64,000 nt of DNA from an uncultured Flavobacteriaceae bacterium. Lineage in GTDB: Bacteria > Bacteroidota > Bacteroidia > Flavobacteriales > Flavobacteriaceae. Shown here piece after piece: positions 1 through 64,000 of this stretch (positions are counted from its first letter, which is position 1; every line of letters begins with the position of its first letter). The DNA is taken from positions 744,001 through 808,000 of the forward strand of contig CANLXN010000001.1 in NCBI GenBank assembly GCA_947495135.1. The letters are read 5' to 3'. The notes under the pieces were generated by a model. It searched no databases. It had not been told where the DNA came from and saw only the letters and a program-made list of their open reading frames with translations. The translations under genes and the position numbers were made by a program.

Positions 1-194
1 GCTACAAAGCCTAACGTATTGCCCATTCCTTTTTGTATGGTTTCAATAATTACATATGGATCCATTCCTGCAATGATACCAACAACAATACTGGAAATAA
101 GTAAAGCGATAAACGCCTGTATCCTAAATAAGAGAATTAGAATAAGTAAAACGGTAATTCCCGCTCCTATTGCAATGAGTAATGTACTATCCAT
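1..194 (-). CDS. gntP: GntP-family gluconate permease, N-terminal part (continues off the left edge)
   Basis: Minus strand reads MDSTLLIAIGAGITVLLILILLFRIQAFIALLISSIVVGIIAGMDPYVIIETIQKGMGNTLGFVA; hydrophobic and GntP-like; overlaps the end of the gluconokinase-Gnd gene. Confidence 0.8.
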   Translation of the reverse strand, partial: MDSTLLIAIGAGITVLLILILLFRIQAFIALLISSIVVGIIAGMDPYVIIETIQKGMGNTLGFV

Positions 195-2055
195 TAGGTG
201 TCCAGTTTGAAGTGAAAAATTGGTTAGGAGGCTGATCGGTTCTTTCGTAGGTATGTGCTCCAAAAGCATCACGTTGAGCCTGGATTAGATTGGCAGGCAG
301 CCTATCGCTAGTGATGGATATAAAACAATTATAACTATTTGATATACAAATATTTGAAATTCTTTTATTAAATGAATACTTTATCGTATCTACGACAGAT
401 TTCTCCATGGAATGAAGTCTTGAAATTTGATCCAGCGCACTCAATAAATCAGTTTCAGTTGTAAAGGTTTTTACAAAGGATTCCATAAGCTCCGATTTAA
501 TAATACAGCCCGCAGTCCAAATACGAGCGATTTCGCTCAGATTCACATTCCAATCATTTTCTTGGGAAGCCGCTTTAATAATTTCAAAGCCCTGGTGATG
601 GTTAATAATTCTAGCGAAGGTATAGGCTTCTTTCAAGACATGAACGTCTATTGGGTCTTCGGAAATTTCAGAATTAATTAAGGAAGATAATTCAACTCTC
701 TTTTCTTTTAAAGCTGAAATGTAACGCGCGGTAACTGCTCCATTGATCATAGACGATGGTACTCCTAACTGAAACGCAATCTGCGATGACCAAGAACCCG
801 TACCTTTACTACCAGCCTTATCCAATACTTTGTCCAATAAGTAATCGGGGCCGTCCTTTTTTATTAGTATTTGGGTCGTAATGTCTAAGAGGTAACTTGA
901 AAGTTCGCCTTGATTCCAGTCTCTAAAAATAGCTGAAATCTCCTCATTATTGTACGTTATTGCGAGTAGGGAGTAACATTCTGCTAGTAATTGCATTTCG
1001 GCATATTCAATTCCGTTATGAATAGTTTTAACAAGATGCCCACACCCATCGGGCCCTGTTAGTGCAACACAGGCTTTTCCATTTTTGTCTTTTGCCGAAA
1101 TAGCTTCCACTATAGATTGAATAGACTGGTATTGTTCCTTAAGACCACCTATCATCATTGACGGCCCTTTCAATGCACCTTGCTCTCCTCCAGAAATCCC
1201 AGCCCCCATAAAATGAATTCGATCCTCCGCTAGATCTTTCAAACGACGTTGCGTATCTAGATAATGGGAATTACCACCATCTATAATAATATCATCTGGA
1301 GATAGTAATGGCCTTAGTTGTTCAATTACAGCATCTACAGCGGCCCCTGCATTTACCATGAGCAATATTTTTCTTGGTGTTGCCAAGGAATCTACAAAAG
1401 AGCTCATTGCCGTAAAACCTTGGACTGCATCATTACTTAAATCGTTCATAAATAACGGGATAACTTCCTTTTCTGCTGGTGTCATCCTATTATAGACAGA
1501 CAGTGAAATCCCTTTGTTAGCTATATTTATTGCCAAACTACGTCCCATTACACCCAGACCCACGATTCCGAAATCCGACTTATTTAATAATTTCCATTTA
1601 ATTTCGGAAATGATCTCTTCAGGGTGTTGTCCAATGTCTACGTGGATTCCATAATGAGGTATCTCTAGTGCCTGAAATTGAGATTGCAACATCTCGGGCT
1701 TCATAAAATGAGTACGTTGTTTCATCCTATTATGGATCAATTCGAATGTTCCCGACAGAAACACCCACTTAGGTTCTATTTCTGAAGCAAGAATTTTTCG
1801 GTACTCTTCCTTTAGTGCAGAACAAGCTAAGACAGCACTCCCATGATCCCCCCATTCTTTTAGTTTTTCTGAAAGCAGCCTTAACCAAGGAGAACGATCT
1901 TGATCTGTAAGGGGAATACCCGCCTGCATTTTATCAAGATTGGACTGTGGATGAAAGTTGTCCGCGTCGTAAAATGGAATGTTTAACTCTTTCGAAAGCA
2001 ATGTTCCAATAGTGGATTTTCCTGATCCGCTTACGCCTGTAATAATGATAATCAA
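187..2055 (-). CDS. Fused gluconokinase (N-terminal) and 6-phosphogluconate dehydrogenase (C-terminal)
   Basis: N-term GVSGSGKSTIG P-loop with YDADNFHP (GntK); then FGIVGLGVMGRSLAINIANKG, NSGA-like ISGGEQGALKGPSMMIGG, and C-term RLPANLIQAQRDAFGAHTYERTD (Gnd). Confidence 0.93.
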   Translation of the reverse strand: MIIIITGVSGSGKSTIGTLLSKELNIPFYDADNFHPQSNLDKMQAGIPLTDQDRSPWLRLLSEKLKEWGDHGSAVLACSALKEEYRKILASEIEPKWVFLSGTFELIHNRMKQRTHFMKPEMLQSQFQALEIPHYGIHVDIGQHPEEIISEIKWKLLNKSDFGIVGLGVMGRSLAINIANKGISLSVYNRMTPAEKEVIPLFMNDLSNDAVQGFTAMSSFVDSLATPRKILLMVNAGAAVDAVIEQLRPLLSPDDIIIDGGNSHYLDTQRRLKDLAEDRIHFMGAGISGGEQGALKGPSMMIGGLKEQYQSIQSIVEAISAKDKNGKACVALTGPDGCGHLVKTIHNGIEYAEMQLLAECYSLLAITYNNEEISAIFRDWNQGELSSYLLDITTQILIKKDGPDYLLDKVLDKAGSKGTGSWSSQIAFQLGVPSSMINGAVTARYISALKEKRVELSSLINSEISEDPIDVHVLKEAYTFARIINHHQGFEIIKAASQENDWNVNLSEIARIWTAGCIIKSELMESFVKTFTTETDLLSALDQISRLHSMEKSVVDTIKYSFNKRISNICISNSYNCFISITSDRLPANLIQAQRDAFGAHTYERTDQPPNQFFTSNWTPNG

Positions 2056-2097
2056 TGGACTAATGAATTAATGAGTGAATGATTAAATGAAACTTAG

Positions 2098-3114
2098 TTA
2101 ATTGGAATTAGCTAATACCGTTTTTGATTCTGCGAAAAACTGACTTTTAACTCCTTTCACACCAACATTTGCCACAAAAAGAGAACCGGCTAGGGGATAG
2201 GTATCCTTTTCATCATCTGTCATATCAAGACTACTTGTTGTAATGTATAATTGGTCTAAGTTCTTTCCACCAAAAGCGCAGGACGTTACATTGTGTGCTG
2301 GCACTGCAATCTTTTGAAGTAATTTACCAGTAGTTGGATCGAAATTCGCCACACAGTTACCGTTCCATAATCCTACCCAAAGCATGTCATTTTCATCAAT
2401 GGCCATACCATCTGGGAAGCCGTCTTCTGTGGAAACTTCAACAGCGGTGCGTCCGTTGGATATAGTAGAGGTTTTCGAATCGAAGTCGTATGCCATAATT
2501 TTTCCAGTGGGCGTGTCAATATAGTACATAGTTGAGGCATCTTTGGTCCAAACAATTCCATTAGAAATGGTTACACTATCAATCATTTTAGTGGTTTCTC
2601 CTTCCCCTGTAATTTTATAAACACTTCCCATAGGAGCAGCCTGTTCTAAATGCATGGAGCCAACCCAAAGATTACCGTTGGGATCGCACTTACCATCATT
2701 AAACCGATTAATAGTCATCTCCTGCTCAACGTTCGATACAATTTCGAGTTTTCCAGTAGTTGTGTTCATCAAATAAACACCATCCTCCAAAGCCACTACA
2801 GCCCATTCTGCATTTCTTGGAACAACAGTTCCAATTCGGGAAGGAGTAGGATGAGACCGATTAATTTTAGTTGCTGGATCATAGATGTGTAATTTTTTTC
2901 CTTCTATGTCTATCCAATAAAACTCTTGCGTTTTATAATTCCAAAAAGCGCCTTCACCTAAAAGAGCCTCTATTTCAAATTCTAACTGGGCTTTTGGAGG
3001 AGGAAGCGGGGCTTGGGCTTGGTCTGGTACAGTTGTAGATTTTTCTTTTTTTTCATCACAACTGATCACTAGAAATATCGCTAATACGAAGACAAATAGA
3101 GTGTTAAGTTTCAT
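2098..3114 (-). CDS. SMP-30/gluconolactonase-family lipoprotein
   Basis: Lipobox VISC at N-term; LLGEGAFWNYKTQEFYWIDIEGKKLHIYDP, RFNDGKCDPNGNLWVGSM, DGMAIDENDMLWVGLW beta-propeller motifs. Confidence 0.88.
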   Translation of the reverse strand: MKLNTLFVFVLAIFLVISCDEKKEKSTTVPDQAQAPLPPPKAQLEFEIEALLGEGAFWNYKTQEFYWIDIEGKKLHIYDPATKINRSHPTPSRIGTVVPRNAEWAVVALEDGVYLMNTTTGKLEIVSNVEQEMTINRFNDGKCDPNGNLWVGSMHLEQAAPMGSVYKITGEGETTKMIDSVTISNGIVWTKDASTMYYIDTPTGKIMAYDFDSKTSTISNGRTAVEVSTEDGFPDGMAIDENDMLWVGLWNGNCVANFDPTTGKLLQKIAVPAHNVTSCAFGGKNLDQLYITTSSLDMTDDEKDTYPLAGSLFVANVGVKGVKSQFFAESKTVLANSN

Positions 3115-3213
3115 TTAAAGAATGTTAAAATGGCATTTTTATATTAAAATTTCTATAAAATCAGTCTAAATTAGACTAATACTTTTTAATTTCGAAATCT
3201 AAAGAAGAAAGTT

Positions 3214-3360
3214 ATGACTAAAACCACACGTAGAAAATCGCATGCCGATTTCCAATCACGTTATCGAAGATCATTTAATTTTCGTACAAATGTTAACACA
3301 GATAAGTTGGTGTTGAACGAAAATGGAGAATTGGTTTTGGTAAAGCGACGAGAAGAGTAA
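3214..3360 (+). CDS. Small basic protein, 48 aa, unknown function
   Basis: MTKTTRRKSHADFQSRYRRSFNFRTNVNTDKLVLNENGELVLVKRREE; AGAAGAAAG purine-rich stretch upstream; followed by a strong hairpin; not in the supplied ORF track. Confidence 0.55.
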   Translation: MTKTTRRKSHADFQSRYRRSFNFRTNVNTDKLVLNENGELVLVKRREE

Positions 3361-3378
3361 ATCCGAATTAGCGGATTC

Positions 3379-3417
3379 AAAAAAGCGATGTCTTAATAAA
3401 TAAGGCATCGCTTTTTT
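3379..3417. terminator. Bidirectional rho-independent terminator between the small ORF (+) and hpf/raiA (-)
   Basis: aaaaaagcgatgtctta-ataaa-taaggcatcgctttttt; long stem, A and T tracts on both sides. Confidence 0.85.
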
Positions 3418-3435
3418 GTTATGACATATATAATA

Positions 3436-3738
3436 TTAGTGCGTCTGCATCTTATCTTTTTTCTTTTGCAATTGCCTTTTTACTTCTGTCATAGTTTCTG
3501 CAATTGCTTTATCAAAAGAGGAAGAAGAGGTCTCAGCGAATAAACGATCCTTAGGAATGTTTATTCTCATTCCGCAAATCATGCCTGTTTCATCTGTGCT
3601 AGTGTTTTCCTTTTTAAAATACACATCAGCATCGACCATGAAAGAATATCGCTCTGATAAAGCATTTAATTTTTCTGTAGTCGACTGTTCAAGCCGTTGG
3701 CTTGCTTTTACATTGTTGTATTCAAAATTTATATCCAT
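3436..3738 (-). CDS. raiA: HPF/RaiA ribosome-associated protein
   Basis: MDINFEYNNVKASQRLEQSTTEKLNALSERYSFMVDADVYFKKEN...DKAIAETMTEVKRQLQKKKDK. Confidence 0.85.
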   Translation of the reverse strand: MDINFEYNNVKASQRLEQSTTEKLNALSERYSFMVDADVYFKKENTSTDETGMICGMRINIPKDRLFAETSSSSFDKAIAETMTEVKRQLQKKKDKMQTH

Positions 3739-4102
3739 AGGTGCTTATATTTTAACTAAAGATACCTGATATAATGGCTCTTTACAAAGTTTTAATACAC
3801 TTTTAAGATAGTTTGTCGGACTGTTAGTTGCGAATCGTTACGTGCTGAAAATGAACGTTTTAATTCGGATGTTTTCTGATTTTCCCATTGGTATGAGTTG
3901 AAATTGCATGGTGAAATGTACATTTCTAGAAATTGCACCTGCTGAAGGTTAGATTTATTAGTGTAAATCGTTTTCATAGAGTTAACAGGTAATTTTATCG
4001 AACCTTTGTCTCCTACATTGTTAATATCATCCTAAAACGGAACGCGAAATATACCACTCTCAAAAACAGACCGTTATAGCTGCTTAACAAACCATTATCC
4101 CT

Positions 4103-4807
4103 ATGAAAACCTTTTACATTTACGCCCTTGGCTTTGCCATGGCGTGCGTTAGCTTTAATAGCTACGCCCAAGAAACTACCAAATCTTCTACTCAATATTC
4201 TGTCGGTCTCCTAGCTGGGTACAATGGCGGAATAGGTGGACAAGTAAATTTAACGGCACACAAGCCCGTAGAATCATTGCCTTTGGATTTTAGATTTGGA
4301 TTTGGCTACACCAATATGGACCCAGGAAATTCTGCAGATGCAAGGCGCATTTTTATAAACAATGCAACCAACGGTGTCCCAGAAGAGAAAGGTAAAGCCT
4401 TCGATTACAGATTGGATGCGCTTTGGCCAGTAACTCTTATTGGCAATGCCAAATCGTTTATTGCCTTTGGTCCTCGTTATTCAAGTTTTAGAGGAAACTT
4501 TAAATATGTGGGAGGAAATGAAGATTTCGATGTGACCACCAAACAGTTTGGTGTGGGGCTAGGAGTAGAGAGCCATTTCAAAATGAACGACAAATTAGAT
4601 CTTGTGATTCTTGCGGGAATTGATTACTTCTTAAATAGCACACTCAAAGGCCATGACACCCAATATAGCCCAGATGACGATAATGTGAATCCCAGAGACG
4701 ACAATGCTAACGACAACATTCCATTTACCTATGAAGATGCAGATGAAGCTATTAATGAACCCGAATTTAACCCCCGAATTATGATTGGGATTAACTATCA
4801 TTTGTAA
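4103..4807 (+). CDS. Putative outer-membrane beta-barrel protein
   Basis: Signal peptide MKTFYIYALGFAMACVSFNSYAQE; alternating barrel-like pattern; ends MIGINYHL. Confidence 0.6.
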   Translation: MKTFYIYALGFAMACVSFNSYAQETTKSSTQYSVGLLAGYNGGIGGQVNLTAHKPVESLPLDFRFGFGYTNMDPGNSADARRIFINNATNGVPEEKGKAFDYRLDALWPVTLIGNAKSFIAFGPRYSSFRGNFKYVGGNEDFDVTTKQFGVGLGVESHFKMNDKLDLVILAGIDYFLNSTLKGHDTQYSPDDDNVNPRDDNANDNIPFTYEDADEAINEPEFNPRIMIGINYHL

Positions 4808-4834
4808 TTTAAAACTGAAATATTACAAATCGAT

Positions 4835-4871
4835 AACACCTCAGTTAGATTAAAATTTCTACTGAGGTGTT
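4835..4871. terminator. Terminator hairpin between convergent genes
   Basis: aacacctcagt ... actgaggtgtt then TTTG. Confidence 0.8.
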
Positions 4872-4877
4872 TTGATT

Positions 4878-5387
4878 CTATTTAAATGGTAAAGTAATCT
4901 TTACTAGCACATTATTCTCTTCTCTAGCATCGTGGATTGAGATTCCGAAATCTTGCGAATTTATTTGCGCAGTACCTCTTAAGGTTTTATCCGACTTCTC
5001 AAAACTGAATACTACTTGTTTCTCCGTCCCTTTTATTTCCAAGATTCCCGTAACGTTAATAGTAGTGTCACTTCGCTCTACCTTTGTGCTGGTAAATTTT
5101 AACTTCGGAAAGTCGCTTAAATTGAAATATTTCTTAGACCGAAGATGTCTATTTCGCAACCAATTATTGGTATCTAATGTTTTCATTTCTACGGTACCCG
5201 AAATAGTAGTATTTTCCAAATTGTTCAAATCGATCGAACCTGTAAAGTCGAAACCCTCTAAGGTTCCGTCCACATCGTCTTCTAGAAAATTAAATTTTAC
5301 GGTTGCCTTTGTTTCGTCTATAGTAATTTGCTGTGCACTAGCCATAGCGAACACAAATAACAAAATAATGAAGAATAGTTTTTTCAT
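4878..5387 (-). CDS. YceI-family protein
   Basis: ITIDETKATVKFNF...WLRNRHLRSKKYFNLSDFPKLKFTSTKVE...VTGILEIKGTEKQVVF. Confidence 0.9.
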   Translation of the reverse strand: MKKLFFIILLFVFAMASAQQITIDETKATVKFNFLEDDVDGTLEGFDFTGSIDLNNLENTTISGTVEMKTLDTNNWLRNRHLRSKKYFNLSDFPKLKFTSTKVERSDTTINVTGILEIKGTEKQVVFSFEKSDKTLRGTAQINSQDFGISIHDAREENNVLVKITLPFK

Positions 5388-5422
5388 GTGGGGTGAGTCG
5401 GATTTAATTATTAAACATAACG

Positions 5423-6145
5423 CTATCGGCCTAAAACATATTGGATACCTCCTAAAATGTGGTCCATAAAAAGGTCTTCTCTATAACTTTCGATATCATG
5501 CCCCATAGCTGTATAGAACATTTTTCCACCATCGTATTCCTGGTACCATGAAATAGGGTGGAAGTCACCATGGAGCCCACCATCATACGATTTCTCATCT
5601 ATTTGCACCAACACCTTAATTTCAGGGCTTAAATTTTTAAAATTATACCATTCATCTGTACGTGTCCATGGATTCGGCAACATAACAGTGGAGCGATGTG
5701 TCGAGTCTGAAATAGTAGTTACTGCATTGTGCAAACCTTCTGGGTGTGACTCAAAATAGGCTCCAACGAGTTTTCCGTACCAAGGCCAGTCGTATTCTGT
5801 GTCGGTAGCAGAATGAATTCCTACAAATCCGCCACCATTATTAATAAACAACTTAAAAGCATTTTGTTGTTCCTCATTCAAAATATCACCAGTAGTATTC
5901 AGGAAAACGACGGCTTTATAACGTTTTAAATTTTCAGAATTAAACACAGAGGCGTCCTCTGTAGATTCCACCCAAAAATTATGTAGCTTTCCCATGTATC
6001 GAATCACTGCGGTGCCTACTTCTATAGATTCATGACGAAACTCCTCAGTTTTACTAAAAACAAGTATTCCATCTATTGGAGGACTCTTCGGGCATGCGAG
6101 TAATAGTGGCGCCAGAAGAAGCAAAAAAAAGTGTTTCGCTTTCAT
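5423..6145 (-). CDS. ThuA-like domain lipoprotein
   Basis: ILVFSKTEEFRHESIEVG...FINNGGGFVGIHSATDTEYDWPWYGKLVGAYFESHP...PISWYQEYDGGKMFYTAMGHD. Confidence 0.9.
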   Translation of the reverse strand: MKAKHFFLLLLAPLLLACPKSPPIDGILVFSKTEEFRHESIEVGTAVIRYMGKLHNFWVESTEDASVFNSENLKRYKAVVFLNTTGDILNEEQQNAFKLFINNGGGFVGIHSATDTEYDWPWYGKLVGAYFESHPEGLHNAVTTISDSTHRSTVMLPNPWTRTDEWYNFKNLSPEIKVLVQIDEKSYDGGLHGDFHPISWYQEYDGGKMFYTAMGHDIESYREDLFMDHILGGIQYVLGR

Positions 6146-6201
6146 AAAATCGTTTTAATCAAAAGTAGTAAATTAGATTTTAGATAATCGAAATAGTTGT
6201 T

Positions 6202-6633
6202 ATGAAAAAGGTAGTTGTATTGTTAGTAATTTTAATTGGAACCCTTAGTTGTAAGGAAGTTCCAACCAAATCTGTAGTTGAAAGCGAGGTAATTGTAGAG
6301 GAAATAAATCAAGGTAGTTTCGCGCACAGTGTATATTTTTGGCTACACAATCCCGAGAGCGAAGCAGATAAGACTGCATTTCTAACCTCCCTTCGAAAGT
6401 TTATAGACCGATCGCCTTACATCCAGACTATCCATGTAGGAACTCCAGCCGCCACCAATAGAGAGGTTATTGACAATACCTATACCTTTAGCTTGCTACT
6501 AACTTTCAAAGACAAGGCGGCACAAGACAAGTACCAAGATGAACCTGCACATAAATTGTTTATCGATGAATCTTCTGCTCTGTGGGAAAAAGTATTGGTA
6601 TACGACAGCGAGTTACTGCAGGCTTCGAATTAA
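6202..6633 (+). CDS. Dabb (stress-responsive alpha/beta barrel) domain lipoprotein
   Basis: AHSVYFWLHNPESEADKTAFLTSLRKFIDRSPYIQTIHVGTPAAT...YTFSLLLTFKDKAAQDKYQDEPAHKLF. Confidence 0.85.
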   Translation: MKKVVVLLVILIGTLSCKEVPTKSVVESEVIVEEINQGSFAHSVYFWLHNPESEADKTAFLTSLRKFIDRSPYIQTIHVGTPAATNREVIDNTYTFSLLLTFKDKAAQDKYQDEPAHKLFIDESSALWEKVLVYDSELLQASN

Positions 6634-6669
6634 CCAACCATGTAGACATAGGACTAGTTGATATCAATT

Positions 6670-6706
6670 AAAAGGATGCAAAACAATATAAGTTTTGCAT
6701 CCTTTT
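6670..6706. terminator. Bidirectional terminator hairpin
   Basis: aaaaggatgcaaaac-aatataa-gttttgcatcctttt. Confidence 0.88.
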
Positions 6707-6728
6707 TATAGCGGCGTAGGTAAGTGTT

Positions 6729-7595
6729 CTATCCTAAGTACGTCATAAGTACCGCGCTTTTATCTCTTCTTCCCAGTCTTCGAATAGCCTTGCTTTTTAT
6801 TTGACGAACGCGTTCCCGACTCAAGTTCAATTCTTCGCCTATTTCTGTTAGGGTAGTAGGTGTATATTTTCCCAATCCAAAATTAAGCTTCAATATGAGG
6901 GATTCTTTATCTGATAGCGAATCTACTGCTCGACGGACTTCCGTTTTAAGGGATTCACGCATTAAATTATGGTCTGGTCGAGGCATATCATCCGATTCTA
7001 GAAAGCTGTGCATACTAAAATTATTCTCATCACCTCCAAGCGATGCATCCATAGAGAAGCTACTTTTAGTTTGTTGAAGCGTATTGGCAACACGGTTTTT
7101 AGACATATCTAGATCGTCTGCAATTTCCTTATGCGTTGGCTTTCGTTCGAGATGTTGTTGTAAACGTAATTTTGATTTTTTGATCTTACTTAATTCTGAA
7201 ATTTTATTAAGCGGAATACGTACCGTACGACCATGCTCGTTAATGGCCTGAAGAATACTTTGTCTTATCCACCACACGGCGTAAGAGATAAATTTGAATC
7301 CGCGTGTTTCATCAAAACGTCTAGCGGCTTTTACCAATCCTAAGTTGCCTTCGTTGATGAGGTCTGTTAAACTCATACCCTGGTTTTGGTATTGCTTAGC
7401 AACAGAGACGACAAATCTTAAATTAGCAGTTGTGAGTTTATCTAGGGCAGCCTCATCTCCATTCTGGATTTTTTTGGCTAATTCTACCTCTTCTTCGGCC
7501 GTAATTAGGTCGATTTTAGAGATGTCTGTTAAATAATGTTGTAATGACTTTGTTTCACGTTTGGTAATTTGTTGACTTATCTTTAATTGTCTCAT
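6729..7595 (-). CDS. rpoD: RNA polymerase sigma factor, RpoD family (start moved to the internal Met MRQLKISQ)
   Basis: SLQHYLTDISKIDLITAEEEVELAKKI...NLRFVVSVAKQYQNQGMSLTDLINEGNLGLVKAARRFDETRGFKFISYAVWWIRQSI...LTEIGEELNLSRERVRQIKSKAIRRLG. Confidence 0.95.
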   Translation of the reverse strand: MRQLKISQQITKRETKSLQHYLTDISKIDLITAEEEVELAKKIQNGDEAALDKLTTANLRFVVSVAKQYQNQGMSLTDLINEGNLGLVKAARRFDETRGFKFISYAVWWIRQSILQAINEHGRTVRIPLNKISELSKIKKSKLRLQQHLERKPTHKEIADDLDMSKNRVANTLQQTKSSFSMDASLGGDENNFSMHSFLESDDMPRPDHNLMRESLKTEVRRAVDSLSDKESLILKLNFGLGKYTPTTLTEIGEELNLSRERVRQIKSKAIRRLGRRDKSAVLMTYLG

Positions 7596-7728
7596 ATATA
7601 TGTTTTGGTTCACTTCAGTATAACCTATAGAAGGGACAATAGCAAGTTTATGGCCCATTTTAACGTTTCAAGAACTAAAAAGAACGTTAAACAAACTGAT
7701 GTTGCATTCAATAATTTAAGAGTTTGAG

Positions 7729-8937
7729 TTAAGCTGAAATTTTCTTGGAAGCCCTTTTCAGATAAACCAATACAAGAATAGATAAGAAGCTACAAATAGA
7801 GAAGCCGATAAAGATAGGTAGCACAGAATGAGACGTATACCTTCCAATGAAGGTACTAATAGGCACCGCCATAAGCGTAGAAATAAAGCCCGTTATAGCG
7901 GCAGCAATCCCGGCGATATGTCCCACCGGCTCCATGGCCAATGCGCGCAAATTTCCGAAGATAAAACCAATACAAAAAAATTGTAACAGAAAGAATATTA
8001 GTACAATTTCTACCCTAGGATTACCCGAACCGTAGAAAAGAATGACATAGAGAAGCGAAATTGCGAAAAAGGAGTAGAGAAAGAAGCTCATCAATCTTTC
8101 CATACCGTATTTCATTACAAAACTACCATTTAGAAAAGTAGCGAGACCTATACCAATGGCTAGGCCTGCAAAAATATATGGAAACTGCTCTTTCAAACCA
8201 TATTGTACCTGAAAAATTTGCTGTGAGGCACTTAAATACACTAAAAATGAACCCACCACAAAGCCAGAAATTACAGTAAAGCCAATAGTTCGTTTTTGTC
8301 TCATTACTTGCTCAAACCCGTTTACAAATACAGTAGCCTGAAAAGGAATCCGTTTAGGAGGCAATAAGGTTTCTGGCTGTCGCCTCCAAAACCATGTTCC
8401 AACTAAAATTGCAAAAAGAATCTGAATGTAAAAGATACCTTCCCATGTATGAAATTCTAATACGAACTTCCCCAAAGCAGGCGCCACTATGGGCACTAAC
8501 AGAAATACCACCGTAACAAAGGACATGATGCGCGCCATATGGTCGCCACTGTACATATCCCGAATAATAGCAATGGCAATAGTTCGAGGAGCCGAAAGAC
8601 CAATACCTTGAAGAATACGTCCTATAATCATTATTTCAAGGCTCTCTGCATACACACAGATAAAACTGGAGGCGATAAAAGTAGCGAACCCCATGTATAC
8701 AATGGGTTTTCTGCCCATGGCATCGGATAAGGGACCAAATATGAGCGGTCCAACGCCTAATCCGAGAAATATCATGGTAATAATTAGCTGGTTGTCGACG
8801 ACTTCCTTGGTGCTAATTGCGATTCCGATGATATCGAGTGCGGGGAGAAGTGCGTCTATTGCCAAAGCCACAACCGACATGAGAAGTGCCATGAGTGCAA
8901 CAAATTCGAATTGGGAGGTTTTGGTAGGAATTGGCAT
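7729..8937 (-). CDS. MFS transporter, Bcr/CflA drug-resistance type
   Basis: 12-TM-like; AIDALLPALDIIG, GVGPLIFGPLSDAMGRKPIVYMGF, GRILQGIGLSAPRTIAIAIIRDMYSGDHMARIMS. Confidence 0.9.
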   Translation of the reverse strand: MPIPTKTSQFEFVALMALLMSVVALAIDALLPALDIIGIAISTKEVVDNQLIITMIFLGLGVGPLIFGPLSDAMGRKPIVYMGFATFIASSFICVYAESLEIMIIGRILQGIGLSAPRTIAIAIIRDMYSGDHMARIMSFVTVVFLLVPIVAPALGKFVLEFHTWEGIFYIQILFAILVGTWFWRRQPETLLPPKRIPFQATVFVNGFEQVMRQKRTIGFTVISGFVVGSFLVYLSASQQIFQVQYGLKEQFPYIFAGLAIGIGLATFLNGSFVMKYGMERLMSFFLYSFFAISLLYVILFYGSGNPRVEIVLIFFLLQFFCIGFIFGNLRALAMEPVGHIAGIAAAITGFISTLMAVPISTFIGRYTSHSVLPIFIGFSICSFLSILVLVYLKRASKKISA

Positions 8938-8996
8938 TGGGCAAAAATAACCTAATTAACCATCAAAAGGCACCTCTATTTATGAAAGAATCAAAA

Positions 8997-9026
8997 AAAA
9001 TCGCACCCAGTTAAGAATGCGATTTT
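8997..9026 (-). terminator. Terminator hairpin downstream of the Spy/plug-like gene
   Basis: aaaatcgca ... tgcgatttt. Confidence 0.6.
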
Positions 9027-9055
9027 GATCGTTTTTATAGGTGCGCAATCGGAGC

Positions 9056-9718
9056 TTATTTTTCTTTCAAAGTAATTACAACTACGCCATTTTCTCCTTT
9101 GTTTCCATAAGCTTCTATGGCAGATTCTCCTTTCAGAACAGAAACACTTTCAATTTCATTTGGCTTGAGGTTAGACATTTCTTCTGCTGAAATTACCTGC
9201 TCTCCAAACTTACTATTCATAATATATAATGGCTTGTCTTTTTGAGACTTAGATCCACTTATTTGAAATTTAACTTTATGCCCATCGTTGATATCTGTAA
9301 TCACCTTTAACGGTTTAAAATCTTTATCAACTCGCAGCTCTTTAAGCTTGGATTGTTGGGTTTGCGACAATTCGTTTTTGATTTTGATAAGCATTTGAAG
9401 ACGAATCATTTTCATTTGATTCTCTAAATCGGTTATCACTTTCATTTGTTCTAAAGTGGCAGACTCATCCACAGAGGATTGGGACAGCAATTTGTTTAAA
9501 TCGACCATTTCAGCATCGAGGTCCCATTTCACACTATTAAACTTAGAAATATGATTTTGATGAATCTTTTTAACGTCTTTTTGCTGCTCTTTGGTCAAAT
9601 CGATGGAAGATCTGTACTTCATTACCACATCGGCGGTAAACAGTTCGGATTGCAGTGGATCTTGCGCCAATAGTGAAGTGCAGATTAGGCTGAATAATAG
9701 GAAACTTAACTTTTTCAT
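9056..9718 (-). CDS. Secreted Spy/CpxP-like protein with C-terminal TonB-receptor plug-like segment
   Basis: Signal peptide; LTKEQQKDVKKIHQNH...; C-term IESVSVLKGESAIEAYGNKGENGVVVITLKEK as in plug domains. Confidence 0.7.
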   Translation of the reverse strand: MKKLSFLLFSLICTSLLAQDPLQSELFTADVVMKYRSSIDLTKEQQKDVKKIHQNHISKFNSVKWDLDAEMVDLNKLLSQSSVDESATLEQMKVITDLENQMKMIRLQMLIKIKNELSQTQQSKLKELRVDKDFKPLKVITDINDGHKVKFQISGSKSQKDKPLYIMNSKFGEQVISAEEMSNLKPNEIESVSVLKGESAIEAYGNKGENGVVVITLKEK

Positions 9719-9736
9719 CTTTATGTGTTTTTATAA

Positions 9737-10075
9737 TTAGTCTTCAAATTCTTGAATTAATATATCGGAGGGCGATTTCCAGCTCGAGATGGAGGTCTCA
9801 TCCGAAAGAAAGTCGTCGGTAGTGTTGGATTCTTCTATGGTCATGGTAATTACAAGTGTTTCATCTTCGATAGAGGTGTTATGCGGTCCCCAGTCTATTC
9901 CGAAGAAGAGCAGGAGCGAGGCAGCCACTCCCAAAGGAAGTAGGTATCTCAAAACGGACCGTTTGGGTTTAGGCGGAGCTTCTGGAAGATTGAAAGACGG
10001 GATTTCCGCTTCTAATCGATCTGTTTCCTGCAGCCGTTCGAAAAATTCTTTAATATCGTTATCTTCTTGTTTCAT
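9737..10075 (-). CDS. Single-TM protein next to the ECF sigma gene (possible anti-sigma)
   Basis: One TM segment YLLPLGVAASLLLFFGI; overlaps the sigma gene by 4 nt. Confidence 0.55.
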   Translation of the reverse strand: MKQEDNDIKEFFERLQETDRLEAEIPSFNLPEAPPKPKRSVLRYLLPLGVAASLLLFFGIDWGPHNTSIEDETLVITMTIEESNTTDDFLSDETSISSWKSPSDILIQEFED

Positions 10076-10551
10076 ATTGCAACAGTTTGAATTAGTTTGC
10101 GCAAAGCCATTTTTCCACGCTCGTAATGCGTCCGTACGGTTCCTATGTGGAGTCCGGTCGTTTCGGCTATTGCTTTGAGGGTCATGTGATGATAAAAAGC
10201 AAGTAGTAAAATTTGCTGTTGCCGTTCTGGTAATTGGAGCAACATCTTTTTATAATTGGTTTCCTCTTTATAGACAATTGGCTCTTCTGCGATCTGGATC
10301 AATTCAAGCGAGTTAAACGGAGGTTGTTTTTTTATATAATCGATGGCCGTAAATCGAATGACCGAAAACAACCAGGTTTTAAAGGAGGATTGTTCTTTAA
10401 AGGTCGCTTTTCCCTCTACAATCTTTAGATACACCATTTGTAAGACGTCACTAGCGTCATCATGATTATATCCACAGCATTGAAGCGACCATAAGAAGGC
10501 ATCTTTGTGATGTTCTTTTAACAAGGCCTCAAGAGTGCTGTTTTTCCTCAT
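10072..10551 (-). CDS. ECF RNA polymerase sigma factor
   Basis: FLWSLQCCGYNHDDASDVLQMVYLKIVEGKATFKEQSSFKTWLFSVIRFTAIDYIKK...MTLKAIAETTGLHIGTVRTHYERGKMALRKL. Confidence 0.92.
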   Translation of the reverse strand: MRKNSTLEALLKEHHKDAFLWSLQCCGYNHDDASDVLQMVYLKIVEGKATFKEQSSFKTWLFSVIRFTAIDYIKKQPPFNSLELIQIAEEPIVYKEETNYKKMLLQLPERQQQILLLAFYHHMTLKAIAETTGLHIGTVRTHYERGKMALRKLIQTVAI

Positions 10552-10807
10552 AGTTACTAGTTAGTCTATAAAATAGGTTGTTTATATGACACAAACGATA
10601 AAAAATTTCAAGACCAATAAAAAAACACCATTTTGATAAATGACTTCTGGGCTGGGATTTCTCATTCACAATTTCATATTCCAAACTCCTATATCACATT
10701 TCAAACACTTAAAATCGCACTTCAAAGGAAACTTCAAGTAGCAATGTAACAAATGGTGTTTCTTGTGTCTTATTATATCATAACAAATCAATCAAACTAA
10801 TAGCATC

Positions 10808-12472
10808 ATGAAAACATCTCTAATTCTATTTTATCGTACCACACTAAGCGTTTTACTACTTCTCATTTCTATCAACCTTTCAGCCCAAAACACCCTGTCG
10901 GCGTCTAACTGGCAGGAGGATTTAAGGTTTCTTCAAACCACTGTACATAAGGACTACCCATTTCTGTTTAAAAAGATTACTGCAGAAGAATGGGATGGGC
11001 AGGTGAATAAATTATACACTGAAATACCTAATCTGAAAGAGCATGAGATTAAAGTTGGGTTTTCTCGCATCGTTTCCTTATTTCAATACGGACATACACA
11101 AGTACCTTTTAGTGCAGTAACAAACAAACTCGTTCTTCCTGTAAATCTACATTGGTTTGGCGATGGCATTTTTATAGAAGGAGTACACAAAGACTATGCA
11201 GCCACGGTAGGAGCGAAGGTACTTGAAGTAGAAGGAGTACCGTTGGATACGGCGTTGAAAATGATTCGTCCAGTAGTTCCTGCTGAGAATGAACAATATT
11301 TTAAAGCATACGGACTCCGATTTTTAACCGCACCAACCGTATTGCACGCCCAAAAAGTGATCCCTGAATATAAAACGGCTATCACACTAACACTGGAAAA
11401 AGATGGAAGAAGATTTCAGCAAATATACGAGTCGGTTTCCTCTGAGAAAATTCCTTTGGTACGTGGTTTTATTTCGCCTAATGATGAATGGGTGAGTTCA
11501 AGAGACCAAAAAAGCACCCCTTACTATTTAAAACACATAGGTGAGAAGATGTATTATTTCGAATATCTAGAAGATGAAAAAACCGTCTATGCCAGACAAA
11601 GTAGAGTAAGGAATGAGGAAGATGAAAGTTTAGCATCTTTTTATGCACGACTTTTTGAATTTATAGACACCCATGATGTAGAACGCCTGGTATACGATGT
11701 AAGACTAAATGGTGGAGGGAATAACTTTTTAAACAAGCCATTAATTACAGGGATTATAGAAACCAAAAAGATCAACCAAAAAGGAAAACTCTTCGTAATT
11801 CTTGGAAAACGTACCTTCTCTGCTTGTCAAAACATGGTGAACGAACTGGACAATTACACCAACGCTGTTTTTCTAGGCGAACCTACTGCAGAAAATATAA
11901 ACTTTTATGGCGACACCAGACCCGTAACTATGCCAAACTCTAAGCTAACTGCATATCTCTCCTGGGCGTGGTGGCAAAACAAGGCTCCATGGGAAAATGC
12001 AGATTGGTTGGCGCCCGATATGCTCGTGAAACCAACTTTTGAAGAATATGCGAACAATGAGGACCCTGTATTGGAAGCTGCACTAAATTTCGATTCGACC
12101 AATTTCATCGTAAGTCCGATGGATTATTTAACCGAATTATTTGTAAAACAAGACTTCGAATTACTGGAAACCACTTTAAAAGGCATGGTTAAAGACGAGC
12201 GCTACGGAGGAATAGATTTTCCAGGTCAATTAAACCGAATTGCAGCCATGCTAGGTGGTCGAGGAGATTATCAGGGAGCCAACTACTTAAGAGAACTGCA
12301 CACACGCGTGTATCCGGAAGATGCGGCAGCTTGGAATAATTTAGCCGACTTAAAACTAGCTTCAAAAGAGATAGAAAAAGCGAAGGAATGTTTGCAAAAA
12401 GCAATCGCGCTCGATGGCAACGGACCAGAAGGAGAGAAGGCTAGAAAAGTCTTGGATAAAATTGAGAACTAA
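10808..12472 (+). CDS. S41-like peptidase with C-terminal TPR
   Basis: Signal peptide; VERLVYDVRLNGGGNNFLNKPL, GKRTFSACQNMVNELDNYTNAVFLGEPT; C-term AAAWNNLADLKLASKEIEKAKECLQKAIALDG. Confidence 0.8.
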   Translation: MKTSLILFYRTTLSVLLLLISINLSAQNTLSASNWQEDLRFLQTTVHKDYPFLFKKITAEEWDGQVNKLYTEIPNLKEHEIKVGFSRIVSLFQYGHTQVPFSAVTNKLVLPVNLHWFGDGIFIEGVHKDYAATVGAKVLEVEGVPLDTALKMIRPVVPAENEQYFKAYGLRFLTAPTVLHAQKVIPEYKTAITLTLEKDGRRFQQIYESVSSEKIPLVRGFISPNDEWVSSRDQKSTPYYLKHIGEKMYYFEYLEDEKTVYARQSRVRNEEDESLASFYARLFEFIDTHDVERLVYDVRLNGGGNNFLNKPLITGIIETKKINQKGKLFVILGKRTFSACQNMVNELDNYTNAVFLGEPTAENINFYGDTRPVTMPNSKLTAYLSWAWWQNKAPWENADWLAPDMLVKPTFEEYANNEDPVLEAALNFDSTNFIVSPMDYLTELFVKQDFELLETTLKGMVKDERYGGIDFPGQLNRIAAMLGGRGDYQGANYLRELHTRVYPEDAAAWNNLADLKLASKEIEKAKECLQKAIALDGNGPEGEKARKVLDKIEN

Positions 12473-12493
12473 CTAAAACTGTACTTAAATATA

Positions 12494-12526
12494 AACCCAC
12501 AAAATCTGTTAAAGACTTTGTGGGTT
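12494..12526 (+). terminator. Terminator hairpin after the S41/TPR gene
   Basis: aacccacaaaatct-gttaa-agactttgtgggtt (one mismatch). Confidence 0.7.
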
Positions 12527-12550
12527 ATTAGTCTACAAATATGATTAAAA

Positions 12551-12580
12551 TACGAGACCCCTTTTAAAAGTAGTCTCGTA
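12551..12580 (-). terminator. Hairpin downstream of the 139-aa minus-strand gene
   Basis: tacgagac ... gtctcgta perfect stem. Confidence 0.55.
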
Positions 12581-12603
12581 CGTCAAAGTATTTGCGATCA
12601 TGA

Positions 12604-13023
12604 TCACACACCAGCTAAAATCGCCTCCAACCAGCACCTTGCTAAAACATTGTCGCTACACTCCTGATAATCACCACTACTTATACTACAAAGAACCAAA
12701 CCCTCGAAAAGGCAGTCTGAAAAATTGTTAGCATTGGAAATAGAAGTATTAGAAATCCCTACATTGGAAATCTTTAATTCTTCAAATTTTATTCGCCCCT
12801 CGGCGGTTGTAATTACGCTCGTCGTAACATAGGAGTCTATTTCCTCAATATATGAGCAAGACGTGACCTTAGTACCGTTCGTAATATCTGAAGAGCTTGC
12901 ACAATATTCTTCTGGTATTTCTAGGTAAATGACTTCTTTTTCCGTTTCAGTAGATGCTTGAAGACTAAAAGTGGTCGTGCACGTAATGATTAGGCACATT
13001 AAGATTAATTTCATTGTTTTCAT
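12604..13023 (-). CDS. Secreted Cys-containing protein, unknown
   Basis: Signal peptide MKTMKLILMCLIITCTTTFSLQAS; multiple Cys in mature region. Confidence 0.5.
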   Translation of the reverse strand: MKTMKLILMCLIITCTTTFSLQASTETEKEVIYLEIPEEYCASSSDITNGTKVTSCSYIEEIDSYVTTSVITTAEGRIKFEELKISNVGISNTSISNANNFSDCLFEGLVLCSISSGDYQECSDNVLARCWLEAILAGV

Positions 13024-13254
13024 AATAAAAAATTTTAAGATTAATAACTGTATTAAATCGATTTAACACTTACAAGTTATGAGTGGTTAAATTGATTTTG
13101 GAAATTTCCGATAAGCATTTACTAGGCAAGAAGTACCATGGTGTACAGTGGCACGACCTTAAAGCTAACCTTCAGAAAATCAGACGGGTTTTAAAAATGA
13201 TTTTTATGTAGAAAGGAATTCCAATGAAGTAATAGAAAAAGTAATGTGAAGTGA

Positions 13255-13842
13255 CTATTTTTCGAAATCCAAGTTTTGAGCTTGTGGATATTCTTTTCTT
13301 CCAGTGCCACGATCGTCCATATCAGATAAGACCTCAATGGTAAGACCGTCGAACCACAGGGTGCCATTTCCTCTTACCAAAGCACCAAAATTGAGTGAAG
13401 TGGCAGAGCTTGGAACATTAAGGTCTATTTCATATTTAGTCCAATCTGTAGTTCCCTTAATCGCCCGATTGCTCATATTGTCAAAGCTTAATACTCGGTT
13501 CCGGTTGTCATCATCAATTCTTCCCCAAAGGCCAGACCACTTTTTAACGTCTTTGGTCTTTACGTATCCAGAAAGGCGAATTCTTTTTCCTCGATATTCT
13601 TCTGCCGAACATTTTTGCATAATGGTTCCAAAACCTTTGGTTCGTTTGTCTTTGGAAGAAATCATAGCAGATGCGTTCCCGGTATTAAATACCTCAGTAT
13701 CTAGCGTCATTTCATATCCGTTGGGATTACTACCTGCTTTAAACCATCCGTCGGGTAGATTAGTGTCTGATGTGGTAAATGACACCATAATTAGGAAGAG
13801 TAAGAATAAGGCAGATTTGTTTAGAAAAGTTTTCATAGTCAT
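13255..13842 (-). CDS. Secreted protein with carbohydrate-binding-module-like fold
   Basis: Signal peptide; RGKRIRLSGYVKTKDVKKWSGLWGRIDD...SLNFGALVRGNGTLWFDGLTIEVL. Confidence 0.6.
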   Translation of the reverse strand: MTMKTFLNKSALFLLFLIMVSFTTSDTNLPDGWFKAGSNPNGYEMTLDTEVFNTGNASAMISSKDKRTKGFGTIMQKCSAEEYRGKRIRLSGYVKTKDVKKWSGLWGRIDDDNRNRVLSFDNMSNRAIKGTTDWTKYEIDLNVPSSATSLNFGALVRGNGTLWFDGLTIEVLSDMDDRGTGRKEYPQAQNLDFEK

Positions 13843-13994
13843 TTGTTTTTAATTAGTAGTTAATTTTTATAGATACGCTAACTTAAATGATCAAAGAAGG
13901 GTAGGAGTCTAAGGAAATCACAATTGTATTTTTTTTAGGAACAGATGATAAATTCTGTTAAGGAAATTAAATGTTATAATTAATTGCATTGGTT

Positions 13995-14029
13995 ATTGAA
14001 AATTGGACATTGAATATTCAACACTGTTA
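13995..14029. repeat. Heptanucleotide array: attgaaa attggac attgaat attcaac actgtta
   Basis: 7-bp period by eye, intergenic. Confidence 0.6.
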
Positions 14030-14146
14030 TGGGGGTTAACCACTGAAAAAATAGGGGGAAAAGCTTATAGGTTATGAATAAGAAAGTGCTTAAATTGCTT
14101 ACATACAATTAATTACGAGTGACCAAAACCTATAAAACTACCAATA

Positions 14147-14605
14147 ATGACAACTTCAGATAATTCAGCCTCCACCAAAAAAGGCTCCAGTTTTCCTTAC
14201 AAAACCTTGATTTGGGCAGCTTTGGCCCTGATAGCCATGTTCTTGTTCAAAGGAGAGCTCAAAGGATTGCTAGAACGCGCCGATGAAGTAGCAATTTTCG
14301 GAATAGAATTGAAAGTAGAAAAAGAACAAGCTTTGAAATTAGAGACTGCAATTAAGTCGTATAAAGATAAGATGGCCGATTTCAATGATCAGATTGCTAT
14401 GCAGCAAGAGCGTATTGCAAGCCTAGAGAATTTGAAGAATCAATTAGAAGACGATATTGCGAACTGCCCGAGTGCAAAGGCAAATGCCGAACTTCTAAAT
14501 TTGGAGGTGGGAAAAATATTTAAGGCAAATACAGAATTAAAGCAGAAAACTGAAGTACTAAAGAACACAACCATTCTTAAGCGTAGAAACTTAAATATCA
14601 ACTAA
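14147..14605 (+). CDS. Single-TM coiled-coil protein
   Basis: TM TLIWAALALIAMFLF followed by a long heptad-rich helix. Confidence 0.55.
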   Translation: MTTSDNSASTKKGSSFPYKTLIWAALALIAMFLFKGELKGLLERADEVAIFGIELKVEKEQALKLETAIKSYKDKMADFNDQIAMQQERIASLENLKNQLEDDIANCPSAKANAELLNLEVGKIFKANTELKQKTEVLKNTTILKRRNLNIN

Positions 14606-14662
14606 TTTAACGGGCATTATAAATTTTATATAACTGAAAATTTCAACTAAAAACTACTTCAG

Positions 14663-16192
14663 ATGAACAAACCATATTTATTAATCGGGATCGTATTTTG
14701 TAGTTTTCTATGGAGTTGTGAAGATCCGCCAGTAGTTATAGAGGACAAGGCACCCACCATAACAGTAGGAGAGGCTACAGCCGATATAGATGAATTTAAA
14801 AAGCTTTTGGACGACCATTCTTCTTATGTTCAGCTTTCTACCTATGACTATGTAGCTGCGCTCACTGCTTTAAAAACAAAAATCATTACGGCTGGGGAGC
14901 CTGTTCGGGTAACTACGCTGTCTAAGGATTTGGGTATCATTTTGGCCGAAGTAGGAGATAGGCACTCCCATGTGAAATATGATGATCTTTCCGATATCGA
15001 TTTTCCGTTGATTAAAAAACGATTTCCGGTTACCATCACCTCATTGCTAGGAGCTGTAGTCGCTTTGAAGAAAGGAGATGAAGACGGGGAATACAGTAAA
15101 ATAGATCCTATTTACTACAAGATAAAGGCCATAAACGATGTGCCAGCGTTGGATTTTCTGGCAAAGTATGCGTATAGACCAAAGAAAGCGCCAGAAACGG
15201 CCAAACTCACCAGAAGCATTTGGGATATTCGACGATTGGGAGAGCGAATGTATTTACATGAAGAGTTTAGTGAGACGGAATTAAAAATAACCTATGAAGG
15301 TGGTGGAGAAACGAAAGATGTAGTCTATCCCTTAACCGATGACACCAAGACCTATTATTCTAAAGTAAAGGAGAGCATGCGAAATTTGAGAGATTCGATT
15401 GAAGATGATAAGGATTTTTCAGGCATTTTTAGTTTGTTGGGTGGGGACGTAGCCTATGTACGCATTCCTAAGATGTACGATTATGACGATGTTCCTGGCC
15501 TAGAAGCGAGAATAGCGGAGATGCTAGCGGTGGACATCAAAGACACGCGGGCCATGATTATCGATTTGCGCTACAATACAGGTGGAACGCGTGATATAAT
15601 TGCCAGTTTTGCGCCTTATCTGGTGCAAACATACGAATCGCCATGGGTAGCCAATGTTGCTCATTTGCGTTCTGAAACCACTGCACCCATCCCCATAGGA
15701 AGTCTAACTTCTAGACTACTGCATCCAAGAGATTCGGATAAGTTCACGGATGATGACAGAGATGCCATAGACGAGTTTGCAGAGGGTTTTGCGCCTGTAA
15801 GAGCTGTTCCAGCAGGTAAATTTCGCGGACCCTATTATATGGTATTCAATGCCAATAGAACACCCTACGAAGGAGATGTATATGTATTAGTAAACGATGA
15901 AACCTTTAGCGCAGCCTCGGTATTTGCAGCAGCTTTCGCCGATTTAAAAGATGTGACCATTGTTGGAATGACCACAGATGGTTCCAGCGGAAATTCTAAG
16001 ACCTGGGATTTAAGTCATTCAGATATAGAAGTTAAATTATCGACCATGGTTTCTTATCAGCGTAACGGAAAAACCTTGGATGGGAATGGCACCGTCCCAA
16101 CGATAAAATACAAACGAGATATGAAATACATATTAGGAGATTTCGACATGTTTATGGTGAAGTTGTCTGGTCATATTGGGATACCGTTGTAA
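14663..16192 (+). CDS. S41-family peptidase lipoprotein
   Basis: LWSC lipobox; AMIIDLRYNTGGTRDIIASFAPYLV; YVLVNDETFSAASVFAAAFADLKDVTIVG. Confidence 0.85.
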   Translation: MNKPYLLIGIVFCSFLWSCEDPPVVIEDKAPTITVGEATADIDEFKKLLDDHSSYVQLSTYDYVAALTALKTKIITAGEPVRVTTLSKDLGIILAEVGDRHSHVKYDDLSDIDFPLIKKRFPVTITSLLGAVVALKKGDEDGEYSKIDPIYYKIKAINDVPALDFLAKYAYRPKKAPETAKLTRSIWDIRRLGERMYLHEEFSETELKITYEGGGETKDVVYPLTDDTKTYYSKVKESMRNLRDSIEDDKDFSGIFSLLGGDVAYVRIPKMYDYDDVPGLEARIAEMLAVDIKDTRAMIIDLRYNTGGTRDIIASFAPYLVQTYESPWVANVAHLRSETTAPIPIGSLTSRLLHPRDSDKFTDDDRDAIDEFAEGFAPVRAVPAGKFRGPYYMVFNANRTPYEGDVYVLVNDETFSAASVFAAAFADLKDVTIVGMTTDGSSGNSKTWDLSHSDIEVKLSTMVSYQRNGKTLDGNGTVPTIKYKRDMKYILGDFDMFMVKLSGHIGIPL

Positions 16193-16204
16193 TGAATTTT
16201 TTTA

Positions 16205-16239
16205 ATGGTTGATGGTTGATTGTTGTTAGTTGGTTTGAT
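16205..16239. repeat. Heptanucleotide array: atggttg atggttg attgttg ttagttg gtttgat
   Basis: 7-bp period by eye, intergenic. Confidence 0.6.
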
Positions 16240-16315
16240 CGTGATTTGGGATCGGAGAACGGAGGTTGGGGTACTGGAAATTAAGCCATAGAATAAAAGA
16301 AGAGAGAAGAGCCAC

Positions 16316-16350
16316 ATTGAGCATTGAGCATTGAGTATTGAGTATTGAAA
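16316..16350. repeat. Heptanucleotide array: attgagc x2, attgagt x2, attgaaa
   Basis: Five 7-bp units in register. Confidence 0.85.
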
Positions 16351-16495
16351 GTATGCCTAAATACTAACCAAATGACAAAATCAAACATTCCAATCGTTGT
16401 TCTGTTTTGTAATTGGTTGTTGAGTTGCAAAAACGCCCCAACAGACTGTTAATGTTATTGATTTTTTCCGATATACATAGTATCTTGAAGGGGTT

Positions 16496-17101
16496 ATGGA
16501 ACAGAAATTTTCATTTAAACACTTCGGAATTTTGCTATTTGCGGGTGTGTTTTTACTGCTGGGAAGCTGCAAATCGTCGGAAACTGCCGTAAATAGGGTA
16601 TTGGATGCAGACGTGGAAACACTGTTGAATCGTTTGGAAACAGAACCGTATCGTATCAATATTCGGTCTATAAGTCCCTTTAATACATTCGCCACCCAAC
16701 GTGTGTTGAATCAGCTATTAGTGCCGTATACGGGTAATTCGGCCAATAGAATTGATGTGGGCGGTGATGGGAATTATTTGGAGATCAAAGACAGTATTGC
16801 CAGTGCTTCTTTGCCATTCTTTGGAGAGCAGCGACAGGGTGGCGCTTATTATCGGCAAGGAGACAGCGGTATTAATATGGCTAGCGAGCCACAGGATTAT
16901 ACCATATCACCGCACAAATCTAAAAATGCTGCTGTGGTGAGCTTTACGATAGACGATTCCAATCGCAGTTCAGAGAATTATGATGTCTTCATGATGATTT
17001 TCCCGGGTGGCAAGTCGGAAATCTCCATCATGTCTTCGCATCGCACACCGATTTACTTTTCAGGAATTTTGGAATTTGTGGAAGCGGATAATGAGGAGTA
17101 A
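16496..17101 (+). CDS. DUF4251-like lipoprotein
   Basis: LLGSCKSS lipobox; YRINIRSISPFNTFATQ...GDGNYLEIKDSIASASLPFFGEQRQGGAYY. Confidence 0.7.
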   Translation: MEQKFSFKHFGILLFAGVFLLLGSCKSSETAVNRVLDADVETLLNRLETEPYRINIRSISPFNTFATQRVLNQLLVPYTGNSANRIDVGGDGNYLEIKDSIASASLPFFGEQRQGGAYYRQGDSGINMASEPQDYTISPHKSKNAAVVSFTIDDSNRSSENYDVFMMIFPGGKSEISIMSSHRTPIYFSGILEFVEADNEE

Positions 17102-17436
17102 ATGATAGTTCGTTTAAGTTTAGTAAGTTTTATAAAACAGATAATTGTTGTGCAAAAGGAGTTAAGTTTGGAAAAGTCTCTTTTACATACTATTAGAATT
17201 GAAGGTCATAAGGACCTTTGATTGTAATACAACATGGATCTATTTGCAATAAGAGTAGGCTTTTCTGAATATTCTATTTTACATAATATAAATTATGATA
17301 CAAATATGTAAAACAGCATGAATCTGGTTATATGGACTATATATTAGTGTTGTTTTTTTGCCTATACGGTATATATGCCAGTAAAATTCGAAATAATGAA
17401 TTCTAAGCGATTGACATTTCAATTATCTACAGTATA

Positions 17437-17725
17437 ATTGGTCGTGACGCCTGTCCGCCTTTTCTGGCGGATAAAATAGCCGCTACCAAGAGCTCGATTC
17501 CTTTGTAAATAAAAATGCTCGGTGCATTTTTCTCTACACACAATTGGCCATCGCTTGGCCACACAAAAAAAAGCATAACCTTTTGCTGTAAATATAATTT
17601 CGTTATTCGGGGAAAATCTCGCTAGATTTTTTTTCTACCACATTCTCGTAAAGCCTTCCGCAAAAGCTTAAAATTTTTCTGTGAGTAAATTTCTAAGCAC
17701 TTGCTCAAATACGTCTTCTAGTGAT
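17437..17725. repeat. Dispersed intergenic element E1, copy A
   Basis: First 54 nt (17437-17490) identical to 20271-20324, including hairpin TCCGCC-TTTTCT-GGCGGA; remainder alignable but diverged. Confidence 0.88.
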
Positions 17726-17871
17726 TATTTTTAGATTGTGCTTGTCAATATTATGTAAAATAGAATTGACAATTTAATTAGATAAAAAAATATATCTTTA
17801 CTTGACATAATAAAATGTGACTAAATAATTCTATCTCCCCTTTTTAGTCATTTTCAATATATTTTATCTTA

Positions 17872-18444
17872 ATGAAAATATTTCCAAGTTGGTCACAATT
17901 TAAGGGATGGAGTTTTCCAAGTAAAGCTACTGTAATTGCGCTTTACCTAGGTGTTATTGCTCTGGTTCTTGGAATATGGAGTGCTTTTATACCAAATAGT
18001 ATTGTAAATAATTATTACCATGAAGTAATTCAAAAGGATAGTATTAAAACCAAGACTACAGAACCAATAGTTACCTTGCCAGAAAAGGAACATCATGATA
18101 GGTTCAAACTACTAGGCAGCCGAAGTTCCGAATTAATTGAACAACTTCAGGCGCATTCGATTGTTATCGGTAGCAGTTCAAATAAAACAATACAAATCAC
18201 TTATTCAGGAAGCATATATCTTTTTGGTGAAAACGCCTCCCCTTTTGTGTCAAAATATGACGGAGGATATCTTAAAATAATTATCGATAAGAGTTGTGTG
18301 AGAAAATTTACAGATTTAGAAATTCCAGCAATGGGTCCAAGTCCAGAATCAATAATTAAAAATGAAATTCAATTTTCAATTGATAACCTTATTAAGAGTA
18401 ATACTCAACAAATTATTAAAGAAATTCTTGAATGTTTAGAATAA
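17872..18444 (+). CDS. Membrane-anchored protein, unknown
   Basis: N-terminal TM ATVIALYLGVIALVLGIWSAFI; overlaps next ORF by 13 nt. Confidence 0.55.
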   Translation: MKIFPSWSQFKGWSFPSKATVIALYLGVIALVLGIWSAFIPNSIVNNYYHEVIQKDSIKTKTTEPIVTLPEKEHHDRFKLLGSRSSELIEQLQAHSIVIGSSSNKTIQITYSGSIYLFGENASPFVSKYDGGYLKIIIDKSCVRKFTDLEIPAMGPSPESIIKNEIQFSIDNLIKSNTQQIIKEILECLE

Positions 18445-20204
18445 TTATAATCACTTTTATTTATTGCCTGCATTTTACGCTATTGTCTCAAAATGACAAT
18501 GGCAAGACCGTTTTAATCTATTCAAAAGACCCAGGGTTTCTCAATCTATATATTGAATCTAAGCTTCGTGAATTACCAAATATAAAGACAAATGAGTTAT
18601 ATTTTAATGAGGTCAGCTCGTTCAACACAATAGTTGATGATAATAAGTTGCAATCGGAGTTATCAAAAATGGTATGGAAGCAATTTAGAGCCAAAGACTA
18701 TGTTCTTCCGATACCCGGAGAGAAAAACATAAATTTGGACAAAAAGATAATAGATATTTTGACCAACTACGATTATCTATTAGCTGTCAAAACTAATACT
18801 TTAGGAGAACTCATCGAATTTCAATTTCAACTATTTGAGACACTTCCTTCCGATTTTCATAATTCAATTAAAAGGGAGTTACCACGTAACTTAGTCGATA
18901 ATGTAATAAGCACAGAAAACTTTTTTATTAATCCCAAGGAAAATGGCTATCTAGAACAAATAAATAACGCACTTAAAAGGTTATTTGTTGGTTCAAATTT
19001 GAAGCCAATTGTTGATCTTAGAATCTTTGGTGATCCTATTAGTTCATATGAAACAGTTCATGTGCCTATGAATAGCGAATTCATTTTAGACGGAGGAAAT
19101 TCTGGAGATACTGACACAAACGATATTCTTTACATTTGGAGGAATATTCCAAATGAAGGTGAACAATACCAAACGACCAATAAAATTTCTTTTGATAAAA
19201 ATCTGCCTAAGCAGAAGATTAACCTAAAAAGCGCTGGGGATTACAGAATAGGGTTTAGGGTTTATGATGGTGTGGAATATTCTGAGGAAATCCAAGTTCA
19301 GTTAAGAACATTTGTGAAACCAACCTTTTATGTAGACAAACAACTAGTATATTCGATTAATTATCAATCTCTATTCGGTCGAAATCAAGGGCCAACTTTT
19401 GAAAGTCAAAAAATCACTCATTACCATACTTATCATTATGATACACAAGAAAGTACAATTCTAATTACTAAGGACCCTCTAAGGAATAAGTATATTGAAG
19501 ATAACGACAAATCAAAAATTGACACATTAAGTACTCAAACATCACATAAGAATAAGGATGGCCATAACTACACTGAAATAACTTTAAAATCGAAGTTTTT
19601 ATGGAATTCAGATGGAGAAGAATATTTTTTATATACTTTATTGCAACCTTCCAATTATTTGAGTGATGGGTTAAAAATTAGGCATAAACTAAAGAAAAGA
19701 AGAGTTGTTAATATATATACGGAATTCGGGTTTTCTGGGTTTTTACCGCAATTTGAGGGAGATAACAATAAGTTTAAATGGTACCCTAGTATCGCAATAG
19801 GGGCTTTCTTGACAAAAAATATTGAAATTGAAATTGGGACTCCCCTTTTTGAATCAAAGCTAATAAATCACGAAGGTGTTGAACTATTTTATCCAGCCTC
19901 GCTCTCTTCTAATCTAAAGTACCATATTTATAAAAATAAAAAGTTTCCAGAAGATCTAACGAACGCAACCGTAGGAATAGTCCATAACGCTTATAAAATT
20001 CCAAGAAATGGTAATCAACCGATTGGGTATAGCAGTTTAGGTCTTTCGGTTGGAATTCAAGCCACCTTAATTTCGAATCCAGATGGTCATGGCTTTCAAA
20101 TGGACGGGTATTATTCACTTGATGTCTCTCATTTTATAAACAATAACAATTTATCGAACGCAGTTGATTTGGGATATAAAGCCGGAGTCGCAATTAGCTT
20201 TTAA
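18432..20204 (+). CDS. Secreted protein with PKD-like central region and outer-membrane-like C-terminus, unknown
   Basis: Signal-like N-term; EFILDGGNSGDTDTNDILYIWRNIP...SAGDYRIGFRVYDGVEYSEEIQVQL (PKD/Ig-like); Gly/aromatic-rich end GYKAGVAISF. Confidence 0.55.
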   Translation: MFRIIIITFIYCLHFTLLSQNDNGKTVLIYSKDPGFLNLYIESKLRELPNIKTNELYFNEVSSFNTIVDDNKLQSELSKMVWKQFRAKDYVLPIPGEKNINLDKKIIDILTNYDYLLAVKTNTLGELIEFQFQLFETLPSDFHNSIKRELPRNLVDNVISTENFFINPKENGYLEQINNALKRLFVGSNLKPIVDLRIFGDPISSYETVHVPMNSEFILDGGNSGDTDTNDILYIWRNIPNEGEQYQTTNKISFDKNLPKQKINLKSAGDYRIGFRVYDGVEYSEEIQVQLRTFVKPTFYVDKQLVYSINYQSLFGRNQGPTFESQKITHYHTYHYDTQESTILITKDPLRNKYIEDNDKSKIDTLSTQTSHKNKDGHNYTEITLKSKFLWNSDGEEYFLYTLLQPSNYLSDGLKIRHKLKKRRVVNIYTEFGFSGFLPQFEGDNNKFKWYPSIAIGAFLTKNIEIEIGTPLFESKLINHEGVELFYPASLSSNLKYHIYKNKKFPEDLTNATVGIVHNAYKIPRNGNQPIGYSSLGLSVGIQATLISNPDGHGFQMDGYYSLDVSHFINNNNLSNAVDLGYKAGVAISF

Positions 20205-20216
20205 CTGAAACAGAAT

Positions 20217-20270
20217 ACCTTCCATACACATTGCCCTACCCTCCTTCCGTCGCTTCGGGCAAAGAGTATT
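20217..20270. repeat. Dispersed element R3, copy next to E1 copy B
   Basis: ccttccatacacattgccctaccctccttccgtcgcttcgggcaaagagtatt resembles 23028-23075 and 31869-31950. Confidence 0.6.
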
Positions 20271-20550
20271 ATTGGTCGTGACGCCTGTCCGCCTTTTCTG
20301 GCGGATAAAATAGCCGCTACCAAGCGCTCGATTGTTTTATAAAGTCAAATTGCTCTGGCAATTTATTTTACACACAATTATCCAACGCTTGCCAACGCCA
20401 AAATAAAAGCTAACCTTTTTGCTCTTATTAAAAATCGTTTATTCGATAAAATGTACGTAATAAAAAATTTTACGAGATTCTCGTAAGCTTCCCACAAGAG
20501 CATAAAATTACTCTGCGAGATAATTTCTATACACTTGTTATATTTAGAAC
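20271..20550. repeat. Dispersed intergenic element E1, copy B
   Basis: Starts attggtcgtgacgcctgtccgccttttctggcggataaaatagccgctaccaag, identical to copy A over 54 nt. Confidence 0.88.
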
Positions 20551-20585
20551 TCCAATTAATTCTTTTTTAATGTTTCATTATTAGG

Positions 20586-20622
20586 TATTTTAAAAATTGA
20601 TACTCAATCAATTTTTAAAATA
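20586..20622. repeat. Perfect 15-bp inverted repeat with 7-nt loop
   Basis: tattttaaaaattga-tactcaa-tcaatttttaaaata. Confidence 0.85.
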
Positions 20623-20876
20623 GTGTCTTGAAACAAAAGAAATCGACACAGGAGATTCACGAACTCTTAAAACAATATTAACGCTGAGCTAAACAAAAAT
20701 TCAAGGCTGCATATAATTTTGGAAACAATTAACCGCTCATTCGCTATATTTTAGGAAAGATTGGAACTCGTTATGACTGTTATGGAATTCGTTTTATAAT
20801 CGAAACAATCAAAACCATGTATTGCTAAATCTCTAAAATATGCACGCTCATTTCTCCTATTGTTTTTACCAAAATT

Positions 20877-21083
20877 TTATGAGGTCGAGGTTTTAATGTA
20901 GAACAAATCATCATCAATTTCTTTTACAATTGGATGTTTAAGGACTTCATCAATATCGCTAACTTTTCCGCCAGCTCTTAAAACAATTTGTTTTATATAA
21001 TCTCTATTAATTGTTTCGAATTGTTCAACTAACATTTCATGTCTAATAAGCATTAAAAAAGTCTCTATTTTTTCTTTATCCAT
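20877..21083 (-). CDS. 68-aa protein, unknown; partner of the upstream TIGR04141-like gene
   Basis: MDKEKIETFLMLIRHEMLVEQFETINRDYIKQIVLRAGGKVSDIDEVLKHPIVKEIDDDLFYIKTSTS; 5 nt after the stop of the larger gene. Confidence 0.6.
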   Translation of the reverse strand: MDKEKIETFLMLIRHEMLVEQFETINRDYIKQIVLRAGGKVSDIDEVLKHPIVKEIDDDLFYIKTSTS

Positions 21084-21088
21084 AGTTT

Positions 21089-22867
21089 TTAAACTTCTGT
21101 TATTCTTTCAATTAAAAAATTAAAGTCAGTATTTTTCATATCTCTAATGCAATACAGTAAAGAAAGTTTTGCTATTCTTGAATTTGTTGAAGTAATTTCG
21201 TCATTAATTTCTAATTGTGAAGTTGACGAATAAGCAAAGACGAATGAAATCTTTTTGGTTTTAAATAAGTCAATAAAATTATCAAGATTCACTATCTCTT
21301 GAGTGCCATCTTCTTTAAGACATTGTAAAGAATTGTTGTTATACTGCTTATTAGAAATAGCATTATAATAAAGTTCAAAAGCCTCATTATTGCTCTCTCC
21401 TATAGCATTTGTCAACACTCTTGCGCCATTTATAATTTGATTAGCCAGAACTCTCAAATCCCTTCCTAAACCTTTCTTGACATGATATAAGTAAATATTA
21501 TTATCAGTAATTCTTATCAAATCACAAATTTCTAAATAATATAAAAAGGCTGTATCTGCTACAATGAAATTTTCAGCTTCTTTATAATTTCTATTATAGG
21601 CTCCTTCAGTTCCGTGAACATTAAAATCCCAATCATTCAAACTCAATGGTGGAGCTAATAAATCAAAATTTAAATTACCTAAATGATTATTTAAATAATC
21701 ATTAAATCCTTCTCTATATCTATACCATTGATTATCTAATTTAAAAAATCGATTGCCATCAAACTCAATCTCACCACTTATCCACTTATCAAGACTCTTT
21801 TCATTAGAATAGGCATTATCTTCATCAATGGCGAAACCGCCTACACAATTTTCCATACTTTCAATAAAGTTGGCTTCTGTACTTGAATCTATAACATCTT
21901 CATTTACAAGTCTGTTCATAGTTGCTATATACCCAAAAGAATAACCTAAAGGAATTTCTATATGACTACCTAAAACATCAAACCAGACTATAGTAGCTTT
22001 GGTATACCTGAAAATATCTGGATGATAAAAATCAACTGAATTCCCATTATTATATGCTTCATAAGCCATTTTTATTAACTCTAAATTCAGATTATCCTCA
22101 ATAGCTCTTAACTCTCCAGCTGTAAGTCTATAAAATTGATTAAACTGTACACCTGCTGTCTGAAGAAGCTCTTCTATTTGGGAAATTCTTTGAATTAATT
22201 CATCATAATCAAAGTTTGTAGAAACCTCAAATGAGGAACCTCCAGAAATAGAAACTCTAGTTGTATCTTCTCTTTTCTTTACAATTCCTAACCTTGCAAA
22301 ATGCTCTTCATCTATTGATGCTAGCATAGCTCTATATATCTTTCCAAAATCATCTTCATAGGCCAAATTGTAATCTTCTCTAAAAAATCTTTCAGCTCCT
22401 AAAACTGATCCAAAAACACCTCTTTCTTCTAATTTTCGAATTTCTGTTACGTTTTTATCTACCAATTTCGATAAAACATCCAACCCAAAAAATTTATCAA
22501 GAGACTCATCCATTATGTGTCTACCATAATAACCTTTGGTAATAGCATAAATTCTTCTATCATTATAAATAAATAATATAAAAGCCGAATATTTTGCTTC
22601 CAATTCATTTAAGTCTTCTTCATTATCGACTATACCATTTAAAAAGTTAAGCCAATGAGGTTTTATATCATCTGTTGAATAAATGAACAACTTGGATTGA
22701 TATTCGTTATTGGCTATAGTGTTCTGTAATTGAATATTCCTAAATTGATTTCCACTTTTATTATAATAATCAAGAATCATTTGGTCGATAATTTCTTCAG
22801 AATCACCCAAGTTTTCGACAATCACGTCCTGAATTTTATATAGTTTAGCATTAACTCGATTTGACAT
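21089..22867 (-). CDS. TIGR04141/DUF6119-like sporadically distributed protein
   Basis: Long ORF; SAFILFIYNDRRIYAITKGYYGRHIMDESLDKFFGLDVLSKLVDKN...VFGSVLGAERFFREDYNLAYEDDFGKIYRAMLAS...RVSISGGSSFEVS layout. Confidence 0.6.
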   Translation of the reverse strand: MSNRVNAKLYKIQDVIVENLGDSEEIIDQMILDYYNKSGNQFRNIQLQNTIANNEYQSKLFIYSTDDIKPHWLNFLNGIVDNEEDLNELEAKYSAFILFIYNDRRIYAITKGYYGRHIMDESLDKFFGLDVLSKLVDKNVTEIRKLEERGVFGSVLGAERFFREDYNLAYEDDFGKIYRAMLASIDEEHFARLGIVKKREDTTRVSISGGSSFEVSTNFDYDELIQRISQIEELLQTAGVQFNQFYRLTAGELRAIEDNLNLELIKMAYEAYNNGNSVDFYHPDIFRYTKATIVWFDVLGSHIEIPLGYSFGYIATMNRLVNEDVIDSSTEANFIESMENCVGGFAIDEDNAYSNEKSLDKWISGEIEFDGNRFFKLDNQWYRYREGFNDYLNNHLGNLNFDLLAPPLSLNDWDFNVHGTEGAYNRNYKEAENFIVADTAFLYYLEICDLIRITDNNIYLYHVKKGLGRDLRVLANQIINGARVLTNAIGESNNEAFELYYNAISNKQYNNNSLQCLKEDGTQEIVNLDNFIDLFKTKKISFVFAYSSTSQLEINDEITSTNSRIAKLSLLYCIRDMKNTDFNFLIERITEV

Positions 22868-23027
22868 AAGTGCATATTTATTAGTTACAGTAAAATCACT
22901 GTACTATTATTTATAATCTTTTAAAGGCTATAATTAATTAAAGGGAGAGTTTGAATATAATGATTTTTAACAAGTAATAGATTACGGAAATCCTTAGTTT
23001 TCAAAATTTTATATAAAAAACCCATTC

Positions 23028-23075
23028 CACACACATTATGCTTCCCTCCTACGTCGTCGCATAAAAAGTGTTCCA
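23028..23075. repeat. Dispersed element R3
   Basis: cattccacacacattatgcttccctcctacgtcgtcgcataaaaagtgtt. Confidence 0.7.
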
Positions 23076-23247
23076 TTAACATTGTAGAAGAAACATTTGA
23101 GCAGAAAAAAATCAAAAAAAATAGTAACAACTTTCGCTTTTTACCAAAGCAAAGTGACATAACCCGCCTACGCAAAAAAAGCTCCAGCTGACGCGCGCAA
23201 AACATTATAGAACAAATTGGCTAATACTTAATAACACGGCTATATGT

Positions 23248-23342
23248 ACGATATACGATGTTTGATGGACGATAGACGATATGTTCTTGCCTGTAACTTC
23301 CCTATTATGGATAATTGTTGCGGAATTTTGAAATATGGGATT
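23248..23342. repeat. Heptad array plus conserved flank (R2)
   Basis: acgatat acgatgt ttgatgg acgatag acgatat, then gcctgtaacttccctattatggataattgttgcggaattttgaaatatgggatt, matching 26364-26460. Confidence 0.85.
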
Positions 23343-23365
23343 GCTTTGTTAAAAATGTTTCTATT

Positions 23366-25081
23366 CTACAAAACCTTAACTCCCTGCATAATCTCCCCCT
23401 CCAATAAGATATTAATATAACTAGCATTGCCATCTTTGGTGAATTCAATTTCGGCACCTATTTCTTCAATAAAGAATTTGTTATCGCCTTTTGGCTTTAA
23501 TTCTAATGCATCCGAGCCTTTGGGTTGTCCTAATAACTGGCCATTCTCAAGGGAGATGGTAATGGTCATTTGTTCAGAAACATAGGTTCCTGTATAGGTT
23601 TTTAGCCTTTCCGAATCTACCGAAATGACCTCATTCTTTTTAGGCGTCTCTTTCGCGGTTTTAAGGGCAGTTGATTTTGTAATTCTATTTTGATACACAA
23701 ACTCTTGGTAACCCATTTCCGAATCTTTAGAAAAAGTGAAACTCACATACCCTTGTCTAAATGACAACGTACGATCGTTATGCGCATACAGCTTTCGCTC
23801 TCTCCCACCCGGTGCCTTGTAAAAAAGTCCTGTTTCCTCATTGTAATCGATATAGCGTTTATCACCATTTTCAAGGGTGTAGGTTCCAATAAACTTCCCC
23901 AATTCGCTTGTTGTTAACATCTTTGCTTCAGTCGATAATGGATAGGGCTTTCCCAGTATCGTGGAGGCAATTTGTATGGTTGGGTACCTAGGCGACCCTT
24001 CCTCATTATTTTGCATCACAATTACATAGAGGTTTTCTTCGGGCACATAAATCGAATTTGCCTTAAAACCCGGTGTACTACCAGAGTGCTCATACGAGTC
24101 GGTATTTTGAATTTTGTTGAACTCCCAACCGTAGCCGTAATGCGTGTTCGTTCCATTATGTAATTGATAATCATTCAGCATGGCCGAAAGACTTGATGTA
24201 TTAATGATTTTATGACTGAAGAGACCCGTCACCCATTTATTCATATCTCTGGGTGTACTTACGATATCACCCGCAGAAAAGGTAGGAAAAGGGTTTGCTG
24301 GACTCAATTCATCGTTGTCATTTAGCTCATAGCCTATTGCTTTCTTTGCGAAGCCGTCATTATTACTGGAAACTGTAGACCGATTCATTTTTAACGGACT
24401 AAAAATGTGATCGTCTACATATTCTTTATACGACTTCCCAGATACTTTTTCGATAATCAAGCCCAATAAGATGTAGCCATTATTTGAGTACTGATATTCT
24501 TCTCCTGGCATAAAAACTAAGTTTGGCGCATTGGCAGTCGACACATTCTCATGGATAGTTATTTCGGAAGCATTACTAATACCCAATCCTATCACGATTC
24601 CTTTGGATGGTAGACCGGACGTATGGGTAAGTAGGTGTTCAATTGTAATTGGATATTTTTCAATTGAAAACGCCTTAAGATGTATTCCTAAATAATCTGA
24701 AACCTTTAGTTTTCCTTGTTCTTGTAACTGAAGTATGGCTGCCGCGGTAAATTGTTTGGTGATAGAGCCAATATTGAATCTTGTAGATTTTTTAATTCGT
24801 TTGTTCGTATTCACATTAGCTAAGCCAAGCTGCCTTTCATAAACGATTTTTCCTTCTTTCGATATAAGTACCGATACTCCTGTTGTTTCTTTATCGTACG
24901 AAGCGGTTAATAGCTGTTCTATTTGCAAACGAGTTTCTTTGCTAAGCTTGCTTTTTTTTGATTGAGCACTCCCCTCTTGAGTACTTGAAAAAAGAGTAAA
25001 GAAAATGAGCATTAAGAATGTAGTTGATTTCATAGTCATGATTTGATTGATTGATATTTCAACAAAAATGAGCAATATCAA
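23366..25081 (-). CDS. Serine hydrolase (beta-lactamase-like, class C fold) with C-terminal extension
   Basis: FNIGSITKQFTAAAILQL (SxxK), YQYSNNGYILLG (YxN), YEHSGSTPGF. Confidence 0.9.
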   Translation of the reverse strand: MILLIFVEISINQIMTMKSTTFLMLIFFTLFSSTQEGSAQSKKSKLSKETRLQIEQLLTASYDKETTGVSVLISKEGKIVYERQLGLANVNTNKRIKKSTRFNIGSITKQFTAAAILQLQEQGKLKVSDYLGIHLKAFSIEKYPITIEHLLTHTSGLPSKGIVIGLGISNASEITIHENVSTANAPNLVFMPGEEYQYSNNGYILLGLIIEKVSGKSYKEYVDDHIFSPLKMNRSTVSSNNDGFAKKAIGYELNDNDELSPANPFPTFSAGDIVSTPRDMNKWVTGLFSHKIINTSSLSAMLNDYQLHNGTNTHYGYGWEFNKIQNTDSYEHSGSTPGFKANSIYVPEENLYVIVMQNNEEGSPRYPTIQIASTILGKPYPLSTEAKMLTTSELGKFIGTYTLENGDKRYIDYNEETGLFYKAPGGRERKLYAHNDRTLSFRQGYVSFTFSKDSEMGYQEFVYQNRITKSTALKTAKETPKKNEVISVDSERLKTYTGTYVSEQMTITISLENGQLLGQPKGSDALELKPKGDNKFFIEEIGAEIEFTKDGNASYINILLEGEIMQGVKVL

Positions 25082-25117
25082 TCAACAAGTCGACTCATGA
25101 CTTCCTATGAGACCTAT

Positions 25118-26278
25118 TTAGTAAGAAGTTTCAGCAGAATGGTTCACATATTCATTTCGGTATTGGGATGGAGAAAGCCCTGTTTCTTTTTTGAAGATTC
25201 TATTGAAACTTGCTTTAGAGTTAAAACCACAATCCATGGCTAGGGACAAAATTGTATACTTGGTGCTATCTACATGCCGAAGTGACTTTTTAACTTCTAT
25301 AATTCGAAATGAATTGACATAGTCATAGAAGGTGGTTTCTAGGTATGTATTAAAAAGTGTCGAAAGTTTTTTGTCTGTAATTTCTATGGACCTAGCAAGC
25401 TTCCCTAATGTTAATTCAGGATCCAAATACGGTTTATCATCGCTCATTACCTTTGCTAAATTTTCGATTAGATGAGCGATTGCATCTTGATCATAGGCAG
25501 ATAAACTATGTTGCTGCCGGCCATTATTATTCAATCTAAACTCCGGTTCCAGCAGAAACTTTGGCAGCAGTATTTTGGACTGACTTATTCCATGAAAGCC
25601 CAAATAACTCACTAAAATTATAATCGAGAACATAGTGAAATAACCGGTATTTATAGCTGTCGCGATTGAAAATTCATCCATCAATCGGGTAATAATATCA
25701 ACCGATATAAAGGCCAAACTTCCATATAGGAGGTTTCTAATCCAATTTAGATCTAGTTTCGAAAGTTCTGAGTGACTATGCTGAATTACATTTTTACTGC
25801 TATTAAAAATGCGCAACGATAGATAAATGTATACAATGAAGACTATGTTGCTGAAGATTACTATCACAACTTGGTTGGTATCTATGTACTGAAGGTATTT
25901 AAAACTGGGTTCGTTGATTAATTGAAAAATTGATATTGGGAGACCAATCAACAAGGTAAATATGAAAAAGCCTAAAAAGTGTTTTAAGTTTCTACGAATT
26001 AATCCTTGTTCTTCCTGAAACACCGATTTTAAATAAACCAATATCAACGGACCTAAAAACCAGATTATTGAAATATTAACAAGGAAGGTCGCTTTATACA
26101 GAATTTCTAATCTATGAAGCGATGAATATGCATGCAGATTGAGAAGGAGCATTAGAGAAAAGAAGATAATTAATATCTTTTTTTGGAGTTTCTTGTTTTT
26201 TGATCTAACTAATAAAAACAAGATTATCACAGATATGATAACCCCGGTAACAAGTATAAAATCATAAAACAGTTTCAT
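25118..26278 (-). CDS. Membrane-bound AraC-family regulator
   Basis: Multiple TM helices, C-term LGKLARSIEITDKKLSTLFN...ILSLAMDCGFNSKASFNRIFKKETGLSPSQYR. Confidence 0.9.
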   Translation of the reverse strand: MKLFYDFILVTGVIISVIILFLLVRSKNKKLQKKILIIFFSLMLLLNLHAYSSLHRLEILYKATFLVNISIIWFLGPLILVYLKSVFQEEQGLIRRNLKHFLGFFIFTLLIGLPISIFQLINEPSFKYLQYIDTNQVVIVIFSNIVFIVYIYLSLRIFNSSKNVIQHSHSELSKLDLNWIRNLLYGSLAFISVDIITRLMDEFSIATAINTGYFTMFSIIILVSYLGFHGISQSKILLPKFLLEPEFRLNNNGRQQHSLSAYDQDAIAHLIENLAKVMSDDKPYLDPELTLGKLARSIEITDKKLSTLFNTYLETTFYDYVNSFRIIEVKKSLRHVDSTKYTILSLAMDCGFNSKASFNRIFKKETGLSPSQYRNEYVNHSAETSY

Positions 26279-26363
26279 ATACTGTATGACTTCTAAGTAA
26301 GGCTTTTGTTACAACGGAATCTCTCTAATTGAAATTTGAAGTTGAATATCCCATTCATACAGT

Positions 26364-26460
26364 TTGATGTACGATATACGATGTTTGATAGACGATCTAT
26401 TGTTGGCTGTAACTTCTCTATCCTAGATAATTGTTGGGGAAATTTGAAATATGGGATTTA
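26364..26460. repeat. Heptad array plus conserved flank (R2)
   Basis: ttgatgt acgatat acgatgt ttgatag acgatct attgttg, then gctgtaacttctctatcctagataattgttggggaaatttgaaatatgggatt. Confidence 0.85.
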
Positions 26461-26483
26461 TGGGGATTAGACCTAAGCACTAT

Positions 26484-26560
26484 CCAACTCCAAAATATAA
26501 GCTAACCTTTTCGCACTTATTAAAAATCGCGTATTCTATAATAGGTACATTCAACTACTA
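26484..26560. repeat. Partial, degenerate E1 copy
   Basis: aactccaaaatataagctaaccttttcgcacttattaaaaatcgcgtattctataataggtac vs E1 copy B 20393-20456. Confidence 0.65.
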
Positions 26561-26694
26561 CATCCACCGAAGCTTTTCGTGTAGGTGGATTGCATTATCA
26601 AAATTTTTTGAGATCAATTTGCCAACGCTGCATCTGGATAAAAAGCACTATAAATAAAGTAAAAATTTGAAACTATTCAACGCTTTATAAATGT

Positions 26695-27444
26695 TCAAGT
26701 ATACTCTTTATCCACATTATCATAAACTCTAATCCCTGTTATTTTACCTGTTTCCTTATTGACGTCATAAATAGAAACGCCTGCTTGTGCTTTAAAGGTG
26801 GCGCTTCCCCAAACATCACAGGTATATTCTCCTGCAAAAGAGCCTTGTTCTTTATCAAAAATATAATTGTGAAACTTTAAAGGCACTCCCCCATCACCAA
26901 AAAAGTGATCAAAATGTTCTTGTAAGCCTTTTTCGGTTTTATGGTTCCAACGCCATCCTGCAGGTTCTCTAAAATAGACATCGTCTTCAAAAGAAAGGGT
27001 TTTCATTGTCGCTTTTGTTGAACCAATGGTTATACCTTCAAAATAGCGAACAACCTCTTTGGGTTCGGTAAGTTCAATTTCTTCGGAGAAAATGGCTGCT
27101 CTAAAAACGTGGCCTTCAGTAATTGGATACACAGAATGATAGGTTCGTATGGCGCAGTATTGATTGCCTTCTTTCTCCATAATGACCACCAATGGCAAAT
27201 CAAAAGTATTGTTTAATAGGATATCGTATTCTACTACCAAATGTTTCTCGTCTTCAAATTGTTTGAAAACCTTGACTTCCTTTACTTCGTCTTTAAGGTA
27301 ATCGAATTGCTTCTTAAGTAATTGAATACCTTGTGCTTTTCCTTTTGAAACCCCTACAGATTGTATGTTAAGCACCACATCTTCAGCGCACTGAGAAAGA
27401 ATGGTACGGTAGTCTTCTTTTAAAATATATTCTATAAATTTCAT
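26695..27444 (-). CDS. NTF2/SnoaL-like protein, two domains
   Basis: EYILKEDYRTILSQCAEDVVLNIQSVGVSKGKAQGIQLLKKQFDYLKDE; second half repeats the fold. Confidence 0.6.
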   Translation of the reverse strand: MKFIEYILKEDYRTILSQCAEDVVLNIQSVGVSKGKAQGIQLLKKQFDYLKDEVKEVKVFKQFEDEKHLVVEYDILLNNTFDLPLVVIMEKEGNQYCAIRTYHSVYPITEGHVFRAAIFSEEIELTEPKEVVRYFEGITIGSTKATMKTLSFEDDVYFREPAGWRWNHKTEKGLQEHFDHFFGDGGVPLKFHNYIFDKEQGSFAGEYTCDVWGSATFKAQAGVSIYDVNKETGKITGIRVYDNVDKEYT

Positions 27445-27500
27445 AATTATGGTTTTTATATCCTTACTTCCAAGGGAGTTTTAAAATTTTGCCGATCGTC

Positions 27501-28145
27501 TTACTTTTTTTCTGGTGTGATCAAAACCACTTTTCCATCGTAAAGCAACTGCAATTGGTAGTTGTTAGTTGCGGCAACTTTTGACAAAAATATCCTCGTA
27601 TCACCCATATCTGCGTTATCCACATAGATAAGCGTCTGGTCGTGAAAATTAGGTTCAAGCATCGTGAATAATGGATGGTACAAATCTTTCCACCCGTCTA
27701 AAAGCAATAAATCAATAGCATTGTTATGGTCTTTTAAGGTTTCCATCGCGTCACCCGTTCGTACTTCTATTAAATCACCTACGCCTGCTTTTGCGAAATT
27801 TTCTTTCGCCTTTTCCGCTTTGGATGCAATAAGTTCCGTAGTGATAATTTTCCCATCTGTTTCTAATGCACCCTGCGCTAAAAAGAGAGTTGAAATTCCA
27901 AAAGAAGTCCCAAATTCAACTATATTCTTGATGCTTTTTTGCTTAATAAGTTCTACTAAATCTTCACCCTGCTCTCTCGAAATAGAAAGATAAACGTTCT
28001 TAAAGTTTGAAGGCTGAAAGCTGCCGAAAACACTTTTTGCGGCACTTGTAATCATTCTTAAATGGTCGAATTTAGAGTCTTTGAATAACTCCTCTAAAAC
28101 TCCTTCTATATTATTTTCTATCGTTATCATATTTTTTATTTTCAA
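27501..28145 (-). CDS. SAM-dependent O-methyltransferase
   Basis: IVEFGTSFGISTLFLAQGALETDGKIITTELIASKAEKAKENFAKAGVGDLIEVRTGDA...IDLLLLDGWKDLYHPLF. Confidence 0.87.
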   Translation of the reverse strand: MKIKNMITIENNIEGVLEELFKDSKFDHLRMITSAAKSVFGSFQPSNFKNVYLSISREQGEDLVELIKQKSIKNIVEFGTSFGISTLFLAQGALETDGKIITTELIASKAEKAKENFAKAGVGDLIEVRTGDAMETLKDHNNAIDLLLLDGWKDLYHPLFTMLEPNFHDQTLIYVDNADMGDTRIFLSKVAATNNYQLQLLYDGKVVLITPEKK

Positions 28146-28208
28146 TAAAAAGGAATATCAAAATTTCATCTTAATATTCCTTTTAGCTATTAATGAAATA
28201 AGGGTTAA

Positions 28209-29660
28209 TTAAAATTTTCCGTTGTCATTTTTCCATTCAGATTTTGGCGGAATCTCAGCCATTACATCCCAATGTTCAATGATCTTACCGTTTTCTAGTC
28301 TAAATAAATCATAATAGGCATAAGGTTTTCCTCCGAGACTACCCTCAGATACTCCAAGAACAAAGTTACCTTGTCCTAATATCATATGTACCTGGTCCAG
28401 TTTCATTGTAACTCCACTCTCTGCCATTTTCTTTACACCATTTAAGAATCCCGAAACCCCATCTGGTAACATAGGGTTATGTTGTAAATAAGTATCACCT
28501 TCATAATAGTTGGCGAATTTGCCAAAATCACCACCAATTATTACTGTATCATAGTACTCTTTAATGATCGCCTTATTTTCTTCCGTTTTATTCAAGTCTA
28601 CAAGCACTGTGGCGCCATCTAATTGCGTTCTACCACTTACTGTTTTTTCTTGGAGAGGTAACATATTGTCCCAATGCTCTACAATTAATCCATCCTCAAA
28701 ACGAAATATATCAAAGCCAGCTTTTGCACCAAAAAAGTCATATTCAGTATGTGTAAACACATAATCGCCATCTTCGAAGGCACGAATAACATTGGCTTTA
28801 AATCCACCAGAAGGTGCATTTTTCATAATTTCGCCAAAACCTTCAAGGCCATCTCCAACACTTAAATTATGTTGAATGTATTTTTCTGGATTGATATATG
28901 AAATGGGTGTTTGGTCTCCTGTATTAAAGCTGTTAAGTAGCGCCACTACTTTATCCTTTTTTGACATTTCTGTCGGTTCTAAAGTAGTAAGCATTTGAGA
29001 ACGTGTCATCTCTACCGATGGCTGGCTCATCATACCCATAAACTCTTTTGACGTAGGATCACTCATAAATGTTTGTAAATAGTTATTAGAGTTTTCTTTA
29101 GTATCCCAATAGATCACAACCACTTGCCTGCCGTTTTCATTAACGCCGGTAATACGTTGTAGAAATCCTTTTTGAGTGGCTGTTTTATCTGCTACTTTCT
29201 CGTTAATAGTATCAAATGTATTCGTCTCTGCTCCATCAACTAGATTAAAAGACATCATTTCAACAAATCCACTCGAATCGGCCTTAAAATCTGCAGTAAT
29301 AGTATATCGATTCATTTTCATAGAATTTCCTTCAATCATACTTGCGTAATCGGCTACTGAAGGGTCTCCCATAAATTTTTTCATGGATGCTTCTGCATCT
29401 GAACGTGTTTCCCAATACACTATAACTGTGTACTTCCCATTTTTATCAACTCCGCTTTCTCGTCTTATAAATCCAGGCTGTTTGCTTGTAAAGTTATCTT
29501 GAACTTTTGCATCTAATGCATTAAAAGCTTGACTGTTTGATGTCGTCTTTAATGAAAAGGTAGTAACTTCCAACACCGAAGACTCAATTGTTTTTTCTTC
29601 GTTTTTACAACTTGTAATAAGAACTACTGCCATTACTATTAATATTAAGTTTTGTTTCAT
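28209..29660 (-). CDS. Lipoprotein with two ABM-like and two SnoaL-like domains
   Basis: ITSC lipobox; two repeats of QPGFIRRESGVDKNGKYTVIVYWETRSDAEASMKKFM / QKGFLQRITGVNENGRQVVVIYWDTKENSNNYLQTFM; two SnoaL-like units (YIQHNLSVGDGLEGF, YLQHNPMLPDGVSGF). Confidence 0.8.
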   Translation of the reverse strand: MKQNLILIVMAVVLITSCKNEEKTIESSVLEVTTFSLKTTSNSQAFNALDAKVQDNFTSKQPGFIRRESGVDKNGKYTVIVYWETRSDAEASMKKFMGDPSVADYASMIEGNSMKMNRYTITADFKADSSGFVEMMSFNLVDGAETNTFDTINEKVADKTATQKGFLQRITGVNENGRQVVVIYWDTKENSNNYLQTFMSDPTSKEFMGMMSQPSVEMTRSQMLTTLEPTEMSKKDKVVALLNSFNTGDQTPISYINPEKYIQHNLSVGDGLEGFGEIMKNAPSGGFKANVIRAFEDGDYVFTHTEYDFFGAKAGFDIFRFEDGLIVEHWDNMLPLQEKTVSGRTQLDGATVLVDLNKTEENKAIIKEYYDTVIIGGDFGKFANYYEGDTYLQHNPMLPDGVSGFLNGVKKMAESGVTMKLDQVHMILGQGNFVLGVSEGSLGGKPYAYYDLFRLENGKIIEHWDVMAEIPPKSEWKNDNGKF

Positions 29661-29686
29661 AGTTGGTTATTTTTATTGGTTGTTTC

Positions 29687-30262
29687 TTAATTCAATGTAA
29701 TTGTGAAATTTTGACTAGGATTAAAATCGTAACCTTCTCCAATTTCTACAACTAGTATATTGTCAGAGTCTATTCGAAGGTTTACGGAAGAATTACTCGA
29801 TGTAAAACCATTTACATTTTGAGTATTATCGAATGTAAAATAATACCTGTCAAATGTATCGGGTTCTAATACTCTAAATAAATCTCCATAAGTTGGATCA
29901 CCGGCTTCTGCTACCACGTTAAATGAAATACTATTTTCATCGATATCGATATCATATAAGCTTAATAAATATGAAGGAAATTCAATAGCGGCTCCAACAT
30001 TTGCTGTTGCAGCTAACGAGCCTTCTGGAACCATAAATAAATCTTCGATAGGCATTTCAGATCCATTTGTAAATGCGACTGATTGGAATGTATTTCTTAC
30101 AGTTACACTTGAGCCAAGCGTGATTTCCTTTTCTCTTCTATTATTATCATCATCACGATTACAAGAAGTAAAACCAATAGAGGTAAGCAACAAAAGGATT
30201 AGTAAATAATTAAATTTTAAATGTTTCATAATGTATTTTAGATTTTTAATTAAGGATACCAC
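29687..30262 (-). CDS. Lipoprotein, unknown (possibly spondin-like)
   Basis: TSIGFTSCNRDDDN lipobox. Confidence 0.55.
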   Translation of the reverse strand: MVSLIKNLKYIMKHLKFNYLLILLLLTSIGFTSCNRDDDNNRREKEITLGSSVTVRNTFQSVAFTNGSEMPIEDLFMVPEGSLAATANVGAAIEFPSYLLSLYDIDIDENSISFNVVAEAGDPTYGDLFRVLEPDTFDRYYFTFDNTQNVNGFTSSNSSVNLRIDSDNILVVEIGEGYDFNPSQNFTITLN

Positions 30263-30413
30263 AAAAGTATACTCATAGTATATCCTGCTAATTATAAAAG
30301 TTGATGGAATAATTGTAAAAGTGTAACCAATGATTAAAATACCGTCTAAGGTGAAGAGGTGTCAAATGGTATTTTGAGTTACTTCGATTTAGAGATATTA
30401 CCGTATAAAATAA

Positions 30414-30443
30414 GTATAGCCAAATTTTTCAATTTGGCTATAC
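30414..30443 (-). terminator. Terminator hairpin after the Spy-like gene
   Basis: gtatagccaaatt ... aatttggctatac. Confidence 0.7.
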
Positions 30444-30499
30444 CACTTGTTTAAATCAAACACCTAAAAGCTCGAATTAAACCTTCAACAATCTGAATA

Positions 30500-30835
30500 C
30501 TATTCTATGTGCATTTTTTTTAATTGCTCCTCATTTAGAACTGTTTTTAAATCGTTCTTCCATTCTAACCGCATTTTGCTAAGTTGCTCCTTACGCTCTT
30601 CTCGAGGCATTTCACCTCTTGTGCTCTTAAGTTCCTGATGCGCCTTAACTTTTTTCAAGTTTATGATATAGACCTGTTCTTTTTGCTTTTCGGTCAAATC
30701 TAACTTTTTAGCCATATGTTCTGTTCTATGACTAACTCTATCTTCTTGAGATTTTTGTGCCCAAAGTAATGACTTAGTGCCAAAAAGTGTCATTAATACA
30801 ACTAAGGTTGCAACAATCATTTTTTTCCGTTTCAT
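30500..30835 (-). CDS. Spy/CpxP-like secreted protein
   Basis: Signal peptide; RTEHMAKKLDLTEKQKEQVYIINLKKVKAHQELKSTRGEMPREERKEQLSKMRLEWKNDLKTVLNEEQLKK. Confidence 0.7.
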   Translation of the reverse strand: MKRKKMIVATLVVLMTLFGTKSLLWAQKSQEDRVSHRTEHMAKKLDLTEKQKEQVYIINLKKVKAHQELKSTRGEMPREERKEQLSKMRLEWKNDLKTVLNEEQLKKMHIE

Positions 30836-30959
30836 CTGTTATTATTTGAAAATTTATTATGATAACTACTTTAGTTATTCTTTGGAGCAAAGATATAGCC
30901 ACACGATTCCACAATGATTATAGAAATAAATCAAAAAATAGTAAAAATGAAACCAATGA

Positions 30960-31838
30960 TTAAAATTGACTTCTAAACTGAAGTGGTGTTTTGTGAGTGT
31001 TTTTTTTGAAGAATTTAATCATATTTGCAGGCTCATCGAATCCAACTTTATAGCTAATTTCTTTGATAGATAAAGACGTAGAGACTAGATAGCGTTTAAT
31101 TTCGACAGTTACAAAATCATCAATAAAAGCTTTAACTGTTTTACCCGTCAACTTTTTCACTATATCGTTAAGGAGTTTGTAAGAAATGAACAATTTCGAG
31201 GCGTAAGTTCTTGAACTTCTCGTAACTACATATTCTTTTTGTAGCATATTCTTAAAGGCACTAAATGTATCTAACCATTGGGTTTTTACGCCACTTATCG
31301 ATTTTTTTTCTTTTGTTCTTTCAGCTTTTAATAATAATACTTGAAGCAAAGCACGTAACATATCACTTTTAAGAAAATTATTTGGGAAATTATATTCAGA
31401 ATAAAGCTTTTTTGCCACACCAACGAAGTTATCTTCTCCAATGTCTTCCTGATGTATGACTGGTGATTCTAAATGGTAGTTGTACAACCTGTTTAAATTG
31501 GCGTTTTTGGATAAGAAAAAGTTTTTTTCAAAATATTCACTATTGAGAACTATACAGAAACCTTCAGCCTGTTTCATGTTTTCAGTAAAATAATGCATTT
31601 GATTTTTCGCAATAAATAATACACTGCCAGCTTTTAAATCATAAAATTTAAAATCGACATAATGCGAGTAAGAGCCTTTGGTTACAACGGTAATAAAGTA
31701 GAACTGAATTTTATGAGCACTAAATGGGTTATGGTCTTTAATTCCTGAAAGCTTCTTATAAGTTTCGCTTAAAGTCATCACTTCTATATCGAATTCTCTC
31801 TGCGATTTGAATTTTATTTTTGTTAATGATTTTGTCAT
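30960..31838 (-). CDS. AraC-family transcriptional regulator
   Basis: Cupin-like N-term; C-term STSLSIKEISYKVGFDEPANMIKFFKKNTHKTPLQFRSQF. Confidence 0.9.
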   Translation of the reverse strand: MTKSLTKIKFKSQREFDIEVMTLSETYKKLSGIKDHNPFSAHKIQFYFITVVTKGSYSHYVDFKFYDLKAGSVLFIAKNQMHYFTENMKQAEGFCIVLNSEYFEKNFFLSKNANLNRLYNYHLESPVIHQEDIGEDNFVGVAKKLYSEYNFPNNFLKSDMLRALLQVLLLKAERTKEKKSISGVKTQWLDTFSAFKNMLQKEYVVTRSSRTYASKLFISYKLLNDIVKKLTGKTVKAFIDDFVTVEIKRYLVSTSLSIKEISYKVGFDEPANMIKFFKKNTHKTPLQFRSQF

Positions 31839-31868
31839 TAAGTAAAAGTAGCAAATTTATAGTATCAA

Positions 31869-31950
31869 CCATTCCATACAAATTATGCTTCCCTCCCATT
31901 TTCCTTCGTAAAAAAGCTTCGGAGGAGAAGTAAATCGTCCCATAAAAAGT
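31869..31950. repeat. Dispersed element R3
   Basis: accattccatacaaattatgcttccctcccattttccttcg...cataaaaagtgtct. Confidence 0.65.
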
Positions 31951-31952
31951 GT

Positions 31953-32552
31953 CTAATAATACAACCTGAAATCAAGCAATTTACACATACCATAGTGTTT
32001 TTTATGTAACTCTTCTACTACGGCTATCATATCGTCATCTTCTTTAAATAAGTTAAAGAATGCTTTATCGAGGTTTGAGCTAGATATTTCGTTAGATACA
32101 GTACCGTAACCAGAAATACCCTTTGCGCCAGTGATGTCTATAAAATACTGTGCTTCGTCTGGATCCAAATCCAATACTTTTGCATTAGAGAAATGTAAAA
32201 TTTTACCGGTTAATCTACCTTCAAAAATTTCGGCAATTTCTTGTAAACTATAGTAGTAATCGTTTAAGCAAATACTATTTGCTTCCCCTTCCATAATCAA
32301 GTAGATGATTTCATAATCTTTAAAATAATGATCATCTAAAATCAATGCATTTAGGCTGTCTGCTAGCCCTTCAATAGTGTCACAGGTTTTATAAATGCTG
32401 GCAATACCATATTGATTGGCTAGTTGTTCAAGACTTTTTTCAGCTTCGGAAATGTACTCCATTTCAACATCGCTAACGGCTTCTAAACAATAGATAAAAT
32501 AGTCTGTATGGACAACTTGATTTTGAGGTAATTGTGGTCTTTTCTGTAGCAA
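31953..32552 (-). CDS. DUF6642-like protein (caspase/CHAT-like fold suspected)
   Basis: YFIYCLEAVSDVEMEY...YLIMEGEANSICLNDYYYSLQEIAEIFEGRLTGKILHFSNAKVLDLD. Confidence 0.5.
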   Translation of the reverse strand: MLQKRPQLPQNQVVHTDYFIYCLEAVSDVEMEYISEAEKSLEQLANQYGIASIYKTCDTIEGLADSLNALILDDHYFKDYEIIYLIMEGEANSICLNDYYYSLQEIAEIFEGRLTGKILHFSNAKVLDLDPDEAQYFIDITGAKGISGYGTVSNEISSSNLDKAFFNLFKEDDDMIAVVEELHKKHYGMCKLLDFRLYY

Positions 32553-32694
32553 ATAGTGAGTTTTATGTAAGATATTTGGTGAAAAATTAATGCGAGTATT
32601 TTAATTTTTAGCATTTCGGAAGTAAATATAAGGTGACTTTTTCTGAAATATCAATTGCCGCGATTAGTTTTATTATTTATTGTAATTTGATAGC

Positions 32695-34959
32695 ATGGAA
32701 ACAAAAACCTATTCTTCTGGTGTTTTACAATACATCCCTTTCTTTTATGTGATCTGGTCAGACGATTTATTATCCTATTCTGAAATTTCAGTAATAAAAA
32801 ATGCCATCGAACAAGATGATACTCTTGAGAAAGAAGATTATAATTATCTAATGAAATGCCTCGATAAAAAGGCACCACCACCCTATCAAGAAATTAAGCA
32901 TTGGAAAAAGGTAATTTCAAATTCGCAGCTAAAATTAGTGGAAAGTGACACTTATCCGCTTTCTACATTTAGTCAGAAAATGATTGGTCATCACTTTACC
33001 GAATCTGCATTTAATAGTCGTTTAAAAGACATTGAAATTAACCTGGGTATCCAACCCAACCATTACAATCACTTATTCGACATAGAGATCGTAAAAGAAA
33101 CTACCTCTAATTATTACGCACCTACTGAAATAGATAAGCTATTAAAAGGAGATCATGCTACCGTTGTTGATGCCTTTAGAGAGGTGTTAAAAGCCCCTAT
33201 TTTTAAATGGAATCTAAGAAGAGATAAAGAAACCTTTCGAGCTCATGTTCTCAAACAAGTACAATTTTTGGCTAAAGAGGGATATGGTGCCATGGCCTAC
33301 CCGGCACCTTATGGAGGCACTAACGATATGCCTGGGTATGCTGCGGTTTTTGAAAATATGATGTATGTCGATGGTAGTATGGCTATAAAGTTTGGAGTGC
33401 AATTTGGACTGTTTGGAGGGAGTATTCAGAAGTTAGGGACTAAAACACATCATGATAAGTATTTATCTGAAACTGGAAAAGCCAATCTTTTAGGTTGTTT
33501 TGCAATGACTGAAACGGGACATGGGTCCAATGTAAGAGGCATTAAAACTACTGCAACTTATAATAAGGAAACGGACGCTATTATTATTCATACACCGGGA
33601 GAAAATGATAACAAAGAATATATAGGCAATGCCTTACATTCGTCAATGGCTTCCGTCTTTGCGCAATTAATCGTAAACGGAAAAAACCATGGTGTACATG
33701 CCATATTAGTACCTATTCGTGATGAAGCACACCAAATAATGCCCGGTGTTACTATAGAAGACAATGGTTACAAACTAGGTCTCAATGGTGTAGATAACGG
33801 CAAGATTTGGTTTCATCAAGTACGCGTTCCCCGAGAGAATTTATTAAATAAATATGGCGATATAACGCCAGACGGGACTTATCATTCTGATATAGAAAAT
33901 CCAAGCAAACGTTTTTTTACCATGTTAGGCACATTGGTGGGTGGTAGAATTTGTGTTGCGCGTGCCGGACTTGGAGGCGCCAAAAAAGCATTAGCCATTG
34001 CGATAAAGCACGCACTAAAAAGAAGACAATTTAACGATAGCATTAAAGTGCAGGAAGATTTGTTAATGGATTATCCAAGTCACCAGTTACGATTAACTCC
34101 GGCTATTGCTAGCTGTTATGTATACGATATTACACTCACACACATGATGAAAGTGTATAGCGATACAACAGTCACAGACAAGCGGAAAATTGAAACACAA
34201 GCGGCCGGACTTAAATCGATCGTTACCTGGTTTGCGAATGACACCATACAGGAGTGTAGAGAAGCCTGCGGTGGGAAGGGGTATTTGATGGAAAATCAAA
34301 TTGCCGATCTAAAAGGTGATGTTGATATATTCACAACTTTTGAAGGGGATAACCACGTATTATTGCAATTAGCTGCCAAAGGAGTCTTATCCGATTTTAA
34401 ATCCGATTTTAATAGTGCGGGTTTTATGGCTGTGCTTAAATTATTAGGTGCAAGAATTGGGGATAAATTAAGTATGATTAACCCTGCAAACACTAACAAT
34501 GTAGACAAGGAGCATTTATACAGTACAAAATTTCATAAAGATGCTTTTAATTATCGCACGAGAAGGCTGACGTATACCATTGCCATACGCATTCGAGATT
34601 ATGTAAAAAAGGGAATTCCTTCCTACCAAGCTTTTTTAAAGGTGCAGACCCATTTACTGGCTTTAGGAAAAGCTTATAGCGTAGAGTTAGCCTACGCTAC
34701 TTTTGTAGATTTCACCGATACTATTAAAGATGAAAAATACAAAGAGCTATTTCAAAAAATTGGTGCGTTGTATGCTTTGCATGAATTGAGAAAAGACGCT
34801 TCGTGGTATTTAGAACAAGGTTATATTAGTGGAACGAAGTCCAAAGCATTACGTCAACGTGTAGAACGTCTCTCTACAGAATTACGACCACATATAGGGG
34901 CTTTAATCGATGGTTTTGGAATACCTAATCATTGCATGGAAGCACCTATCGCGAAATAA
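32695..34959 (+). CDS. Acyl-CoA dehydrogenase/oxidase-family protein
   Basis: GYGAMAYPAPYGGTNDMPGYAAVFENMMYVDGSMAIKFGVQFGLFGGSI...LLGCFAMTETGHGSNVRGIKTTATY...EACGGKGYLMENQIADLKGDVDIFTTFEGDNHVLLQLAAKGVL. Confidence 0.93.
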   Translation: METKTYSSGVLQYIPFFYVIWSDDLLSYSEISVIKNAIEQDDTLEKEDYNYLMKCLDKKAPPPYQEIKHWKKVISNSQLKLVESDTYPLSTFSQKMIGHHFTESAFNSRLKDIEINLGIQPNHYNHLFDIEIVKETTSNYYAPTEIDKLLKGDHATVVDAFREVLKAPIFKWNLRRDKETFRAHVLKQVQFLAKEGYGAMAYPAPYGGTNDMPGYAAVFENMMYVDGSMAIKFGVQFGLFGGSIQKLGTKTHHDKYLSETGKANLLGCFAMTETGHGSNVRGIKTTATYNKETDAIIIHTPGENDNKEYIGNALHSSMASVFAQLIVNGKNHGVHAILVPIRDEAHQIMPGVTIEDNGYKLGLNGVDNGKIWFHQVRVPRENLLNKYGDITPDGTYHSDIENPSKRFFTMLGTLVGGRICVARAGLGGAKKALAIAIKHALKRRQFNDSIKVQEDLLMDYPSHQLRLTPAIASCYVYDITLTHMMKVYSDTTVTDKRKIETQAAGLKSIVTWFANDTIQECREACGGKGYLMENQIADLKGDVDIFTTFEGDNHVLLQLAAKGVLSDFKSDFNSAGFMAVLKLLGARIGDKLSMINPANTNNVDKEHLYSTKFHKDAFNYRTRRLTYTIAIRIRDYVKKGIPSYQAFLKVQTHLLALGKAYSVELAYATFVDFTDTIKDEKYKELFQKIGALYALHELRKDASWYLEQGYISGTKSKALRQRVERLSTELRPHIGALIDGFGIPNHCMEAPIAK

Positions 34960-35038
34960 GTGTTGCCTTTTTTAGGATTAAAATGCACAAGCAAGTATTC
35001 TAGGTTTTTCTAAGCGCATAATAGCTTAGTCTATGTTT

Positions 35039-35160
35039 ACGATGTTCGATGGACGATATGTTGTTTTGTCTATCTTGGAAGACATTCCACAGGAGCTTAA
35101 AATTTAGCAGTGTAAATTTCTACATAACTGTTCTAAAACTAGTTCTAATTTCATCTGTTA
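35039..35160. repeat. Heptad array (acgatgt tcgatgg acgatat gttgttt) followed by an E1-tail-like segment
   Basis: cattccacaggagcttaaaatttagcagtgtaaatttctacataactgttct resembles E1 tails at 17655-17705 and 20490-20545. Confidence 0.65.
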
Positions 35161-35196
35161 CATGGAAGTGTGCTATAACGATTAAGAAGCTACTAA

Positions 35197-35907
35197 TTAT
35201 ATTTTCTTAATTGTAGATAATTCTTTTACACTTATTTGCCTCTTGGCTGGATTTCCTTTATAACTTATCTTTACAGCTCCTTCAGCTTCTACCTTAAGCT
35301 CTTCGGTTGCATAAATGTTTAGTTCCCCCATTCCAGAACTTTTAATACTTACATTTTTAGATTCTAGTTGTAAAGCATTCATTGAACTTGCATCTAATTT
35401 TTCAATAAATAAATTATCACTAACTCCTTTTATTGTTAAATCACTAAATGATGACATAGTGCAGGTTAAAGATTTTGTATCGATATGCACTATTGCCTTG
35501 GTAGCGCCGTCACATATTAATAGTAATGCATTAGTTTTGAAAGTATTTAAGACATTTAAATCTATAAATCCGTTTAGATTTAACTCTTCTAAATCTCTTA
35601 CTGTGATCCGTAATTTTATATCATCAAATTCTACTGAGGAGTTAACACCCGTCTCAAAACTAATTTTTAAAGATTTATTTTTCTCGCTAGTCTTAATATA
35701 ATTAAACATCTCTTTTTCCGCCTCAATAAATAAACTCTCTACATCGCCCTGTTCAATTATTACAGTAAAAGGACCGTTAATTATTAAATTATTGAACGGT
35801 GCTACCACTACCTCTTTAAGAATGGTGTCATTTTCATATGCATTTACAGAAATACTATTAACTAATAGTACTGTTAGAACTAGCATTATTTTTACAAATG
35901 TTTTCAT
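35197..35907 (-). CDS. DUF2807 (GIN/head domain) protein
   Basis: APFNNLIINGPFTVIIEQGDVESLFIEAEKEMFNYIKT...IKSSGMGELNIYATEELKVEAEGAVKISYKGNP. Confidence 0.85.
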   Translation of the reverse strand: MKTFVKIMLVLTVLLVNSISVNAYENDTILKEVVVAPFNNLIINGPFTVIIEQGDVESLFIEAEKEMFNYIKTSEKNKSLKISFETGVNSSVEFDDIKLRITVRDLEELNLNGFIDLNVLNTFKTNALLLICDGATKAIVHIDTKSLTCTMSSFSDLTIKGVSDNLFIEKLDASSMNALQLESKNVSIKSSGMGELNIYATEELKVEAEGAVKISYKGNPAKRQISVKELSTIKKI

Positions 35908-35966
35908 GTTTATTTCTTTTAATTGTTATGATTAAAATTTTAAAAAAGTATTAATTATTTGGGTTG

Positions 35967-37847
35967 TTAGATCCAAAATCTAACTGCAAACCACCCCATA
36001 GACGCACAATAACTACAAATAAAAATATTTGCAAATAGTACTAGTGACCAAAATGTTCGACTGTATAAACTTTGTGATTTTTTCTTCTCTTTTAGATATG
36101 CATATATAAGCCAGATACAAGTCAATGGATATGCTAGTGTTAAGACATATATGACTATAGAAGTGATGCTTATTAATCCTAAATTAGGAATTCTATCAAA
36201 GCTTGAATTTATCAGTGTTAGATAAATTGAAAAAACGATTATTAGGAATGGTAAGACAAACTTAAAAGTTTTGAACAAGGATGTTTTATTAGATTTATTA
36301 AAGAGAAATGCTATGGCTTTATATATAAATATCGCTGCTGTTATAATTAAAACAAAGAGACTAAAAACCAATAAAAGTCTTAAAACGGTATAATATATCT
36401 TGTTTGTGGGAAGAAAAGTACTATCATAATATCGTAGTGATTTCGTGCCTTGGTATTCAGTTAGGTAAACTGTAGGAATAGTTTCACCATATTCTTCATT
36501 CAAGAAAGCATTCCCGCCGACGTTTTTATAGGTGTATTCTCCGTTTTCGATATCAGAAATCAACAGTTCATCACCTTCAATTCTCACCGATTTTGATCTA
36601 AAAGGAAAATTAATAAAATTCCATATCTCATGGGTGTCATTTAATTCGCGATGTTCCCCTTCCCAATCTTTAAATCTAGAAAGATCCCCGTTTACTAATT
36701 GATAATCTGAAATAACTTCTTTGGAACCACAAAATTGATTAATCACTAAATCAATGATTTCTCTGTTGCTCACTCCAAATAAATTTGTACAAACAAAAAC
36801 ACCAATATCCAATTCTCTGTTATAAATAAAGTTCGAAACGAATCCATCTGTCAAACCACTATTACCTTTAAATACAATTTCTTTATCACCAAAGATTCTA
36901 TCTTCTAAAGCCATATTATAGCCTGTTCGAATATTATTAGCGACATCAAAGTCACTGTGAAGTTTCTCCATTTCTTCAACGCCAGAAGTTCCTATTAATG
37001 GAATTGTTTGTTGCTCATTTTCATTCAATAAATATTGAAGAAATTTTGCCATATCATTTGCATTGGATCTAAGCCCTGTAGATCCTAACTCAAGAGAAGG
37101 CTTGTTATCGTCTGTTTTGACAATTTTGGAGTCAATTTTTGTGTAACCACAAACAGTTAGGTTTTTTTCGTTTGTTTTGCTGAATTCATTAAACCCACTA
37201 GTCGTCATTTTCAATGGCCTCAAAATATGGTTTTCAATGTAATCGTTATAGGCCATCCCAGTTTTCTTCTCAATAATATATCCTAGAATGACATATCCAG
37301 GGTTAGAATAAGAAGTAACTAAACCTGGTTTCCAATGAGATTTAAATGTATTTTTCAGACTCAAAACCCTATCGTAACTCGCTGTTCCATATATTCCTTC
37401 ATATCGAGTTGCTAATTGTGCATAACTATAATCACCGAAACCAGATTTATGCTCTATTAAGTGTTTAATTTTGATAGGATGTGTTTCCTCCCATTTGTTT
37501 TTAAATGGAATTTCCGGAGCAACTATTTTCAATTCATCTTCAAGACTTAACGAACCTTCATTTACCAAGCGCATTATTGCCATATTGGTAAATGTCTTTG
37601 TTAGGGAAGCAATTTTAAACGTATTATCGTTCCGAATTTTTATTTTGTATTCGAGATCTGAATAACCAAAAACGGTCTGAAACAAAATGGAATCTTTAGT
37701 AACTACGGTAATGGCACCACCGGGAATCATTTTTGCTTCTATTATTTTCTCAATTGAATCTATTAATTTACTGTTGATTAATGATTGTGACTGTACCGTT
37801 TTCACAGTCATTAAAAGAAGGCCTATTAGGTAAAGTTTAAATTTCAT
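35967..37847 (-). CDS. Serine hydrolase (beta-lactamase-like) with C-terminal TM helices
   Basis: FKIASLTKTFTNMAIMRLV, SYSNPGYVILGYI, C-term hydrophobic helices. Confidence 0.9.
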   Translation of the reverse strand: MKFKLYLIGLLLMTVKTVQSQSLINSKLIDSIEKIIEAKMIPGGAITVVTKDSILFQTVFGYSDLEYKIKIRNDNTFKIASLTKTFTNMAIMRLVNEGSLSLEDELKIVAPEIPFKNKWEETHPIKIKHLIEHKSGFGDYSYAQLATRYEGIYGTASYDRVLSLKNTFKSHWKPGLVTSYSNPGYVILGYIIEKKTGMAYNDYIENHILRPLKMTTSGFNEFSKTNEKNLTVCGYTKIDSKIVKTDDNKPSLELGSTGLRSNANDMAKFLQYLLNENEQQTIPLIGTSGVEEMEKLHSDFDVANNIRTGYNMALEDRIFGDKEIVFKGNSGLTDGFVSNFIYNRELDIGVFVCTNLFGVSNREIIDLVINQFCGSKEVISDYQLVNGDLSRFKDWEGEHRELNDTHEIWNFINFPFRSKSVRIEGDELLISDIENGEYTYKNVGGNAFLNEEYGETIPTVYLTEYQGTKSLRYYDSTFLPTNKIYYTVLRLLLVFSLFVLIITAAIFIYKAIAFLFNKSNKTSLFKTFKFVLPFLIIVFSIYLTLINSSFDRIPNLGLISITSIVIYVLTLAYPLTCIWLIYAYLKEKKKSQSLYSRTFWSLVLFANIFICSYCASMGWFAVRFWI

Positions 37848-37907
37848 ATGTAGTTAAAATAGTTAAGCACTATACATTGTTATACTATGTATCTATGTAA
37901 AAAAAAG

Positions 37908-38495
37908 CTAATTTTTCATATTTTGTTTTAGACGCAGTAATAAAGTAATAAAAATAAACAGAACAACAGCACAGAGCAACATCACTGGAATAAACCAGTT
38001 CCCTAAAAGTTCTACTACAACGTCAGTTTCCAAACCTTTATAAGTGCCTAAAGTTTCAATAGATCCATTAACCATAAACAAACCTACTTCGTTCGGATTC
38101 ATCAACTTTAAGACAATACCGTATAAAAAACCAAAAAGTGATAGATATAGTAACGAAAATATTGCATAGGATATTCCGTTTCCTATATTTAAAAGTAACG
38201 CCTTAAATACATGAATTGGGTTCAATGTCTTGGTTGCTTCAAATAATTTTTTATCTGCAATTAAAGGTTTTAGAACCACTTCAGGATCGCCCAATTTGTC
38301 TAAAATATGGAGCAATGAATCCTCTTCTGAAATATCTGTTGACATCTGTATTCCTTCAAAAATATGACTATTAAATTCCAATAGCACTTCTTCCCTATCC
38401 ATTTTATTTAAGGACGACGTTGTGCGTTTTATACGACGCATGTAATTGTCATATATTTTTTGTGAAGTTGTATTTTTAAAAGCTATACTTTTCAT
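37908..38495 (-). CDS. HAAS-domain membrane protein
   Basis: YMRRIKRTTSSLNKMDREEVLLEFNSHIFEGI...LDKLGDPEVVLKPLI followed by TM helices. Confidence 0.8.
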   Translation of the reverse strand: MKSIAFKNTTSQKIYDNYMRRIKRTTSSLNKMDREEVLLEFNSHIFEGIQMSTDISEEDSLLHILDKLGDPEVVLKPLIADKKLFEATKTLNPIHVFKALLLNIGNGISYAIFSLLYLSLFGFLYGIVLKLMNPNEVGLFMVNGSIETLGTYKGLETDVVVELLGNWFIPVMLLCAVVLFIFITLLLRLKQNMKN

Positions 38496-38827
38496 TTAGA
38501 TATTTTATTTATTGCCTTTTCTAGTTCGCTCCAATAGCTCGTCATCTCTATCAAGGTTTCTTCACCAATAGTAGTTAGTGAATAATATTTTCTTGGAATT
38601 CCAGAATTTTGTTCTACCCATTCAGAGACAACCAGTTCTTCTTTCTTTAATCTATTCATTAATGGGTAGAGCGTTCCTTCGGCAATTTCTATAGATGTAA
38701 ATTTCCTAACTTCTTCTATAAGCTCATAGCCATAGAATTTATTATCCTTGAGAACATTCAAAATAATAAAGGCAAGTGTTCCCTTCTTTACTTGCGATTT
38801 CCATTTATGTATAAACTCATCATTCAC
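38492..38827 (-). CDS. PadR-family transcriptional regulator
   Basis: KGTLAFIILNVLKDNKFYGYELIEEVRKFTSIEIAEGTLYPLMNRLKKEELVVSEW. Confidence 0.93.
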   Translation of the reverse strand: MNDEFIHKWKSQVKKGTLAFIILNVLKDNKFYGYELIEEVRKFTSIEIAEGTLYPLMNRLKKEELVVSEWVEQNSGIPRKYYSLTTIGEETLIEMTSYWSELEKAINKISK

Positions 38828-39141
38828 ATTGCAAATGTATTACATAATACATAGTTATGCAATGTATATTTAAATTATATTTATTTTCCCCTTACTTTAC
38901 ATCCTACTCTCCTGTCCTTTTAAATCTATTGACTAATTAAGATACTTACATTTATGCTCTAAATGCCGGTTATTGCTATATCCCAATTAGTGTGTTGAAG
39001 TACGGGCATCACAAACGAGGTTATTATAATAGCATCTCAATTATCAAGAATCAAACCCACAGCAATGAAGGAATAACCTTGTTAATTGAAGTATTTTAAC
39101 TCAAATACCTTTCATAATTTAAAACATTACTTATTTTTATT

Positions 39142-39456
39142 ATTGATGATGAAAAACAGCAAGAATTTAATTCCGATGTTTTTTGTCGCTTTGTTTTTGT
39201 TATTCAAAGTGGGACCGATATGGTTAATCATTTGGATTTTTTACAGGCCTTCACCAATTATCACGAGAATTTGCGATTAACTTTTTATCCGAAGATTTTT
39301 GAAAACAATCCGGCAGACGTAATTGACTGGAAAAATCATCAAGCCAAATTTCATAGTTCAAAACAAGATTTTAGCTGGATGTATTTAACGTTTCCAACGC
39401 TACTTATTACTTTAATAATAGCAAGTTTTGGGTTGTTAAACTTTCGGAAACTTTAA
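39142..39456 (+). pseudogene. C-terminal remnant of an ABC-2 permease (DUF3526-like)
   Basis: Frame without a natural start: ...QQEFNSDVFCRFVFVIQSGTDMVNHLDFLQAFTNYHENLRLTFYPKIFEN...DWKNHQAKFHSSKQDFSWMYLTFPTLLITLIIASFGLLNFRKL; 'GTD..HHLDFL..YR..L' pattern and terminal TM helix. Confidence 0.6.
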
Positions 39457-39460
39457 TTAA

Positions 39461-39493
39461 AATAAGGGTTAGACATCATTTCTAGCCCTTATT
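39461..39493 (+). terminator. Terminator hairpin
   Basis: aataagggttaga-catcatt-tctagcccttatt. Confidence 0.7.
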
Positions 39494-39643
39494 CTAATGG
39501 TCTTTTAAAATAAAAGCACACCTCTTAACAACCATTGAAAGTGTAATTACATGTCATTCTTTCTATCTTCTGAACCAAGAACAGCTAATGTGGACACATT
39601 TGTTACCGCATAAAGCCTAATTCACTGAACCCGTACATAAATA

Positions 39644-41146
39644 TTATTCAACTTTATCCAACCTCTTAAGCGCCTTTCTAGAACTTTCACACCAATCGCA
39701 GCGGTCATTTTTAGCCAATTCTAATGCCTTTGTATAGCTTTGTATGGCTTTCTTCTTTTGACCATTTTTCGCATATGCTTCACCTAGAGAATCCCAGACG
39801 TTTCCATCATTGGGAAACAGTTCTGCGTTTAATTTGAAAATTTCTATAGACCATTTTAGATGCTTTTCGATGTCCATTATTTCATTTTTGAGAATCCGGT
39901 ATCCGAGCCCGTTTAACCGTTCTGGGCTCCTTAATGAACTTTCGTAATGGTCTTTAATCACTGCAATGAGCTCATCCGATTGTGATATTTCATGGGACTT
40001 CATAAAATCGAATACTAGATAAAATAAATTCTTCTTGATTGGTTTGGGTTCATAGAACTCATCAAAAATCATTTTCTCTATTGGCCAGGCTACTTCTACT
40101 TCCCTGCTACTTGCATTTGTAAATAGAATAATGACCACGTCTTCTTTCGGCAAATAAATATAATCATGGAAAAACACTCGATTCCCACCATTATGACTAA
40201 TGATCTTGGTATTTCTGTCTGAATTAAAAATAGCCCATCCATAGGCATAATAGCTAGATCCGTCTTCGTATTCCAGTACATACGGTTTCGTTAATTTTTC
40301 GAATTGTGATTTAGATAAAATTTTATTCGCTTTTAAAGCTTCGTACCATTTGTACATATCTCCCGTGGTCGAATGAATCCCTCCATTCCCTTTTAAGGTC
40401 CAAGTAACTTTGTCTTGTTCTTTATAACGTGATATTAATGTCCCCATATGCAAAAGGTTGCGCGCATATCCGTTTGCAATCTCTTCATTTTCCCAATGTG
40501 GAATTAAATATCCCGTATGGGTCATTCCTGCAGGAGTGAATAAGTGTTCCATTAAAAACGACTCATAATCTTTACCTGAAACGATTTCAATAATTCTGGC
40601 CAAAATGCTATAACCTGCATTGGAATATTCGTATTTGGATCCTGGTTCATGAAGTAATTTGGCAGCAAAAAGGGTTTTAAAAAATCGTTTCCTTGGGATA
40701 TCATCAAAATCACCATCCCCAATAACATCGATCATCCCTGAGGTATGCGTTAATAATTGATGTATGGTGATGTTTTTTTTGTCCTTTGGGATATTTCTGA
40801 AATACTTTGTCAACGAATCGGTCACTTGTAACAAACCCATATCCTCCAACTTGAGAACTGCGGTGGCGGTGAACTGTTTGGTAACCGAACCAATTGTTGA
40901 AACAGTAGTTCTCTTGTAGGGAACCTGGTTTTCTTTATGGGCCATTCCATATCCTTTGTGAAGAATAATTTCACCTTGCTTTGCTATTAGTAATGATCCC
41001 GAAAATCCATTCGAAACACCCTCACTTAAATAATGGTCTATTTTCTCTTTAAGTACTGCGTTATCATAGTTTTCTTGAGCTATCAGATCTTCTGAAATTA
41101 GAAGTAATAGCGTCAGATGTAAGAGTATTATAACCGAGTTTTTCAT
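39644..41146 (-). CDS. Serine hydrolase (beta-lactamase-like) with C-terminal TPR
   Basis: VSTIGSVTKQFTATAVLKL, YEYSNAGYSILARI, GNVWDSLGEAYAKNGQKKKAIQSYTKALELA. Confidence 0.92.
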   Translation of the reverse strand: MKNSVIILLHLTLLLLISEDLIAQENYDNAVLKEKIDHYLSEGVSNGFSGSLLIAKQGEIILHKGYGMAHKENQVPYKRTTVSTIGSVTKQFTATAVLKLEDMGLLQVTDSLTKYFRNIPKDKKNITIHQLLTHTSGMIDVIGDGDFDDIPRKRFFKTLFAAKLLHEPGSKYEYSNAGYSILARIIEIVSGKDYESFLMEHLFTPAGMTHTGYLIPHWENEEIANGYARNLLHMGTLISRYKEQDKVTWTLKGNGGIHSTTGDMYKWYEALKANKILSKSQFEKLTKPYVLEYEDGSSYYAYGWAIFNSDRNTKIISHNGGNRVFFHDYIYLPKEDVVIILFTNASSREVEVAWPIEKMIFDEFYEPKPIKKNLFYLVFDFMKSHEISQSDELIAVIKDHYESSLRSPERLNGLGYRILKNEIMDIEKHLKWSIEIFKLNAELFPNDGNVWDSLGEAYAKNGQKKKAIQSYTKALELAKNDRCDWCESSRKALKRLDKVE

Positions 41147-41236
41147 AATGATTTTGTTTAAAATTAGGATGTATTTTTCCGTGCTTATCTTTTCAGAAGC
41201 AATAAAAAGGAGTTTATAAAAGTCTAATGGGTTTGC

Positions 41237-41614
41237 TTATTTACTAAAGCGATTTAAGTACCACGTGTTTAACAAAAAACCAACAGCTATACTTATGGCC
41301 ATAATACCAACAGAATGAATACCCAATGGCAGATAATAATTCGTAATAAATAAGCCAATTCCTGAGGTCATTAAGATTAAAACCCATTTCATACTAATGT
41401 GCCTCGCACTGTCTGCATCTTTTTGTAGAATGATTGCAACTAAGTGTTCTGAAATACCTTTTTCGAGCATTTTATTTTTTAGTTTATGATCAAGAAAAGT
41501 TCGTAGTATTGATAAAATGAAACCAATTGCTATGATTATTAAGAGAATCATTGCGCCAGCTCTATAAACATCTGGATCTATATCTGAAGGTGTTATTATA
41601 TTTAGTGCTATCAT
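41237..41614 (-). CDS. Small membrane protein (DUF6249-like)
   Basis: TM helices; LDHKLKNKMLEKGISEHLVAIILQK. Confidence 0.6.
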   Translation of the reverse strand: MIALNIITPSDIDPDVYRAGAMILLIIIAIGFILSILRTFLDHKLKNKMLEKGISEHLVAIILQKDADSARHISMKWVLILMTSGIGLFITNYYLPLGIHSVGIMAISIAVGFLLNTWYLNRFSK

Positions 41615-41675
41615 ATTTTTGTTATAAGGTCTATAATTAATTAGACAGGTATCGCTTCTAAATGTTGCAACTGGT

Positions 41676-42128
41676 CTAAGAAAAATCGATTTTGTTCATT
41701 TTTGATTTATAGGTTGCCATCATATCCATACTAAACAATGTAACTATCAATAGCCCTACGCAGATGATAAATCCAATAGATAGATCCTCTATGCCGAACG
41801 AGTATTTCATTTCGCCTATAAATATGTAAGATAGAATGGCCACAATACCAATAATGATAAACACGATTGGGCCGGCAAAAAAATATCTATTCGAACGTTT
41901 TTCTCGTTCTAATTGAGTCGTTATTTGACGTAGAACACGATCTTCCAAATTAAAGTCCAATACAGGCACTTCCTGCGCTTTAAAATCTGTAGATAGCTCT
42001 TGATATCCAGCCACCATTTTCTGACATATTTGGCATGCATTAATATGCCTAGCTATGTTCTTATCACAATGGTCTTTATCAAAGATGAATTGCTGAATAC
42101 TTTGATCGTCTGGATGAATCGTCTTCAT
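41676..42128 (-). CDS. Putative zinc-finger anti-sigma factor
   Basis: CDKNIARHINACQICQKMVAGYQEL plus two TM helices; overlaps the sigma gene by 4 nt. Confidence 0.7.
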   Translation of the reverse strand: MKTIHPDDQSIQQFIFDKDHCDKNIARHINACQICQKMVAGYQELSTDFKAQEVPVLDFNLEDRVLRQITTQLEREKRSNRYFFAGPIVFIIIGIVAILSYIFIGEMKYSFGIEDLSIGFIICVGLLIVTLFSMDMMATYKSKMNKIDFS

Positions 42129-42721
42129 AAATCCTCTATTTTATAATTTATTAAAATGTTTTCTTTAAGTTGTTTTCTTGCTCTAAACAAATAGCTCTTG
42201 AGTGTACCTAGTGGCAGGTTTGTAATTTTGGAAATCTCTTTGTAGTTCAACTCTTCCATATGAAAAAGTGTTACAACCGTTCTATAGATAGGTGGAAGTT
42301 TTTCCACTTCTAATTGAAGTATGAGCGTCCGTTCTTTTCTGAAAATTTCATCTTCGGTAAAGTTAGCTAGCCCATTACTACTAGATCCGTTTATAACTTC
42401 CTGCCTATCGCTTTCATGATCAACATTTAGATCAAGGATTGGGATTTTTTTCTTTTCAAGATAATTTATACAAGTGTTGTAGGCTATTCGACCAATCCAC
42501 GTAGAAAGTTTAGAATTAAATCTGAAGCTGGAGAGTTTGTTATACACTTTGAGATATACTTCTTGAATTAAATCCTCTCTGTCTTGCTGATTATTGATCA
42601 TTTTATAAACGATTTGAATAACCAGACCTTGGGTATTGGCAATAATGTACTTAAAGGAAGTGGTGTTGCCCTTTAGTACCATTTCGACTAAATGTATATC
42701 TGTTGAATTTCCCTTTTCCAT
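42125..42721 (-). CDS. ECF RNA polymerase sigma factor
   Basis: VYKMINNQQDREDLIQEVYLKVYNKLSSFRFNSKLSTWIGRIAYNTCINYLEKKK...LNYKEISKITNLPLGTLKSYLFRARKQLKE. Confidence 0.95.
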   Translation of the reverse strand: MEKGNSTDIHLVEMVLKGNTTSFKYIIANTQGLVIQIVYKMINNQQDREDLIQEVYLKVYNKLSSFRFNSKLSTWIGRIAYNTCINYLEKKKIPILDLNVDHESDRQEVINGSSSNGLANFTEDEIFRKERTLILQLEVEKLPPIYRTVVTLFHMEELNYKEISKITNLPLGTLKSYLFRARKQLKENILINYKIEDL

Positions 42722-42831
42722 TTCCTGACTAATAGATTAGACAGCTATTCATAAAAAAGGTTGCAGATTTGTGAAGAAAAGATGTGGTACGCTCTATAGG
42801 GCCCATTGAAATAGGGCCGGATGCATTATAT

Positions 42832-42900
42832 ACGACACTCGATGGACAATATCTATTTGCTCGTAACCACCGTATTTTGGATAACGCTTAGTATTGTCAA
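42832..42900. repeat. Degenerate heptad array plus R2 flank
   Basis: acgacac tcgatgg acaatat ctatttg, then ctcgtaaccaccgtattttggataacgc. Confidence 0.55.
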
Positions 42901-42947
42901 CACTTTATGTACCCGTAACAATAATCTAAAAATACCTTTCAAAAACC

Positions 42948-43406
42948 TTATTGCGTAATTCCGAAGCCCCAACTAATGCTAGTGATTTTCCAGTCTCCAT
43001 CTGCCTTATGAAGCGTCATTAATTTATATTCGGGATGTTCGCTTTGAAATTGGACTAGCCGAACTCTAGCTACAGCAAGTTTATCGTAGATTTCAATACC
43101 CAGTAGTTCCTCTTTGTAATTTGGATCTGCGTCGTCCGAATCTAGTCTAAAAACACTTTCTGCATATTTTCCGTCTCTATTGACATATCTATACGCACCT
43201 TTCTCGTGCATAGAACGTTTTTTGTGTTCAATGCTACCGGTATGATCGCCTATATAAAAATTTTCAATGGCCTTAAGAATATCCTTGCGGTCCGAAAAAT
43301 CTGTTTCTAAAGTGGATTTTTTAGACTGCTCCGTTGCGTTTTGTGCAGACAAAGAAAAAGTAAAAAGAAGAAGTAATGGCAAAAAGATTTGAAGTGACTT
43401 TGTCAT
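42948..43406 (-). CDS. Secreted lumazine-binding-like/NTF2-like protein
   Basis: Signal peptide; ILKAIENFYIGDHTGSIEHKKRSMHEKGAYRYVNRDGKY...YKLMTLHKADGDWKITSISWGF. Confidence 0.75.
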   Translation of the reverse strand: MTKSLQIFLPLLLLFTFSLSAQNATEQSKKSTLETDFSDRKDILKAIENFYIGDHTGSIEHKKRSMHEKGAYRYVNRDGKYAESVFRLDSDDADPNYKEELLGIEIYDKLAVARVRLVQFQSEHPEYKLMTLHKADGDWKITSISWGFGITQ

Positions 43407-43595
43407 GACGAATATTGATTTTTAATTGAAGTATATTTATCAGATTTCTTTAGAATATCTTCTTCAAAACTAATCGATAAACTGAACTCCATATCATCTA
43501 AGAACTGAAAAGGCGTACAGATTTATAATTCCGAACAAAGAAAGGATTGAATAGTTATATTTCTGAACTGTTTTTAATCAATAATAGTAGGATGC

Positions 43596-43623
43596 TCGAT
43601 ATACGATATTCGCTATTCGAAGT
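43596..43623. repeat. Heptad array: tcgatat acgatat tcgctat tcgaagt
   Basis: 7-bp period by eye. Confidence 0.55.
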
Positions 43624-43698
43624 ACAGTGTAAGAAGGACCCTAATAAAAATGCTTAACACCAGATAACTGAATGAAGCATTTAAATTCACATGACACT

Positions 43699-44385
43699 TT
43701 AAGTTATCCTATCTAAAACACTATTTTTAAACGATTTACCAATGGGCAGTCTAGCTTCACATTGCAATACAATTTGATTACTCTCCATATGTTTTAGCTT
43801 CTTAAAATTGATTACAAACGATTTATGGATTCGTATAAAATTGGACGGTAGCTTTTCTAAAATACCTGTAAGTGTTTGTGGAGTGAGTATCATTTTTTCA
43901 GTAAAAACCTTCGTATAATTACCATAAGCTTCGATATATTGAATTTCATTGAAATCTATCTTTACAATTTTCTTATCACTCTTAACAAAAAGTGACGTGA
44001 TGTCCTCTTCCTTGCTACCCAATCTATCCAGTTTTTGTCTCACTTTTAAAATGGCTTGTAAAAAACGCTCTAACGGAAATGGTTTCAACAAATAATCGGT
44101 TACCGAAAGTTCAAATCCCTCGACCGCATACTCTGCGTAGGCTGTAGTTATTATCACCTCTGGTTTTTTATGCAATGTTTTTAACAAACCCAGCCCTGAT
44201 AATTTTGGCATATTTATATCTAACAAAAGTAGATCCACATGATGTTTTTGAAGTACTTCCATGACTTCAAAAGCATTCTTAACTGAAGCCACCAGCTCTA
44301 AATTTGGAATTTGAGCTATGTATCCCTCTAATATCTGACGCGCTATCGGCTCGTCATCGGCAATCAAACATCTTAATTTTTTCAT
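43699..44385 (-). CDS. LytTR-family response regulator
   Basis: LIADDEPIARQILEGYI...LLLLDINMPKLSGLGLLKTL...KIDFNEIQYIEAYGNYTKVFTE...FIRIHKSFVINFKKL. Confidence 0.95.
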   Translation of the reverse strand: MKKLRCLIADDEPIARQILEGYIAQIPNLELVASVKNAFEVMEVLQKHHVDLLLLDINMPKLSGLGLLKTLHKKPEVIITTAYAEYAVEGFELSVTDYLLKPFPLERFLQAILKVRQKLDRLGSKEEDITSLFVKSDKKIVKIDFNEIQYIEAYGNYTKVFTEKMILTPQTLTGILEKLPSNFIRIHKSFVINFKKLKHMESNQIVLQCEARLPIGKSFKNSVLDRIT

Positions 44386-44423
44386 CTTTAATTGTGTTGC
44401 TGTTTGTTTTCCTTTATCATCAT

Positions 44424-45410
44424 TTAATGTAAAATAGCTAGGATCAATTTTACATGATATGTATTGGCTCTACTATCAATTTGTAAGTCATATTTTTCAG
44501 GATAGAGAAGATCCAGTCGTTTTTTGACATTCATCAGACCTAAACCACTCCTACCCTTTTTCAATTTATAATCATGTTGTACTTCACTATTACTAAAGGT
44601 GTTGCTGCATTCAAAATGTAACCTACCGTTCTTTTCTTCAATAGACACTAAAACATGGCTTTTAGTGGCTTCAAACACATGAAGATGCTTAAAGGCGTTT
44701 TCAACAAATACCATCAACAACATAGGTGCTATATTGGTAGTTGAATTCTCCACATTATTTTCAAATACAATAGACACCTGATCATCCAATCTAATTTTTT
44801 CCAAGGCAATATAATCTTCCAAATATTGGATCTCCTTATGTAATGGCACCCTTAATTCCTGCGTTTCGTACAAACTATAACGCAGTAGATTGGATAAGGT
44901 AAGCATCAACCCAGGCAGTTTATCAGATTTTGCAACCGCCAAACCGTACAAATTATTGAGAGTATTAAATAAAAAATGCGGATTTAACTGCGCTTTTAAC
45001 AGTTCTAATTCTGCTTCTTTAAGCTGTTGCCTTCTTGCAAAACTATCTCTAGTCATTTTAAGGGCAGCTGCGAAGACGAGAGCGAGCACCATAATTGCAA
45101 GATATTTGACAAACATCATCCACTCAAAAGACGCATTGATTACCATATTAGTTAGACCTACAGAAACTACCGTAAACACAAGCGTGTTTAATAGAAATAG
45201 ACCAGTAAAAGCAATCACTTTTTTCTTTAGAAAAGGAAGAATTAATAAATTGCTTATATAGATTGCGGGAGCCAATAAAATGATAGAAAAAAGGGCAGTT
45301 GCCACTTTGTTATCGGGTTTTACAGTGCTCATCAGAAATAGGAAGAGAAACAGCCATACAAAGAGGTTCTGTATGGCTTTATTATTTATTAAACGGTCTA
45401 ATGAAGACAT
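44424..45410 (-). CDS. LytS/YehU-type sensor histidine kinase
   Basis: ELELLKAQLNPHFLFNTLNNLYGLAVAKSDKLPGLMLTLSNLLRYSLYE...GRSGLGLMNVKKRLDLLYPEKY. Confidence 0.95.
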   Translation of the reverse strand: MSSLDRLINNKAIQNLFVWLFLFLFLMSTVKPDNKVATALFSIILLAPAIYISNLLILPFLKKKVIAFTGLFLLNTLVFTVVSVGLTNMVINASFEWMMFVKYLAIMVLALVFAAALKMTRDSFARRQQLKEAELELLKAQLNPHFLFNTLNNLYGLAVAKSDKLPGLMLTLSNLLRYSLYETQELRVPLHKEIQYLEDYIALEKIRLDDQVSIVFENNVENSTTNIAPMLLMVFVENAFKHLHVFEATKSHVLVSIEEKNGRLHFECSNTFSNSEVQHDYKLKKGRSGLGLMNVKKRLDLLYPEKYDLQIDSRANTYHVKLILAILH

Positions 45411-45619
45411 GTTACAACTGTAATGGTCTGACCAAAAATAGGATATTATTGTTCAATATCTATTTTTTAATTACCAACGGAAGGTGTTTTGGTTTGAATA
45501 TGCTTTTTTCGATGATGACAGACGAAAAGTACTTTCATCATCAAAATAAGTTGGTTTGTCATTGTTCTTTTTTTAGCAACAGATAAGTTCTCATATTTGT
45601 ACAGAATAAAACTAGTATT

Positions 45620-46585
45620 ATGAAAAATATTCTATTTTACTTAAGTTTTGCAGCAGTTCTATTGAGTTGTAATACGGAAGATGATTCAAACGCACCTTTG
45701 CCTGGTGAGGAGGGGTGGCATAAAAACCAGACGATAAACATTTCTGGAACAACTAGAAACTATCATATATACCTTCCTAATAGTGTCTCCAATGCCCCCG
45801 TTGTATTTCTATTGCATGGTAACCGAAGTGACAAAGACCAAATAATGGGTTTCACCAATGCAAAGGCACCATATAAAGTTTGGGAAAACATCGCAATACA
45901 GGAGAACATAATTCTAGTGGTGCCCAATGGCGTTATGGGCGCAAACAACCATAGAGGATGGAATGACTGCCGCAGCGATGCGGACGGTAATCCCAATTCG
46001 AACGACGTGCTTTTTATAGATAGTTTAATTCAATTTGTATTGAATGAACACAGTGCAAATGCAACAAGAGTCTTTGCTGTTGGCACTTCAAACGGTGGGC
46101 ATATGGCCATGCGATTAGCCCAAGAAATTCCAGATAAATTAACCGCTTTCGGTGCTATTGTTGCATCGAATCCTGTTAATACCCAATGCGTAAATGCTAC
46201 TGTACCTATTTCAGCCTTATTTATGAACGGGACTCAAGACCCAATAAACCCATACGAAGGTGGTGAAATGAGTGATGACCGCGGAGAAGTCTATTCTAGC
46301 CAAGAAACTATCGATTATTGGGTAAATAGAAATCAGACCAACACTACACCAACGGTAACAGATTTTGCCGATACCGACACTGGAGACAATTGTACCGTAA
46401 GAAAGCATGTGTATGCAAACGGAATAAACAATACAGAAGTGGTCTTTTATGAAGTGACTGGCGGCGGACATACGGAACCTAGTATTTCTGAACGTTATAG
46501 CAATGCCTTTAAGTTAATTGTAAAAGAGCAAAATGGTGATATCGAAATGGCTAACGAGGTTTGGAATTTCTTTAAAACTAAATAG
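45620..46585 (+). CDS. PHB-depolymerase/feruloyl-esterase-like alpha/beta hydrolase lipoprotein
   Basis: RNYHIYLPNSVSNAPVVFLLHGNRSDKDQ...VFAVGTSNGGHMAMRLAQEIP...VTGGGHTEP. Confidence 0.85.
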   Translation: MKNILFYLSFAAVLLSCNTEDDSNAPLPGEEGWHKNQTINISGTTRNYHIYLPNSVSNAPVVFLLHGNRSDKDQIMGFTNAKAPYKVWENIAIQENIILVVPNGVMGANNHRGWNDCRSDADGNPNSNDVLFIDSLIQFVLNEHSANATRVFAVGTSNGGHMAMRLAQEIPDKLTAFGAIVASNPVNTQCVNATVPISALFMNGTQDPINPYEGGEMSDDRGEVYSSQETIDYWVNRNQTNTTPTVTDFADTDTGDNCTVRKHVYANGINNTEVVFYEVTGGGHTEPSISERYSNAFKLIVKEQNGDIEMANEVWNFFKTK

Positions 46586-47605
46586 ATGGGCATGAAAATC
46601 GTAGTTAATAATTTACTCAAACCTTGCAACCATCCAAAATGGGATTGGATATTATTGATAGTACCACTCTTCTTATTTAGTCTGAACAGTTGTTCAAAAC
46701 AAGACGACTCTTCGACCACAGATGAAGTAGGTACTTATAATACAAAAACGATCCTGCATGACGGCGTCCAACGCACCTACCACGTTTATTTACCAAATAA
46801 CTACAATATAACTACTCCATCCCCTTTGGTCTTGGCATTGCATGGTGGTAGTGGTACAGGAATGAATTTAGCCGAAGTAATTTCCGCCGGTACACTCACA
46901 GACGCTGCCGAGTCGAAAAACCTTATTCTAGTAGTGCCCGACGGAAAAGATAAACGTTGGAATGATGGACGGCCAGAAATATTTGGTAATGACAGAATGT
47001 ATGATGATGTCGGGTTCATATCGACCATTATAGACGATATGATCAACGATTATGGAGTAGATTCAAATAGAGTCTATGCCACTGGTATTTCAAATGGTGG
47101 ATATATGTCTATTAGATTAGCGATGGATCTTTCAAATAAAATTGCTGCTGTTGCTCCAGTTACTGCCCAAATAACAAAAGCTATGGAGTCAGAAATTCCT
47201 GAATTTCCTATTTCGATAATGTTTGTGAATGGAGAAGATGATCCTATTGTTCCCTATTATGGAGGTTGCATTGATGTTCCATTGTTTCCCAATTGTAGTC
47301 GAGGCGAAGTACTATCGACAGAAGAATCAATTGAAAAGTTCAAAGGATATAACCAGTGTATTAATCCACTTGAAACTGAACCAATTATTGATAATGTGCC
47401 AAATGACGGAACCAGTATTGAAATAAGCAAATTCAAAGGATGTGAACGGGGTACTGAAGTTAGCTTAATCAAGGTAATAGGCGGCGGACATACATGGCCA
47501 GGTGGCGGACAATACTACGGCGTCAATTTAATTGGTAAAGTAAGTGAAGAAATAGATGCCAGTGCCCTCATTTTTGATTTCTTTTTAAGTCATTCAAAAA
47601 ATTGA
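46586..47605 (+). CDS. PHB-depolymerase-like alpha/beta hydrolase lipoprotein (tandem paralog)
   Basis: RTYHVYLPNNYNITTPSPLVLALHGGSGTGMN...VYATGISNGGYMSIRLAMDLS...VIGGGHTWPGG. Confidence 0.87.
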   Translation: MGMKIVVNNLLKPCNHPKWDWILLIVPLFLFSLNSCSKQDDSSTTDEVGTYNTKTILHDGVQRTYHVYLPNNYNITTPSPLVLALHGGSGTGMNLAEVISAGTLTDAAESKNLILVVPDGKDKRWNDGRPEIFGNDRMYDDVGFISTIIDDMINDYGVDSNRVYATGISNGGYMSIRLAMDLSNKIAAVAPVTAQITKAMESEIPEFPISIMFVNGEDDPIVPYYGGCIDVPLFPNCSRGEVLSTEESIEKFKGYNQCINPLETEPIIDNVPNDGTSIEISKFKGCERGTEVSLIKVIGGGHTWPGGGQYYGVNLIGKVSEEIDASALIFDFFLSHSKN

Positions 47606-47640
47606 CCTTCTTCTCTTTGAATTTAACTGAAATTTATCAT

Positions 47641-47710
47641 CACCTGCACACTTCGCTTCCCTCCTATGCTTTTTTACCGTTTGAGGAGAATTCAACCAGC
47701 GGACTTCGAA
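47641..47710. repeat. Degenerate R3-like element
   Basis: cacctgcacacttcgcttccctcctatgcttttttaccg. Confidence 0.4.
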
Positions 47711-48002
47711 TATTATAGTCAACTTAATAATATTTAATAGTATATATATGCACGCTATACCATGTTTGGTAGTTAATACTACACCAGAGCCTACAGTTTT
47801 TGCAGCTAGATATCTTTCTCTGTGTAGTTATTTAATTTCGATTCTATTTTGGTTCTGCCTTAAAAATCAGGTTTTCGTGGAAATGCTTATTTCATCGCCC
47901 ATAACAAGAACTTTATCGATATTATTTACTGTTTAACCGCAATAAACTTGTAATTTCGCCTCATAAATCTGATTTAACTTATAAATCAACTAAGCCCCAA
48001 AA

Positions 48003-49631
48003 ATGAAAAATATTTTCTGTATAGTTTTCTGTTTTACCCTATTCCAAACGTATGCGCAAATAGGAATAAATACTACAGATCCAAAATCAACCTTAGACAT
48101 ACGGTCAAGTAGCCAAAGTTCTCCTTCCGCTACCGATGGTATATTGATACCGAAAGTCGATCTTTTTCCTACTACTAACCCAACTATGGAACAAGATGCA
48201 ATGCTTGTTTATCTTACAACAACAGATGGAACAGATGCACCTGGCTTTTATTATTGGAACAATGACACCACTGCATGGTTGCCAATCGTAAAGGGTATTG
48301 AAAAGATCAATGAATTAACCGATGGAAAAAGTGATGATGATGGAAGTAATAATGGTTCCTCAATTTTCTTAGGTGTTGATGCTGGGACTAACGACGATAG
48401 TAACAATAGAAGAAATGTTGGGGTTGGATATCAAGCATTACAAACCAACTCTTCGGGTAGACAGAATGTTGGAATCGGCTACCAATCGCTAAATGCAAAT
48501 ACAACGGCGTTTGCCAATACCGGTGTTGGTTATCACGCATTAAATACTAATACAACAGGTAATGCTAATGTTGGTGTTGGTTATAGAACGTTGACTAATA
48601 ACTTAACTGGTAGGGATAATGTAGCTATCGGATATGAAACATTGGCCTCAAATATATCTGGTAATCAATCTACAGGAGTTGGAACTCAAACTTTACGGGC
48701 CAATACTGCAAGTGGAAATGTGGGTATGGGGTATTTTGCCTTAAGAACGAATACCACAGGCGTGGCTAATGTAGGTGTGGGACATAGGGCCTTACAAAAC
48801 AATATTTCAGGTGGTTATAATGTCTCAGTAGGATCAAGTGCGTTGGTACAGAATACTACAGGATCATTTAATTCGGCTCTGGGAGCAGTATCATTGATCT
48901 CGAATACCTCGGGTACTGGAAATACAGGCGTAGGTGGTAGATCACTCTCTGCAAACACAGAAGGTGATAATAACACTGCAGTCGGTTTTGCTTCGATGTA
49001 TAGAAACACAACTGGTACTCTTAACACCGCTAGCGGAGGAAATACGCTTTCAAATAACACTGAAGGAAGTCAAAATACGGTATACGGATATGATGCATTG
49101 TCTTTTAACACCGTTGGAAACGATAACATTGCCGTAGGATACAGAGCATTAAGACGAACAACCGGGAGCAATAATATTGGAATTGGCACTAGTGTTTCTC
49201 CAAGTGCTGATACTGTCAGTAACGAAGTAACCTTAGGAAATAGTAATAATAATGTTTACAGAATGTACGCTTCTACTTGGACCACGATTTCAGATAGAAA
49301 TTTAAAACATGGTATTAAAGATATTCCTGTTGGCTTGGACTTCGTTTCCAAATTAAAACCAGTAGAATTTATCTATAACAACGCAAAAGAAGAACAAAAG
49401 ACCTATGGTTTTATAGCTCAAGAAGTAAAGGAAGCCTTAAAAGACTCACAAATTAAAGATGAAGTTATTGTTGTTGATTTTGATGAGAACTACATCGGTA
49501 TGAAACAAACCGAATTGATTCCTGTGTTAACTAAAGCTATACAAGAACAGCAAAGTCAGATTGAAGATCAACAACGCCAAATAAATGAGTTAAAGAACAT
49601 CATTAATACGGTTTTAGAAGCTAAAGAATAG
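48003..49631 (+). CDS. Repeat-rich surface protein with C-terminal peptidase S74 chaperone domain
   Basis: Signal peptide; about 15 units of NVGVGYxALxxNTTGxx; C-term SDRNLKHGIKDIPVGLDFVSKLKPVEFIYNNAKEEQKTYGFIAQEVKEAL and coiled coil. Confidence 0.9.
   Translation: MKNIFCIVFCFTLFQTYAQIGINTTDPKSTLDIRSSSQSSPSATDGILIPKVDLFPTTNPTMEQDAMLVYLTTTDGTDAPGFYYWNNDTTAWLPIVKGIEKINELTDGKSDDDGSNNGSSIFLGVDAGTNDDSNNRRNVGVGYQALQTNSSGRQNVGIGYQSLNANTTAFANTGVGYHALNTNTTGNANVGVGYRTLTNNLTGRDNVAIGYETLASNISGNQSTGVGTQTLRANTASGNVGMGYFALRTNTTGVANVGVGHRALQNNISGGYNVSVGSSALVQNTTGSFNSALGAVSLISNTSGTGNTGVGGRSLSANTEGDNNTAVGFASMYRNTTGTLNTASGGNTLSNNTEGSQNTVYGYDALSFNTVGNDNIAVGYRALRRTTGSNNIGIGTSVSPSADTVSNEVTLGNSNNNVYRMYASTWTTISDRNLKHGIKDIPVGLDFVSKLKPVEFIYNNAKEEQKTYGFIAQEVKEALKDSQIKDEVIVVDFDENYIGMKQTELIPVLTKAIQEQQSQIEDQQRQINELKNIINTVLEAKE
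48414..49190 (+). repeat. About 15 in-frame degenerate 51-bp (17-aa) repeats within the S74 protein
   Basis: NVGVGYQALQTNSSGRQ / NVGIGYQSLNANTTAFA / NTGVGYHALNTNTTGNA / NVGVGYRTLTNNLTGRD / ... Confidence 0.9.
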
Positions 49632-49795
49632 ATATGGCATCTTTTTTAAAGCAAGATTTGCTTACTGAGATCCCCAATTTTGTTCGACATACCGCATTTG
49701 GCAATTCGTTCATAATAAGTCGCGCAACAAACTATTTATTTAATCCATGGGTTCAAAATAACTTTAGAAAACTGAAATGAAGGGATTTTACAACA

Positions 49796-50485
49796 TCATT
49801 TCTTTATAACAGCAATCACATTATTTTTAAACGTTTGCCCAATAGGTATCACATGCGAACCGATTGTAATTTTATTACTCTCAACCTGCTCAATTTTTGA
49901 AATGGAAACTATAAACGATTTATGCACTTGAATAAAATTGTACCCTCCTAATAGCTCAAGATAAGATGATAGTTTTTCTAAGGTGACAATTACTTTATCC
50001 CGTGTATAAACCTTGGTGTAATTACCCGTTGCCTCTACATACAATAAATTGTTTATTACCACTTGATGATGCGTTTTCCCATCTTTCAAAAAAATAGTAT
50101 GGTTCTCACTACTATTAATAGACGGAGGAGTTTTATCAACCATAACCGCTTTATTTACGGCTGTTAAAAATCGGTGAAGACTAAAAGGTTTTAATAGATA
50201 ATCTACGATGTTTAACTCATACCCTTCCAAAGCATATTCTTTATAGGCGGTGGTGACTATTATTTTCGGAGGATTCGATAAAGACTTTAAGAACTCGAAA
50301 CCACTTATTTTAGGCATATTTATATCTAGAAAAATTAAATCGATATTACGGCTGTTGAGATACTCCATGGCTTGAAAAACATTGTAACAGTTTTTCATTA
50401 GCTTGAGGTTGGATAAATGGCCTGCGTAATCTTCTATAATTTCATGCGCTATTGGTTCATCGTCTATTATCAAATAGCTAATCAT
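49796..50485 (-). CDS. LytTR-family response regulator
   Basis: LIIDDEPIAHEIIEDYAGHL...LIFLDINMPKISGFEFLKSL...LLYVEATGNYTKVYTRDKVIVTLEKL. Confidence 0.95.
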   Translation of the reverse strand: MISYLIIDDEPIAHEIIEDYAGHLSNLKLMKNCYNVFQAMEYLNSRNIDLIFLDINMPKISGFEFLKSLSNPPKIIVTTAYKEYALEGYELNIVDYLLKPFSLHRFLTAVNKAVMVDKTPPSINSSENHTIFLKDGKTHHQVVINNLLYVEATGNYTKVYTRDKVIVTLEKLSSYLELLGGYNFIQVHKSFIVSISKIEQVESNKITIGSHVIPIGQTFKNNVIAVIKK

Positions 50486-51282
50486 AATTCAAGTTCTAGT
50501 ACTGCATGGAACACCTCTTTTTCAGTAGTAATAACAAGTGAGTGTTTTTCAGGATATAACAAGATCAATCGCTTTCTTAGATTCATTAGACCTACACCAT
50601 TCGTAGAATCGATCGCGTTACTATCCAAATTATTTGCTATAGTAAATACCAATTTTTCGATAGTTGTGCGTATAGTTAAATGGACAAACGCATTTTCGGT
50701 TTGATTTTCTACGCCATGTTTAAAAGCATTTTCAACGAGTACAATTAACAGAAGTGGATAAATTTTTATACACTCTGTTTCAATTTCTTTTTCAAATGAA
50801 ATATCTACCGTACCGTAATAGCGTATTTTATGAAGGGCTATGAAGTTTTCCAAAAAGGAAATTTCTTCGTTGATTGCCACGTTATCACTATCACTACTGT
50901 ATATAGAATGCCTCATTAAATCTGATAGCTTTAGCACATACTCACGAGCCTTATCCGCGTCTTTTTTAATTAATCCGTACAAGTTATTCAGTGTATTAAA
51001 AAAGAAGTGCGGACTTATCTGATTTTTTAAATTAACCAATTCTGCTTTGGCCTTTTCATTTTTTAGCTGTTGGTATTCTTTCCATTTCTTGAATAGCCAA
51101 TCTGCGGCAAAGAAAAATAACACCCCTATAAATAATATTCTAAATATCGAAAAATAGAGCTCATTAGTGGTCGAACTATGGTACTCTAATTCACTCTTCA
51201 AAATCATCATGCCCACTATTGACAGAAGAAGTAAAATAAGGGCAACTACAATACCTATGTGTCTTGTTTTAAGTGAAATCAT
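50482..51282 (-). CDS. LytS/YehU-type sensor histidine kinase
   Basis: ELVNLKNQISPHFFFNTLNNLYGLIKKDADKAREYVLKLSDLMRHSIY...STNGVGLMNLRKRLILLYPEKH. Confidence 0.95.
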   Translation of the reverse strand: MISLKTRHIGIVVALILLLLSIVGMMILKSELEYHSSTTNELYFSIFRILFIGVLFFFAADWLFKKWKEYQQLKNEKAKAELVNLKNQISPHFFFNTLNNLYGLIKKDADKAREYVLKLSDLMRHSIYSSDSDNVAINEEISFLENFIALHKIRYYGTVDISFEKEIETECIKIYPLLLIVLVENAFKHGVENQTENAFVHLTIRTTIEKLVFTIANNLDSNAIDSTNGVGLMNLRKRLILLYPEKHSLVITTEKEVFHAVLELEL

Positions 51283-51490
51283 GGTATAAAAATAGCGAAT
51301 TAAATAGGCAAAATAGATGCCAATTGATAAACACTACCATATCAAGGTTGAACTAACATAAATAACTGACGAATAGAATTCACCACTACTTTTTAACTAC
51401 TCAACGAACTATAACGAGTGCTTATCATATAAATTTCTACGTTCTTAACATTCGGTATATGTTTACTCATAATCATTAAAACGTATAATT

Positions 51491-52588
51491 ATGAGAACCT
51501 TAACATGGACGCTACTATTGCTCTTTTTTATTACTGAAATTTTCAGTCAGATCACTACTTCAGATAAAAACATGATGGAAGCATTGGATGAAAAAGTTCC
51601 GCTTCTTATGCAAGAAAATGCTGTTCCTGGATTGGCTTTAGCAGTAATTGATAATGGCCAAATACTTTTGAGGAAAGGATATGGTTTCGCTAACCTAGAA
51701 GAAGAAAGTACTATTTTAACTTCTACAGGTTTCAATATTGGCTCCATATCGAAATTATTTACAGCAACGGCTATCATGAAGTTGGCGGAAGACGGTAAAA
51801 TAGACCTAGATGCACCTGTTCAGAAATACCTCACTAGATGGAATTTACCCGAATCTAATTTTGATGCAAATAAGGTAACCATAAGAAGCATATTAAGCCA
51901 TACGGCAGGAATCTCTGTCCATGGCTACCCAGGGTTTACAAATAAAACTTCCCTGCCAACACTTGAAGCCTCATTAAATGGCAACAACGGACCCGCGAAA
52001 GTAGATGAGAAGGTCGAGTTAATTCTAGCTCCTCAAACGGAGTTCAAATATTCAGGAGGTGGATACACTATACTGCAACTGCTTATAGAAGAGGTAACTG
52101 AAATGCCTTTTGAAAAATTTATGAAGAAAACTATTTTCAAACCTCTTAAAATGAAAAGCACTTCATTTAAAATTTCAAAGCGGATGTTGAAGAACTCGGC
52201 TATTCCATACGATAAAAATAAAAAAGCTCTTCCTTTCGAATATTTCACCGCTCAAGCAGCGGCAGGGCTTCAAACAACCTTAGACGACTTTATCCTATTT
52301 GTAGCAGATCTACTCCATCATCATTCGATCATTTCAGAAAAAACAATTCGTACCATGGTAGCACCAACAGAAGTATCGAAAGGTAAATATGGAATCGGAT
52401 TCATGATGCTAAAATTTGGACCTTTAGAATTAAAAGGACATGCTGGGTCGAATACTGGTTTTCAGTCCGGATTCTTTATGGACTTTAATACAAAAAGCGG
52501 ATTAATTATGATGACCAATGGCGATAAGGGAGATAAGACCCTCAAGAAAATAATTAAAACTTGGGCATCATTTAAATACAAGAAATAG
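51491..52588 (+). CDS. Serine hydrolase (beta-lactamase-like)
   Basis: FNIGSISKLFTATAIMKLAEDGKIDLDAPVQKYL, FKYSGGGYTILQLLIEEV, GHAGSNTGFQSGF. Confidence 0.92.
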   Translation: MRTLTWTLLLLFFITEIFSQITTSDKNMMEALDEKVPLLMQENAVPGLALAVIDNGQILLRKGYGFANLEEESTILTSTGFNIGSISKLFTATAIMKLAEDGKIDLDAPVQKYLTRWNLPESNFDANKVTIRSILSHTAGISVHGYPGFTNKTSLPTLEASLNGNNGPAKVDEKVELILAPQTEFKYSGGGYTILQLLIEEVTEMPFEKFMKKTIFKPLKMKSTSFKISKRMLKNSAIPYDKNKKALPFEYFTAQAAAGLQTTLDDFILFVADLLHHHSIISEKTIRTMVAPTEVSKGKYGIGFMMLKFGPLELKGHAGSNTGFQSGFFMDFNTKSGLIMMTNGDKGDKTLKKIIKTWASFKYKK

Positions 52589-52594
52589 CAGCAT

Positions 52595-53554
52595 ATGAAA
52601 AATACAGTTATGATATTATGCTCGATTATCCTTTTTTGTTCCTGTATTCAAGGAACGAAAGACACCAACTTCAAAGTCGAAATACTGCCTACAGCTACCA
52701 AGGCCATGCAGCAACAAATGATTGGGCAGTTATCGGGGAAATTCGGGTTATCAAATAAGTTGAAAATCCCAAGTCGATGGACTCCCCTAGAGCGAAAATT
52801 AACGAGACATTATTTGAAAGAATTAATTATACAACTTGGTTTGTCACCTTTAGAACACCAGTACACCCAATCAAATATTAATTTTGGAGTAGATATATTG
52901 TTTGAACCCTTTACAGGCGCCAATATTTACACCATATTACCAGCAACTATCCAAAGCGATCAATATATTATACTTGGTGCCCACTACGATACTGGATTGA
53001 GAAACGCGCCAGGAGCGATCGATAATGCAACCGGAATGGCCCTTATCTATTCGGTTTTAAGAGAATTAAAAAAACTAACCTATCGAAAGCTAAATGTGAT
53101 CATGGTTTTCTTTGATCAAGAGGAAGAGGAAAATGTGGGAAGCAGTGAGTTTATCCGACTTATTAAAAAAAATAATTGGAACATATCGTCGGTCCATTGC
53201 TTCGATATGGTTGGTTGGGATAGTAATAACGACGAAGCATTGGGAATCTATACCGCCTCAAAGGAGCTAGGAGATAAATACCTCTCGATTGCTAAAAAAG
53301 TGGACAAACAAGTTTTTAAAACAGTTATAGACCCAATTGGTTATGAAAACAACTCAACCGACTTCGACGAGTTTGTGAGAAGTGGATTTAACGTAATTGG
53401 GGCTGGAGAATGTTATTATCATGGAGATACTACACCATATAAAGACACTCCTAAAGATGCCTTTGAAACCGTCAATTTTGAGTATTTGCTTTCATCCACC
53501 AAATACATAGAGCTCGTAATTACGGATGTATTGAAAAATAGAAATCATGAATAA
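52595..53554 (+). CDS. M28-family metallopeptidase
   Basis: YIILGAHYDTGLRNAPGAIDNATGMALIYSVLRELKKLTYRKLNVIMVFFDQEEEENVGSSEFIR...YHGDTTPYKDTPKDAFETVNFEYL. Confidence 0.9.
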   Translation: MKNTVMILCSIILFCSCIQGTKDTNFKVEILPTATKAMQQQMIGQLSGKFGLSNKLKIPSRWTPLERKLTRHYLKELIIQLGLSPLEHQYTQSNINFGVDILFEPFTGANIYTILPATIQSDQYIILGAHYDTGLRNAPGAIDNATGMALIYSVLRELKKLTYRKLNVIMVFFDQEEEENVGSSEFIRLIKKNNWNISSVHCFDMVGWDSNNDEALGIYTASKELGDKYLSIAKKVDKQVFKTVIDPIGYENNSTDFDEFVRSGFNVIGAGECYYHGDTTPYKDTPKDAFETVNFEYLLSSTKYIELVITDVLKNRNHE

Positions 53555-53942
53555 CTTTTCATATTTTAAAACTAGCATCTATCAACATAGCTATTGGATC
53601 ATTCTTGTAGTGAGTTTGCTATTTTTTATTCGGAAAGGCATCCAATATGCTATTATTGGAAGTTACGTTCCCTTAATTACAATAGTATGCATACTGCTAT
53701 TACTAAGCTGGTGTCTTCGGTGGAACAAAAAGCGTAGATTCATAATTCGTTTTTGGAGTATACTTCTAATAATTTGGTCAACAGTAAGAATTTTACTGGC
53801 TGTTGCAAATAATTTATTGAAAGAGATCTCTAATAACCATATCACTCATCAATTAGGTATTATGGGATTGCTTATAAGTTTGGTTTTTCTGCTAATGGGG
53901 GTGTATTTGTATAGGAAAGCAACAACAAGGTTTAGCACTTAA
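53547..53942 (+). CDS. Small membrane protein, unknown
   Basis: Four hydrophobic segments; start overlaps the end of the M28 gene. Confidence 0.6.
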   Translation: MNNFSYFKTSIYQHSYWIILVVSLLFFIRKGIQYAIIGSYVPLITIVCILLLLSWCLRWNKKRRFIIRFWSILLIIWSTVRILLAVANNLLKEISNNHITHQLGIMGLLISLVFLLMGVYLYRKATTRFST

Positions 53943-54122
53943 AACATGGCCAAAAACTCCGCGTTATTATATTAAAAATCTAATGAGTTTTCTCTTACAA
54001 ATACTATTATTTACTTTCGCTTTTTAAAACAATCTCTAAAATTTTGTGCCTATTATAACAAACCATTTGCAATTAATTAACGGGCTGTACGAAATACAAC
54101 TGCTTAATTTGTAAAAAAACGA

Positions 54123-54740
54123 ATGAATCTAAAATTACTCGCAGCGCTACTGTTCTTTGGCGTTGCCTCCATCACCGCTCAAGAAGAGCCGCTGAGCGAT
54201 CTCTCTTTCCTAGACCGAACCGAATTTAAAGTGGGGTACACCGGCAATATATTATGGAACAACGGCTTGCAAGTGGGCGCCGAATACCTTTTACTTGAAA
54301 AAATCAAGGTTAAACAACGTAAAAAAGGACCAAAGAGCATTATACATCAATTATTACTCGATGGAAACTTGGGAGTTTCCACTAATTTTTCATCTAGAAC
54401 CGATACAGGGGTTTTTACCAATTTCGGTGTGATGTGGAGAAGAACAAACCCAAAGGGAAAACAACTAAGTATTGGAATAAACCCCCTAGGATACTATCGT
54501 TCTTTCCTACCTGAAACCTATGAGGTAGATGGAAATGATGTTAACAAAGTTTTTCTTCCCGGAAGAGGTTATTACGCCCCTGCCCTATCTATTGGACTCG
54601 GTAGAGATAGAAAGGGTAAGGTGATTTCGGGTAGATATTTCAATTTAAACCTCCGGCTAAGAACACCTTATAATACTGGTACATTACCAGCAATATCCCT
54701 TCAATATGGAATTCGTTTTAACTTTACAAAGAAAAGATAA
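54123..54740 (+). CDS. Putative secreted/outer-membrane protein
   Basis: Signal peptide MNLKLLAALLFFGVASITAQE; barrel-like C-term SLQYGIRFNFTKKR. Confidence 0.6.
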   Translation: MNLKLLAALLFFGVASITAQEEPLSDLSFLDRTEFKVGYTGNILWNNGLQVGAEYLLLEKIKVKQRKKGPKSIIHQLLLDGNLGVSTNFSSRTDTGVFTNFGVMWRRTNPKGKQLSIGINPLGYYRSFLPETYEVDGNDVNKVFLPGRGYYAPALSIGLGRDRKGKVISGRYFNLNLRLRTPYNTGTLPAISLQYGIRFNFTKKR

Positions 54741-55783
54741 TGGAAAAAATCAACGCTAAAATAGTAGAAGGAATGATAGTGCTCCTTATTGTATTTACTT
54801 TTAGTTCCTGCTCACAGGACTCAGATTTAGACAACTTAAGCGACACCGTTTATCTTCGCCATAAAGACGCAGATATGCCCGCCTATATTTACGGTAATGG
54901 CTCAGAAAAATTGTTCTTAATTACGCTACACGGCGGACCTGGCGGATTGGGATTGGGTTTTCGGAATGACATGTTTAAGGGTAGAATTGAAAAGGAATGT
55001 GCCGTAGTTTATTTCGATCAACGAGGATCTGGAATGTCTCAAGGAAGTTATACCGAAGATGGAATAAGTATTGATATCATGGCCGAAGACGTGCTAGCGC
55101 TAGTAAAAGTGCTAAAGAAAAAGTACGGAGATGACTCCCGATTTTTCCTGCTAGGTCATAGTTGGGGTGGCACCCTAGGCAGCGCTGCTCTATTGAAAGA
55201 CCAAAACGACTTTTTAGGTTGGATTGAACTAGATGGAGCACATAATGCATCTGGAATTTACTTAGAATACATCGCAAATTTTGAACGTGTAGCCAACGAA
55301 CAAATAGCTCTTGAGAACAGTGTCGATTACTGGGAATCTGTAAAGGATTTAGTTCAGTCTGCAGACAATAACGAGTACAATGACGACGATTTCATGAAAT
55401 TGAACCGGGAAGCATTTGAGGCAGAAAATAAGCTTAGAGACGATGGGCTTATAACCAGAGAAGAAGATTATTCCGACATAGCATTTGACTACAACATATT
55501 TACGGCTTTTTGGAATACGGGAGTGATTCAAGCCATCGAACGGCGTGTTTTTGAAGACGTAGATTACACCGATCAACTTTCAGAAATCACTATTCCTTCA
55601 CTCATACTGTGGGGGAAATACGATATGGTAGTCCCAACTACCTTCGCCCAAGAAGCTTTTGACAACATAGGTTCAACATCCAAAAAATTAGTCATTTTTG
55701 AAGAATCTGGTCACTCACCAAACGTAACCGAACCAGAATTGTTTGCATCCGAGGTTATTCAATTTATGAATGAGCATAAGTAA
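54740..55783 (+). CDS. Alpha/beta hydrolase lipoprotein (proline-iminopeptidase-like)
   Basis: LITLHGGPGGLGLGFRNDMFKGRIEKECAVVYFDQRGSGMSQG...LLGHSWGGTLGSAALL...PSLILWGKYDMVVPTTFAQEAF...FEESGHSPNVTEPELF. Confidence 0.92.
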   Translation: MEKINAKIVEGMIVLLIVFTFSSCSQDSDLDNLSDTVYLRHKDADMPAYIYGNGSEKLFLITLHGGPGGLGLGFRNDMFKGRIEKECAVVYFDQRGSGMSQGSYTEDGISIDIMAEDVLALVKVLKKKYGDDSRFFLLGHSWGGTLGSAALLKDQNDFLGWIELDGAHNASGIYLEYIANFERVANEQIALENSVDYWESVKDLVQSADNNEYNDDDFMKLNREAFEAENKLRDDGLITREEDYSDIAFDYNIFTAFWNTGVIQAIERRVFEDVDYTDQLSEITIPSLILWGKYDMVVPTTFAQEAFDNIGSTSKKLVIFEESGHSPNVTEPELFASEVIQFMNEHK

Positions 55784-55889
55784 TAATTTTCTAGTTTTTT
55801 AAAAAGCGAAAGAAATATACATTAGGATTTATAGTTATGTTATCATCATAAGAATTCAACCAGTTAAGCCTAACTAACTTCTAGCTAAA

Positions 55890-56669
55890 TTGAATAAAAC
55901 AGCATTAGATATTGCAATTATTGAGACTGGAGAAGATTTTTTCAATCTAATTGATCAAAAAACGAACACCATAGCCACCACATATCTGGGAGGGGAATTT
56001 GAGGTTGACCCTAGCGGAAATATCGCATGGGGATTAATTAATGATGATGTAGGCTATATTTTTATTGGCACCATGGAAGGATATGGAACAAACTTTAATG
56101 ATGAGTTATCTACTTTAAATAATGCGCTAGATGTTGTTATGAGTGATCTGGAAGCATCGGGTATTTCTAAATTAATTCTAGATTTACGCTTCAATGATGG
56201 AGGTTAAGACACGGCGGCATTAAACATGGTATCGCGTTTTATGGATCAAGAGCGGATTTCTTATTTCAAAAAAGCCAGGTTAGGTGATAGTTTTACTGAA
56301 AACAAATCATTCTCCTTAGGACCTAAAGGAGATTTTCAATTTACAGAAAATATTGCCCTACTCACAAGTCCTTACACCATAAGCGCGGCAGAACTTTTTG
56401 CGCTATGTATGAAAGATTTACCCTATGTAACCGTTATAGGTGAGAACACTAGTGGTGCCTTTTCTACCATTCTTGAACATATTTTACCCAATGGAGCAGA
56501 AATAGGGCTTTCAAATGAAATATATAGCGATTCGCAAGGAGTTGTTTTTGAGGCTATTGGGATTGGACCTGGACGTCAAGAAAATGAAGTGCCATTTTTA
56601 TCAACTATCGATTTTCAAGAAGAAAAGGATAGCGGTATCGATCGAGCATTAGAATTACTAAACGATTAA
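55890..56669 (+). pseudogene. S41-family peptidase, N-terminally truncated and interrupted by an in-frame TAA at 56205-56207
   Basis: Both halves in one frame: LILDLRFNDGG-[TAA]-DTAALNMVSRFMDQERISYFKKARLG...LLTSPYTISAAELFALCMKDLPYVTVIGENTSGAFS. Confidence 0.87.
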
Positions 56670-56753
56670 ACCAATTAAATAAGGCTCTCTCAAAAATGTA
56701 GACGTGCCAATTGGTATTGCGCCGTACTTTCTATTGGTAACGTAATTATATTT

Positions 56754-57800
56754 ATGAGAAACTATATTTTAGTAGTCCTATTAGTATGCTTTAGCAGTGT
56801 GTTTGCTCAACAAAATAACATCACCACAGTAAGGGATGCTTATATTACTATAGTTACCGACGCAAGGGCCGCTGGTCAAGGCGATATTGGAGTGGCTACT
56901 TCTCCAGATGCCTTTTCTCAGCTCTGGAACCCATCCAAAAGTATGTTTGCGGATGAAAAATTTCAAATAGGGATTACTCAAATTGTTGGGAACAGACGCC
57001 GACAATCCGATGAAGCGAATCAGATAAACATATGTTTTTATAATCAACTAAATGAGCGAAGTGCTTATAGCTTTAGTTTTCGGGGTTATACTAGTGAAAG
57101 TCCTCAAACAGACATCTTAGGAGTTAACCAAACCGCCCATGAAATTTCAATAGATGGTGCTTATACGCTTAGATTAAGTGAAACGTTTGCGATGTCTGTT
57201 GGAGGTCGATTTATTTCATTAAAGGATAAAATTGCTCTTTTAAGACGTTTTAGTGATGTGGCAACCTTTCGGTTATATGGTGTCGATGTTGCCGGGTTTT
57301 ACTACGGAAATGAAATAGCATTTAACAAGTTTAACGGCAGATGGAGAGCTGGCTTCAATGCTTCTAACCTCCGGGGATCCTCCTTGGAAGAAAATAAGGA
57401 AGCTGAAATTTATGCCCCATCTACTTTAAAAGTTGGAACAGGCTTTGACTTTATTTTTAGTCAGGATAAAATGCTCGCGGTGACTGCCGAATATAAAATG
57501 TTACTCGATTCGTACGTTGAAAATGAGGCTGGAGAACCACTTGACTTCGGCTTGGAAGGTTCAGTTGCCGCTTTGGGCGCAGAGTTTACCTATCTAGAAA
57601 AATTAATGCTGAGGGCTGGTTATTCAAATGGAATAAATAGAGGCACAGATACTTTTGCCTCTATAGGTGCTGGCCTTGAGAGTAAATTTGTAGATATAGA
57701 TGTGGCTTGTTTATTAGGTCTATCTAATCAAGAAAATATTGTGCGCCAAAATGTACGCTTATCGTTGGTTATAGACTTGGGGGAAGTACTATTCCTTTAA
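56754..57800 (+). CDS. PorV/LptO-like outer-membrane protein (T9SS-associated family)
   Basis: DARAAGQGDIGVATSPDAFSQLWNPSKSMFADEKFQIGITQI. Confidence 0.85.
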   Translation: MRNYILVVLLVCFSSVFAQQNNITTVRDAYITIVTDARAAGQGDIGVATSPDAFSQLWNPSKSMFADEKFQIGITQIVGNRRRQSDEANQINICFYNQLNERSAYSFSFRGYTSESPQTDILGVNQTAHEISIDGAYTLRLSETFAMSVGGRFISLKDKIALLRRFSDVATFRLYGVDVAGFYYGNEIAFNKFNGRWRAGFNASNLRGSSLEENKEAEIYAPSTLKVGTGFDFIFSQDKMLAVTAEYKMLLDSYVENEAGEPLDFGLEGSVAALGAEFTYLEKLMLRAGYSNGINRGTDTFASIGAGLESKFVDIDVACLLGLSNQENIVRQNVRLSLVIDLGEVLFL

Positions 57801-58044
57801 AGGTAGTACGATACCCACAGCGTTTTATCAAATTCTTTTTATTTATATGTGCCACGTATTTCAGTATTCAAGGTTAGTACCATTCTATTTTACTAGAAAT
57901 TTTCAGAAAAAAACATAAATAAATACTCTTTCAAAGCGCTCTGGGAAGAATGTACTTTGAAAGGTGTGATTTCTATAATTGAATGGCCGGTTAGACTGTG
58001 CATCTTTGTAGTGTAATAATTATTAATCTTTAAATTCGATAAAA

Positions 58045-58161
58045 ATGGAAAATCAGATAAAAGAAAATTTAAATCATATTCAAGAATTATTAGCGAAAGG
58101 AGCATTCTTAGAGGCTATTGGGATTGGACCTGGACGTCAGGAAAATGACAATGACTGGTAG
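58045..58161 (+). pseudogene. Chimeric 38-aa ORF: N-term of an NTF2/SnoaL-like gene joined to a copy of the S41 fragment
   Basis: MENQIKENLNHIQELLAKGAFL + EAIGIGPGRQEN + DNDW*; 58111-58148 matches 56550-56587 with one mismatch. Confidence 0.7.
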
Positions 58162-58373
58162 AGCTTTGCCAGTAGAAACGTATCCTGTTTCACTTGGGTA
58201 GTCTCCAGAATATTAGTACACATCATGATAGCCTTCCCATACTCACTTTGATCACTCAGGGTAAAGGCCTGACTGAGCGCTTCATTTATAGAATCGTGCA
58301 GACGTTGATTCAGCTTTTGAGCCCTAAGATTAAAGGAAATCGCGAGCAATAGTATGGAAATTCTCCATTTCAT
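58137..58373 (-). pseudogene. N-terminal fragment of a secreted TPR protein (possible TPR-type histidine kinase)
   Basis: MKWRISILLLAISFNLRAQKLNQRLHDSINEALSQAFTLSDQSEYGKAIMMCTNILETTQVKQDTFLLAKLYQSLSFS*, ends at the chimeric joint. Confidence 0.6.
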
Positions 58374-58600
58374 TAATAAAGTAATTTCCTACAAATTAAC
58401 AAATAATTTATTTAACACCACTCTTTAGTAAAATTCTGGAAAACACATTGCCAACTTTGACTCATGAAAGAGTTTTGCATTTAAATATATGTCAAAAAGA
58501 CAAGCCTCGTCCATCAATTCCCAATTAGTACGTCAACCATGTAATGCCAAAATATCCACGACCCAATGGTAAAAGAAGAACTAAGCTTCAGAAAAATAAA

Positions 58601-60490
58601 CTAGTTCTTAATCGGCAACCGAACTTGAGAAGGATATTTTTTAGAATGGTGAACCATATTTTGGGCTACAACAGCCTCAGACTCATCATAATTATTGCCT
58701 CCTGTGTTAAGATTTCTAGCGAATCTAGGAAAATTACTGCTAGAAATTTCAATTCTAATTCTATGTCCTTTTTCGAAATAGTTACTGGTAGACATAGGTG
58801 TTAATTCTAGTTTATAGACTTCACCTTTTTCCATGAACACTTCTTTGTCGTATCCTTCTCTATAACGAACACGCTGTATGGTCTCATCCAGGTTGTAAGC
58901 AGTTCCGTCTGGGTATACATCTATAATCTTGATGGTGAAATCGGTATCCTTTGCGCTTGAAGACACATACAGCTCCGTCTCAATAAAACCAGTAACTTCT
59001 ACTCCTTCTTCCAAGACATCTGTGGTATACACTAATATGTCTGTCCGTTCTTCTATTTTTTGTTGATCGAAGGCGCCACCTTCTACTGCATTACCTGTGC
59101 AGCAAACATTTCCACCTAAAGAAGTTACAGGGTTCATAGGATCATAAAAGAAGGAATCTGGCTTATCTTTTCCAGCCTTTTTTGTGCTTAAGGTGCCTGT
59201 ACCCGATAAAGTATTGGCATTTCCTTTACTATTGAGATAATAGGTAGTCAATTTAGAATCTGCAGGCGGCCATTGGCTAGCTGCTTGCCATTTATTACTT
59301 CCCATAGTATAGTATTGTACACGGGGAGTTTTCTCTTTAAAATCGTTTTTTTCGTCTTTTAACCATAAATCCCACCAGCTATAAATTTGTTCCTCATAAT
59401 TAAGACGTGCATCTCCTACGCTTCTCTGCCCTACCATAGTGTTTTCGGTTGCTCGGGTATAACGGCAATGTAAAGTGGGAGCAATTACTAAGTATTGATT
59501 ATCTCTAATTTCTGGATCCTTGGCATTCTCTCTTAAGTGATTAAACAATGCTAAATTGGGAGTGATAGAAACGTCGTACCAAGAGGCAAACCAGAAGCTA
59601 GGCACTCCTATTTCCATATTATCATGGTATAAACCTCCTTCAAACCAAGCTGGATCATTAGGTTTGCGACGCACCATTTTATCAAAAACCTCCTGTTTTC
59701 CATTCATGTTTTTCAACATATCCTGAATTGGTAAATGCTTCAGAGCCTCCGCCATATCTACCTTGGGGTTTTCTGGTGCCAAGTCGTAAAAACGCGAAAT
59801 CCTGATAAGATCTTCTTGGGTAGCACCCTCCGGAATTCTAGGTTTGAATTTGTCATGTTCCACTCCATATAACCAAGAAAAGAACAATAACTGCTCAACC
59901 CCACCTCGATACCAGTTTCCTTGTTCCATTATATCTCCTACACGACCTACTCCTGCCCCAAAACCTTGAGGCACCATAGCTGCATGCGAAGGATGATCTA
60001 AGGCAGCAACTGCCATTTGCCATTCGGCTGTAGAAGAACATCCATACGTTCCAATTTTCCCATTAGACCAAGATTGGTCCTTCATCCAAGAAAATGCATC
60101 ATAACCGTCGGTTAATGGAACTCCCAAAATATCCCATGTACCTTCCGAATAATACCTTCCGCGTTCATTTTGAACGACATATGCATATCCTCTTTTAACC
60201 ACCTCATAAGCCTGGCGCGCGGTACGGGTACGTTGTTCACCATCTCCCCATGAGTTAAAATTATAAGGTGTTCTAGAGAAGATAATTGGCACTTTTTCAT
60301 TGGTTTTTGGTCTATATATATCGGTCGCTAAACGAATCCCGTCTCGCATAGGCATCATTACCTTTTGGTCTACAATGGCTATTTCCTCCAACTTCGCAAA
60401 AATGTCTTCTTCAACTTGTTCTTGTGAATGTAGTGATACGGTCTGAAAAACAAGAAGTAATAATAATGGGAGGATTTGAAAACGTTTCAT
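58601..60490 (-). CDS. CocE/NonD-family (S15-like) hydrolase
   Basis: [35 protein letters not shown]...[31 protein letters not shown]...[22 protein letters not shown]. Confidence 0.93.
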
Positions 60491-60711
60491 ATGAAATGTG
60501 CTTGATTGGTTACTTTCGAAAGTTACTGAAAATTGATCTACCTACATAAAGCTATTTGGTAAAATGAAAATTTCAGAATAAAAAAGAGTCAGGAATCAGA
60601 ATTATTTAGCACCAATTCAAAAAGAATCTCACCCAGATATGTCGTTTACAGGTAGTATATTTGCCACAATTAGTACTAATATCGCCTGAAGCGGTCACCT
60701 CTTTTACTCCT

Positions 60712-61332
60712 ATGCCTTTCAAAAAATTACATTCCGACATACAAGAGAAGCTTACCTTTCTAGAAATAGACACTCCCACTGCTTTCCAGACCAAAAGCAT
60801 TCCCGTTATAAAAAGCGGCGCCAATGTGTATTGCGAAGCGCCAAAAGACAGTGGAAAAACAACTACTCTTGTACTTACTACTTTGCAAAAACTAAAATGT
60901 GAGGCAGTGGGAGATACTCCCAGAGCCATCGTTCTAGTAGAGGATAAAAAAAGAGCGTTAGAGTTGTACGAAATATTTTTAACCTACACCAAGCATAATT
61001 CGTTGCGGGTGTATGTGGGTTATGAGCAATTGCATATTGATGTACAAAAATCTGAAATCTACATGGGAATAGACATTCTTATTTCTACCCCTAAATCCAT
61101 GAATAAGTTGTTTTTATTAAATGGAGTTGCTACCTCCCAACTCAAAATATTTAGCATTGATGATGCAGAGTTTTTGGTACAGAAGTCGGCGTATGCTGCA
61201 GTTATGTCCATCACCCAAAGTATCAAAAAATGTCAATACGTATTGTATACGGAAGAATTGCATCCAAGATTGAAGCGATTTGAATCTTATTTCATGGAAC
61301 ATTCCAAGATCGTATCAATAGACAGTGTATGA
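60712..61332 (+). CDS. DEAD-box-helicase-like single RecA domain protein with degenerate motif II (start moved to MPFKKLH)
   Basis: Q-motif-like PTAFQTKSIPVIKSGANVYCEAPKDSGKTTT, ILISTPKSMNKL, FSIDDAEFLV in place of DEAD; no C-terminal helicase domain. Confidence 0.8.
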   Translation: MPFKKLHSDIQEKLTFLEIDTPTAFQTKSIPVIKSGANVYCEAPKDSGKTTTLVLTTLQKLKCEAVGDTPRAIVLVEDKKRALELYEIFLTYTKHNSLRVYVGYEQLHIDVQKSEIYMGIDILISTPKSMNKLFLLNGVATSQLKIFSIDDAEFLVQKSAYAAVMSITQSIKKCQYVLYTEELHPRLKRFESYFMEHSKIVSIDSV

Positions 61333-61970
61333 TACCGAAGCTACATTATATTACGCAAGGCAGTTCTCCTAGAGAACATTTGGAAAACATTCAAAAAGCC
61401 TGTTCAGCTGGAATAGAATTGGTACAATTACGTCTCAAGAACATTTCAGAAAAAGAAATGCTCAAAATAGCGAATGACGCCAGGGAAATCACATCACATT
61501 TTCAAACTAGGTTAATCATAAACGATCATTATGAAATCGCAAAGGAAATCAAAGCAGATGGTGTCCATTTAGGAAAAACCGACTCCTGCCCTACTGTCGC
61601 GAGAGCGCATTTGTTCACTTGGCAAATTATTGGAGGCACAGCAAACACATTGCAAGATTGCGAAACATTGATTGAAAAAGAGGTTGATTACATTAGTTTA
61701 GGACCTTTGCGATTTACAAAAACCAAGGAAAACTTAAGTTCGATTCTCGGTTTAAACGGCTATGCCGCAATTACAGAAGCCTTAAAAACAGAAACACCCA
61801 TTCTTGGTGTGGGCGGAATCACCACTGGGGATGTTAAAGAGTTATTAGATTCGGGGATTTCTGGTATTGCAGCATCTGAGGAAATTACGCGCGATTTTAA
61901 TACCATCCGGATTTTTAATCATTTATTAAAAGCATCTTCAACAGAAGAGCAGCGGTATACCTTTGAGTAA
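61329..61970 (+). CDS. thiE: Thiamine phosphate synthase
   Basis: LHYITQGSSPREHLENIQKACSAGIELVQLRLKN...RLIINDHYEIAKEIKADGVHLGKTD...IIGGTANTLQDCETLIEKEVDYISLGPLRFTKTK...PILGVGGITTGDVKELLDSGISGIAASEEI. Confidence 0.9.
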   Translation: MIPKLHYITQGSSPREHLENIQKACSAGIELVQLRLKNISEKEMLKIANDAREITSHFQTRLIINDHYEIAKEIKADGVHLGKTDSCPTVARAHLFTWQIIGGTANTLQDCETLIEKEVDYISLGPLRFTKTKENLSSILGLNGYAAITEALKTETPILGVGGITTGDVKELLDSGISGIAASEEITRDFNTIRIFNHLLKASSTEEQRYTFE

Positions 61971-61984
61971 AAGCCAGTGAGCAA

Positions 61985-62578
61985 TTAATCTTCCCAACCC
62001 CAAGGAGCCTCCGGAGTGTCAATAGGTTTTGTAAGATCCATCTGGACTTTAAAAATACGATCTGTGCCCAACCGTTTTAAATTATAAGTAAATACTTTTT
62101 CGTCCAAGGTGATCCACCAGACATTGGTAGCCGCCGGGGGAATCATTTGTTGGGTGTGCTCATCTGCAGGGAAAAACTGAATATCTGCTTTACCTGCATT
62201 AGATGCGGTCCCTCCATAAAAATTAATTTCATCTTCGGTTCCATCTTTATGACGATGATCGTGCTTGAGCGTAATAATACCTTCGTCCATCCTTAAAACC
62301 CAAGTCCGAGACCTATCCGTCCCTACGTAAAATGGGATTTTAATCTCCTGGTCGCTGCAAGCTCTAAGATGCATAACTAACTTCTTTCCCCCAAATGCTT
62401 CATCCTCTTCTGGCAATACCAACACTCCTTCGTAGGCATAACCACAATGAGATTTTAAGGTGTCCCAAAAGGTTTGTGAAGGACTGCTTTCTTGGGAGAA
62501 CATTGGCAAAGCAATCAATATTGCAGCAAGAATGAAGGTGTTTTTTAGAAGCATCATAAAGTATTTATAGCTTCCCAA
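61985..62578 (-). CDS. Secreted hypothetical protein
   Basis: Signal peptide MLLKNTFILAAILIALPMFSQES; conserved-looking W/D-rich domain. Confidence 0.6.
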   Translation of the reverse strand: MGSYKYFMMLLKNTFILAAILIALPMFSQESSPSQTFWDTLKSHCGYAYEGVLVLPEEDEAFGGKKLVMHLRACSDQEIKIPFYVGTDRSRTWVLRMDEGIITLKHDHRHKDGTEDEINFYGGTASNAGKADIQFFPADEHTQQMIPPAATNVWWITLDEKVFTYNLKRLGTDRIFKVQMDLTKPIDTPEAPWGWED

Positions 62579-62741
62579 ATGTATGGAATAAAGGAAGACT
62601 GAATTACTAGAGTGCTTATTTTCGATCTAACGCACCGTAAACAGGAGTATTATTTCCTAAAGTGCGCGCCTAGCTGTCTCCGAAAACACCCTGAATAAGG
62701 ACTTCGGCTTTTACTTTTTTCACAGATTAATATATAAAGCT

Positions 62742-63791
62742 CTAAAGGACTTCCGAAATACGCATGGCAGAAGATACCGCTCCTTCCATATATCCACCAA
62801 ATCTATTTGAAGTTTCTGTACCAGCTAAATATAACTTATTGTTCATGAGTATATTTTGGAAAATCGGATCGCCATATGGGGCATTAAAAGAAAAACCTTC
62901 CCCTTCTTTTTGTGGTGTTGTATGAATATCCAAGGACCAATCCTTTTCTTCATAACAAAGATAGTTTTCGGCTTCGACAGAAAGGTATTTGCTTAAATAT
63001 GATATGATTTTCAATTTTCGGTCATCTTTAGCATGTTTGCTGAGGGTCTGATTAATAAACCCCATAAGAGCAAATTGATTTTCTTGATAATTGGTATGAT
63101 CGTATACCTCCGTTGCTGCTCCTATCTGACTAATTATCATTCCCGACTTACCCATTTCTCTCCAAAAAGGTGTTTTATAGGTTAAAACAAATTTGGACGA
63201 GTTACTCATCCATGTATGTGTTGATGCCATTGTTTTTTTCAATTCTTCAGAGAGCTCTGGGATAAACTTCACTTGAGAAGTTAATAGTTTCGGGGGTAAG
63301 GTGGAGATTACCTTATCTCCGTAATAGGTAGCACCCTTATTTGACCGCAATTCTATGGAATTGCCCTTATCTTGAATTTCTACAATACTTTCCTTTAAAA
63401 TGATGGAACCAAAAATAGACCTCGACAGCGCATCTATTATACTGTTCGATCCATTTTCGATTCTAAAAGATGGTGCTTCATTTGGATTGACCTCAAAATG
63501 GTGAGGGGAGATCATTGTATTGTAAACCAAAGCACTTTCACCCTTTTGATATTGCTCAAAATAGTTAATCCCTAACTCATCAAGTAACCACCTTAAATTT
63601 GTGTGTTCCTTACTAAACCAAGTGGCACCAAGTTCAAGATTTGTATTATTTTCAGTAGAAATAGTATGAATTCTGCCTCCTAATCGTTCTCTCGATTCTA
63701 TGATAGTCGCTTTTACTCCTCTTTTATGAAGTAAATAAGCTATTGTTAAACCTGTGAGCCCCGCTCCCATTATAAGCACTTCGTGTTTCAT
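62742..63791 (-). CDS. Flavin-containing amine oxidase family protein
   Basis: VLIMGAGLTGLTIAYLLHKRGVKATIIESRERLGGRIHTI; C-term NKLYLAGTETSNRFGGYMEGAVSSAMRISEVL. Confidence 0.92.
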   Translation of the reverse strand: MKHEVLIMGAGLTGLTIAYLLHKRGVKATIIESRERLGGRIHTISTENNTNLELGATWFSKEHTNLRWLLDELGINYFEQYQKGESALVYNTMISPHHFEVNPNEAPSFRIENGSNSIIDALSRSIFGSIILKESIVEIQDKGNSIELRSNKGATYYGDKVISTLPPKLLTSQVKFIPELSEELKKTMASTHTWMSNSSKFVLTYKTPFWREMGKSGMIISQIGAATEVYDHTNYQENQFALMGFINQTLSKHAKDDRKLKIISYLSKYLSVEAENYLCYEEKDWSLDIHTTPQKEGEGFSFNAPYGDPIFQNILMNNKLYLAGTETSNRFGGYMEGAVSSAMRISEVL

Positions 63792-63801
63792 CAGTATAAA
63801 T

Positions 63802-64000
63802 TTACCAATCTATTGGTCTATAATCCTTAAGAAATTTACCAGACCAGTGCTTCCCAGTGTTTATTCCATCGAACAATGGGTCCATTACACGTGCCGCTCC
63901 ATCAACAATATCCAATGGTGGTTGAAAATCGTGCAATTCTTCTTTCTTCTTGGCCAACTCAATAGGATCCTCGTCCGTCACCCAACCAGTATCCACAGCA
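63802..64000 (-). CDS. SDR-family oxidoreductase, C-terminal part (gene continues off the right edge)
   Basis: [62 protein letters not shown], typical SDR C-terminus. Confidence 0.65.

Follow-up and report, generated by a model that had tools for sequence, protein, structure and literature searches.

Two gene modules beside a dif site

The window, i.e., the whole 64,000-nucleotide stretch of DNA analysed here (positions 744,001 to 808,000 of contig CANLXN010000001.1, assembly GCA_947495135.1, from an uncultured Flavobacteriaceae bacterium), carries two accessory gene modules to the right of a 28-bp site that we take to be the chromosomal dif. Each module is read below as having an element termed E1 at its left end and another, R3, at its right end. 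In window coordinates, the features are as follows:

17277 to 17304, minus strand: chromosomal dif as taken here, 28 bp, with plus-strand sequence TTTTACATAATATAAATTATGATACAAA
17431 to 17766, plus strand: E1 copy A (E1A), left end of module 1
17872 to 20204, plus strand: module 1 cargo, two genes of 190 and 590 aa that overlap, with no accepted family
20220 to 20270, plus strand: R3 of module 1 (right end), truncated and fused to E1B
20265 to 20885, plus strand: E1 copy B (E1B) plus the extension downstream of it, forming the left end of module 2, homologous to ends in other genera as far as the first cargo gene
20586 to 20622: perfect inverted repeat (16+16), a small insert inside the E1B end
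20877 to 22867, minus strand: cargo of module 2, a 68-aa ORF and a TIGR04141/DUF6119 gene (592 aa)
23021 to 23218, plus strand: R3 of module 2 (right end), a decayed attR with XerC arm ATTATAGAACAAAT and an interrupted centre
23366 to 31838, minus strand: additional accessory genes, located after the recognised modules and before the anchor (serine hydrolase, AraC regulators, methyltransferase, SnoaL-like)
26476 to 26578, plus strand: third E1 remnant
31953 to 32552, minus strand: DUF6642 gene (Pfam), conserved right anchor of the dif island, 77-80% identical to the dif-adjacent gene in relatives

The repeat described in the initial annotation is real: E1A (17431-17725) and E1B (20265-20550) share a 54-nt identical run that includes the hairpin TCCGCC-TTTTCT-GGCGGA, and are 91% identical across their initial 86 nt (78% across 267 nt). 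R3 is likewise present at 20220-20270 and from 23021, but its true length of about 200-220 bp exceeds that first given, and the first copy is truncated where it abuts E1B. The inverted repeat at 20586-20622 is indeed perfect, with arms of 16+16 rather than 15 bp; an insert of similar form occurs in two relatives (L049 and L066). Family search bore out the proposed TIGR04141/DUF6119 identity of the 592-aa gene, and no recombinase family was found among the genes between the E1 copies, in line with the initial annotation. Four features were overlooked at that stage: the 17277-17304 dif, the dif-like terminus of R3, the remnant of a third E1 and the anchor gene on the right. Just right of module 2, a short imperfect 7-bp repeat (ACGATAT-like) occupies 23248-23285, and no connection between it and the module ends was seen.

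Read on the minus strand from XerC arm to XerD arm, the 28-bp site is TTTGTATCATA-ATTTAT-ATTATGTAAAA; in most genomes the other strand of dif reads TTTGTACTATA-ATTTAT-ATTATGTAAAA, with 11-bp arms around a 6-bp centre. Its right arm resembles the XerD arms of the Escherichia coli and Bacillus subtilis dif sites. The site lies about 130 bp left of E1A, is the top-scoring dif site of the window and scores fully; among 83 copies, the XerD arm and the 6-bp centre are kept in nearly all, with the XerC arm more variable. With few mismatches allowed, there is one copy in the own genome and one each in 91 of 197 relatives, and in the genus of G084 (taken as Maribacter) dif was found in 34 of 36 genomes, as a single copy in 33 and as two copies in one. 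In G214 (a Maribacter), a second dif-like site with 2 mismatches lies on another contig (G214:C72:228063 and G214:C50:310560). As GC skew of the window alone was too noisy, skew was taken from sampled genomes, where G040 was noisy as well. In G048 (one contig), skew is positive in all samples between 0.4 and 2.0 Mb and negative in those from 2.2 Mb onward, with dif at 2.118 Mb; in G022, which has other sign changes also, skew switches sign within 2.80-3.02 Mb, dif being at 2.998 Mb. On the own contig, the samples left of dif are all positive, and three of the four to its right are negative. Based on copy number, 11-6-11 structure and the GC-skew switch, we thus take the 28-bp site as the chromosomal dif, at which marine Flavobacteriaceae would resolve chromosome dimers. 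In one-contig genomes (including G022, G029, G040 and G048), dnaA sits only 5-24% of the chromosome away from dif and is thus no guide to terminus or origin.

Two distinct ends in a polar array

Within the own genome (4.29 Mb, 45 contigs), E1 occurs only as E1A, E1B and the remnant at 26476-26578, and the two window copies of the hairpin are the sole ones. The initial annotation had named absence of the repeats elsewhere in the genome as a result that would speak against gene cassettes, and nothing besides the remnant was indeed found; for elements that insert at one chromosomal site, however, just this is expected. Chance is ruled out because the repeats recur: an R3+E1 query matched 39 of the 197 relative genomes, usually clustered at one locus. 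A 28-nt pattern from the start of E1 occurred 116 times in named genomes, almost exclusively from Flavobacteriaceae (including Aquimarina, Maribacter, Polaribacter, Zobellia and Algibacter).

Loci were oriented by dif, or by E1 in the few without dif. They run in the order dif, E1, genes and R3, often followed by E1, genes and R3 again; orientation is uniform for all 80 strong E1 matches and all 79 strong R3 matches. In 41 loci of Flavobacteriaceae, 67-370 bp separate dif from the start of the first E1 to its right. Modules are about 5 kb long (median), and most of their cargo genes (213 of 268) are encoded on the minus strand, with 3' ends facing E1. In its longer profile, R3 terminates in AAGTTACATAAC-GCAGAAC-ATTATAGTACAAAT, a dif-like sequence oriented as dif; at this attR site the XerC arm is kept, the XerD arm is altered and the centre is typically 9 bp. 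E1 starts with a dif-like site in the opposite orientation to dif, with a 7-bp centre, and most loci hold a further inverted dif-like site between dif and E1. The attR and E1 sites score well below dif. Conserved sequence extends for about 0.7 kb on the E1 side and about 0.2 kb on the R3 side.

Of the cassette arrangement first proposed, it stands that unrelated genes lie inside conserved ends, that gene content between the repeats is not always the same in relatives, and that both empty and occupied sites exist. What falls is the notion of one non-coding repeat dropped between genes, as there are two distinct ends, with E1 on the left and R3 on the right of each module. The window copies themselves are eroded: E1A and E1B have lost the left dif-like site, with a hairpin in its place, and E1A finishes with a half site resembling an XerD arm, ATTATGTAAAATAGAAT, which repeats 17271-17289 beside dif in inverted form; the module 1 R3 is truncated and the module 2 attR interrupted. 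With their inner sites thus decayed, both modules are probably frozen in place, while the window dif could still receive new ones.

A non-coding element at cargo 3' ends, uniform orientation and diverse cargo would also suit an integron-type array in which E1 elements serve as attC-like sites, the direction in which the initial annotation had pointed, and the outcome is indeed alike, i.e., an ordered build-up of promiscuous gene packages at one site. However, there is no integrase in the array or on its contig (no PF00589 match), a search of the region against the Rfam families gave chance matches only and no attC-like family, and the multi-gene modules have two different ends whose sites resemble dif rather than attC. 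We thus rejected this reading, to which we attach a negligible probability.

That E1 and R3 are regulatory or terminator elements of vertically inherited genes is scarcely more credible. On the strand of most cargo genes, E1 does form hairpins, one of them followed by a T run (e.g., window 20385-20445, minus strand), and a weak consensus fold, the z-score of which we did not rely on because the column-shuffle control inflates it. Yet neighbouring genes differ almost everywhere, copies are common to several genera, and the elements are located at dif; empty sites contradict such a role as the sole explanation. E1 may also terminate cargo transcription, a function that could coexist with that of a mobile end.

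Evidence for a proposed successive insertion at dif

Integration at dif is expected to yield (i) a left junction that keeps the chromosomal XerD arm and centre, (ii) a right junction in which the XerD arm and centre of the element are joined to the chromosomal XerC arm, and (iii) beyond the latter, the former right flank of dif. All three features are seen, which supports insertion of the modules at dif. At 41 of 67 junctions, the flank beyond attR matches, in register, the flank beyond dif elsewhere, and the post-R3 flanks of two loci (L296 and L306) align to an empty site (L307) from the XerC arm onward; for about one in four attR flanks, no counterpart was found.

Relatives hold none, one or two modules between dif and the DUF6642 gene, and the distance between these two landmarks grows with the number of right ends (rank correlation 0.69, P=0.002). 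It amounts to 333 bp (L230) and 467 bp (L282) with no ends between; a single recognised right end goes with 6.2-8.1 kb (six of seven loci), and two such ends with 10.7-12.5 kb. In the window it is about 14.6 kb, and the genes at 23366-31838 may belong to older modules. Comparison of individual loci would illustrate (i) gain, in a locus with a single module followed by the anchor (L302), (ii) replacement, in a pair with the same flanking genes on both sides and a different large gene in the middle (L306 and L287), and (iii) stacking, in a pair with a common second module and differing first modules (L280 and L308). In four loci (L223, L285, L287 and L307), the dif-DUF6642 interval contains genes, yet neither E1 nor R3 could be recognised; L287, for instance, has a 1901-aa gene at the place taken in L306 by a 1621-aa gene with ends. 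Another end family is perhaps present in these loci. In two genomes (G065:C1:3192280 and G070:C1:2193910), a complete E1 copy lies over 1 Mb away from where dif is now located; beside that of G065 lies a decayed dif-like sequence, which suggests rearrangement or a displaced dif.

We are thus fairly confident that E1/R3 modules insert successively at the chromosomal dif, in one orientation, with E1 and R3 as their left and right ends. Insertion is probably carried out by the XerC/XerD of the cell itself: the own genome has five tyrosine-recombinase (PF00589) matches, including two complete proteins of XerC/XerD size, and none of these lies on the contig of the window. In the proposed sequence of events, a circular module with a dif-like site between R3 and E1 would be recombined with dif by host XerC/XerD, such that the left junction stays a working dif and the right junction becomes the altered site, attR. 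With the XerD arm of attR changed and its centre lengthened, the module would be held. The next module would enter at the retained dif and push older ones to the right, thus generating a polar array between dif and the anchor. The switch next to the XerC arm, together with centres of unequal length, suggests a XerC-first single-strand exchange, as in CTXphi, in which XerC would be the catalyst; the circular intermediate may possibly be single-stranded. In other genomes, modules may be mobile at present. Weighing against this explanation, no circular form was found in plasmid and phage records, the collections of which contain no match to E1 or to the R3-E1 junction, and no within-species polymorphism was seen. 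The low scores of the attR and E1 sites, their destruction in the window, the distant E1 copies of G065 and G070, the islands lacking recognisable ends and the unmatched attR flanks weigh against it as well.

Probable exchange between genera and relation to known systems

Module ends are 83-95% identical across genera, with different genes inside, and in most pairs the sequences cease to be alike near where the first cargo gene ends. Where a genome contains more than one E1, 23 of 28 copies are closer to one from another genus than to their sibling; window E1B, for instance, is 91-93% identical to copies in four other genera vs 78% to E1A. Ends of this length (about 0.7 and 0.2 kb), with some 90% identity between genera, would suffice for homologous recombination, and the right-end sites of the window are decayed. 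The ends might thus offer mere shared homology, with cargo swapped by RecA between E1 and R3 after DNA uptake and dif as a passive hotspot. We consider this unlikely, since it leaves unexplained why the array always starts at dif, why there is a single orientation, and why R3 has a dif-like end with a dif-type far flank. RecA-dependent recombination could, however, be a second route acting upon an array founded by Xer.

Matched cargo families comprise defence types, among them cytosine methylases and ThiF (E1-E2) proteins, along with non-defence functions (beta-lactamase-fold hydrolases, dehydrogenases, an efflux pump, a sulfatase and regulators); a 1683-aa cargo protein matches Avs4 below the cut-off of the model. 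Defence-library families matched numbered 188 for 120 cargo proteins vs 31 for 120 left-flank proteins, a tally that is only suggestive as families rather than proteins were counted and the protein sets differ in length. Among the 25 most frequent of the 111 families matched by the 120 cargo proteins, there was no integrase family, and no viral, replication or packaging family stood out.

The latter result, along with the lack of any match in phage records, weakens the proposal that the modules are satellites or relics of ssDNA phages, or of small plasmids, that integrate at dif and had their viral genes replaced by cargo. Such a descent, which bears on origin more than on mechanism, we regard as improbable, more so than RecA-driven swapping, even though ssDNA phages of Flavobacterium and Bacteroidetes do use dif for integration (PMC9719478, PMC3091885). 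It would accord with the predicted folding of dif and the inverted second site as a hairpin (z -4.6; z -2.5 for the junction between attR and this second site). CTXphi has two inverted dif-like sites and undergoes XerC-first exchange. Flavobacteriaceae modules resemble it in their two inverted dif-like sites able to fold as a hairpin (here by prediction), unequal centre lengths and a switch point at the XerC arm, and differ in having no phage genes (for reviews of CTXphi-type attachment, see PMC4246890 and PMC3091885).

Insertion by Xer at dif would place the modules close to two other groups of elements. IMEX, such as the gonococcal genetic island and Legionella LME-1 (PMC9765430), leave an altered second dif and share with the modules insertion at the chromosomal dif, a pair of junctions of which one is an intact and the other a modified dif, and freedom from an integrase of their own. 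The corresponding traits here are location at the host dif in 41 loci, a dif mimic with hybrid junctions that is recognised by sequence in relatives and is decayed in the window, and integrase-free modules in the window. In contrast to IMEX, Flavobacteriaceae modules are short and stacked in one orientation, with conserved 0.7-kb and 0.2-kb ends and cargo that varies across the family. The dif (pdif) modules of Acinetobacter plasmids and chromosomes (PMC6449649, PMC13141974, PMC12907356) similarly comprise interchangeable cargo bounded by Xer-type sites, without a recombinase. These are mainly plasmid-borne, of C and D kinds and with short sites, whereas the Flavobacteriaceae array is polar, chromosomal, at the resident dif and equipped with long ends; site orientation also seems to differ, with opposite sites and normal-length centres in Acinetobacter vs an E1 site inverted relative to dif (7-bp centre) and an attR oriented as dif (9-bp centre) here. 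The array is thus best read as a variant of Xer-dependent mobile elements, polar and tandem, that would be akin to IMEX and Acinetobacter dif modules and have its own conserved ends. In the open-access literature, we found no report of such arrays in Flavobacteriaceae.

More tentatively, and with somewhat less than even confidence, we propose a family-wide exchange system of Flavobacteriaceae, in which dif would act as a dock for XerC-first capture of recombinase-free modules with standard ends, perhaps via a folded single-stranded site, with modules stacked by arrival and defence and niche genes traded between genera. Accessory and defence genes of marine Flavobacteriaceae reside in islands without a visible integrase; for one such island type, there is now a defined site, defined ends and a polarity rule, such that the order of gain may be read from sequence and new cargo may be mined to the right of dif. 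This suggests a route for trading defence and other accessory genes without a dedicated integrase, and would widen the reach of Xer-dependent mobility, so far a matter of single islands and of modules on plasmids, to ordered arrays on the chromosome throughout one family.

A second conserved element, palindromic and with XerD-like and XerC-like arms (TTTGACATAATTGCAGATATAACGTC...GACTTATATCG...AATTATGTCAA), lies 30-150 bp right of dif in L223, L228, L229, L233, L235 and others, as well as in the E1-bearing loci L041, L050 and L061. A search for it in phage records gave no match. One copy is predicted to fold as ssDNA at -26.2 kcal/mol (z -9.5), and tandem pairs occur in L089 and L233; the element may possibly represent a folded attachment site of other elements.
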